34,523 nt of DNA from Bacteroidota bacterium (lineage in GTDB: Bacteria; Bacteroidota; Rhodothermia; Balneolales; Balneolaceae), in assembly GCA_003045995.1 (NCBI GenBank), contig PZPG01000020.1, positions 1-34,523 on the forward strand. The letters run 5' to 3'. Each line of letters begins with the position of its first letter. Positions within the stretch are counted from its first letter, which is position 1. Shown piece after piece: positions 1-34,523 of this stretch. The position numbers and the translations under genes were made by a program. Under the pieces are notes generated by a model. It saw nothing but the letters and a program-made list of their open reading frames with translations. It was not told the origin of the DNA and did no database searches.

Positions 1-891
1 TTCGGGTTGATAGGATTCTCTCCAAGCTGAAGACTCTGTTTCGACCTCGCGAGAACCCTCCTCAGAAAATTGCTCCTCCCTTTCGGGTTGATGGGATTCC
101 TCATCGGAAGGTTGGCCCCCATGGGGAGCATCAAACAACACTGCCTGATCCTCTTCATACGAGTGCTGTTTCAGCAAGTCCGGCGACGACAACAATTCGA
201 TCATCTCCGTTTTAGAAGCAACCTCCTGGGCGAGATCAAACTTTTTCGCAACCCGATACATCTGCTGCTCCTCAAAAAAGATCCGCATCAAATCCGTCTC
301 GATTTGCCCATCCATCAACCCAAACAGAAGATCAAAGTGTCGCACCCAGTCGAGTGCATGAAACGACCGAAAACGATGCTCATCAACCCGTTGAAAAAGG
401 GTAAGGCACTGCTCCCGGCGAACCGAAGAACGCTCTTTTTTCTCCATGTATCGGAACAGAGCGGTGACATGATAACGATTCACAGTAATGAGGGCCGAGC
501 GTCGCAACAAATCCTCCTCAGTAGCCTCCTCTGCAAGCCCGAAAAGCAGATCCAGCGTGGTCTTGTGAGGCTGAACGAGCAGCCCGACCACATCATGCAG
601 CGAGAGCTCGAGCACCGATTCGATATGCCCGGCCGGGATTTTCCCAAACTCCTGGATGGTTTCCGTAAACTGCTCCCAGGCATGTCGGACTTCCGGGGCA
701 TCCGTATCCAACCACTCCTGCTCCGGTAGCCGAAGCGATTCCCTCAGGTTGATCGCCATTTCGATTCGAGCCCTCGAAACCAGCGGTTTTGGCAAGCCGC
801 TCGCAGTTAAGTCCCCGGCACTGTAAAAAGTTCGACCATCCGGCAGTTGGGCTACACACTTTTTTGTTATCTTTCGAATTAGCTGATCCAT
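1..891 (-). CDS. Unknown protein, 3' end cut by window edge
   Basis: An open frame with no stop runs from an ATG at 889-891 on the minus strand to base 1, giving at least 297 residues; the C terminus lies outside the window. The protein begins MDQLIRKITKKCVAQLPDGR and is soluble, rich in Glu/Arg/Leu and probably helical, with no signal peptide or membrane segment. I do not recognise the family. The last 50 or so visible residues turn acidic and low in complexity and contain two SHQPE/SYQPE stretches, each encoded by a copy of the dispersed 10-mer (83-92 and 2-11). Coding-strand base use (G-rich, codons ending in G or T) matches neighbouring genes, which supports real coding. It is divergent from the ABC ATPase gene, with about 200 bp between them. 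No clear ribosome site precedes the ATG, so the start is moderately sure. Confidence 0.7.
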   Translation of the reverse strand, partial: MDQLIRKITKKCVAQLPDGRTFYSAGDLTASGLPKPLVSRARIEMAINLRESLRLPEQEWLDTDAPEVRHAWEQFTETIQEFGKIPAGHIESVLELSLHDVVGLLVQPHKTTLDLLFGLAEEATEEDLLRRSALITVNRYHVTALFRYMEKKERSSVRREQCLTLFQRVDEHRFRSFHALDWVRHFDLLFGLMDGQIETDLMRIFFEEQQMYRVAKKFDLAQEVASKTEMIELLSSPDLLKQHSYEEDQAVLFDAPHGGQPSDEESHQPEREEQFSEEGSREVETESSAWRESYQPE

Positions 892-1093
892 CGTGAAAGG
901 ACGGTTGAAGGGACGATTAGGGGAACGGTTGGAGTACCTGCGGAAAAGATTGTACGGGACATGTCTTGGTATGATTGATTGGCTACCTGGACGAACTCAG
1001 TCATAAACTTAGTTCTGTAAAAATACAAAATCTTATGCACTCTTTGCGAGAAAGATCAGCGCAAATAATCACGGAAGCCGCGGGGTTTGGAGG

Positions 1094-1780
1094 ATGAAGA
1101 TTCGGGCTCGCCATCTTAGTAAATCGTACAATCGGCGCACAGTTTTCAAGGATCTTTCGTTTGAACACGGAAGCGGGGTGATGGGAATTGCGGGTTCGAA
1201 CGGGTCCGGCAAATCGACTCTCATTCAAATTGTTGCCGGGTTGATGAAACCCACATCGGGGTCGGTGGAGTGGATTCGGGAAGGGCGAGCGGCGACTCGT
1301 GAAGAGGGGTTCACTGAAGTGGGGGCAGAAGAACAGGTTCTGGAGCGGGGTGATTTAACCTCTTTAGTAGGGTTTGTGGCCCCGTATATGGAATACTATG
1401 AAGAGCTTACGGCACGGGAAAATATGAATTTCTTGCAGCAGCTTGCGGCAGGCAGAGGAGGCAATCATCCGGAAAATAACACAAAAAGTGGCGTGCTCGA
1501 GCATCTTGTGCACCTGTTTGATGCGTCTTCTTTTATTGATCAACCGTATGGTTCTCTTTCAACAGGGCAGCGCCAGCGAATCAAAATGATTGCCGCCGGG
1601 GTACATACCCCTGCATTCTACTGCCTGGATGAAGCTGCCGCCAATCTCGACGAGCAGGGATGGCAGCAACTCAGCACCTGGTTGGATCTGCTTAGAAGCC
1701 GGCAAACTACGATTTTTCTGGCTTCGAACGACCCGCGCGAACTGGACTGGTGTGATCGCATTTTGAGTCTCGACGAGTAA
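1094..1780 (+). CDS. ABC transporter ATP-binding protein
   Basis: A 228-residue ABC ATPase. The Walker A motif GSNGSGKST lies near residues 33-41, the signature is LSTGQRQR near residue 155, and Walker B FYCLDEA with the D-loop ANLDEQ follows. Two catalytic positions are unusual: the Q-loop region reads VGFVAPYMEYYEELTAREN without the usual Gln, and the switch His is replaced by Asn (FLASNDPRE). The size and compact form resemble heme-exporter (CcmA-like) or Bacteroidota ABC ATPases acting with a separate permease. No permease gene is adjacent: an M29 peptidase follows. A role in the cytochrome maturation set at 21831-25068 is possible but only inferred. GGAGG sits directly against the ATG, so translation may use weak spacing. 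Confidence 0.85.
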   Translation: MKIRARHLSKSYNRRTVFKDLSFEHGSGVMGIAGSNGSGKSTLIQIVAGLMKPTSGSVEWIREGRAATREEGFTEVGAEEQVLERGDLTSLVGFVAPYMEYYEELTARENMNFLQQLAAGRGGNHPENNTKSGVLEHLVHLFDASSFIDQPYGSLSTGQRQRIKMIAAGVHTPAFYCLDEAAANLDEQGWQQLSTWLDLLRSRQTTIFLASNDPRELDWCDRILSLDE

Positions 1781-1819
1781 ATCCCCGGACATCGAATGTA
1801 ATACCCCGTAGTTCCATTT

Positions 1820-1880
1820 GTGCATATTGCACTGTTTGTGCACAGTATGCTATTTGCGAACCCTGTTCTGCACAGCATAC
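1820..1880. promoter_or_regulatory. Cluster of inverted repeats upstream of the M29 peptidase
   Basis: A perfect palindrome GTGCATATTGCAC (1820-1832) is followed by the 7-bp inverted pair GTATGCT (1845-1851) and AGCATAC (1874-1880). The half-sites TGCACAGTATGC and TGCACAGCATAC are also near-direct repeats of each other. The cluster sits in the 220-bp gap before the peptidase start and could be an operator or an RNA structure. No protein can be named. Confidence 0.35.
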
Positions 1881-2000
1881 CTTATGGAATTCGCAACCTG
1901 GAACCATCCTGCACGCCTGAGTGGTTCCGACAGAACGGGAAGCGAATCCCATCAACCCGAAAAGAAAGAAAAAACAGATAACCAAAAAACGGAACGAATT

Positions 2001-3110
2001 ATGATGATTTCACACGAAGATGACGCATTGGCACGGGCACTACTCACACACAGCACAGAATTGCAGCCGGGTGAGTCGATTTTGATTCAGCTGATTGGGT
2101 TTAACGGGATCGGGCTGGTTCGGGCACTAGTTCGCGGGGCGCGGGAGATCGGGGCACACCCGTTTGTGAAGATTGAGGATCCGGAGGTGAACCGGCTGAT
2201 GCTCGAGCTGGGCGACGAGGCGTATTGGCGCTGGCAGACGGAGGCGGATCAGTTGCCGCTGATGAAGAATATGGATGCGTTTATCGGGATTCGGGGGGCG
2301 GAGAACATTTACGAGACGTCGGATGCGGGAAAGGAGGCGAACGAGGCGTATTTGCGTGAGTTTGTGCAGCCGGTGCATTTCGACGAACGGGTGAACCGGA
2401 CGCGTTGGACAGTGTTGCGGTACCCGTCGGCGGCATTTGCAATGAATGCGAAGATGCCAACGGAGCGGTTTCGGCGATTTTACTATGACGCGTGCTTGTT
2501 TGATTATGGGCGGCTGGAGGAGGCGATGAAACCGCTGGAGGATCGGCTGCGGCGCACCGATGAGATTCGGCTGAAGGGTGAGGGGACGGATATTTCGTTT
2601 TCGGTGAAGGGGCAGGAGTGGGTGCCTTGTTTTGGCAAGCGCAACATTCCGGACGGAGAGCTGTTTAGTGCGCCGGTTTTGGAATCGGTGAATGGCGTGA
2701 TCCGGTACGCACCGTCGGTGTATCAGGGTAAGCCGTTTGAGTTTGTGGCGCTGGAGGTGAAAAACGGCGTGGTGGTTGGATTCGATTCGTCGGACAACCG
2801 GTCGCTGGAGCAGATTTTGGATACGGACGAGGGGGCGCGGCGCTTTGGCGAGTTTAGTTTCGGGCTAAATCCGGTGATTACGGCGCCTATGTACGATATT
2901 CTGTTTGATGAGAAGATCTACGGGTCGAATCATCTGACGCTAGGGAACGACTATGAAATCGCTCCGAACGGGAATAAGTCGAATATTCACTGGGATTTGG
3001 TGTGCATTGGGGCGGATGTGTTTTTTGACGGGGTGATGGTGAGGCAGGGTCGGCTCTTCACGGATCCCGGGCTGGCGGGGTTAAATCCGGACGCGCTGCT
3101 CGCTGGGTGA
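2001..3110 (+). CDS. M29-family aminopeptidase (AmpS/PepS type)
   Basis: A cytoplasmic metallo-aminopeptidase of family M29, which uses two metal ions to remove N-terminal residues from peptides. It has 369 residues, a normal family length. Family-like segments include the N-terminal ELQPGESILIQ, the central SGKGTD-type position reading RLKGEGTDISFSVKG, and the C-terminal NLTLGNDY-like NHLTLGNDYEIAPNGNKSN followed by HWDLVCI. The open frame extends upstream to 1818, but that part is AT-rich, carries palindromes and a dispersed 10-mer (1951-1960), and does not look like protein. I therefore start at the ATG at 2001 (a second ATG is at 2004). The stop and preceding codons are duplicated just downstream. 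It converges with clpB. Confidence 0.85.
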   Translation: MMISHEDDALARALLTHSTELQPGESILIQLIGFNGIGLVRALVRGAREIGAHPFVKIEDPEVNRLMLELGDEAYWRWQTEADQLPLMKNMDAFIGIRGAENIYETSDAGKEANEAYLREFVQPVHFDERVNRTRWTVLRYPSAAFAMNAKMPTERFRRFYYDACLFDYGRLEEAMKPLEDRLRRTDEIRLKGEGTDISFSVKGQEWVPCFGKRNIPDGELFSAPVLESVNGVIRYAPSVYQGKPFEFVALEVKNGVVVGFDSSDNRSLEQILDTDEGARRFGEFSFGLNPVITAPMYDILFDEKIYGSNHLTLGNDYEIAPNGNKSNIHWDLVCIGADVFFDGVMVRQGRLFTDPGLAGLNPDALLAG

Positions 3111-3186
3111 TGGGGAAGCTAGAGCGTCACCTCACGGATCCCGGGCTGGCGGGGTTAAATCCGGACGCGCTACTCGCCGGGTGATG
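3058..3186 (+). repeat. Tandem duplication of the M29 gene tail (74-bp period)
   Basis: Bases 3058-3112, covering the last 17 codons and the stop of the peptidase, recur at 3132-3186 with two differences. Both are at third codon positions and synonymous (CTG to CTA, GCT to GCC). The second copy includes its own in-frame-like stop and is outside the gene. Confidence 0.9.
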
Positions 3187-3250
3187 ACACCCCTGAAGGC
3201 ACTCCGAATGGTGTTCCTTCTTGAACCCGATGAGGAAGGGAGCCCGGGCG

Positions 3251-5908
3251 TTACTCTGCCCAGGCCTCTACGTCTTCAAATAGTTCGGCAAACTCAAGTC
3301 GGTTTCCGTCTGCAGATATCGTGACCTCAAAAGAGACGTGCTGTGACGGATCCTCCCGTCGGATCAGTTTTTTCGCCAGCTGATTGACGATTTCGGTTTG
3401 AATGACCCGCTTCAGTGGCCTTGCTCCGTATACCGGATCGTACCCGCGTACCGCGAGCCAGTCTTTCACCTTGTCGGAAACGTCCAACGTAACATGATTT
3501 GCCCGCAACATTTGATACACCCGACGCAGTTGAACGTCCACGATGAGGCGAATGTGAGACGGATCCAGCGGGTGGAAAATCACAACATCGTCAATCCGGT
3601 TCAAAAACTCTGGTCGGATGGTTTTTCGCAGCTCTGCCATGAGTCGGTTTTGCAGCTCGCGGTATCGATCGGGGTCGATCGCACTGCTGGCCTGCGTGCC
3701 GTCGGTTTGTGCCCTCCCAATCTCCTCCGAAATGAGATGCGATCCGATGTTGCTGGTCATAATCACAATCGTGTTTGTGAAGTTTACCGTCACCCCTTTA
3801 TTGTCGGTCAAACGCCCTTCATCCAGCACCTGTAGCAGCACATTAAATACATCCGGATGGGCTTTCTCGATCTCGTCAAGCAGTACCACTGAGTAGGGTT
3901 TTCGCCGGACGGCCTCGGTAAGCTGACCCCCCTCATCGTAGCCCACATAGCCAGGAGGCGCTCCAATCAACCGGCTAACGGAATGCTTCTCCATATATTC
4001 ACTCATGTCGATGCGGATCATTGCATGCTCATCATTGAACAAGAAGTCGGCCAGCGAGCGTGCTAGCTCCGTCTTTCCTACCCCTGTAGATCCCAGAAAT
4101 AGGAACGATCCGATCGGCCGGTTTTCATCCTGGAGCCCCGCCCTCGCACGGCGAACCGCATCCGACACCGCCTCAATCGCCTGATCTTGCCCAATCACGC
4201 GACGATGCAACTCCTCCTCAAGCATCAGCAACTTTTGCCGCTCTCCGGAAAGCATCTTGGTCACTGGAATCCCCGTCCATCGGGAAACAATCTCAGCGAT
4301 CTCCTCGGCTTCTACCTGCTCCTTCAGAAGCGACTGCCCCTCCTGGATTTCGTTCAACTTCACCTTCGTTTCGGCCATCTCCTTTTCGAGCTGGTTGATG
4401 GTACCGTACCGGATGGAAGCCACTCTTTCGTAATCTCCCTCCCGTTCGGCTCGGTCAGCCTCCAAACGCGCAGTCTCAATCGCCTGCTTCAGCTCCCGGG
4501 TCTTTTGGATCATTCCCTTTTCCAGATCCCATTGTGCACGCATGCTCCCGCGCTGCTCCTCCAGGTCCGCCAATTCCTTCCGGTTGGCCTCAAGCTTTGC
4601 ATCATCCTTCTCCCGCTTCAATGCCTCTCGTTCGATTTCGAGCTGCCGAATCTGTCGTTCAATACTGTCCAGCTCCTCCGGCATTGAATCAATCTGCAAC
4701 CGCAGCCTCGACGCCGCCTCATCAATCAAGTCGATCGCTTTGTCGGGCAGAAATCGGTCGGCAATGTACCGATCGCTCAACTCTGCCGCCGCCACAATCG
4801 CAGCATCCGTAATCCGAACCCCGTGATGCACTTCATACCGCTCCTGCAAACCTCTCAGGATCGAAACCGTATCTTCCACGCTTGGCTCTCCCACAAACAC
4901 GGTTTGAAGCCGTCGCTCCAGCGCCTTATCCTTCTCGATATACTTCCGGTACTCGGTAAGGGTTGTTGCACCAATCGCATGCAACTCTCCGCGAGCCAGC
5001 GATGGTTTCAAAATGTTTGCCGCATCCATTGAGCCTTCCGTAGCCCCCGCACCAACCAGCGTGTGTATCTCATCAATAAACAGAATCAACTCCCCGTCGG
5101 AGTCGATCACCTCCTTCACCACCGCCTTCAGGCGCTCCTCAAATTCACCCCGAAATTTTGTACCCGCCACCAGAGCACCCATATCCAGTGCGACGATCCG
5201 CTTCGACTTGAGCCCCTCCGGAACATCCCCCCGAACAATCCGCAACGCCATCCCCTCCGCAATCGCCGTTTTCCCAACGCCCGGCTCGCCAATCAACACC
5301 GGATTATTCTTCGTACGCCGGCTCAAAATCTGCATCACCCTGCGAATCTCCTGATCCCGCCCAATGACCGGATCCAGTTTATTCTGCTCGGCCAGTTCGT
5401 TCAGATCCCGTGCATACTTTTTCAACGCCTGATACCGGCTCTCCGCATTCGGGTCATCTGCACGCTGTGTCCCCCGCAACTCCTTCAGAACCGCCAAAAT
5501 CGCCTCCCGCGTCACCCCCTGATCCTTTAGCAACTGCCCCGCATCCGAACTCAACGCCGCGATCGCCAGCAACAGATGCTCCGAACTGATGTATTCATCG
5601 CTCAGCTTGGTCGCCTCCTGCTGTGCCGCATCAAACAAATTCTTACTCGCATTGGACAAGTACTGCCCCGATACCGAGGCACCCTTCACCACAGGATACC
5701 CACTCATGAGCGCCTCGAGCCGACTCTTCAACGTTGGCAAGGATCCCCCAATCTTCTGAATCACATTCGCTACAATATTTTCCGGCTCACTCACAAGCGC
5801 AAACAGCAGATGCCCCGGCTCCACCGCTTGATGGTTCCGATTTTGAGCCAATTCCAAAGCTGCCTGAACCGCCTCTCGAGCCTTAATCGTTAATTTATTC
5901 AAATTCAT
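3251..5908 (-). CDS. clpB: ClpB disaggregase
   Basis: An 885-residue AAA+ hexameric chaperone that, with DnaK, DnaJ and small heat-shock proteins, extracts and refolds aggregated cytosolic proteins. Domains in order: N-terminal Clp repeats (about 1-145), AAA1 with Walker [10 protein letters not shown] (207-215) and Walker [11 protein letters not shown], an M-domain coiled coil rich in Glu/Lys/Arg (about 400-540), and AAA2 with Walker [10 protein letters not shown] and Walker [15 protein letters not shown], then the small C-terminal domain. The pore motif [10 protein letters not shown] is present. Length and motifs are normal. The ATG is preceded by GAGAGTAGG at a fair distance. It heads a block of minus-strand chaperone and protease genes (DnaJ-like, Deg protease, Hsp20), which fits shared stress control. 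Confidence 0.98.
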
Positions 5909-5960
5909 ATCCTACTCTCTAATTGATTATTTCGTTGTTGATGGTCTACCTAAATTGTGT

Positions 5961-6060
5961 TGCTGATCCGCCCATTTGCGTATCGCTTCACCATTTGCGA
6001 ATCGCTTCATCCAGTTACGTATCGCTTCATCCAGTTGCGAATCGCTTCACCCATTTGCGA
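5961..6060. repeat. Five tandem 19-20 bp units upstream of clpB
   Basis: The units follow ATCGCTTCAYCCAKTTRCGW, with four well-conserved copies starting at 5982, 6001, 6021 and 6041 and a degenerate one before them. A spacing of about two helical turns puts all units on one DNA face, which suits an array of protein-binding sites about 10-60 bp upstream of clpB transcription or translation signals. Confidence 0.8.
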
Positions 6061-6186
6061 AATCCGTTCCGAACTCCCTTCAGTGCAACGAACTATGACG
6101 GAATTGCAGAACACAAACTCCCACTAAGCCGATTTTGTCATACCCCCAGGCTGGCACGCAACCCTGTGTGGCCCTTGATTACTGCC

Positions 6187-6258
6187 CACACTTCTCCAAC
6201 AAACCACACTGCTTCAACGAACCACACTTCACCGACGAACCACACTTCACAGTAAAAT
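6187..6258. repeat. Four tandem 18 bp units
   Basis: Units start at 6187, 6205, 6223 and 6241 and begin CACACTTCNCC or close to it (CACACTTCTCCAACAAAC, CACACTGCTTCAACGAAC and so on). The last unit is only half conserved. The period is a multiple of three but no convincing gene covers it. Confidence 0.8.
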
Positions 6259-6402
6259 TACAACGCCATCACGAATCGCACGTCTCTCTCATCCCATTCT
6301 TTTTTATTCGGGTTGATGGGAATAGATCACAGCCCCTGGCAACTATAATATCAAACCCGTGCATCAAACCGGTTAATCAAATCCATGCATTAAACCCGTG
6401 TG

Positions 6403-7188
6403 TTATGAGCCGTAAATCTCATTCAACACCCCGGCAATCCGAACTCCAGCCTGTGCCAGTCGCTTGAAAATAATGTCTTTTTTGTAGTACCGGTACTCAT
6501 ACCCAAGTCGCATATCCTCCGGAAGATCGTACACTGCATCGCGGTAGCTAACAGACTCGCCCGCCCAGTCGCGTACCGTGCCGCTTTGCCACATCGTAAC
6601 CGTTTCTGCATCCATAAAATCCACTTCCCGGGCGAGCTCCATATAACTCATCTGTAGCGAATTGATAATATCGCTATCCCACACACGATGTAAGTTCGAA
6701 TTGTCCCCCATCCACTGAACACGCACCTGATTCCCTCCCCGGTCGGTTCCGTTCCCAACGTGCAGTGGCATATGCATATCACCAATCATATGGATCAGCA
6801 GTTTTAAGTTGATGCTCTCCTGCTCGGGACTTAAAGTACCGGATTTGAGCGATGCAATCATCTCCTCCGATGCAGAAATCACATCCCCTGTCGGCTCTTG
6901 CTCCGTTCCCTCATAGGTTTTTCCATCCTCGATCGTTGCCCAGTGCCAGGTTCGTGTATAGTCGAACGCCGAATCGGAGCGAATATCATCCATCCAAACA
7001 CAGGCTCGTGGAAGTGTGATATCTCCCAACACCGCCGCAACTTTGGCTTTCACATCATCGTCAAGATAGGATTCCGCCACATATCCAGTTACATAGTGAC
7101 CAATCTGCCCCCAGCGTGCTTCGGATTGATTTGGGAGAGAGACCAAAAATAGAAAAGCGAACAAAAGCGTAGAAAATCGGTGTTTCAT
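6403..7188 (-). CDS. Secreted S1/P1-type nuclease
   Basis: A 261-residue periplasmic or secreted zinc nuclease that cuts single-stranded DNA or RNA. A signal peptide (MKHRF, then a hydrophobic run, cleavage near SEA-R) leaves the mature chain starting at or next to Trp26. In this family the mature N-terminal Trp is itself a zinc ligand, and the Trp-to-His spacing (W26 to H31, WGQIGH) is kept. Other zinc ligands are visible: the Asp in WMDDIRSD, the His in TWHWATI, the HMIGDMHMPLHVG block, and the HRVWDSD pair. Length and motifs are complete. It may supply phosphate or nucleotides from external DNA. This would fit a naturally competent lifestyle but does not prove it. Confidence 0.93.
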   Translation of the reverse strand: MKHRFSTLLFAFLFLVSLPNQSEARWGQIGHYVTGYVAESYLDDDVKAKVAAVLGDITLPRACVWMDDIRSDSAFDYTRTWHWATIEDGKTYEGTEQEPTGDVISASEEMIASLKSGTLSPEQESINLKLLIHMIGDMHMPLHVGNGTDRGGNQVRVQWMGDNSNLHRVWDSDIINSLQMSYMELAREVDFMDAETVTMWQSGTVRDWAGESVSYRDAVYDLPEDMRLGYEYRYYKKDIIFKRLAQAGVRIAGVLNEIYGS

Positions 7189-7321
7189 GGATCGATACCT
7201 GTGGTTTACTTAGTTTGACAGAGTTGCCTGATGGATGTGCTTGATGGATGCACTAGATGAATATCCTTCATGAGTGCACTTCATATACTTCGCATCACTA
7301 TATCAAAACTACGAAATTTTC

Positions 7322-7360
7322 CGGATTCTGAAGAACCGAATTCTGAAGAACCGAATTCCC
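7322..7360. repeat. 15 bp tandem repeat, 2.6 copies
   Basis: CGRATTCTGAAGAAC occurs at 7322-7336 and 7337-7351, with a partial third copy. It lies in the 246-bp gap between the DnaJ-like gene stop and the nuclease start; nothing else recognisable is there. Confidence 0.75.
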
Positions 7361-7434
7361 TCCGTTGTTCCATTCATCGATACAGCCAGCTATCGTGCAT
7401 GCGCCTCCCGACCCTCTCATTCCTCCCGTTCCTC

Positions 7435-8547
7435 TCATTTCTCCCGTTCCGTCCGAAGCGCCGCCAATTCCTCAAAAAGTTCACGCTCACGCTCGGTTAA
7501 CTTGCCAGGCATCTGAACCTCCAACTTTACAACATAATCGCCACGACCCGCTCCGCCACGGCCCGCAACACCACTGCCCGCTCCGCCACGACCCGTAGCG
7601 CCACTGCCCGCTCCCTCCGGATCTGGCAAACCACGCCCCTTGAGTTTCAGTCGCTTCCCGGGCTCACTCCCCGCTGGAATCGAAATTTTGATTCGTCCTT
7701 CCGGTGTCTGCACATCAATTTTTCCACCAAGAACCGCCGTATAAAGATCCACAGGCACCGTATGAACTACATTCCGCCCCTCCAACTCCACTCCATCCGG
7801 CATCTTCACCGAAATCACCAAAATCAAATCACCATTCGGCCCCCCACTCACTCCAACTTTTCCCTTCCCTTTCAGTTTTAGCCGGCTTCCGTCCCGAATC
7901 CCCGGCGGCACCTTCACCTTCATCGTTTGCGAGCCCAGCCGGATCTTCTTCTCCGTTCCTTTCAACACATCCTCCAGGGTAACCGGAAGCGTCACCTCTA
8001 TCGAATCTCCCTTCCGTACGGTTGGTTCGGGTTGATACGATGGCCCACCCGGCCCCCTGGACGCAGTACCGGCTTGCCCGAATCCACCTCCGAAAAGTGT
8101 TTCAAAAAAACTGGAGAAGGGGCTACTACCACCCATACCAGGACCCCCCATTCCCGAGCCTCCCATCCCCGAGCCTCCCATCCCGCCGGAACCAAACATC
8201 TCTCCAAAATCAAATGTAGCATGACCTCCACTTCCAGCCCCCCCAGGTCCGCCAGCTCCCCCATATTGCCGAGCGTATTGCGAAAAATCAAAGCCTCCCG
8301 CCTGTTCCCCTGCGCGTTGATACCGTTTCCAGTCGGACCCCACCTGATCGTACAACTTCCGTTTTTCGGGATCTTTCAAAACCTCATAGGCTTCCCCTAC
8401 CTCTTTAAACTTTGCTTCCGCTTTTGGGTCATCCGGGTTCTTATCGGGATGATACTTGGCCGCAAGCGTACGATACCTTTTCTTGATCTCTTTTGCATCC
8501 GCCGATCGCGGTACGCCCAAAATTTGATAGTAATCTTTGTATTCCAT
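7435..8547 (-). CDS. DnaJ-family co-chaperone without zinc finger (CbpA type)
   Basis: A 370-residue J-domain protein that stimulates DnaK ATPase and delivers substrates. The J domain (about 3-68) carries the HPD motif at residues 33-35. A long Gly/Phe/Met-rich linker with repeated GMGGSG units follows, then two C-terminal substrate-binding domains ([20 protein letters not shown] onward). The four CxxCxGxG repeats of true DnaJ are absent, so this is the CbpA class. The second C-terminal domain contains a Gly/Ala/Arg-rich insert made by a 30-bp tandem repeat (7550-7609), just before [11 protein letters not shown]. The frame could start at a TTG at 8559, but GGAGG (8553-8557) is placed five bases before the ATG at 8547, which I take as the start. 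A copy of the dispersed 10-mer (8027-8036) encodes SYQPE. Confidence 0.95.
7550..7609 (-). repeat. 30 bp tandem repeat inside the DnaJ-like gene
   Basis: Two 30-bp units (7550-7579, 7580-7609) with few differences encode ten-residue units of the [10 protein letters not shown] kind. They form a low-complexity insert in the C-terminal domain at a position where homologues typically go straight from the GRGLP motif to a GD-containing strand. Confidence 0.8.
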
Positions 8548-8552
8548 GGTGA

Positions 8553-8557
8553 CCTCC
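8553..8557 (-). promoter_or_regulatory. Shine-Dalgarno site that sets the DnaJ-like start
   Basis: GGAGG on the minus strand with five bases to the ATG at 8547. It overlaps the upstream in-frame TTG (8559), which argues against that start. Confidence 0.85.
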
Positions 8558-8599
8558 AACGCGTATTTATAGCAAATGTAGTGCCATACTACTCAAAAC

Positions 8600-8612
8600 C
8601 GCCGTTTTGGCA
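8600..8612 (-). promoter_or_regulatory. Shared 13-mer, candidate heat-shock operator (dnaJ-like copy)
   Basis: TGCCAAAACGGCG on the minus strand, about 55 bp upstream of the DnaJ-like start. The same 13 bases occur at 11228-11240 on plus, upstream of hsp20. The core GCC-N5-GGC is a short palindrome, so it could bind a dimer in either orientation. The regulator is unknown. Confidence 0.4.
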
Positions 8613-8833
8613 ACTCCATTCATCCTCCTACGACTCTTCTTCACCGACTTGCACGCTGAGAGTGCATACTGTGTGTGATATCCATACATGCCAGTGTTAC
8701 GGACGTGCGTCGCACATACAAAAATGAACTGATAGATGGACTGGCAGGATGAAGGACAGGTGGACCGAAAATGCGGGCGTCCATGATGTATGCATCCTGA
8801 ATGTGTACAGAGGGAGTTGTAAGACCGATGAGC

Positions 8834-8865
8834 AAAAAAAAGACCCCTGCGTTCAAACAGGGGTC
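8834..8865 (-). terminator. Rho-independent terminator of the Deg protease gene
   Basis: A perfect 8-bp stem GACCCCTG / CAGGGGTC (8842-8849 with 8858-8865) and an 8-base loop. Read on minus it is followed by eight T. It lies about 50 bp past the protease stop. Confidence 0.93.
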
Positions 8866-8913
8866 CCAACCTCAACCAAAAATACTTATGAAACTAACTA
8901 CTCATCTAACTAA

Positions 8914-10467
8914 CTAGGATACTAACTCAAAAGCGACGTAAATATTGCGTCCCTGACGAATTATTTTTAACAATAGTACCTCTTCATCGGAGTCCCGGAA
9001 TGAAATCATAGAATCGTAAAACTGTCGGGTGTTCTCGATCCGCTCACCGGAGATCACCGTGATTACATCTCCGTTGCGCAATCCTTGTCGGTAGGCCATG
9101 CTTGTCTGGTCAATTTCGTCGACCACCACGCCATTTACATCATCCCGAAGCTGAAGCTCCCCTCGCATGGCATCGCTCAAATCTGTTACTGAAAATCCAA
9201 GCTCCTCGCGGAGTGATTCCATATCATCATTGTCGATCGAGGCGACTGCATCTGCATCCCGTTCACCGAGCACGACATCGACTGTCTGCTTCTTTCCGTC
9301 GCGATAGATCTCTAGTTCAATTTCGCTGCCTGGAGTGAGACTTGCGATGGCAACACGAAAATCGAGCCACTCTTTGACTGGGTTACCGTTGAGGGAAACA
9401 ATGACATCGCCACCCTGCAGCCCGGCATCCTCGGCGGGTCCACCCGGTTCCACATCCCCAACGACAAATCCGGAAGCGTTAGGCAGACCCAATGCTTTTG
9501 CCATGGTTTGATCGACTTCACCGCCAAGTGTGATTCCTAAAAAGCCTCGCGAAACCCTCCCATCTTTGATGAGGGCTTCCATAACGGTTTTTACCATATT
9601 TACGGGAATCGCAAAGCCCAATCCCTGGCTACCTCCGCTACGGCTCGCAATGGCGGTGTTGATCCCGATAAGCTCCCCATCCAGATTTACCAAAGCTCCG
9701 CCCGAATTCCCGGGATTGATGGCCGCATCGGTTTGGATGTAGTTCTCAAATTCATTCAGTCCAAGATAGGATCGTCCGCTTGCACTAATGATCCCCTGGG
9801 AAACTGTGTGTGCAAACCGTTCGTCAAGGGGGCTTCCGATGGCGAGCACCATCTCTCCTACCTTGATGTTGTCGCTATTCCCCATGGGGATGGCCGGAAG
9901 GTCTTTGGACTCCACCTGTAATACAGCGACATCACTGCCCGGATCGGTCCCAACAATGGTTGCCTCGAGTTCTTCACCCGAATAGAGCCGCACAATGATT
10001 TCATCGGCATTGTCGATCACATGGTTGTTGGTAACGATATATCCGTTTTTGGAGGAAACAATCACTCCGGACCCAAGTCCGCTTCGCTGAAACTCCCTCT
10101 CTTGATCGAACCGTGGGTCGTTAAAAAACAGCGAAAAGGGATTGCGTTGCCGTACTTTCACCGTTTGTTTGGTAGTAACGGTAACCACGGTTGGATTGGT
10201 TCTCTCGGCAATATCGATGATTGCGTTGTTGAAATCTCTAAGAGAGAAGATGGGAACCTGCTCTGACGAACGGACTTTGGAGGAGTCCTCCCAGAGATAG
10301 GAATCTTCCCTTTCCAGGGAATTGTCCCACGGTGAGGAGTCTCCCAGACTGGCCAAACCAGAAAGATTTACATTAGATTCCGTGACATTATGAACGCCCC
10401 ACAAGGTGAGCACAGCAAGCAGGGTCATGAAGATACTTTTGGTAACTCGTTCCAACGATGATTCCAT
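8914..10467 (-). CDS. Deg/HtrA (DegP/DegQ-like) periplasmic serine protease
   Basis: A 517-residue envelope protease and chaperone that degrades misfolded exported proteins. An uncleaved signal anchor or signal peptide lies near residues 12-27. The trypsin-like domain has the full catalytic triad: His149 in IVTNNHVID, Asp179 in GSDVAVLQ and Ser255 in NPGNSGGAL. Two PDZ domains follow (from about 315, and from about 420 with AYRQGLRNGDVIT). Length is a little above E. coli DegP because of a 60-residue polar segment between the anchor and the protease domain (SSPWDNSLEREDSYLWEDSS). It has its own terminator (8834-8865) and a repeat-rich leader (10481-10530). It lies between the DnaJ-like and Hsp20 genes, fitting a stress-response role. 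Confidence 0.96.
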   Translation of the reverse strand: MESSLERVTKSIFMTLLAVLTLWGVHNVTESNVNLSGLASLGDSSPWDNSLEREDSYLWEDSSKVRSSEQVPIFSLRDFNNAIIDIAERTNPTVVTVTTKQTVKVRQRNPFSLFFNDPRFDQEREFQRSGLGSGVIVSSKNGYIVTNNHVIDNADEIIVRLYSGEELEATIVGTDPGSDVAVLQVESKDLPAIPMGNSDNIKVGEMVLAIGSPLDERFAHTVSQGIISASGRSYLGLNEFENYIQTDAAINPGNSGGALVNLDGELIGINTAIASRSGGSQGLGFAIPVNMVKTVMEALIKDGRVSRGFLGITLGGEVDQTMAKALGLPNASGFVVGDVEPGGPAEDAGLQGGDVIVSLNGNPVKEWLDFRVAIASLTPGSEIELEIYRDGKKQTVDVVLGERDADAVASIDNDDMESLREELGFSVTDLSDAMRGELQLRDDVNGVVVDEIDQTSMAYRQGLRNGDVITVISGERIENTRQFYDSMISFRDSDEEVLLLKIIRQGRNIYVAFELVS

Positions 10468-10480
10468 AGTAGTTAACTCG

Positions 10481-10530
10481 ATATGTTAGGGTTATGTATG
10501 TTAGGGTTTATGTATGTTTGGGATTCATAA
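10481..10530. repeat. Three TATGTTAGGGTT-type units upstream of the Deg protease
   Basis: Three direct copies, about 16 bp apart, of TATGTTAGGGTT(T) with the last degenerate (TATGTTTGGGAT). They begin about 14 bp before the protease start on the transcribed side, so they could be operator sites or leader RNA. Confidence 0.65.
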
Positions 10531-10579
10531 AAAGGTTAGGAGTAAAAATGGGTACGGGGTAAACGAAAGAGAGGTGGAC

Positions 10580-10618
10580 AAAAAAATGCCGGGGCCGCTT
10601 GTTCAAGGCGATCCCGGC
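10580..10618 (-). terminator. Rho-independent terminator after hsp20
   Basis: Stem GCCGGG (10588-10593) with CCCGGC (10613-10618), and a second inner pairing of GCC with GGC. Read on minus it ends in seven T (10580-10586). It lies about 55 bp past the hsp20 stop. Confidence 0.88.
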
Positions 10619-10673
10619 GCTAACTAACCTGCTCTTTACTACTTAACTATCTTACGAGGAACCACTTGCCGAA

Positions 10674-11102
10674 CTATGAAATCTGAATTTTTTTCTTCAG
10701 CATTTCATCTTTCTTGCCAATAACGATGTGGAGAATTCCATTATTGTATGAAGCTTCCACAGATTTTTCATCGATATTATCTGGCAGGGTAAAAGATCGA
10801 GAAAACGAACCATAGTGCCGTTCGATACGATGAACTTGTTTGGTCTTCTCTTCCTCTTCCCGAGTTCTCTCGCCACTAATGGTGAGCGTTCTGTTCTCCA
10901 AATCTACATGGATGTCCTCTTTTTCCATGCCTGGAACTTCCACATCAATCAGAAACTGATGCTCGGTTTCGGAAATATCGATTCTAGGTGTGAAGGTTGA
11001 TTTTCGCGTTGCTACAGCATCATTGAAAAACTCATCCATCACATCAGAAAAACGTCTTCCAATAAGGTCGAATCCTGGTTCTCTAAAACGAATCATTGAC
11101 AT
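10674..11102 (-). CDS. Small heat-shock protein (Hsp20/alpha-crystallin)
   Basis: A 142-residue holdase that binds unfolding proteins and passes them to DnaK and ClpB. The alpha-crystallin domain spans about residues 38-132, with PRIDISETE at the start, VEVPGMEKEDIHV, then YGSFSRSFTLP, and the conserved NGIL(H) motif near the end. The C terminus KKKIQIS matches the usual I-x-I anchoring motif. The open frame could start at an upstream ATG at 11114, but that ATG is part of ATGGAGG, whose GGAGG (11108-11112) is correctly spaced before the ATG at 11102. I use 11102. It has its own terminator. Confidence 0.96.
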   Translation of the reverse strand: MSMIRFREPGFDLIGRRFSDVMDEFFNDAVATRKSTFTPRIDISETEHQFLIDVEVPGMEKEDIHVDLENRTLTISGERTREEEEKTKQVHRIERHYGSFSRSFTLPDNIDEKSVEASYNNGILHIVIGKKDEMLKKKIQIS

Positions 11103-11227
11103 AATTGCCTCCATTTGATTTGTTACGGTTGAACTGCTTCGTTTGCCTCTGTACTACGCAAGGTCTATGCCAGTTCGCTGAATTCTGCCATCCTCCTTCC
11201 AACTCTCTGCCATTGTCTGCAACCAGA

Positions 11228-11351
11228 TGCCAAAACGGCGATCCGGCACTGAACTTTTTACATAGGTATAACGATTCTATGTCAGAATTATTTCGAAATG
11301 ACAGTTGAAAAATGACAGGAACCGAAGAAATGGCAGGCTAAAAAATCACAG
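11228..11351. promoter_or_regulatory. Upstream region of hsp20: shared 13-mer and ATGACAG repeats
   Basis: TGCCAAAACGGCG at 11228-11240 is identical to a site upstream of the DnaJ-like gene. Four direct copies of ATGACAG or one-mismatch forms (11298, 11312, 11330, 11345) are spaced 14-18 bp apart, and TGTCA at 11280-11284 forms an inverted pair with TGACA at 11299-11303. These may be activator or repressor sites for hsp20, 125-250 bp from its start. A promoter between them (TATACC/TATGTA near 11265 on minus) is plausible only. Confidence 0.4.
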
Positions 11352-11352
11352 C

Positions 11353-12681
11353 CTAGCCCCGCACCTTCCGCGCGATAAGAAAAGCCAGTTCCAGACTCTG
11401 TTCATAATTGAGTCGCGGATCGCAATAGGTCTCGTAGGTTTGCAACAGCCCCTCTTCATTTAGGCCGCTCACACCACCCACGCACTCCGTTACATTGTCG
11501 CCGGTCATCTCAAGGTGTACGCCACCTAGAATACTTCCCTCTGCATCATGAACATCAAATGCAGCAGAGATCTCTCTTTCAATATCTTCAAACCGCCGGG
11601 TTTTCACCTTTCCGGCTAAAAAGGTATTCCCATGCATCGGATCACAACTCCACACCACAGGATGCCCGGTTGCGCGGGCCGTACGAATGAGTGCTGGCAG
11701 ATGCTCTTCCGTCTGATCCGCCCCCAATCGTGATATCAACATAATTTTGCCCTCTTCTCGCTCCGGGTTCAAACGCTCCAGCAAACGGGCTAGCTCATCC
11801 TTGGTTATGGAAGCGTCCACCTTCACCCCGATCGGATTTTCGATCCCTCGTAAGTATTCTACATGTGCTCCTTCCGGATCCCGAGTGCGGTTCCCAAGCC
11901 ATACCATATGACTACTCAAATTGTACCAACCCTGCTTTCGGGGTACACGACGGGTCTGAGCCGCATCATAAAAAAGATGAAGTGCTTCGTGAGAGGAGTA
12001 CAAATCCAGGCGCTGCAGGGTAATCAGAGGCTGTTCCGTTACCGCATCCATAAAAGAGATCGCCTTGTTGATGTTTTGGATGATCCCCTCATACTCGTCG
12101 TAGAATTCGTTATTTTTCATGAAGCCAAGCTCCCAGTACTCGGGGTGATTCAGATCCGCAAAACCCTCGTCCGACAAAGCGCGAAGAAAATTCAGCGTAA
12201 GGGCCGATCGTGTGTAGGCCTCGATCATTCGCTCGGGATCGGGTGTACGCGCCTCCGTTGTTTCCTCAATGGAGTGAACCAAATCCCCACGGTAGGTGAG
12301 CATCTCCTGACCATTCACTACCTCGGTCTCTTTCGACCGGGGCTTTGCGTACTGCCCGGCAACCCGGCCAATCCGAAGAATCGGCTTCTGCGTTTCATGC
12401 AGGAGAATGAAACTCACCTGAATCATTACCTTCATCAGGTTTACGATTTTGGGGGATGTGCAACCCTCAAACGTTTCAGCACAATCTCCCCCCTGCAGGA
12501 CAAACGCCTGTCCCCGCCCCGCGAGCGCCAGCTTCTTCTTCAGCGCTTCAATCTCCCAGGATGTAATGAGCGGCGGTAAACTTCGCAGCCGGGTAAAGGC
12601 CGACTCCAGCGCCCCGGTGTCGGGGTAGAGTGGAATCTGCTTTGCCTCTTTCTGGGTCCAGCTAAGCGGATGCCATGCCAT
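11353..12681 (-). CDS. 3-deoxy-7-phosphoheptulonate synthase, class II
   Basis: It joins phosphoenolpyruvate and erythrose 4-phosphate, the first step to aromatic amino acids, in the cytosol. Class II (plant-like) features: the N-terminal MAWHPLSWTQKEAKQIPLYPD pattern, LQGGDCAETFEG, RIGRVAGQYAKPRS, SHEALHLFYD, WLGNRTRDPEGAHVEYLRGIENPIG, CDPMHGNT and the C-terminal GGVHLEMTGDNVTEC. The residues that bind metal and phosphoenolpyruvate in this family (Cys, His, Glu, Asp in these blocks) are all present. The length from this start is 442 residues. An in-frame ATG at 12738 would add 19 residues, but that stretch is AT-rich and does not look like this family's N terminus. It is an isolated minus-strand gene divergent from uvrA. 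Confidence 0.95.
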   Translation of the reverse strand: MAWHPLSWTQKEAKQIPLYPDTGALESAFTRLRSLPPLITSWEIEALKKKLALAGRGQAFVLQGGDCAETFEGCTSPKIVNLMKVMIQVSFILLHETQKPILRIGRVAGQYAKPRSKETEVVNGQEMLTYRGDLVHSIEETTEARTPDPERMIEAYTRSALTLNFLRALSDEGFADLNHPEYWELGFMKNNEFYDEYEGIIQNINKAISFMDAVTEQPLITLQRLDLYSSHEALHLFYDAAQTRRVPRKQGWYNLSSHMVWLGNRTRDPEGAHVEYLRGIENPIGVKVDASITKDELARLLERLNPEREEGKIMLISRLGADQTEEHLPALIRTARATGHPVVWSCDPMHGNTFLAGKVKTRRFEDIEREISAAFDVHDAEGSILGGVHLEMTGDNVTECVGGVSGLNEEGLLQTYETYCDPRLNYEQSLELAFLIARKVRG

Positions 12682-12922
12682 GGAGTTGAATTCCGCGGGA
12701 ATCTGAATTTGATTGACTTTACTCTGAACTATTTTCATCCTGAAACTGGTTACGTAATGCGTGATACAATCGGCGGCTTCATCAAAAAAGAGCAATCTAT
12801 GAAATCCATTGGAAACGTGGTCTGCAGATGGTATGCCAGACCCTTCAAAAGAACACCAATGGGAGCGTTAATGATAAGGAAGTTTCCGGAAAGATTGGAG
12901 ACGAACGTTTTTACACACAACG

Positions 12923-12950
12923 TTTTTACGCCCAACGTTTCCTATCTTTG
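12923..12950 (+). promoter_or_regulatory. Possible Bacteroidota-type promoter for uvrA
   Basis: TATCTTTG (12943-12950) fits the TAnnTTTG -7 element, with a T-rich -33 region near 12923. The distance to the uvrA start is about 180 bp, which is long. It overlaps the AACGTTT repeats. Confidence 0.35.
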
Positions 12951-12962
12951 CCGGTCCCCACT

Positions 12963-13010
12963 GAGTCGCGAGTTGAGTCGGATGTCGAGTCGCGAGTTGA
13001 GTCGGATGTC
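12963..13010. repeat. Perfect 24 bp tandem repeat, 2 copies
   Basis: Two identical 24-bp units (12963-12986 and 12987-13010), each containing GAGTCGCGAGTTGAGTCGG. They lie 120-170 bp upstream of uvrA. Confidence 0.9.
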
Positions 13011-13025
13011 AAGTCGGTTATTTAA

Positions 13026-13070
13026 TCGGGTTGATGGGTGGACGTCCGGGATGCATTTCCATCAACCCGA
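13026..13070. repeat. Inverted pair of the dispersed 10-mer upstream of uvrA
   Basis: TCGGGTTGATGG at 13026-13037 is the exact complement of CCATCAACCCGA at 13059-13070, giving a 12-bp stem with a 21-base loop. Both arms are copies of the window-wide 10-mer. No T-tract follows on plus, so it is not a normal terminator for uvrA-side transcription. Confidence 0.9.
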
Positions 13071-13129
13071 AACCCAAAAACAGCGGTTATCGCAGTGAAT
13101 TCGGATATCGCCTAGAATAACGTAGGATT

Positions 13130-16024
13130 TTGCAAAAAAATATTGTCATACGGGGTGCTCGAGAGCACAATTTGAAGTCGGTGGATCTGGATATTCCACG
13201 CGAGAAGCTAGTGGTGTTTACGGGGCTGTCGGGGTCGGGGAAGTCTTCGCTGGCGTTTGACACGATCTATGCGGAGGGGCAGCGGCGGTTTCTGGAGTCG
13301 CTTTCGGCGTATGCACGGCAGTTTTTGGGGATGCTGGAGCGGCCGGATGTGGATTTTATTGACGGGTTGTCGCCGGTGATTTCGATTGACCAGAAGACGA
13401 CCAACCGGAATCCGCGATCGACGGTGGGAACGGTTACGGAGATTTATGATTTTTTGCGGTTGCTGTATGCGCGGACGGCGATTCCGTACTCGTATCTGAC
13501 CGGAAATAAGATGGAGAAACAGACGTCGGATCAGATTGTGGAGGCGGTGTTGCGGTTGCCGAAGGGGACGAAGGCGTATTGTATGGCGCCGGTGGTGCGG
13601 GGGCGGAAGGGACATTACCGGGAGTTGTTTGATCAGATGCAGCGTCAGGGGTTTGTAAGGGCGCGGGTGGATGGGGAGTTTATTGAGCTGGAGGGGGAAA
13701 TTCGGCTGGATCGGTACAAGACGCATAATATTGATGTGGTGGTGGATCGGTTTGTGGTGTCGGAGAAGAGCGAGCAGCGTATCCGGGATTCGATTTTTCT
13801 GGCGTTGGAGATGTCGGATGGGCATTTGGTGCTGGGAGTGCAGGGGGTGGCTGGTGAGCATGGTACGGCTGGTGAGCATGAAGGGCAGGGGGTGGCTGGG
13901 CAGGAGACGGCTGGGCAGGAGATGCACGATCTGATTTTTTCGAAGCATCTGTACGATGTGGAGAGCGGGTTGTCGTATGAGGATCCCGCGCCGAACTTGT
14001 TTTCGTTTAACTCGCCATATGGTGCGTGTCAGGAGTGCAACGGGCTCGGGTATCGATATGATGTACACCGGAGCTTGGTGATTCCCAATCCGGAAGAGTC
14101 GGTGGAAGATGGCGGCATTCGGTTTTTGGGTAAGCCACGGGATATTTTCCTGTTTAAGCAGTTGGATGCGGTGCTCAAAAGCGTGGATCTGGATTTTTCT
14201 GTGCCGCTGAAACAGTATACGGAGGAGGCTCTGGCACTTCTGTTTGATGGCGGCGGGGACAAGCGTTTTAACGTGTTTTACGATTTTCGCAAGCAGACGG
14301 TTTCCTACAAACACAAATTTGAGGGGCTGCGGTCGATCATCCGACGACAATATGTGGAGAGCAAGTCGCCGAAGCAACGGGATAAGGCGAAGGCATTTAT
14401 GTCGAAGGTATTGTGTGATGCCTGTGGTGGCGGTCGCCTGAATCGGGAGGCCCTCTCCTACCGGCTTGATACCTATTCGATCCACGACTTGGTGAAGATG
14501 GATATCCGGGAGCTTCGGCGAACGATTGGGACGATGACGCTGACCGACCGGCAGCGAACGATTGGGCAGCTGGTGCTGAAGGAGGTGATCGATCGGCTCG
14601 ATTTTCTGCTGAACGTGGGTCTGGATTATCTTACTCTCGACCGGGAGGCGGCTACGCTGAGTGGCGGGGAGGCACAACGGATTCGGCTTGCGACCCAGAT
14701 CGGTACGCAGCTGGTGGGCGTTCTCTATATTTTGGATGAGCCGAGTATTGGATTGCATCAACGCGATAACCGAAAACTAATCGATTCACTGAAAACGCTG
14801 CGGGATTTGGGAAACAGTGTGATTGTGGTGGAGCATGACCGGGAGACGATTGAGAGTGCCGATTTTGTGGTGGATATGGGACCGGGTGCGGGAACGCAGG
14901 GCGGAGAGATTGTAACGAAAGGGGCACCGGAGGAGTTGGATCCGTTGGCCATGACCACGAAGTTTCTGCGCGGGGCCGAGCAGATTGACTATCCGGAAGT
15001 ACGCAGAAAGGGTTCGGGCAAGGCGATTCGGATCAAAAACGCTCGCGGGCACAATTTGCAATCGGTAGATCTGGAGATACCGCTCGGGACGTTTGTGGCT
15101 GTGACGGGGGTGAGCGGGAGTGGAAAGAGCTCTCTCATCAACCAGACCCTGGTACCGATTCTTTCAAATGAATTTTATCGCTCGAAGGATGTGCCGCTTC
15201 CGTACGACAAAGTGAGTGGCCTGAACCACATCGACAAAGTGATTTCGATTGATCAGAGCCCGATCGGGCGGACGCCGAGGTCGAATCCGGGGACGTATAC
15301 AAAGGCGTTTGATAAGATTCGGGAGTTGTTTGCGGAGTTGCCGGAGTCGAAGATTCGCGGGTACGATAAGGGCCGGTTTAGTTTTAATGTGAAGGGCGGG
15401 CGGTGTGAAACATGCCGCGGGGATGGGGTGCGGAAGATTGAGATGAATTTTTTGCCGGATGTGTATGTGCCTTGCGAGACGTGCCGTGGTCATCGGTATA
15501 ATCGGGAGACGCTGGAGATTCGGTATCGGGAGAAGTCGATTGCGGATTTGCTGACGATGCCGATTTCGGATTTGTTGCCGTTTTTTGAGGCAGTGCCATC
15601 GTTGCAACGGGTTCTGGAGACGCTGGAGTCGGTAGGGCTGGGGTATTTGACGTTGGGGCAATCGAGTACGACGCTGAGTGGCGGGGAGGCGCAGCGGATG
15701 AAGTTGTCGCGGGAGTTGTCGAAGATCGGGACGGGGGATACGTTGTATGTGATGGATGAGCCGACGACCGGATTGCATTTTCAGGATGTGCGGATGCTGG
15801 TGGATGTGGTGCAGAAGCTGGTGGATAAGGGGAATACGGTGATTGTGATTGAGCACAACATGGATCTGATTAAGGCGGCGGATTGGGTGATTGATATGGG
15901 GCCCGAGGGCGGGAGTGGCGGCGGCCGGATTGTGGCGCAGGGGACGCCGGAGGAGGTGGCTGGGTCGGAGGAGAGCCGAACCGGGGTGTTTTTGCGGGAG
16001 GAGCTGGAGCGGGCGGCGCAGTAG
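13130..16024 (+). CDS. uvrA: Excinuclease ABC subunit A
   Basis: The damage-recognition ATPase of nucleotide excision repair, acting as a dimer with UvrB. It has 964 residues. The first ABC half has Walker [10 protein letters not shown] (32-40), and the N-terminal signature is [16 protein letters not shown] with Walker [13 protein letters not shown]. The second half has [25 protein letters not shown] and [12 protein letters not shown]. The central zinc finger CETCRGDG...[10 protein letters not shown] is complete. In zinc module 1 only the CQEC pair is present; the partner pair (CPxC in E. coli) is replaced by non-Cys residues, as I recall for Bacteroidota-like UvrA. Around residues 236-264 a Gly/Glu/His/Ala-rich repeat insert ([14 protein letters not shown] and so on) has expanded. 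The start codon is TTG, after TAGGATT. Confidence 0.97.
13843..13925 (+). repeat. Tandem-repeat insertion inside uvrA
   Basis: Repeated GGTGGCTGGTGAGCAT and GGCTGGGCAGGAG type units of 15-18 bp encode a degenerate AGEH/AGQE repeat of about 28 residues that interrupts the otherwise conserved region before zinc module 1. The frame is kept. Confidence 0.8.
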
Positions 16025-16168
16025 GTGAGGGTGGCGAGGCCACAGACAAAAAGACCCTCTGAAACCGTAATTTACCATTTGGCAACCGTTCTGTTTCTGG
16101 CTATTTTTGAGGCCCTTAATTCGGGATTGTTTCGGAATTTATAATCTCCACCCTTTAATTTTTCACCC

Positions 16169-16885
16169 TTGAACGTTTCATCTTTTCCCTTTTGGAGGCG
16201 CACGATCGCAGCGGTTTTGATTCCGCTGATGATGGCACAGTTGTTGCTGCCGTTTACGGGGAATTTGCAGCGAAGTGCGTTTGCGAGTTGGTTGGATCAA
16301 AATTTGGTGGATGACCCAAATGCCACAACTGCCGGGATGGCACTTGAGGAGGATCTCCGGGCACAGATTCGGGAACTGTCGCATGAGGCGAAGGATCTTT
16401 CAACGCTGATTCGTGAGGCCTCGGTCCTGGTTGCGGATCATAGTGATCGGTTTCGCATTCCTTTGCATCACGATTTTAGCTCCGGGAATTGGGCCTTAGG
16501 GGATGCAGGAGCGGGTAGTCAGGCCGGTGATCGGGCTGGAGAGCCTGTGGATGATTTGGCAGGTGGTGAGGCAGGTGATTGGGAAGGTGAACCTGTGGTT
16601 GATCCGCCAGGTGATCAGGCATCATCGAAAAGTTCCCCTGAGATGTTGCTTCTGCATCAGTGGAATTGGTTTTCTCATCAAAAGAATAGTGTGAAAGGGG
16701 TGATGCCGGAGCTGTTTAAGCCTCTGGCTACATGGATGCCTGCATGGAGCGGATTTGACCGCGCCGGATTGAAGGGTGATTCCTTCGGACGGACTATGAC
16801 CATGTTTATTGCGGGCGGATCCCCTTCGTTTGAATCGTTTTGGCTTCAGCCTTTTCTGAGTGGCGTGAGTATTCACGCGCCATAG
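16169..16885 (+). CDS. Unknown secreted or anchored protein, TTG start
   Basis: A 238-residue frame between uvrA and secD. I do not recognise it. The N terminus (FWRRTIAAVLIPLMMAQLLLP) is a convincing signal peptide or anchor, followed by an acidic helical part (EEDLRAQIRELSHEAKDLST) and a low-complexity middle built from a 48-bp period repeat (16526-16564 and 16574-16612, giving AGEPVDD/EGEPVVD units). The tail is ordinary, ending VSIHAP. The frame is opened by TTG at 16169 with no good ribosome site; no ATG is near the signal sequence. The signal peptide and coding-like G-rich base use favour a real gene, perhaps found only in close relatives. Confidence 0.5.
   Translation: MNVSSFPFWRRTIAAVLIPLMMAQLLLPFTGNLQRSAFASWLDQNLVDDPNATTAGMALEEDLRAQIRELSHEAKDLSTLIREASVLVADHSDRFRIPLHHDFSSGNWALGDAGAGSQAGDRAGEPVDDLAGGEAGDWEGEPVVDPPGDQASSKSSPEMLLLHQWNWFSHQKNSVKGVMPELFKPLATWMPAWSGFDRAGLKGDSFGRTMTMFIAGGSPSFESFWLQPFLSGVSIHAP
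16526..16612 (+). repeat. 39 bp direct repeat, 48 bp period, in the unknown gene
   Basis: Copies at 16526-16564 and 16574-16612 differ at several positions but keep the order GGTGAT-GAGCCTGTGG-CAGGT. The 48-bp period is 16 codons, so frame is preserved. Confidence 0.75.
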
Positions 16886-17303
16886 AGCTCTTCTCTTTTC
16901 CTGCCGCTGAACCCTGCTCGTGAAGTTGCTTGCTGATCTCTGCCTGCCCTTTCTGTCACTTTTAGGAAGGAATTTGGCTGGATTTTGGCTGACTTTGGGC
17001 TGCACTTTGAAACTACCCTTGGATCAAACTTTGGGTCAAACTTTGAGCCGTTTTTTGACCAAGGTTGTTGATTGGAAGTCCCGCATGCCCGACTGAAATG
17101 GGGAGGCGGAGTGGCTCTCGCATCAACCCGAAAAAAAATAAAACGGGGAAATGATAGCGGAGCAGATGTGGGCGGCAGTGAGTGAAAGTGAACTATGTGT
17201 GCATGAGTGAACTGAGTGAAAGTGAACCCTGGCGCATGAAATAGAAGTATCACAACAAAGAATCAATAAAGAATCAACAAAAACAAAAAACTAGTATCGA
17301 ATT
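16886..17303. other. Intergenic region upstream of secD
   Basis: About 420 bp. It contains one exact dispersed 10-mer (17122-17131 on minus sense, beside a run of A), a close repeat CAAACTTTG (around 17021 and 17037), and the direct repeat GAGTGAAAGTGAAC (near 17177 and 17212). The last 60 bp before secD are AT-rich and may hold its promoter. No gene is supported. Confidence 0.5.
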
Positions 17304-19115
17304 ATGAAACAGCAGAATAATGGGTTTAAAATCGGGATGATTGTCCTCTTTTTGGGGCTGAGTCTTTGGTATCTCTTCCCGACCTTGCAGAATTATTTGG
17401 AGAATCGGCATATCGAAAGTTTGCCGGAATCGGAGCGGAACACCTATCTGGGTGAGAATCGCGAGAAGTTACAGCGTTTGCAGGAGGGTGCGTTGTCGCT
17501 GGGTCTGGACCTTCAGGGTGGGATGTATGTGACGCTGGAGGTAGGCGTGGAGCAGTTACTTCGGGAGCTGGCCGGTGAGTATGCGGATGGCGCCTTGAAT
17601 GAGGTGCTGAGCGAGGCCGGACGGGTTGCTGCGGAGAATCGTACGGATATTATTGATGAGTTTCAGGCGGCGTTTGAGCGTCGGGATCCGAATGCGTTGC
17701 TGAGCCGGTATTATCGGTCGGATGCAGCGGATATTACACGACGGTCGACGAATGAGGAGGTGATCGTGTATCTGAAGAATCAGCGATTGAGTGCGGTAGA
17801 GCGGGCGACCGAGATTGTGCGGACGCGGGTCGACCGGTATGGTGTGACGGAGCCATCGATTTTGCAGCAGGGGAATAACCGCCTGGTGGTGGAATTGCCG
17901 GGTGTGGATGATGAAGCTCGGGTACGGAATCTGCTGAAAGGGACGGCTCGGCTGGAGTTTCGTCTGGCGGCGGATGCAGAGGAGCTGAATGGCGCAAAGC
18001 AGCGGATTATCGAGTTTTACATGCCGGAACAGACGTTGGAGGATTCTCTGGAGCAGCCGGTGAACCCCCTGTTTGAGGTGCTGGATCCGCGGGGACGAAG
18101 CAGTTATGTGTTTGGCTATGCTGCGGCAGAGGACACCGGGCGCGTAAATGAGCTGATCTTTACGCCGGAGGTTCGGGATATGATGCCTCGGAACACAGAG
18201 CTGATGTGGGGCGCAGAGCCGTTTGCTGTGGATCGCGGGATTGAGTTGTATGAGTTGATTGGCGTGCGGACGCAGATTGAGTTGACGGGAGATGTGATAG
18301 CCGAAGCGCGGGTGGATTTTGATCCGACGACGAATGCTGCCGAGGTCTCGATGACGATGGATTCGGAGGGATCACGGCGGTGGTCGCGGATAACCGGTGC
18401 GAATATCGGCAAGCCGGTGGCGATTGTTTTGGACGGCTATGTGTACTCGTATCCGACCGTGCAGAATCGGATTTCGAATGGCCGGTCGTCGATTAGCGGG
18501 ATTGGGAATGTAACGGAAGCGGAGGATCTTGTGAATATTCTGCTGTCGGGTGCGTTGCCGGCGCCGCTGGATATTATTGAAGAGCGGACGGTGGGTGCGA
18601 CGCTCGGGGAAGCCTCGATCAAGGCCGGGTTCTATTCGGTGTTGTTCGGATTGATCATCGTGGCGCTGTTTATGATTGTGTATTATCATGCCGGAGGAGG
18701 GATTGCCGACCTGGCGCTGATCCTGAATATCATCTTCATTCTGGGGATTTTGTCGGCGTTTAATGCGACGCTGACGTTGCCGGGGATTGCAGGGATTGTG
18801 TTGACGATCGGTATGGCGGTGGATGCGAACGTGCTGATTTTTGACCGGATCCGGGAGGAGTTGCGAACCGGAAAAACATTACGGGCGGCGATCGATAACG
18901 GATATTCGAATGCGATGAGTGCGATTGTGGATGCGAACGTGACCACCTTCTTTGTGGCAGTGATTCTGTACAGCTTTGGTGTCGGGCCGATTAAAGGGTT
19001 CGCTGTTACGCTGATGGCAGGAATTGCAGCATCGCTGTTTAGCGCAATTATCATCACGCGTGTGGTGGTGGATTACCTGACGCGGGAGCGAACATCGTCT
19101 GTCAGTTTTGGATAA
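17304..19115 (+). CDS. secD: Protein translocase subunit SecD
   Basis: A 603-residue inner-membrane protein that, with SecF, uses proton motive force to complete protein export through SecYEG. An N-terminal membrane segment (about 8-25) is followed by the SecD motif LGLDLQGGMYV (near 66-76), a large periplasmic P1 domain containing RVDRYGVTEPSI and VVELPGVDD, and five more membrane segments with AVDANVLIFDRIREE near the C-terminal end. Length is normal. The leader is AT-rich without an obvious Shine-Dalgarno site. It is followed after 31 bp by secF. The export load of the multiheme cytochromes and barrel encoded nearby would depend on this system. Confidence 0.97.
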   Translation: MKQQNNGFKIGMIVLFLGLSLWYLFPTLQNYLENRHIESLPESERNTYLGENREKLQRLQEGALSLGLDLQGGMYVTLEVGVEQLLRELAGEYADGALNEVLSEAGRVAAENRTDIIDEFQAAFERRDPNALLSRYYRSDAADITRRSTNEEVIVYLKNQRLSAVERATEIVRTRVDRYGVTEPSILQQGNNRLVVELPGVDDEARVRNLLKGTARLEFRLAADAEELNGAKQRIIEFYMPEQTLEDSLEQPVNPLFEVLDPRGRSSYVFGYAAAEDTGRVNELIFTPEVRDMMPRNTELMWGAEPFAVDRGIELYELIGVRTQIELTGDVIAEARVDFDPTTNAAEVSMTMDSEGSRRWSRITGANIGKPVAIVLDGYVYSYPTVQNRISNGRSSISGIGNVTEAEDLVNILLSGALPAPLDIIEERTVGATLGEASIKAGFYSVLFGLIIVALFMIVYYHAGGGIADLALILNIIFILGILSAFNATLTLPGIAGIVLTIGMAVDANVLIFDRIREELRTGKTLRAAIDNGYSNAMSAIVDANVTTFFVAVILYSFGVGPIKGFAVTLMAGIAASLFSAIIITRVVVDYLTRERTSSVSFG

Positions 19116-19146
19116 CATTTAACATTTTGAAATACGAGGAATTCTT

Positions 19147-20064
19147 ATGAAATGGTTTGAAACACCAAGTTTTGATTTTATTCGCGCCCAGAAAATGATG
19201 TATATCATTTCCGGCGTACTGTTTGTGAGTTCGATTGTTGCGATTTTGACAATGGGACTGAATTATGGAATCGATTTCCGGGGCGGTAAGGAGTTCGTTC
19301 TGGATTTTGAGCAGCCTGTGGATGTGGTGGAGATTCGCAATGCACTTACGGAGCCACTGGAGTCTACGCCGGAGCTGAAGCTGTTTGGATCGGACAGTGA
19401 TATTTTGATTCGAACCGATGCGGAAGGGGATATTTCCGAGATTTCGGGATTGATTCTGGCCGGTGTTGGCGAATTGTACCCTGAGAATCCTGCTACGGTG
19501 ATTAAGACGGATGTAGTGGGCCCGCGGTTTGCGGATGACCTGAAGATCGCCGCCTTGAACTCTATTCTGTTCGCCGTGGCGGTTGTGTTTATCTACATTC
19601 TCATTCGCTTTAAAGGCTGGTATTACTCAGCGGGGGCGGTTACTGCGCTCATTCACGACGTAGTGATTGTGCTTGGAATTTTCACGCTCATCGAACCACT
19701 GGTTTCGTTTAATGTGACGATCGACCAGGCGCTCATTGCCGCGTTTTTGACGATCGTGGGGTATTCGCTGAACGATACGGTGGTGGTGTTCGACCGGATT
19801 CGGGAAAACCAGCTGATCTACAAAACGATGGAGTTTAAGGACATGATTAACAAGAGCCTGAACGACACGTTGAGCCGGACGGTGATCACCTCGCTGACGA
19901 CCCTGTTTGTGGTTGTGATTTTGTTCCTGTTTGGCGGCGAAGTGCTGAAAGGATTCGCTTTTGCGCTGGTACTGGGTGTGATCATCGGGACGTACAGCTC
20001 GTTGTTTGTTGCCAGTGCCATGGTGGTGGAGCTGCAGAAGCGTGCGATGAAGGCCAAGGCCTAG
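19147..20064 (+). CDS. secF: Protein translocase subunit SecF
   Basis: A 305-residue partner of SecD. The SecF motif NYGIDFRGGKEFVLDF lies after the first membrane segment, and the motif VVVFDRIREN is near residue 220. Six membrane segments are visible. The ATG follows GAGGAATTCTT with GAGG well placed. The C terminus is basic (KRAMKAKA). The last six codons are duplicated twice past the stop (20047-20100), and a terminator follows at 20148. Confidence 0.97.
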   Translation: MKWFETPSFDFIRAQKMMYIISGVLFVSSIVAILTMGLNYGIDFRGGKEFVLDFEQPVDVVEIRNALTEPLESTPELKLFGSDSDILIRTDAEGDISEISGLILAGVGELYPENPATVIKTDVVGPRFADDLKIAALNSILFAVAVVFIYILIRFKGWYYSAGAVTALIHDVVIVLGIFTLIEPLVSFNVTIDQALIAAFLTIVGYSLNDTVVVFDRIRENQLIYKTMEFKDMINKSLNDTLSRTVITSLTTLFVVVILFLFGGEVLKGFAFALVLGVIIGTYSSLFVASAMVVELQKRAMKAKA

Positions 20065-20100
20065 ATGAAGGCAAAAGCCTAGATGAAAGTCAAGGCCTAC
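20047..20100 (+). repeat. Three 18 bp units copying the secF stop region
   Basis: Units at 20047, 20065 and 20083 each start ATGAA and would encode MKAKA-stop, MKAKA-stop and MKVKAY. The first is the real gene end. Unit 2 differs from it only at synonymous third positions; unit 3 has lost the stop. Confidence 0.9.
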
Positions 20101-20147
20101 GTGTTTAGGAAGTCGTAGGAAACTTGACAATTAATTTGATACTTTCA

Positions 20148-20191
20148 GGGAGGTTCGTGAAACTCGTCAGGGTTGCGTTCCTCCCTTTTTT
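20148..20191 (+). terminator. Terminator after secDF
   Basis: GGGAGG (20148-20153) pairs with CCTCCC (20180-20185), followed by six T. The 26-base loop is long, so strength is uncertain. It ends about 125 bp past the secF stop. TATAAT follows at 20200-20205 and may start purA transcription. Confidence 0.7.
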
Positions 20192-20225
20192 ATTGCGTGT
20201 ATAATCGCTGGTTTGGCGAAATTAA

Positions 20226-21567
<1,342 letters not shown>

Positions 21568-21569
<2 letters not shown>

Positions 21570-21602
21570 TGGGGGGATTTCGTTGATGGAGGGGATTTCG
21601 TT
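21568..21602 (+). repeat. 17-18 bp duplication at the purA stop
   Basis: GATGGGGGGATTTCGTT (21568-21584) and GATGGAGGGGATTTCGTT (21585-21602) are adjacent. The first overlaps the last two bases of the purA stop codon. Confidence 0.8.
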
Positions 21603-21632
21603 GCGGAAAATTTCATTCGGAGAAAATCTCTC

Positions 21633-21664
21633 TTGAAACTATTCCGTGATTCATTGTATATTTG
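21633..21664 (+). promoter_or_regulatory. Promoter of tRNA-Gly, Bacteroidota type
   Basis: TTGAAA (21633-21638), an 18-bp spacer and TATATTTG (21657-21664), which matches TAnnTTTG exactly. The tRNA starts 28 bp further on. Confidence 0.6.
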
Positions 21665-21692
21665 CAGTCCCTCAAAAATAGAGGGTACGTAA

Positions 21693-21767
21693 GCGGGAAT
21701 AGCTCAGTGGTAGAGCATCACCTTGCCAAGGTGAGGGTCGCCGGTTCAAATCCGGTTTCCCGCTCCA
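21693..21767 (+). tRNA. tRNA-Gly (GCC)
   Basis: A 75-base tRNA including encoded CCA (21765-21767). The acceptor stem GCGGGAA pairs with TTCCCGC, the D-arm contains AGCTCAGTGGTAGAGC, the anticodon stem TCACC/GGTGA encloses TTGCCAA with anticodon GCC at 21725-21727, and the T-arm is CCGGTTCAAATCCGG. It reads GGC and GGT codons. Its own promoter lies upstream and a terminator downstream. Confidence 0.97.
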
Positions 21768-21789
21768 TATAGTAGGAGTTCTTTTTGAG

Positions 21790-21832
21790 AAGCCTCTCTG
21801 CAGATCGATCCGATCGGCGGAGAGGCTTTTTT
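21790..21832 (+). terminator. Terminator of the tRNA-Gly transcript
   Basis: The perfect 9-bp stem AAGCCTCTC (21790-21798) / GAGAGGCTT (21820-21828) is extended by a smaller inner hairpin, then a T run to 21832. It abuts the stop of the convergent tlpA-like gene. On minus the hairpin is present but the T run is not, so it chiefly serves plus. Confidence 0.9.
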
Positions 21833-22550
21833 AGTTGTTACTGTTCCCCTCTTCCAGCAACGGTTTGATTTTGGAAAGCAATTCTGTTTTGGTCACTGCT
21901 CCTGTTGCAAAGTAGCGAAAATGACCTTCGCGGTCGATAATGTATGTGGTTGGTATTCCCATTGTAGGTCCGTACAGATCCATCACTTCTCCAGAGCGGT
22001 CGATTATGATCGGATAGGTTACCTGGTACTCTTCAACAAAAGGTACTACTACCGACTCCCCTTGTTCATCCACCGAAACGCCCACAATCATGAGTCCGTC
22101 TTCCCGATACGCTTCGTAGAGGCTCACCAGGTCGGGAGTTTCTTTTTTACAGGGTGCGCACCAGGTGGCCCAGATGTTCATGATGATGACACTACCCCGG
22201 GTTTGTTGCATATCGAAGGTTGTTCCATCCAGGAGTGCCGTTCGAAACAGTGGTGCAGACGCTTCGGTGGTGGAGGGGAACAGAGGGGCGGATCGCGGGT
22301 CGATTCGTTCAACAGGGGTTGGTTTGCTGCCGGACGAGTTGCTACCGGACGAGTTGCTGCCTGCTTGCTTACTCCCAGAAGGGTTGTCCGGGCTCGGGCT
22401 GCATGACATCAACCCGAAGAAAAAGAAACATGTGGCAATGACCATAAAATGGAGAAGGGGAAGGCTTCCTAAGGGTCGACGACTGGATGAAATGGCTGGG
22501 GCGGTTGGAGTGGATTGTGTGCGTGATTTGGATGGTGTGGCGTGTTTCAT
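21831..22550 (-). CDS. TlpA/ResA-like thioredoxin lipoprotein
   Basis: A 239-residue membrane-anchored thiol reductase, probably keeping apocytochrome CxxCH cysteines reduced before heme attachment (CcmG/ResA role). The start overlaps the upstream gene by 4 nt. A lipoprotein signal ends in FFFFGLMSC with the lipid-carrying Cys at 50; unusually, some 35 residues precede the hydrophobic core. A Ser/Gly/Lys low-complexity linker (SGSNSSGSNSSGSKP) follows, then a thioredoxin fold with active site WCAPC (Cys131, Cys134), the cis-Pro GIPTTYIID, and a TlpA-type central insert (DEQGESVVVPFVEEYQV). The signal core FFFFGLM is encoded by a dispersed 10-mer copy (22408-22417). It is the last gene of the ccmF operon. 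Confidence 0.93.
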   Translation of the reverse strand: MKHATPSKSRTQSTPTAPAISSSRRPLGSLPLLHFMVIATCFFFFGLMSCSPSPDNPSGSKQAGSNSSGSNSSGSKPTPVERIDPRSAPLFPSTTEASAPLFRTALLDGTTFDMQQTRGSVIIMNIWATWCAPCKKETPDLVSLYEAYREDGLMIVGVSVDEQGESVVVPFVEEYQVTYPIIIDRSGEVMDLYGPTMGIPTTYIIDREGHFRYFATGAVTKTELLSKIKPLLEEGNSNN

Positions 22551-22822
22551 GGGGTAGTTTCTTGAGGGTAGGCTAGTTTCTTGACGACTTGACCTGTGGG
22601 GGTGATCCGTTCGTCGTCTGCCGGTTCCTCCATCGGAAAGCGGGAAAGCGGGACATTGGGATCCCGGTCGTGGGGTACATAGTGGCTGTGTGAGCCATGG
22701 TTCACTTCGGTGTACTCTTTCGGATTGAAGAAACCAAGAGAGTCTGCAAGTGCAAAAATAGCGGCGATGGAGAGGACCGAAAAAAAGCCGATTTTGAACT
22801 GGGTTTTCCGTTTGCTATTCAT
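22547..22822 (-). CDS. Small membrane-anchored protein of the ccmF operon
   Basis: A 91-residue protein with one N-terminal membrane segment (FKIGFFSVLSIAAIFALADS, about 8-28) and a His/Pro/Asp-rich outer part containing EVNHGSHSHYVPHDRDPNVP and ERITPTGQVV. It overlaps ccmF upstream (ATGA, 22819-22822) and the thioredoxin gene downstream (22547-22550), so translation is coupled. I do not recognise a named family. The position suggests a part in cytochrome c assembly; a role as a heme or metal handover protein through its His residues is speculation. Confidence 0.85.
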   Translation of the reverse strand: MNSKRKTQFKIGFFSVLSIAAIFALADSLGFFNPKEYTEVNHGSHSHYVPHDRDPNVPLSRFPMEEPADDERITPTGQVVKKLAYPQETTP

Positions 22823-25068
22823 GATGCGGGGGAATCTTCGGGGGAGTGCAGATTGGATTGTGCGAGTTCTGTAGAGGAACCTGCGAGTTCTGAGGGGGAA
22901 TCTTCAGGTTTCGAATGATTTGCAAGTCGTCCTCGGTGGCGCACAATCGATACGCTAAATCCGGCCATAAGTAGAAACACACCTGCCCATACAAAAGAGA
23001 TGAAGGGTTTGTCTTCGGCTACTAGCAACACCCACTGACGGTCCTCGTTTCGGGTTGATACGTTGGCCATGGTGCGTCCGCCGGAACGTCCGGATCGGTA
23101 TTCCCGGTTTCGCTGCTCCACGTAGGAGCTTCCCGCTACGTACAAATATACATCGTTGAGCCATCCGCCGTGAACATCCACATCCACGGACCAGTTGATC
23201 GACTCGGCTGAAGAAACCGGATAGACTTGCGGGAAAAGAGTGAACTCTTCAGTGACTGAACCATCGCGGGGGGAAATTTTTTCGAAGAGTAGCTCATACT
23301 TGTGCTGGCCCGGCCGCGCCTGATCCCCGTCACTCATCCCCAGATAGCTGACTCTGTATTTTCCGTTCACCATTTTGGGTTCGCCGAGGCGCAGTTCCAC
23401 AAATTGAATCTCTTCACGGACAGGGAATCCCTCCTTGTCCAGAACCATGCCATCTCGGACCGCTTCATTGTAGGCTCGGGTTTCATCATCCAACAAGTGC
23501 TGCTGATACGTGGTTGAGGCAAGGATACCGATCAGCATCACCCCGAACCCAATGTGTGAAATGGTACCACCGATTAATACCGGATTTTTCCGTAGCAGGG
23601 AGATCATCACGAAAAGATTACCGAAGCAGGCAAAAAAGGCGGAAAACAGATATACGATATCCCCGAAGCTGGTGACACTGGCGGCATAGATCACTACAAG
23701 AGTCGCTACTGCGGAGATCCCAAACGATTTTAGAAGTTCGGCGGCAAGGCTTTCCGGAGAGTGTTTGCTCCAGTACAAAACCTGCGCCGGCACAGTGAGA
23801 AATGCAGCAAGGATGGCAAGGGGCTGCGTCCAGTTGTTGTAGAAGCTGATTTCGGGTGGCGTGGGTGTGGCGGTGAACAGTTTCCCAAGAATTGGCGAGC
23901 TGGTGCCGATGATGATGACCCCGCCAATGATTGCCAATACCACAGAACCGGAAAAGGTCATAAATTCGCGGGTAAGAATGCCGGGGTCCGCAGTCTTTTT
24001 CGGCAGATCTTTGTATCGGACTGCGAAAAGGACGCCTCCGAGACCCAGGATTACAAGGATGAACAGCAGTAGCTGATTGTACAATCCGAGGTCGGTGAAG
24101 CTGTGAACCGAAGAGTCGCTTAGGATGCCCGAGCGCGTGAGAAATGCTTCGTAGATCACTGCGCTGTACGCAAGAATGGCAAACACCAAGGCCGATTTTT
24201 GCGCATAACCTTTTTTGTTCTGGATGAGCATCGAGTGAATTCCGGCCACACCCAGGAACCAGGGCACGATCGATGCGTTCTCGACCGGATCCCACGCCCA
24301 GAATCCTCCGAAGGAGAGTGTTACGTATGCCCAGTAACCGCCCAGGAAGATGGCCGTGAACAGCGCAAGGTTAGCGGCAACGGTCCAGGGTAGTGCATGG
24401 CGAACCCAGGTGCTATACTCCCGTTTCCATAGCGAGGCCAGGGCAAAGCAAAATGGCACGGTCATCATCGCAAACCCGAGAAACAGGATGGGCGGGTGGA
24501 TGACCATCCATGGACTACGCAGAAGGTCGTTAAGTCCCTTCCCTTCTGCTGGCACAAAATCGGGGTTGGCCTGAATAAATGGTGCATTCGGAAATGCATC
24601 TGCAATTGATTTAAATGCAGAGGAACCGATTTCGAACACTCCGAAATCAAATCCCGTGATCATGGAGATCAGAAATGCCTGGTTGAGGGTAAGAAAAAAC
24701 AGGACATGATAGCGATAGGCTCGCCCCACCCAAACCATCATGGCGATCCCGACCAGGTCTACGAACAGGATCCAGAGGAGAAAACTTCCCTCTTGTCCAC
24801 CCCAAAATGCCGAGACGAGATAGCGCAACGGCAGGTCGGAGCTGGTGTAGTTGTACACGTAGTAATATTGGAATTGGTGGGTTATAAGGAGCTGCAATAG
24901 CAACCCGGAGGCGATGAGCAATAGCACCATTTTCGCGATGAAAGCGCCGTTCGACAACTTTAGCAGCGATTCACGCCCTTTTGTAATTCCAAAAAAGTAC
25001 CCTGCCATCGTGAGCAGCGTTAGCACAAACGCGCTTTTTATAGCCAGGTCTCCCATCATCCCTGTCAT
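22819..25068 (-). CDS. ccmF: Cytochrome c heme lyase subunit CcmF
   Basis: A 749-residue multi-pass inner-membrane protein that attaches heme to CxxCH motifs of exported apocytochromes (System I). The heme-handling WWD-type motif GGFWAWDPVENAS lies at 254-266, with conserved His residues nearby (MVIHPPILFLGFA near 188-200, and IHSM at 277-280) and about 15 membrane segments. A periplasmic domain precedes the last membrane segment, and the C-terminal tail is Ser/Glu/Pro-rich and low in complexity. The ATG follows AAGGAT at good distance. It heads a three-gene operon on minus and is divergent from the cytochrome cluster on plus. Other ccm genes (ccmA, B, C, E, H) are not seen here. Confidence 0.95.
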   Translation of the reverse strand: MTGMMGDLAIKSAFVLTLLTMAGYFFGITKGRESLLKLSNGAFIAKMVLLLIASGLLLQLLITHQFQYYYVYNYTSSDLPLRYLVSAFWGGQEGSFLLWILFVDLVGIAMMVWVGRAYRYHVLFFLTLNQAFLISMITGFDFGVFEIGSSAFKSIADAFPNAPFIQANPDFVPAEGKGLNDLLRSPWMVIHPPILFLGFAMMTVPFCFALASLWKREYSTWVRHALPWTVAANLALFTAIFLGGYWAYVTLSFGGFWAWDPVENASIVPWFLGVAGIHSMLIQNKKGYAQKSALVFAILAYSAVIYEAFLTRSGILSDSSVHSFTDLGLYNQLLLFILVILGLGGVLFAVRYKDLPKKTADPGILTREFMTFSGSVVLAIIGGVIIIGTSSPILGKLFTATPTPPEISFYNNWTQPLAILAAFLTVPAQVLYWSKHSPESLAAELLKSFGISAVATLVVIYAASVTSFGDIVYLFSAFFACFGNLFVMISLLRKNPVLIGGTISHIGFGVMLIGILASTTYQQHLLDDETRAYNEAVRDGMVLDKEGFPVREEIQFVELRLGEPKMVNGKYRVSYLGMSDGDQARPGQHKYELLFEKISPRDGSVTEEFTLFPQVYPVSSAESINWSVDVDVHGGWLNDVYLYVAGSSYVEQRNREYRSGRSGGRTMANVSTRNEDRQWVLLVAEDKPFISFVWAGVFLLMAGFSVSIVRHRGRLANHSKPEDSPSELAGSSTELAQSNLHSPEDSPAS

Positions 25069-25130
25069 AATCTATCCTTTTAGTCTGGTTGATGCGGGTA
25101 GCATCCAGGTTCCACCTATCCCATACGGGG

Positions 25131-25270
25131 ATGTGATCCTCATGGGATTCTAGTGATCCTCATGGGACTCTAGTTCTCCTCATGGGACTCTAGTTCTCCT
25201 CGCGGGATTCTAGTTGTCCTCACGGGATTCCAGTGATCCTCATTGGATTCTAGCCATCCCATGCAGATTC
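25131..25270. repeat. Seven tandem 20 bp units between ccmF and cytochrome b
   Basis: The strict 20-bp period starts at 25131 and unit form is TAGTKMTCCTCAYGGGAYTC. Six units are well kept and the seventh (25251-25270) is degenerate. No spacers occur, so it is not a CRISPR array. Two-helical-turn spacing between divergent cytochrome-related operons suggests cooperative binding of a regulator. Confidence 0.9.
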
Positions 25271-25343
25271 GTATAACCCCATTTGAGCACAAACGTTTCC
25301 CATCAAAAAGAAAGAAATTCTTTATCAAAAAGAAAGACAAACC

Positions 25344-25373
25344 TTTGCGTTTTGGACGTGATTGTCTATTTTC
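25344..25373 (+). promoter_or_regulatory. Possible promoter of the cytochrome operon
   Basis: TTTG (25344-25347), a 19-bp spacer and TATTTTC (25367-25373), compared with the Bacteroidota pattern TTTG-N19-TAnnTTTG. The -7 element matches only in part. Confidence 0.35.
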
Positions 25374-25410
25374 AGGTGGAATAGGTGACGGGATCAATGG
25401 ATAGTGCTAC

Positions 25411-26268
25411 ATGAAATTTGTTTTTTATAGCGTCGTCGGGCTGGCATGGCTTGGGATCGTGGTTTTGCCGGGGGTGTATGGATGGGAGTACTATATGACG
25501 CCGGTACCCGAACGTCCGTTTACGGAGCTGCACGATCAGCTTAAACCTACCGGTTTCATTGGGCATGGGTATGGGGTGATTGGGTCCTTGTTTATGATCG
25601 TTGGTGTGGCGACCTATACGTTGCGGAAGCGGGTGGCTTGGTTTGCGAAATGGGGAAAACTTCGGAGCTGGTTGCGGTTTCATATTTTTTTGTGCACGAC
25701 GGGGCCGGCGCTTGTGGTTTGGCATACGTCGTTTAAGTTTCAGGGGGTTGTGGCGATCTCGTTTTGGAGTATGGTGATTGTTGTGGCGAGCGGGGTACTT
25801 GGTCGGTATGTATACAAGCGGATTCCAAAAACAGAGGATGGATATTTTAAAAGTGTTCAGTTTGTTGTGGATGAGAAACTTGCACTGAGAAAGGAATTGG
25901 ACGCGATGGTGTCGCTGAGTCCTGTACAGGAGTCGATGTTGGGGCTCACGGCGGGACAGTTAAAGTTTACAAATCCATGGGCGGCACTCTATGCAGCAAT
26001 TCTATTTGATGTGAGGGGCCTGTTTTCCTGGAGCAGGGATCGGAGGGTTACCACAGAGCTTGCGTTGTCCAGACAGGAGCGGGAGTCGTTTCGGTCTCTC
26101 GTGCGTCGGTATCGCTGGAGAACCCGACAAGAGTTTTTGATTGAGCCGATGCAGAAGATTTTTGGATACTGGCATGTGTTTCACATTCCGCTGGCGACAA
26201 TTATGTTTTTGGTGCTGGCTGTGCATGTTTTTGTATCGATTCTTTTTGGATACACATGGATTTTTTAA
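25411..26268 (+). CDS. Membrane cytochrome b, probably two-heme
   Basis: A 285-residue inner-membrane protein with five likely membrane segments (about 1-24, 52-70, 88-106, 113-136, 257-284) and a basic cytoplasmic loop (about 137-250). Two segments each hold a His pair spaced as in cytochrome b and b6 helices: His91 and His105, and His258 and His272 (13 residues between). This is the pattern expected for two b hemes stacked across the membrane, one towards each side. Further His residues (41, 52, 255) could bind a quinone or another heme. I infer quinol oxidation that passes electrons to periplasmic c-type cytochromes encoded next. The family is not recognised beyond cytochrome b-like. First gene of the cluster. 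Confidence 0.75.
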   Translation: MKFVFYSVVGLAWLGIVVLPGVYGWEYYMTPVPERPFTELHDQLKPTGFIGHGYGVIGSLFMIVGVATYTLRKRVAWFAKWGKLRSWLRFHIFLCTTGPALVVWHTSFKFQGVVAISFWSMVIVVASGVLGRYVYKRIPKTEDGYFKSVQFVVDEKLALRKELDAMVSLSPVQESMLGLTAGQLKFTNPWAALYAAILFDVRGLFSWSRDRRVTTELALSRQERESFRSLVRRYRWRTRQEFLIEPMQKIFGYWHVFHIPLATIMFLVLAVHVFVSILFGYTWIF

Positions 26269-26323
26269 AACCGTGATGCGGTCCTATCACCCCGAAACCA
26301 AATCTTTTTAACTCCCGAACACC

Positions 26324-27007
26324 ATGAAATACCGACTTCTACTACTCGCAGGAACGATTATTTTTGGCATCACCGCGTTTGTGCTTACAACGGACCGGTT
26401 TCAGTCTTCGCCGCATCAAACCCTGACCGATGCAGAACTTGCGGAGAGGGCGCGACAGATTGCTTCCGGGATGAACTCCCGAGAGGGTTCTGGGAGTGGA
26501 TCCACAAGTGGAAGTGCGGCAGGAGATCGAAGCACGGCTGGGGCGATGCAACCTCCGGTCGATACCGAACCAACGGCAGACAATGTCTCGACCAGTTACT
26601 ACGAGCGTGTAAAGGATCTGGAAAGCTTTCTGGCTACGAATCCTGCAGATACCACTCACATGCTTCGGCTTGCGAGGTTGCTTCATCAGGGGCATCAATT
26701 GCAGGAGGCGACCGAATGGTACAACCGGCTACTTGAAATCAATCCACAGCAGGAGCAGGTACGGTTGGATCTGATTAACGCGTACGGGCAGGCGGGTCAG
26801 TGGGAGTTGGCGCTTTTGGCTACAGATGAACTTTTGGAGATCCGGGAAAATCATCCGGGAGCGCTGTACAATAAGGCGGCGATTTATGCGAATATGGGGC
26901 GGAACAACGATGCAGCGGCGATCTGGGAAGCTCTTTCCGAGCAGGAAGCAGGTACTACAATCGGCACGATGTCCAAAAATGCACTATCCAAACTGGCGGC
27001 TATGTGA
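26324..27007 (+). CDS. Membrane-anchored TPR protein
   Basis: A 227-residue protein with an N-terminal membrane anchor (MKYRLLLLAGTIIFGITAFVL), a Gly/Ser/Ala-rich linker (GSGSGSTSGSAAGDRST) and two to three tetratricopeptide repeats from about residue 90 (LRLARLLHQGHQLQEATEWY, then ALLATDELLEIRENHPGALY). The TPR part faces the periplasm if the anchor is a simple N-in signal. It resembles the CcmI/NrfG-type TPR modules that hold apocytochromes for heme attachment. That role fits the position just before multiheme cytochromes, but is inferred. The start lies 55 bp after cytochrome b. Confidence 0.8.
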   Translation: MKYRLLLLAGTIIFGITAFVLTTDRFQSSPHQTLTDAELAERARQIASGMNSREGSGSGSTSGSAAGDRSTAGAMQPPVDTEPTADNVSTSYYERVKDLESFLATNPADTTHMLRLARLLHQGHQLQEATEWYNRLLEINPQQEQVRLDLINAYGQAGQWELALLATDELLEIRENHPGALYNKAAIYANMGRNNDAAAIWEALSEQEAGTTIGTMSKNALSKLAAM

Positions 27008-27055
27008 TCTTTTCTTGCAAAATCCATATCACCCCAGGAGGCGGGCGGGCGGCAT

Positions 27056-27127
27056 TTCGAGGAATACCGGTCCTTCGAGGAATACCGGTCCTTCGAGGAA
27101 TACCGGTCCTTCGAGGATTGCCAGTGC
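27056..27127 (+). repeat. Four 18 bp units at the start of the 20-heme cytochrome gene
   Basis: Units at 27056, 27074, 27092 and 27110 read TTCGAGGAATACCGGTCC, the last one changed to TTCGAGGATTGCCAGTGC. Each unit carries GAGG and an imperfect palindrome (GGT..TTC...GAA.ACC). The fourth supplies both the ribosome site and the GTG start of the cytochrome. Confidence 0.9.
27113..27116 (+). promoter_or_regulatory. Shine-Dalgarno site for the 20-heme cytochrome
   Basis: GAGG with seven bases to the GTG at 27124. It decides the start: the resulting N terminus is a textbook signal peptide. Confidence 0.75.
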
Positions 27128-28917
27128 TTTCATTTCGATCCATACTTCTTGCTGGAATCGGAATGCTTTTCCTTTCTGCCGTGAGTCAGGCGCAACTGAT
27201 CTCTCCGGGAAAACTTTCAAACGCTCACTCCTTCCTGAATGGTATCTCGAACTGCGTGCAGTGCCATGAAATTCGAAACCCATCCATCTCTAACGAGCGT
27301 TGTCTCGATTGCCATGTACCTATCGACTCCACCATCGTGCAAATGCGGGGAGTTCACGGACAGCCGGATGTGTTGGATCAGAACTGTTCGAACTGCCATC
27401 AGGAACACTTCGGTGAGGAGTTTGATGTTCTTCGGTTTGATTCAGCGGGATTTGATCACTCGATCACTGGATTTGAACTGATTGGTGCTCATGCATCGGC
27501 GGAATGTCAGGATTGCCATGGAAACAGCGATTGGATCCGCGATCAGACCGTGCTGAATTATCAGGAAAAGTTCGGGTTGATAGGATCCCATTCCACGTTC
27601 CTGGGACTGGAGCCGACATGCGAGAGTTGCCATCTGGAAGAGTCCGTACACGGAGATCAGTTTGCAGGTGAATCCTGTGCCAACTGTCATAACACAGTAG
27701 ACTGGGAAGACATCAGCCAGTTTGATCACAATGAAGCACGATTTGCACTCACGGGACTTCATGTGGAACAGACATGCGAAAGCTGTCATACGCCCGAGCG
27801 GGTACTGGAAGGTGCACTAGCGGGAACTGAAGTGATCCGATTCCGCGGGCTGGAGTTTGAAACGTGCGAGAGTTGCCACGAAGACGTCCATGAAGGTCGG
27901 CTGGATGAACTGGCCGGTGTACCGCAAACCTGCGAATCCTGCCACGGAACGGAGGGATGGCATCAGTTTGATGAGCGCTTCCCGGAAGATCTGTTCCCAC
28001 ACGAGGAAACCGGATACGCGCTCATTGGGGCTCACGAATCGCTGGATTGCGAAAGTTGCCATGCTGTGAGAGAGGATCTTGTGATTGCGAATCAGTGGGT
28101 GGATGGGACGGCTGACTATACATATCCAGAGCCTGTGTCGGATACCTGTATGGATTGTCATGTGGACTATCACGAAGGGGTGTTTGTGCATACTGGCGAT
28201 GGTGCGGAATGTTCCACGTGCCATACAGAAACAGCCTGGATCCCCTCCAATTTTGGCCTGGCACAGCATGAGCAGCGCTCTCGCTTTCAGTTAACCGGTG
28301 CGCATGTGGTTACCCCTTGTTCGAGCTGCCATATTATGGAACCCAGCACGGTTACCGGAGAGGAAAAGCCTCAGTTTCGGTTTGATGACCTGAGTTGTGA
28401 GGGTTGCCACGAAGAAGACAACCCGCATGGAGATTCATTTGCCTCGGCAGAGGATGGATGCGACACCTGCCATGCAACCACCTCATGGAACCGTGATATT
28501 ACCTACGATCATGAGGCAGAAACCGGGTATGCACTCACAGGTGCTCATGCATCGCTAAGCTGCCAGTCGTGCCATTTTGATTCAGGTGTGGGCTCAGGTG
28601 CATCGAACCGCCAAGCATTCTCCTTGTTATTCGCCGCGCTTCCAGACGATTGTATGAGCTGCCACGAGAACGACAGCCCGCATCAGGGGCAGTTTGCCGA
28701 GTCGGTACTGGGGCCAGCCTGCGAAGAGTGCCATACCACGGAGCGGTTTACATTGGATGAGTTCGATCACTCTCGCACTTCATTCCCGCTGGATGGTGCC
28801 CATATTGAGGTTGCCTGCGCAGACTGCCATGTACAGGAAACAGCTGCGGACGGTTCTCTCTTTACTCGCTTTTTCCCTCTTTCCACCGAATGTTCTGCAT
28901 GCCATGGCGATCAGTAA
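27124..28917 (+). CDS. Multiheme cytochrome c with 20 CxxCH motifs
   Basis: A 597-residue exported protein with 20 CxxCH heme sites, spread along almost the whole chain. The GTG start gives a signal peptide (VLSFRSILLAGIGMLFLSAV, cleavage at SQA-Q). An earlier in-frame GTG at 27004 overlaps the TPR stop, but would add 40 residues of repeated RGIPVL with no signal logic. The chain repeats a module: FDH or a close form, then F/Y-x-L-x-GAH, four residues and CxxCH. The GAH His is a good candidate for the distal axial ligand. Six such modules are visible. No membrane segment other than the signal is seen, so a soluble periplasmic or surface electron wire is likely. A copy of the dispersed 10-mer (27572-27581) encodes FGLIG. 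It overlaps the next gene by 14 nt. Confidence 0.92.
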   Translation: MLSFRSILLAGIGMLFLSAVSQAQLISPGKLSNAHSFLNGISNCVQCHEIRNPSISNERCLDCHVPIDSTIVQMRGVHGQPDVLDQNCSNCHQEHFGEEFDVLRFDSAGFDHSITGFELIGAHASAECQDCHGNSDWIRDQTVLNYQEKFGLIGSHSTFLGLEPTCESCHLEESVHGDQFAGESCANCHNTVDWEDISQFDHNEARFALTGLHVEQTCESCHTPERVLEGALAGTEVIRFRGLEFETCESCHEDVHEGRLDELAGVPQTCESCHGTEGWHQFDERFPEDLFPHEETGYALIGAHESLDCESCHAVREDLVIANQWVDGTADYTYPEPVSDTCMDCHVDYHEGVFVHTGDGAECSTCHTETAWIPSNFGLAQHEQRSRFQLTGAHVVTPCSSCHIMEPSTVTGEEKPQFRFDDLSCEGCHEEDNPHGDSFASAEDGCDTCHATTSWNRDITYDHEAETGYALTGAHASLSCQSCHFDSGVGSGASNRQAFSLLFAALPDDCMSCHENDSPHQGQFAESVLGPACEECHTTERFTLDEFDHSRTSFPLDGAHIEVACADCHVQETAADGSLFTRFFPLSTECSACHGDQ

Positions 28918-30142
28918 ATCCAAAAATATCAACCAACAACGGACTCGAATCCGCGGCTTTGTATCTGCCATGACTCTGTCCTTCGCCTTGACCCTGGGCC
29001 TGCTACCCTTAGGATGCGGGAATAAGGTCCATGCCCAGTCCGCCCAGGCTGCACAGTCCGCCCAACCTGCCCAGGCCTCACAACCTGCCCAGGCCCAAAT
29101 CCGCGCAACCCAAACCAGCACCAACCCCCACGGCAACCTCAGCGCCGACCTCACCTGCGAACTATGTCATACTTCCGATGGCTGGGTTCCGGCCAAAGAA
29201 CCTCTCGACTTCAACCACAACACTCAAACCTCCTTCCCACTCATCGGTTCCCACCTCGAAACCACCTGCGAATCCTGTCATTTCAACCTGCAATTCAGTG
29301 AACCAATGATCACAGGCGAAGGTTGCGAATCCTGCCACGTTGATGTCCATCAGGGGGCCTTCACCGAAAGCTGTACCGACTGCCACAATCAAACCCGATT
29401 CACCGACATCGATGCCGATCAGATTCATCAGCGTACTCACTTCCCCCTCATCGGGGCACACAGCCAGATCACCTGCGAGTCCTGCCACGCTAATCAATCC
29501 GACGGCCACTTCGCCATCGATAGCGGCACCGAATGCATCGATTGCCATCAAGAAGACTACCTCGCTGCCGAAAGCATCGACCACGTCGCCAGCGGTTTTG
29601 CCGAAACCTGCGAAGATTGCCACTCGATGCTGGTCTGGTCCGGCGTGCAGTTCGACCACACCACGGTCTCCGGCGGATTCGCCCTCCTCGGAGCCCACGA
29701 TGCTATCCGATGCGAATCCTGCCACCTGCTCCCAACCTACGACCTTCCCTTCCAGCCACCCCCCACCAGCCAGGACGACTGCTACGCCTGCCACGCACAA
29801 GACTATGAAGACGAGCACGCGGGATCCGGCTTCCCCACCGACTGTACCCTTTGCCACAACGTCAACGACTGGGACGATGCCCGCTTCGATCAGCACGATC
29901 AACTCTACTTCCCGATCTTTTCCGGTGAACACCAAGGCGAATGGAACAACGACTGCAGCACCTGTCATGTCGTCCCCGACGATTTCAGCATCTTCAGCTG
30001 CATCGACTGCCACGAACACAATCAACCCGATATGGACGATGAACACGACGGCGTAAACGGTTATATCTACCAGAGTGAAGCCTGCTACTCCTGCCACCCA
30101 AATGGAAGCGAAGACGACGCGGAGGGAGGCGATGATGATTAA
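28904..30142 (+). CDS. Multiheme cytochrome c with 13 CxxCH motifs
   Basis: A 412-residue exported multiheme cytochrome. I start at ATG 28904, which overlaps the previous gene by 14 nt; the open frame itself begins earlier. The N terminus is basic, then hydrophobic (FVSAMTLSFALTLGLLPLGC). Either that Cys is lipidated or cleavage occurs at VHA-Q just after. A Gln/Ala/Ser/Pro repeat linker follows (SAQAAQSAQPAQ), then 13 CxxCH sites in modules of the same FxLxG(A/S)HxxxxCxSCH kind as the 20-heme protein. The C terminus is acidic. It is clearly paralogous to the truncated cytochrome at 33469 (shared NPHG-SADL, VDVH-GAF, VSGGF-LLGAHD). Its codons end mostly in C, unlike that paralogue and other neighbours. 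It overlaps the barrel gene by 11 nt. Confidence 0.9.
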   Translation: MAISKSKNINQQRTRIRGFVSAMTLSFALTLGLLPLGCGNKVHAQSAQAAQSAQPAQASQPAQAQIRATQTSTNPHGNLSADLTCELCHTSDGWVPAKEPLDFNHNTQTSFPLIGSHLETTCESCHFNLQFSEPMITGEGCESCHVDVHQGAFTESCTDCHNQTRFTDIDADQIHQRTHFPLIGAHSQITCESCHANQSDGHFAIDSGTECIDCHQEDYLAAESIDHVASGFAETCEDCHSMLVWSGVQFDHTTVSGGFALLGAHDAIRCESCHLLPTYDLPFQPPPTSQDDCYACHAQDYEDEHAGSGFPTDCTLCHNVNDWDDARFDQHDQLYFPIFSGEHQGEWNNDCSTCHVVPDDFSIFSCIDCHEHNQPDMDDEHDGVNGYIYQSEACYSCHPNGSEDDAEGGDDD

Positions 30143-31892
30143 ATCAACCCGACTCATACCCCGTATACCCCGTTTGTCCGGCAATTTTATGCATTGCGCT
30201 ACGATGGTTTCACTTCTACTTCTGTTTATGTTTCGGGTTGATGCGGATGCGCTCCAGGCCCAGGAACGCATTCGGGCAGAGGTACAGGTAATCCAGATTG
30301 CCGCGGATCAAATCTACCTTGAATTGGACACAGAAGACCTGGCAATGCCAAAAGAAGGCGCCATTTTGCTCACCTACCGGGATGCGGATTACCTTGGCTC
30401 GCTGGAGCTGATGGCCGCCTTTCCGCCACGGTTGCTGGTGAGGTATGCTGAAACCGTATTCCCGCTAACTCGCGGGGAGATTATTACGCTTGAGTGGGGG
30501 GCAGGTGTAGAGTTGGGAGGTGAGATCGTGACGGGAGACGAGGCTGGCGGTGGTGGGGTTAGTGGTGCCGATCCCGGCGCCGATGCCGATCCCGGCGCCG
30601 ATGCCGATGCCACTGCCGCGGAAGGGGATTCTCTGGGGAGTGACCGGCGTTCGATTTTGGACCGACCTGTAACACGAGGCTCAACGACCCGTTCCTCGCG
30701 GTCTAGCCGGCAGAGACAAATCCCACAGTGGAGCGGAAGGGTCCTGCTCGGTACCCGTGCATCTCAAAGCGTGACAAACTGGGGGGGGCAGACCGACGAA
30801 TCCAATACCCGATACAGTTCCATCTCCTACTCCAATCTCAGTTTTCGCGGCAGGGATCTGCCGGGTGGATGGTCGGTGCAGGCGCAGGGCAGACTCAGCT
30901 ACCGAGTTCAAACCGGATCGTTCCGGAATGACAACTATCTAATGAATATCTACAATCTGAAAGCCGCAAAAGTTTTTGATTCCATTCCTCTGGAAGTGCA
31001 AATAGGTCGCTTTTACAACCGCTTCGAAATGATGCACTCTTTTTGGGACGGAGCCATGGCGCATTTGCAAATGGGCAATTGGGGAGGCGGGCTTACAGGC
31101 GGGTTTCAACCCGTACGAACCACAGAGGGTCTCTCCTTTTCCTACCCGAAAGCAGGCGGGTATCTGCACTATCGACTTCGAACAGAGTCGGTTCGCTGGA
31201 CCATTCAGGCAAATGCAGCTGGCGTATTCCCATCGAATGAGGCGTTTCGCTCTTACGCCGGCATCGAGCAGAAGTTCCGCTATGATGGAGTCGGAATGGA
31301 TACAGAATTTCAGGCACACCGTCATCCGGATTCCGCAGAATGGCGCTGGACCCGCATTCGATTTCGGGCTTTTGCCGATCTCAGTGAGCAGCTCGAAGTA
31401 CGTGCTTCATACCAGCGCAGGATCTCTTATTCCCCGTTTCGAACCTTCTCTGAATTTTCCAACACACGCAATGAATATGGCCTGACAGCCACACTGTCCG
31501 CTTCAAACTGGCGGTTTATACAGGGTATGCGGTGGAATCATCAACCCGAAGCAAAATCTACTTCGTACCAGTCCCGAGTGCAGTGGAACCGGTCGCCGTT
31601 GTGGGATATCTCCTGGTCTGTTTATGGCTACTATTGGAATGGGCAGGAACGTGGGAGTAGCCTCAATTCGGGTGTTACTGCTTCCAAATCGCTCGAAAAA
31701 TGGCGTCTTCAGAGTGGTCTGAGTGCCTACCGGTCGAATTTTGTGAACAACCGGTACACGCAGGGATCGCTGTTTTTGAATGCCGATTACCGGCTTACAC
31801 GTGATCTTTCGGTTCAGGCGCGCTATCAGGGAGTGTTAGGTGAGTTTACGAGCCAGAATGCATTGTCCCTATCACTATGGAAGAGTTTTTAA
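30132..31892 (+). CDS. Outer-membrane beta-barrel protein, candidate porin partner of the cytochromes
   Basis: A 586-residue exported protein. The start ATG (30132, or 30135) lies right after GGAGGGAGG and overlaps the 13-heme gene stop. A signal peptide (to about ALQA-Q) is followed by a small N-terminal domain, an Asp/Gly/Ala repeat linker (GADPGADADPGADAD, from an 18-bp repeat at 30570-30605), and from about residue 190 a long series of alternating-hydrophobicity strands rich in Tyr, Trp, Arg and Gly, ending in Phe (LSLWKSF), the usual barrel-assembly signal. No CxxCH is present. Between multiheme cytochrome genes this is the expected place for a barrel that holds a cytochrome across the outer membrane, as MtrB and PioB do. 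Homology to them is not shown. Three dispersed 10-mers fall in it (30143, 30233, 31540). Confidence 0.8.
   Translation: MMIKSTRLIPRIPRLSGNFMHCATMVSLLLLFMFRVDADALQAQERIRAEVQVIQIAADQIYLELDTEDLAMPKEGAILLTYRDADYLGSLELMAAFPPRLLVRYAETVFPLTRGEIITLEWGAGVELGGEIVTGDEAGGGGVSGADPGADADPGADADATAAEGDSLGSDRRSILDRPVTRGSTTRSSRSSRQRQIPQWSGRVLLGTRASQSVTNWGGQTDESNTRYSSISYSNLSFRGRDLPGGWSVQAQGRLSYRVQTGSFRNDNYLMNIYNLKAAKVFDSIPLEVQIGRFYNRFEMMHSFWDGAMAHLQMGNWGGGLTGGFQPVRTTEGLSFSYPKAGGYLHYRLRTESVRWTIQANAAGVFPSNEAFRSYAGIEQKFRYDGVGMDTEFQAHRHPDSAEWRWTRIRFRAFADLSEQLEVRASYQRRISYSPFRTFSEFSNTRNEYGLTATLSASNWRFIQGMRWNHQPEAKSTSYQSRVQWNRSPLWDISWSVYGYYWNGQERGSSLNSGVTASKSLEKWRLQSGLSAYRSNFVNNRYTQGSLFLNADYRLTRDLSVQARYQGVLGEFTSQNALSLSLWKSF
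30570..30605 (+). repeat. 18 bp tandem repeat in the barrel gene
   Basis: Two identical 18-bp units GATCCCGGCGCCGATGCC (30570-30587, 30588-30605), encoding DPGADA twice in the linker between the N-terminal domain and the barrel. Confidence 0.85.
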
Positions 31893-31907
31893 TGAAATAA
31901 TTTGTAC

Positions 31908-33410
31908 ATGGAAGAGTTTCTGATCCAAAATGAGCAGTTGGTGATATGGCTGATCGCGGCGTTGCTGTTTGGGTTGTTTGCCGTTCCGTTTTGGATCAAA
32001 AAGATCCGGCTGGAGAAGCATACGCATGTGCAGGATATCCGTGCAGAGGAGTTTGGCCTGAAGGAGCCGGTTTCTCTGTATCCAAAGGTGAATCCGGACA
32101 TCTGCATTGGATCGGCGGGATGTGTGGCGGCTTGTCCGGAAGAGGATGTGCTGGGAATTCGGAATGGCCAAGGGGTGGCAGTGAATAAAGCGCTCTGTAT
32201 TGGTCATGGCTTGTGCGAGCGTGCATGCCCGGTGGATGCGATTACACTGGTATTCGGTAGTAAGACACGGGGTGTGGATATCCCGCGGATCCGGGAAAAC
32301 TTCGAAACCAATGTCCCCGGGATTCATATCGTGGGTGAGTTGGGTGGGATGGGGTTAATCCAAAATGCGTTTGAACAGGCTCGGCAATGTATCGAATATA
32401 TTCGCAAGGATCTGAAACCCTCTGGGCGGCGGGCGGATTCTGAAATCTATGATCTGCTGATTATCGGGTGCGGCCCGGCGGGTTTGTCGGCCACGATTCA
32501 CGCCAAGCGGGCCGGGTACCATTTTAAAACGCTGGAGAGGGAGGGAATTGGTGGAACGGTTCGGTATTATCCACGTAAAAAACTGGTGCTTACCAATCCT
32601 CTAGATGTGCCGGGTGTGGGAAAGATTCATAAGAAGCAGATTCTGAAAGAGGAGCTTATTGAGGTTTGGGAGTCGATTGTGGAGAAGCAACAGCTCGATG
32701 AGGATATTGTGACCGGGGTGAATGTGGATGAGATTCGAAGGGTGATGCCCGGGGGAGTTGGAGTTGGAGGGGATGGGTGGATAGGAGACGTGGGTGCAGG
32801 TGCGCATTCTGGTGATTGGGGTCGCTCTAGTGATGGAGGAGCAGGTGTAGTCGGGAGTGGGGATGGTAAAGGTGCTGAGGATGCTGATAATGCTGGCGCG
32901 AAACCCATCTTTGAACTGATTTGTGGGAATCAAACATGGAGATGCCGGAAAGTACTGATTGCGGTGGGTCGTCGCGGCACTCCGCGAAAACTGGGGATTC
33001 CCGGCGAGGAGCTGGATAACGTAGCCTACAGCCTTTTGGAGCCGGATCATTACACCGATGAATCGATCATGGTGGTGGGTGGAGGAGATTCGGCCATTGA
33101 AGCAGCCCTAGCCCTTAGTGAACAACCGGGCAACCAAGTATCCATATCATACCGAAAAGAAAAATTTAGCCGCCTTAAACCGCTTAACCGCTTAAAACTG
33201 AATGAGGCCTTGGAGGAGGGGCGGATCGCAGTATACCGGAAGACGAATGTGATTGAAAACCGGAAGGATTCGGTCGTACTGCAGCATGAGGATGGCCGCG
33301 AAGAGGTGATGGCGAACAACAGTCTTTTTGTTTTTGCGGGTGGGATTTTGCCAACTGCGTTTTTGGAGAAGGCTGGGATTAGAATTGATACCAAATTTGG
33401 CGAGGCCTGA
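31908..33410 (+). CDS. Membrane-anchored ferredoxin-flavin oxidoreductase
   Basis: A 500-residue protein, starting at ATG 31908. An N-terminal membrane segment (about 8-28) anchors a ferredoxin-like domain with two short clusters, CIGSAGCVAACP and CIGHGLCERACP. In each the second Cys of a normal CxxCxxCxxxCP is replaced (Ser, His). A thioredoxin reductase-like part follows with the FAD motif LLIIGCGPAGLSA and the NAD(P) motif IMVVGGGDSAIEAA; the redox CxxC of thioredoxin reductase is missing. A Gly/Asp-rich insert of about 45 residues (near 280-325) interrupts the reductase. The soluble part most likely faces the cytoplasm, so it could link NAD(P)H or ferredoxin to the quinone pool or cytochrome b. 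It lies 15 bp after the barrel gene. Confidence 0.85.
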   Translation: MEEFLIQNEQLVIWLIAALLFGLFAVPFWIKKIRLEKHTHVQDIRAEEFGLKEPVSLYPKVNPDICIGSAGCVAACPEEDVLGIRNGQGVAVNKALCIGHGLCERACPVDAITLVFGSKTRGVDIPRIRENFETNVPGIHIVGELGGMGLIQNAFEQARQCIEYIRKDLKPSGRRADSEIYDLLIIGCGPAGLSATIHAKRAGYHFKTLEREGIGGTVRYYPRKKLVLTNPLDVPGVGKIHKKQILKEELIEVWESIVEKQQLDEDIVTGVNVDEIRRVMPGGVGVGGDGWIGDVGAGAHSGDWGRSSDGGAGVVGSGDGKGAEDADNAGAKPIFELICGNQTWRCRKVLIAVGRRGTPRKLGIPGEELDNVAYSLLEPDHYTDESIMVVGGGDSAIEAALALSEQPGNQVSISYRKEKFSRLKPLNRLKLNEALEEGRIAVYRKTNVIENRKDSVVLQHEDGREEVMANNSLFVFAGGILPTAFLEKAGIRIDTKFGEA

Positions 33411-33468
33411 CATTTGTGCTTGATTTTTGGTACTATTATATGGAAATAAACAAACCTTGGGATCCATC

Positions 33469-34523
33469 ATGACATCCGCTCTCCTTCGGAATGGGAAGTG
33501 TCTGAGGTGCTACGATGCACTTATACGGGGGAGGTACGGACGGAAATGGTCTTTTTCTTGGTGTGCCTGGGTTGGGATGGTATGCGTGCTGACCATGAGT
33601 GGGTGTTGGGTTGATGTATGCCTTGCAGAGATGGGGGTAGCCGCTTGGATGCATCCGGTCTTGCCAGCCGGTACGACGAGGTATGTGCAGATGCCGGTTG
33701 CTTCCGGGTTTTCGCCGGTGGATCGTTTGACCCCGGTGCAACCAGTGAATCTGGATCCGGATACGACGCAGACGTCTTCGGACAGTGTGCAAAAGAGTGT
33801 GCATCCTAGCGTGCAAGATAGTGTGCTTAAGAGCGTGCATAATAGTGCACAAAAGAGCGTGTATAACAGTACGCAAAAGAGCGTGCGGACCAGCGTTGGT
33901 GATAATCCGCATGGTGTGTTCTCTGCCGATCTGCAATGCGAGGCCTGTCATACGTCGGAGAGTTGGGTACCGGCGCGAGAGCCCATGGATTTTGATCACT
34001 CGTCGATGACTCGTTTTGCGCTGATTGGTAGACATCAAACCGTGTCCTGTGAAAGCTGCCATACGCAATTGGTTTTTTCGGAACCGGTGATCTCGGGCGA
34101 TGGTTGTGAAACGTGTCATGTGGATGTGCATGAGGGGGCCTTTTCTGAAACTTGTTCCGATTGCCACGATACGATTAGTTTTTCTTCTGTGGACGGGGTG
34201 ATGATTCATCAGCGTACCTCGTTTCAGCTGCTGGGTGCGCACGCGGCGGTGTCTTGTGAGAGTTGTCATGATGGGCAGGCAGACGGGCATTTTGTGATCG
34301 AGGATACGGAGTGTTTTGCATGTCATGAGGATGACTACGTGGCGGCGGAGTCATTTGATCATGCAGGGCGGGGGGTTTCGACGCGGTGTGAGGATTGTCA
34401 TACGATGTTTTCCTGGGAGGATGCGTTTTATGAGCATGCGGTTGTGTCTGGCGGCTTCGAACTGCTGGGAGCGCACGATCAGGCCGATTGCGCCTCGTGC
34501 CACACGCCTGACATGGGACTGGT
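33469..34523 (+). CDS. Third multiheme cytochrome c, cut by window edge
   Basis: An open frame with no stop from ATG 33469 to the window end (at least 351 residues). The N terminus is long and basic, then hydrophobic (FSWCAWVGMVCVLTMSGC), a probable lipoprotein signal. A linker of four-residue units (SVQK, SVHP, SVQD, SVLK) precedes the cytochrome part, which starts NPHGVFSADLQCEACH. Eight CxxCH sites are visible before the edge. It is a tandem paralogue of the 13-heme protein, with module order and spacing kept. If a barrel gene follows outside the window, the whole cytochrome-barrel module was duplicated. Codons end in G or T, unlike the 13-heme paralogue. It begins 58 bp after the oxidoreductase. 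Confidence 0.88.
   Translation, partial: MTSALLRNGKCLRCYDALIRGRYGRKWSFSWCAWVGMVCVLTMSGCWVDVCLAEMGVAAWMHPVLPAGTTRYVQMPVASGFSPVDRLTPVQPVNLDPDTTQTSSDSVQKSVHPSVQDSVLKSVHNSAQKSVYNSTQKSVRTSVGDNPHGVFSADLQCEACHTSESWVPAREPMDFDHSSMTRFALIGRHQTVSCESCHTQLVFSEPVISGDGCETCHVDVHEGAFSETCSDCHDTISFSSVDGVMIHQRTSFQLLGAHAAVSCESCHDGQADGHFVIEDTECFACHEDDYVAAESFDHAGRGVSTRCEDCHTMFSWEDAFYEHAVVSGGFELLGAHDQADCASCHTPDMGL
33769..33888 (+). repeat. 12 bp tandem repeats in the linker of the third cytochrome
   Basis: About nine degenerate 12-bp units of the form AGYGTGCAAAAG or AGCGTGCATNNT encode SVQK/SVHN-like tetrapeptides between the lipoprotein signal and the heme domain. Confidence 0.8.

Follow-up and report, generated by a model that had tools for sequence, protein, structure and literature searches.

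What does the 285-residue membrane protein encoded at 25411–26268 (+) of this window, the whole 34,523-nucleotide stretch of DNA analysed, contribute to the multiheme c-type cytochromes encoded downstream of it, and from where would its electrons come? The protein very probably holds two heme groups, and very probably it passes electrons between the cell interior and a series of many-heme cytochromes that leads to the exterior, as judged from its sequence and predicted structure. With the electron donor left aside, we consider it with good confidence to be a di-heme cytochrome b of a PCC3-like system; we lean slightly towards the fuller statement, in which this inner-membrane cytochrome would also take part in a split-NOX-like relay from a neighboring flavoprotein. 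A di-heme cytochrome b is already the published interpretation of such a protein type (He et al. 2017, PMC5566968), which has been known since 2017; its association with a ferredoxin-flavoprotein is added here.

Conserved histidines and predicted topology

The reading frame, its start codon and its length agree with a preliminary description of this DNA. The translation contains histidines at positions 41, 52, 91, 105, 255, 258 and 272, among them the two H-x13-H pairs (His91/His105 and His258/His272) to which that description had drawn attention. An AlphaFold2 prediction (five models from a 38-sequence alignment; mean pLDDT 91.5) contains membrane-length helices at residues 2–23, 49–74, 84–105, 112–136 and in the C-terminal part of a long helix at 221–278, matching the five membrane segments proposed earlier and placing His91 and His105 on the predicted TM3 and His258 and His272 on the predicted TM5. 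The wider motifs are W87-x3-H91-x13-H105, S127-G-V-L-G131 and W254-x3-H258-x13-H272.

A search of 394 genomes of the window's phylum identified strong relatives (E below 1e-40) in 39, with ~35–55% identity over the matched part, as well as weak partial matches. Across the 38 aligned family sequences, which overall are 30–43% identical to the window protein, five histidines (His91, His105, His255, His258 and His272) are invariant (38/38), as are Ser127, Gly128 and Gly131; SGxxG is present in all 38 and two complete WX3HX13H motifs in 31, the histidines themselves being kept throughout. The four histidines of the two pairs are also retained in seven remote homologues (see below), and at this level of divergence such invariance is beyond chance, so the pairs passed the test of conservation in orthologues by which they might have failed. 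Their codons lie at 25681–25683 (His91), 25723–25725 (His105), 26182–26184 (His258) and 26224–26226 (His272), all on the + strand. His255, at the start of TM5 (26173–26175, +), is a fifth invariant histidine that had been overlooked; it is restricted to the close family and is found in none of the seven remote homologues (0/7).

The large basic loop postulated earlier corresponds to the ~115 residues between TM4 and TM5, which across the family carry 20 lysines and arginines per protein and a net charge of +6.3; the TM2–TM3 loop is likewise strongly basic (net +6.2 per protein), so that both stand at about +6. Because of these basic residues and the positive-inside rule, both loops are predicted to be cytoplasmic, TM3 and TM5 would therefore run parallel, and His91 would pair with His258 and His105 with His272. 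From this topology we infer that the first pair is the putative ligand set of a heme on the cytoplasmic side of the membrane, and the second that of a heme on the periplasmic side.

Relationship to known membrane cytochromes

The closest published counterpart is the inner membrane protein (IMP) of the PCC3 and PCC4 systems, described as ~300 amino acids long with five TM helices, SGxxG on TM4 and WX3HX13H on both TM3 and TM5 (He et al. 2017, PMC5566968). The window protein shares all of these features (285 residues, five predicted TM helices, Ser127-Gly128-x-x-Gly131 on TM4 and WX3HX13H on TM3 and TM5). This likeness is to the published motif description, and the direct sequence comparison covered shorter IMP-type homologues encoded on plasmids, in which, as noted, the window family's invariant His255 is missing. 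The families also differ in distribution, that of the window being found in Bacteroidota in the wide sense and in Gemmatimonadota rather than mainly in Proteobacteria. Our literature search on PCC3 in Bacteroidota returned nothing relevant; novel PCCs in Bacteroidetes are mentioned without operon detail of this kind (PMC6344600), and a seven-gene cluster of six cytochromes and a porin is described in an anode Bacteroidetes MAG (PMC8258643), with no match to the window operon established.

He et al. likened the IMP both to the ferric reductase/NOX domain, with which they equated the placement of the pairs on TM3 and TM5, and to cytochrome b, and proposed that it is a quinone-active di-heme cytochrome b (PMC5566968). 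With the TM domain of ferric reductases and NADPH oxidases (PF01794, including MsrQ) the window protein has in common two H-x13-H-type pairs on TM3 and TM5 and, by analogy, an NAD(P)H flavoprotein as donor; it differs in that the dehydrogenase is a separate protein, the acceptor would be a multiheme cytochrome, and no significant sequence or fold match is seen. The PF01794 profile does not match the window protein, and hhalign reached 11% at best, over TM2–TM3 only and non-significant. With cytochrome b and b6 of bc-type complexes it shares the H-x13-H spacing and probably the disposition of two b-hemes across the membrane, whereas the ligands of the latter are on helices 2 and 4, profile similarity is absent (hhalign probability below 1% for the PF13631 type), and no Rieske or cytochrome c1 partner is seen adjoining the gene. 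The label "cytochrome b-like" thus stands in the sense of a compact, probably di-heme b-type membrane protein tied to multiheme cytochromes and matching the PCC3/PCC4 IMP; kinship with the Rieske-type cytochrome b found no support in profile comparison.

Other comparisons gave no further relative. Pfam and NCBIfam searches with the single window sequence yielded nothing usable, and sequence searches of solved structures gave chance matches only. Foldseek with the predicted fold (PDB and viral structures) recovered no known fold, and most of its chance matches were to the long hairpin of helices that separates TM4 from TM5. Family-wide Pfam searches produced weak matches to DUF4405 in 18 of the 38 members (best 1.2e-5) and to Ni_hydr_CYTB (best 0.0017); when the family was compared by profile with alignments of DUF4405, cytochrome b561, FRD and cytochrome b, none was confirmed as a relative.

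Organization of the operon

The cytochrome b gene is followed on the same strand by six further genes. The first (26324–27007, +) encodes a TPR protein with an N-terminal hydrophobic segment (Pfam TPR_19, 6e-9), which, by synteny, neighbors the cytochrome b in some but not all family members. Next is a c-type cytochrome with 20 CxxCH motifs and Pfam support (ORF 27004–28917, +; the true start is probably downstream of the GTG), a candidate periplasmic wire, and then one with 13 (ORF 28694–30142, +; CxxCH motifs and Pfam; the true start is probably later), which may be extracellular or on the outer-membrane side. The gene at 30075–31892 (+) encodes a predicted outer-membrane beta-barrel with a small N-terminal beta domain followed by ~22 strands; its AlphaFold2 model, built with 40 homologues, has a pLDDT of 79, and Foldseek relates it to ushers and porins (342 matches at E<=1e-3). 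It is followed by a fusion protein in which a membrane-anchored ferredoxin with two Fe-S motifs precedes an FAD/NAD(P)H flavoprotein of thioredoxin-reductase fold (31902–33410, +; Pfam, conservation, motifs and co-occurrence), and by a third multiheme cytochrome (33427–34521, +) with CxxCH motifs for at least 8 hemes, which resembles the second and extends past the end of the window.

This composition is well preserved. For 76 loci, 9.3 kb or more of sequence is available downstream of the cytochrome b; the flavoprotein is present in 74 of them, the barrel in 72 and a cytochrome with at least 17 hemes in 71, with all three together in 71. Where the first cytochrome is present (71 loci), its heme count is exactly 20 at 60 of them, and that of the second ranges from 10 to 61 across loci, with 64 in one (L032). 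A constant first cytochrome and a variable second one fit the arrangement of PCC3, in which the periplasmic and extracellular multiheme cytochromes have median counts of 21 and 34 hemes respectively (PMC5566968). The window thus resembles a PCC3 cluster in having an IMP, 20-heme and 13-heme cytochromes in putative periplasmic and outer positions, and a ~22-strand barrel. The proteobacterial PCC3 cluster is composed of four genes without a flavoprotein (PMC5566968, PMC12442390), and operons of the window type differ from it in carrying the ferredoxin-flavoprotein and often the TPR protein.

Divergent from the operon, at 21831–25068 (-), are genes for a CcmF-like protein and a TlpA-like thioredoxin, together with one for a small unknown protein, so that cytochrome c maturation genes adjoin a heavy user of that pathway in the window. 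Between the CcmF and cytochrome b genes, in the presumed promoter region, is a tandem array of a 20-bp unit in ~6 copies (25136–25253). Many coding sequences in the window, including that of UvrA, contain in-frame tandem-repeat or low-complexity inserts (13883–13922, 16514–16621, 27056–27117, 30566–30618 and 33787–33886).

The ferredoxin-flavoprotein partner

From its N-terminus the flavoprotein consists of a hydrophobic anchor helix (present in 88 of 104 members), a ferredoxin domain with Cx5Cx3CP and CxGHx2Cx3CP motifs, and a thioredoxin-reductase-fold domain with the FAD motif GCGPAG and the NAD(P) motif GGGDS. The usual second cysteine is replaced in the first Fe-S motif by Ser, Thr or Cys, and in the second (residues 99–109) by an invariant histidine (102/102), making a His-ligated or 3Fe cluster possible in this domain. 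A 52-residue Gly/Asp-rich insert at residues 285–336 is absent from relatives. No CxxC is present in the window flavoprotein, which is therefore not a disulfide reductase of the TrxR type.

This last point bears on whether the cytochrome b and flavoprotein might serve cytochrome c maturation instead of respiration, keeping apocytochrome cysteines or heme iron reduced in the periplasm. We regard such a role as very improbable. The genes for CcmF and the TlpA-like thioredoxin lie directly upstream on the other strand in the window, and a CcsA gene is upstream in Emticicia, as it would suggest; however, the heme load alone accounts for maturation genes, the conserved partners include an outer-membrane barrel and wire-like cytochromes, and the flavoprotein lacks the CxxC.

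When the ferredoxin part of the flavoprotein was searched against the same 394 genomes, it was found in 38 of the 39 with a strong cytochrome b and in none of the 355 others (Fisher's exact test, P ~3e-52, uncorrected for shared ancestry). Set against that caveat are the gene order, which varies by lineage, the flavoprotein coming second in some and last in others, and one genome (G327) in which 15 kb separate the cytochrome b from a cluster of flavoprotein, multiheme and barrel genes that is otherwise intact. The sole cytochrome b genome without the flavoprotein (G181) has a cytochrome b truncated before TM5. Its locus (L061, G181:C56:37000-56900) is a decayed copy of the operon, with a 94-residue remnant of the barrel and neither flavoprotein nor multiheme genes.

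Remote homologues adjoin other flavoproteins

The seven remote homologues comprise five encoded on proteobacterial plasmids (~24–28% identity) and two from the window's phylum (L070 and L071). Among the positions examined, only the four heme-ligand histidines and Gly128 are kept in all seven, and in hhalign the plasmid group matches the main family at a probability of 99%. The plasmid loci of Methylophaga, Bradyrhizobium BTAi1, Variovorax and Legionella fallonii encode a short cytochrome b, flanked on one side by a membrane-anchored FAD/NAD-binding/2Fe-2S protein and on the other by a heptaheme cytochrome, and by annotation the gene order is the same in Qipengyuania. By sequence motifs and annotation the plasmid flavoprotein is of the ferredoxin reductase/NOX type, unlike that of the window. 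These loci correspond to the short IMPs without a porin (He et al. 2017), which resemble the window system in the hhalign match, the four histidines and the presence of a flavoprotein partner, and differ in their length (228–252 amino acids), their FNR/NOX-type FAD/NAD/2Fe-2S flavoprotein, their single heptaheme cytochrome and the lack of a visible barrel. A further redox protein beside PCC4 and short IMPs was also reported by He et al. (PMC5566968). The comparison with Proteobacteria covers a few plasmid loci.

A third arrangement is seen in L071, where a pyridine-nucleotide oxidoreductase with FHA and 2Fe-2S domains is encoded near the cytochrome b; a similar protein is present in L070. Both loci contain a second, remote paralogue cluster of PCC4-like character (cytochrome b, 10-heme cytochrome, FHA protein and FHA/2Fe-2S flavoprotein), with further multiheme genes upstream.

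Electron donor and direction of flow

Three flavoprotein/Fe-S arrangements adjoin the same cytochrome b, and this is our main reason for favoring a relay linked to NAD(P)H or ferredoxin; that unrelated flavoprotein types are its neighbors argues for a functional NAD(P)H link. The cytochrome b would be the IMP of a PCC3-like porin-cytochrome system that exchanges electrons with the cell exterior, one b-heme being held near the cytoplasm by His91 and His258 and the other near the periplasm by His105 and His272. In combination with the ferredoxin-flavoprotein, the cytochrome b would act as a split NADPH oxidase or ferric reductase, in which electrons could pass from NAD(P)H or reduced ferredoxin to FAD, through two Fe-S clusters to the inner heme, from there to the outer b-heme and on to the 20-heme periplasmic cytochrome; from there they would cross the outer membrane by way of the barrel and reach the remaining multiheme cytochromes and, finally, an acceptor outside the cell. 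The genes, the conserved histidines, the predicted helices and the near-perfect co-occurrence of the flavoprotein are observed, whereas heme binding, donor, direction of flow and the location of each cytochrome are interpretation.

Several considerations weigh against the relay. The four-gene PCC3 cluster of Proteobacteria has no flavoprotein, and its IMP may therefore manage alone; kinship with NOX or ferric reductase is not established by the hhalign (11%) and Foldseek comparisons given above; and the flavoprotein and cytochrome b could each serve the same wire separately, without acting on one another.

The preliminary description had regarded the protein as a plausible minimal quinol oxidase feeding the multiheme cytochromes, a reading that our analysis does not support in that form; the protein's most constant partner is a ferredoxin joined to an NAD(P)H flavoprotein, and the remote relatives have another NAD(P)H flavoprotein in the corresponding place. 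A quinone-active cytochrome b, oxidizing menaquinol or else reducing quinone and in electron exchange with the periplasmic 20-heme cytochrome, the flavoprotein being accessory or feeding the quinone pool separately, is nevertheless a possible, if rather doubtful, alternative. He et al. (2017, PMC5566968) put it forward for this type of protein, it agrees with the classical cluster lacking a flavoprotein, and His255, which only the close family has next to the putative heme on the cytoplasmic side, could be part of a quinone site. Against it, no quinone-site signature was identified, profile similarity to quinol-oxidizing cytochrome b is absent, and the flavoprotein is almost never missing, its place being taken in remote relatives by one of another NAD(P)H-dependent type. 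Because of this last pair of observations quinol is no more likely as the donor than a pyridine nucleotide or ferredoxin of the cytoplasm, and we favor the split-NOX-like relay over a stand-alone quinol oxidase. The constant NAD(P)H-linked flavoprotein suggests that electrons may not derive from quinol, contrary to the published assumption.

It appears unlikely that the system runs in reverse, drawing electrons from a donor outside the cell, for instance Fe(II), and passing them to quinone, ferredoxin or NAD(P) within. PCC3 is found in Fe(II) oxidizers (PMC5566968), and its inner membrane component is upregulated in iron-oxidizing cells of Sideroxydans CL21 (PMC12442390). Such conduits are capable of both directions. 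However, electrons from Fe(II) would have to travel uphill to NAD(P), at a cost in energy, and many carriers of this variant belong to Bacteroidales, Ignavibacteria and Saprospiraceae, best known as heterotrophs.

If the flavoprotein link of the outward relay is functional, the entry to a PCC3-type conduit would be a cytoplasmic carrier and not the quinone pool. The bioenergetics would change with it, electron export dissipating rather than building membrane potential and serving in redox balancing. More tentatively, and a little short of what we would call probable, this would amount to a quinone-independent form of extracellular electron transfer widespread in Bacteroidota and Gemmatimonadota, in which a two-component NADPH-oxidase-like unit, made up of the di-heme cytochrome b and the ferredoxin-flavoprotein with its His-containing Fe-S motif, takes electrons from NAD(P)H or ferredoxin in the cytoplasm and delivers them directly to the 20-heme wire, from which they leave via the barrel.

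Distribution

A scan of genome contigs found at least 555 relatives of the cytochrome b. The best 80 of these are from Rhodothermales, Gemmatimonadota, Ignavibacteria, Chlorobiota, Bacteroidales, Marinilabiliales and Saprospiraceae, and include strains of Labilibaculum, Maribellus and Mariniphaga. Within ~35 genomes of the window's GTDB family the gene is present only in the window's own genome, and its distribution is therefore patchy. Proteins of ~193 amino acids in G294, G123, G162 and ~40 other genomes of one family weakly match residues 49–147 of the cytochrome b (E 1e-4 to 1e-8); they are not the operon protein and are possibly a related protein with two helix pairs.

The pairing of the cytochrome b with the Cx5Cx3CP/CxGHx2Cx3CP ferredoxin-flavoprotein provides a marker for this putative capacity in common sediment Bacteroidota, with cultured or plasmid-borne carriers in Emticicia oligotrophica, Labilibaculum, Maribellus and Mariniphaga. 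In the first of these, a cultured strain, the entire operon is carried on plasmid pEMTOL02 (L152, 71356–92141) with the CcsA gene upstream of it, and its location on a plasmid makes horizontal transfer of the operon plausible.

What the first reader, a model, noticed from the sequence alone, without database searches (positions are those of the whole stretch)
27124..28917. Modular 20-heme cytochrome built from FDH...GAH...CxxCH units
The chain repeats a unit in which FDH (or similar) is followed by F/Y-x-L-x-GAH, four residues, and CxxCH, with further CxxCH between. The GAH His keeps a fixed distance from the heme site and probably forms its distal ligand. The same unit occurs in the 13-heme and third cytochromes, so heme number seems to have grown by unit duplication.
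Basis: partly seen in the sequence, partly recalled or inferred. Interest (0 to 1): 0.6.

Follow-up and report, generated by a model that had tools for sequence, protein, structure and literature searches.

The report
Three-heme building block of heme wires
The protein is a periplasmic 'heme wire', built from a repeated block of three hemes and three extra histidines, in a gene cluster that very probably carries electrons across the whole cell envelope; its partner wire grows and shrinks by whole three-heme blocks.

Summary
Confirmed and sharpened. The ORF at 27124-28917 has 20 CxxCH motifs. FDH...GAH-x4-CxxCH recurs at every third heme, so the true repeat is three hemes (A, B, C) with three extra histidines. 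Of 23 non-motif histidines exactly 20 are conserved in at least 32 of 33 orthologs; 704 of 704 units carry the FDH and GAH histidines. Heme numbers move in threes: this protein has 17, 20 or 23 in three phyla. Its downstream partner has 10 to 64, always 3n+1 in Bacteroidota (36 of 36 with the window) and 12 of 12 Acidobacteriota ORFs (counting CX2-4CH), but not in Neomarinimicrobiota. Layout and inner-membrane motifs match the 'PCC3' porin-cytochrome cluster, reported in 2017 from Proteobacteria; this variant adds a membrane-anchored ferredoxin-FAD oxidoreductase. One complete Acidobacteriota ORF fuses both cytochromes (51 hemes). Most likely: a continuous heme wire from inner membrane to cell exterior. 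Which heme the GAH His ligates is unproven: structure prediction failed; a natural co-loss favours the heme right after it. New variant of a known kind.

The parts
27124..28917 (+). m1: 20-heme cytochrome (the finding). Start GTG 27124 or upstream GTG 27004; Sec-type signal peptide by eye
   Evidence: Pfam Cytochrom_c3_2, Cytochrome_C7, Mtrc-MtrF_II-IV and Cytochrom_CIII above cut-off
27193..27432 (+). N-terminal three-heme cap of m1 (SPGxLSxAH...CxxCH..CxxCH..H..CxxCHxEHxG), shared with 7-heme cytochromes that sit next to IMP homologs on plasmids: proposed inner-membrane docking end
27433..27702 (+). m1 unit 1, hemes 4-6 (FDH112, GAH123, X-His176)
27703..27975 (+). m1 unit 2, hemes 7-9 (FDH202, GLH213, X-His256)
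27976..28245 (+). m1 unit 3, hemes 10-12 (FPH293, GAH304, X-His350)
28246..28488 (+). m1 unit 4, hemes 13-15 (AQH382, GAH394, X-His435)
28489..28743 (+). m1 unit 5, hemes 16-18 (YDH463, GAH475, X-His520)
28744..28914 (+). m1 unit 6, ends after hemes 19-20 (A and B) with FDH549 and GAH560 and no X-His
28904..30142 (+). m2: 13-heme partner cytochrome (starts with one X-His and a C heme, then whole units; conserved C-terminal three-heme cap)
30075..31892 (+). outer-membrane barrel (porin) candidate; homologs directly downstream of m2 in related clusters; no Pfam or PDB match
25411..26268 (+). inner-membrane protein (IMP) with two WX3HX13H and SGxxG, expected to bind two b hemes
26324..27007 (+). 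TPR protein, membrane-anchored; present in 18 of 39 related clusters
31902..33410 (+). membrane-anchored 2x[4Fe-4S]-FAD pyridine-nucleotide oxidoreductase; one N-terminal TM, then a basic stretch
   Evidence: in 38 of 39 related clusters
33427..34521 (+). m3: second m2-type cytochrome, 57% identical to m2 over about 210 aa, cut by the contig end
22819..25068 (-). CcmF/NrfE-type heme lyase, divergent neighbour
   Evidence: below curated cut-off
21831..22550 (-). ResA/TlpA-type thiol-disulfide oxidoreductase, divergent neighbour
   Evidence: below curated cut-off

Best explanation
The 20-heme protein (m1) is the periplasm-spanning wire of a PCC3-type porin-cytochrome conduit. Inferred chain: NAD(P)H -> membrane-anchored FAD/2x[4Fe-4S] protein -> IMP (two b hemes) -> N-terminal three-heme cap of m1 -> six FDH/GAH units across the periplasm -> through the outer-membrane barrel -> m2 outside -> extracellular acceptor. 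The structural quantum is a unit of three bis-His hemes: A and B are served by the FDH and GAH histidines, and C by the histidine between B and C. m1 length is nearly fixed because the periplasm has a fixed width. m2 varies because its outer end is free, and it changes by duplication or loss of whole units. Shown: the unit, the His bookkeeping, the three-step counts, the conserved cluster, a complete m1-m2 fusion. Inferred: bis-His ligation, cell location, direction of flow, acceptor, reason for the fixed length, and which of FDH/GAH binds A or B.
For: Exactly 20 non-motif His conserved (>=32 of 33) for 20 hemes; the other 3 occur in 3, 7 and 1 of 33. FDH and GAH His in 704/704 units, X His in 656/656 B-C linkers, no His in 634 of 701 A-B linkers. 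m1 hemes: 36x20 and 3x23 in 39 of 39 other clusters of the Bacteroidota set, 17/20/23 in 19 of 19 Neomarinimicrobiota and 20/23 in 15 of 15 Acidobacteriota complete ORFs. m2 directly downstream: 35 of 35 complete ones 3n+1 counting CX2-4CH, 34 of 35 by CxxCH alone. Cluster content in 39 clusters: IMP 38, FAD 38, porin 35, all found on m1's strand. IMP heme-b His invariant in 22 of 22. N-cap shared with IMP-adjacent 7-heme cytochromes. Complete 51-heme m1+m2 fusion in L139; L126 and L138 (cut by contig ends) run from the m1 cap into m2-type units. PCC3 definition read in PMC5566968.
Against: No structure: AF2 pLDDT 44 and 60, no PDB fold match. The porin has no Pfam or PDB match, so 'barrel' rests on position, conservation and appearance. 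Neomarinimicrobiota m2 proteins break the 3n+1 rule (30 ORFs including third cytochromes: 13 are 3n+1, 12 are 3n, 5 are 3n+2 with CX2-4CH). Homology to the Proteobacterial PCC3 cytochromes could not be tested. PCC3 itself is functionally untested and was down-regulated on Fe(II) in S. lithotrophicus ES-1 (PMC8788666 passages).
Confidence: 0.72

Rival explanations
1. Same conduit, but electrons flow inward: it oxidises extracellular Fe(II), Mn(II) or another donor and feeds the quinone pool through the IMP.
For: PCC3 was proposed for Fe(II) oxidisers, with the IMP modelled as quinone-active (PMC5566968); PCC3 is called a potential iron oxidation mechanism (PMC12442390 passages).
Against: A membrane-anchored FAD/4Fe-4S pyridine-nucleotide oxidoreductase is in 38 of 39 clusters, which fits export from NAD(P)H better; PCC3 down-regulated on Fe(II) in ES-1. 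Reverse electron transfer to NAD+ would still fit.
Confidence: 0.22
2. m1 and m2 are mainly an electron store (capacitor) or heme store, not a through-conductor.
For: High heme density, 24.6-32.5 aa per heme in m1; a capacitor role is mentioned for PCC3 (PMC10734462 passages).
Against: Fixed count in m1 against variable count in m2, the constant cluster with porin and IMP, and the m1-m2 fusion fit a wire with two defined ends.
Confidence: 0.08
3. The repeat is simply the known c7/c3 triheme domain concatenated, as in the 12-heme GSU1996 of Geobacter, so nothing new at unit level.
For: Pfam Cytochrome_C7 (69.5 bits, cut-off 24.8) and Cytochrom_c3_2 (89.6, cut-off 25) match; best solved profile match is 3ov0 = GSU1996, E 1.5e-9.
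Against: GSU1996 has one His-Met heme per triheme domain (PMC10138318 passages), here there is one conserved His per heme; c7 places its third distal His before the second CxxCH (recalled), here it lies between the second and third; spacings are F-His 16 and G-His 5 before the Cys in most units, unlike c7 (recalled).
Confidence: 0.25
4. The GAH His ligates heme B (or a neighbour) and the FDH His ligates heme A, against the first reader's assignment.
For: In tetraheme cytochrome c3 a His five before the Cys ligates another heme while a more distant His ligates the heme that follows (recalled, not tested here).
Against: In 31 of 31 reduced units of Neomarinimicrobiota m2 (32 detected, one dropped by eye as an ordinary C linker, L107 heme 13) the GAH His is lost together with one heme, which by context is A, leaving FDH with B; fewest changes then give GAH-A, FDH-B. 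GAH and the A motif are adjacent, so one deletion could remove both without proving the pair.
Confidence: 0.35

Closest known systems
PCC3 porin-cytochrome c complex (He et al. 2017, PMC5566968; passages and sections 15 and 17 read)
   Same: Same four genes: ~300-aa IMP with SGXXG and two WX3HX13H, periplasmic multiheme protein (their median 21, here 20), second multiheme protein of very variable heme number (their median 34, here 13; 10-64 in relatives), porin; similar aa-to-heme ratio (22-39 there; 29.9 and 31.7 here).
   Different: Reported there in Alpha-, Beta- and Gammaproteobacteria; here Bacteroidota, Acidobacteriota and Neomarinimicrobiota. Adds a FAD/4Fe-4S oxidoreductase. m1 heme numbers are 3n+2 here against 21, 24 and 27 (3n) in Gallionellaceae (PMC10734462 passages). 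Porins here are 527-589 aa in complete Bacteroidota relatives, 605 in the window; most of theirs had many more predicted strands (up to 42).
GSU1996 (PDB 3OV0) and other c7-type 'nanowire' cytochromes of Geobacter
   Same: Chain of three-heme domains; best profile match among solved structures.
   Different: One His-Met heme per domain there; different order and spacing of distal His (recalled); not in a porin/IMP cluster as far as recalled.
MtrA/DmsE decaheme family with MtrB and MtrC
   Same: Works alike: periplasmic multiheme wire with porin and outer cytochrome; weak profile hits (6r2q_A E 2.2e-7; TIGR03508 51 bits).
   Different: TIGR03508 score far below its cut-off of 192; porin profile finds no solved MtrB; no three-heme FDH/GAH period in the printed MtrA alignment.
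7-heme cytochrome + IMP + 2Fe-2S/FAD modules on Sphingobium, Pontibacter, Methylophaga, Variovorax, Bradyrhizobium plasmids
   Same: N-terminal three-heme cap and, next door, an IMP homolog or a hypothetical protein of that size.
   Different: No FDH/GAH repeat array; no porin or second multiheme protein noted in the neighbouring annotations.

Membership tests
PCC3 | ~300-aa inner-membrane protein with five TM, SGXXG and two WX3HX13H | tested here: met
   Window IMP 285 aa has both WX3HX13H and SGxxG. In the 18 Bacteroidota IMPs of A4: SGxxG 18 of 18, both WX3HX13H in 15 of 18. Crude hydropathy gives five TM in 17 of 18 and four in the window protein.
PCC3 | periplasmic multiheme cytochrome with about 21 hemes next to a second, variable multiheme cytochrome | tested here: met
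   20 and 13 hemes adjacent; same order in relatives. Periplasmic and extracellular location not tested.
PCC3 | porin-coding gene in the cluster | tested here: inconclusive
   Conserved gene after m2 in 35 of 39 clusters (the 4 without it are cut by contig ends near m2); no Pfam or PDB match; barrel not modelled.
PCC3 | aa-to-heme ratio 22-39 | tested here: met
   597/20 = 29.9 and 412/13 = 31.7.
PCC3 | sequence homology to Proteobacterial PCC3 cytochromes | not testable with these tools
Cytochrome c7 / GSU1996 triheme domain | three hemes per domain and Pfam Cytochrome_C7 above cut-off | tested here: met
   three-heme period
Cytochrome c7 / GSU1996 triheme domain | one His-Met heme per domain (GSU1996) and c7 order of distal His (recalled) | tested here: not met
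   One conserved His per heme; third His lies between B and C in 656 of 656. Axial ligation itself not measured.
DmsE/MtrA decaheme (TIGR03508) | score above curated cut-off 192.2 and ten hemes | tested here: not met
   51.1 bits, 20 hemes

The most novel reading that the evidence does not exclude
A three-heme, three-histidine cassette is a universal length quantum of envelope-crossing heme wires in at least three phyla. Periplasm width selects m1 to 17, 20 or 23 hemes, while the outer wire m2 evolves now by tandem duplication of whole cassettes, up to 64 hemes. In some Acidobacteriota both halves are one polypeptide of 51 hemes reaching from the inner membrane to the outside, driven by NAD(P)H through a dedicated oxidoreductase.
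Probability: 0.45. Interest if true: 0.78.

Novelty: new variant of a known kind. Interest (0 to 1): 0.6.

Why it matters
If true, heme-wire length becomes countable from sequence: one can read reach from heme number, test whether periplasm width sets m1, and lengthen or shorten wires by whole cassettes. It also extends an orphan electron-conduit type from Proteobacteria to Bacteroidota (38 of 394 genomes, the window's included), Acidobacteriota (24 of 199) and Neomarinimicrobiota (36 of 199), at cut-offs of E 1e-10, 1e-30 and 1e-30, and ties it to a candidate electron source. The m1-m2 fusion gives a single protein on which end-to-end conduction could be measured.

Tried and rejected
AlphaFold2 on a four-unit fragment (alignment A1, 12 rows) gave mean pLDDT 44.1, and on the last five hemes of m1 (A6, 14 rows) 60.4: too weak to place ligands. 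Foldseek and VIA-align found nothing. No coordinates were available in the script box.

Chance as cause of the motif: rejected by the register count. Assembly error or odd motifs as cause of heme-count exceptions: checked. L046 becomes 40 when CX3-4CH motifs are counted; L080 has a CX3CH that makes 19; L079 has 23 CxxCH plus a CX3CH and a CX5CH near the C-terminus; L045 contains N. Four short m1 ORFs (L048, L052, L054, L061) are artefacts of my start-codon rule or, in L052, of an in-frame stop: read stop to stop each shows 20 hemes. Dropped before the m2 count: L045, L058, L059, L069 (N or contig end). Ambiguous in Acidobacteriota: L141 (odd patterns, one 23-heme ORF counted as m1), L140 (24 + 27 hemes in two ORFs); L126/L138/L139 fused and not counted as m1; L133 (Acidobacteriota) and L121 (Neomarinimicrobiota) cut by contig ends. 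In one search, one of 32 detected units (L107 heme 13) is an ordinary C linker and is dropped.

Other heme families tried: MtrA/DmsE, the MtrC/MtrF domain, c7. They match in CxxCH-rich stretches but fail as full members. Paper searches for a three-heme repeat, Bacteroidota PCC3 and Emticicia listed no description of this unit in these phyla; subscription papers are not held and most listed papers were not opened, so this is not proof of absence.

Full report
OBSERVATION. The ORF at 27124-28917 encodes 597 residues with 20 CxxCH motifs; the neighbouring ORFs at 28904-30142 and 33427-34521 have 13 and, before the contig end, 8. Listing the linkers shows that H-x4-CxxCH with G-x-H precedes hemes 4, 7, 10, 13, 16 and 19 of the first protein and the same register of the others.

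HISTIDINE BOOKKEEPING. In 33 20-heme orthologs including the window, exactly 20 non-CxxCH histidines are conserved in at least 32; the window's other three occur in 3, 7 and 1 of 33. A 25-row alignment from the same set shows the 20 motif and 20 extra histidines invariant. Over 89 proteins (three from the window, 86 from relatives) 704 units, set by register alone after the first one, all carry the FDH-type and GAH-type His; 656 of 656 B-C linkers carry the third His, and 634 of 701 A-B linkers carry none. The G His is five residues before the Cys in 577 units and seven in 92; the F His is sixteen before it in 488. One His per heme fits all-bis-His ligation; ligation itself was not measured.

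HEME NUMBERS MOVE IN THREES. The cytochrome directly downstream (m2) was complete in 35 of 39: heme numbers from 10 to 64, 34 of 35 equal to 3n+1 by CxxCH and 35 of 35 counting CX3-4CH; the window's own m2 has 13. Out of sample, 19 of 19 complete Neomarinimicrobiota m1 have 17, 20 or 23 and 15 of 15 Acidobacteriota m1 have 20 or 23 (one, in L141, of uncertain class), and all 225 m1 units there carry both histidines. Acidobacteriota m2-type ORFs obey 3n+1 in 12 of 12 with CX2-4CH, 10 of 12 with CxxCH only. Against: Neomarinimicrobiota m2-type ORFs do not (30 ORFs: 13 are 3n+1, 12 are 3n, 5 are 3n+2 with CX2-4CH); their distal halves are irregular.

WHICH HEME DOES GAH SERVE. Those irregular proteins hold a natural experiment. 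A scan of 18 Neomarinimicrobiota m2 proteins for units that start W...F-x-H but lack the GAH His gave 32; one (L107 heme 13) is by position an ordinary C linker and is dropped. In all 31 left, the heme after FDH is followed at once by the His-bearing linker of heme C, that is, one heme is missing too (29 with one His in that linker, 2 with two). So GAH and one heme, by context A, are lost one for one. This supports GAH as a ligand and favours GAH-A, FDH-B. The ends of the proteins agree with the pairing of sets: the window's and L008's m2 begin with one His plus a C heme, and m1 ends with FDH, GAH, A, B. The c3 precedent, recalled, points the other way, and GAH and the A motif are adjacent, so this stays open. 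AlphaFold2 did not help.

DUPLICATION. Within m2 proteins, unit pairs reach 99% amino-acid identity (90% in DNA) and up to 95% DNA identity, with 231- and 462-bp periods in one gene. Within m1 the best unit pair reaches 0.51 and the window's best 0.38. Of 165 m1 units, 164 have their nearest neighbour in another genome, 160 of them at the same position; of 434 m2 units, 175 have it in their own locus. So m1 is an old, frozen array, and m2 is still expanding and contracting. m3 is a whole-gene copy of m2, 57% identical over the matched 212 residues.

GENE CLUSTER. Upstream lie an inner-membrane protein (IMP; 25411-26268) and a TPR protein; downstream a barrel candidate and a membrane-anchored 2x[4Fe-4S]-FAD oxidoreductase. 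Among 39 clusters: IMP 38, FAD 38, porin 35, m2 39, TPR 18, all on the strand of m1. The four histidines of the two HX13H motifs are invariant in 22 of 22 IMPs including four from plasmid modules. The window IMP and porin match no Pfam family, and the porin profile finds no solved structure. These features match PCC3 as He et al. define it (PMC5566968, passages plus sections 15 and 17 read): porin, extracellular and periplasmic multiheme cytochromes of variable and about 21 hemes, and an IMP with SGXXG and two WX3HX13H. They listed Alpha-, Beta- and Gammaproteobacteria and noted repeats with at least one heme each. Later passages give 21, 24 and 27 hemes for the Gallionellaceae periplasmic subunit (PMC10734462), and for the two ES-1 clusters 17 and 21, and 24 and 28 hemes, with down-regulation on Fe(II) (PMC8788666). 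The window cluster is therefore best filed as PCC3-like. Direct homology to the Proteobacterial proteins could not be tested.

DOCKING CAP AND FUSION. The first three hemes of m1 form a cap that recurs in 7-heme cytochromes encoded beside an IMP homolog (or a hypothetical protein of its size) and a 2Fe-2S or FAD protein on Sphingobium, Pontibacter, Methylophaga, Variovorax and Bradyrhizobium plasmids: I infer that it docks on the IMP. In Acidobacteriota, locus L139 encodes one complete 1255-residue protein with 51 hemes that starts with the m1 cap, changes at about hemes 25-27 to m2-type units and ends in the m2 cap; L126 and L138, cut by contig ends, show the same start and transition. This is the best evidence that m1 and m2 form one continuous path.

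DISTRIBUTION. P0001 matches 38 of 394 genomes of the window's phylum, window included, but only 2 of 58 near relatives, window included. The phylum drawn around L008's genome, a named Bacteroidia MAG, gives 18 of 198, and several matches share contig numbers and near-identical coordinates with the earlier set (for example C13:76451-78094 and C13:76448-78136), so the window's phylum is Bacteroidota (inference). The m1 profile also matches 24 of 199 genomes around an Acidobacteriota MAG and 36 of 199 around a Neomarinimicrobiota MAG.

MECHANISM AND ITS LIMITS. Most likely electrons leave NAD(P)H through the FAD/FeS protein and IMP, enter m1 at its cap, run along about 20 hemes across the periplasm and through the barrel to m2. 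Direction, acceptor and locations are inferred. Inward flow from Fe(II) is the main rival.

NOVELTY. The conduit type is known. New here, as far as the searches reach (open-access papers only, most seen as listings), are its presence and frequency in these phyla, the dedicated oxidoreductase, the exact three-heme/three-His unit, the three-step rule with its exception, and the fusion.

Noticed in passing
L139 5200-8967; L126 1-3045; L138 1-3828: Acidobacteriota ORFs that start with the m1 cap and run on into m2-type units; complete in L139 with 51 hemes, with two nearly identical adjacent units (hemes 40-45).
   Followed up: partly
window 25136-25253: Array of a 20-bp repeat, 5.9 copies, in the intergenic stretch upstream of the IMP gene.
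   Followed up: no
window 27056-27117, 29032-29092, 30566-30618, 33784-33886: 18- or 24-bp tandem repeats in or at the starts of the cluster genes; the first lies between the two possible starts of m1.
   Followed up: no
window 31902-33410 and 13130-16024: Low-complexity inserts: the FAD protein is 502 aa against mostly 433-448 in relatives, with a G/D-rich stretch; the UvrA here carries an AGE/AGQ-type repeat stretch by eye.
   Followed up: no
L102-L121 (Neomarinimicrobiota): m2 proteins with many CX3CH/CX4CH sites and two-heme reduced units in their distal half, plus a third cytochrome of 8-12 CxxCH next to the porin.
   Followed up: partly
L002, L003, L085, L087-L089: A 7-heme cytochrome + b-type IMP + 2Fe-2S/FAD module on plasmids of Sphingomonads, Methylophaga, Variovorax, Bradyrhizobium and Pontibacter, often near copper or metal-resistance genes and DUF1622 proteins.
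   Followed up: partly
G000:C67:9663-10028: Another c7-type cytochrome candidate in the window's own genome (two Cytochrome_C7 matches over cut-off in a 216-aa frame).
   Followed up: no
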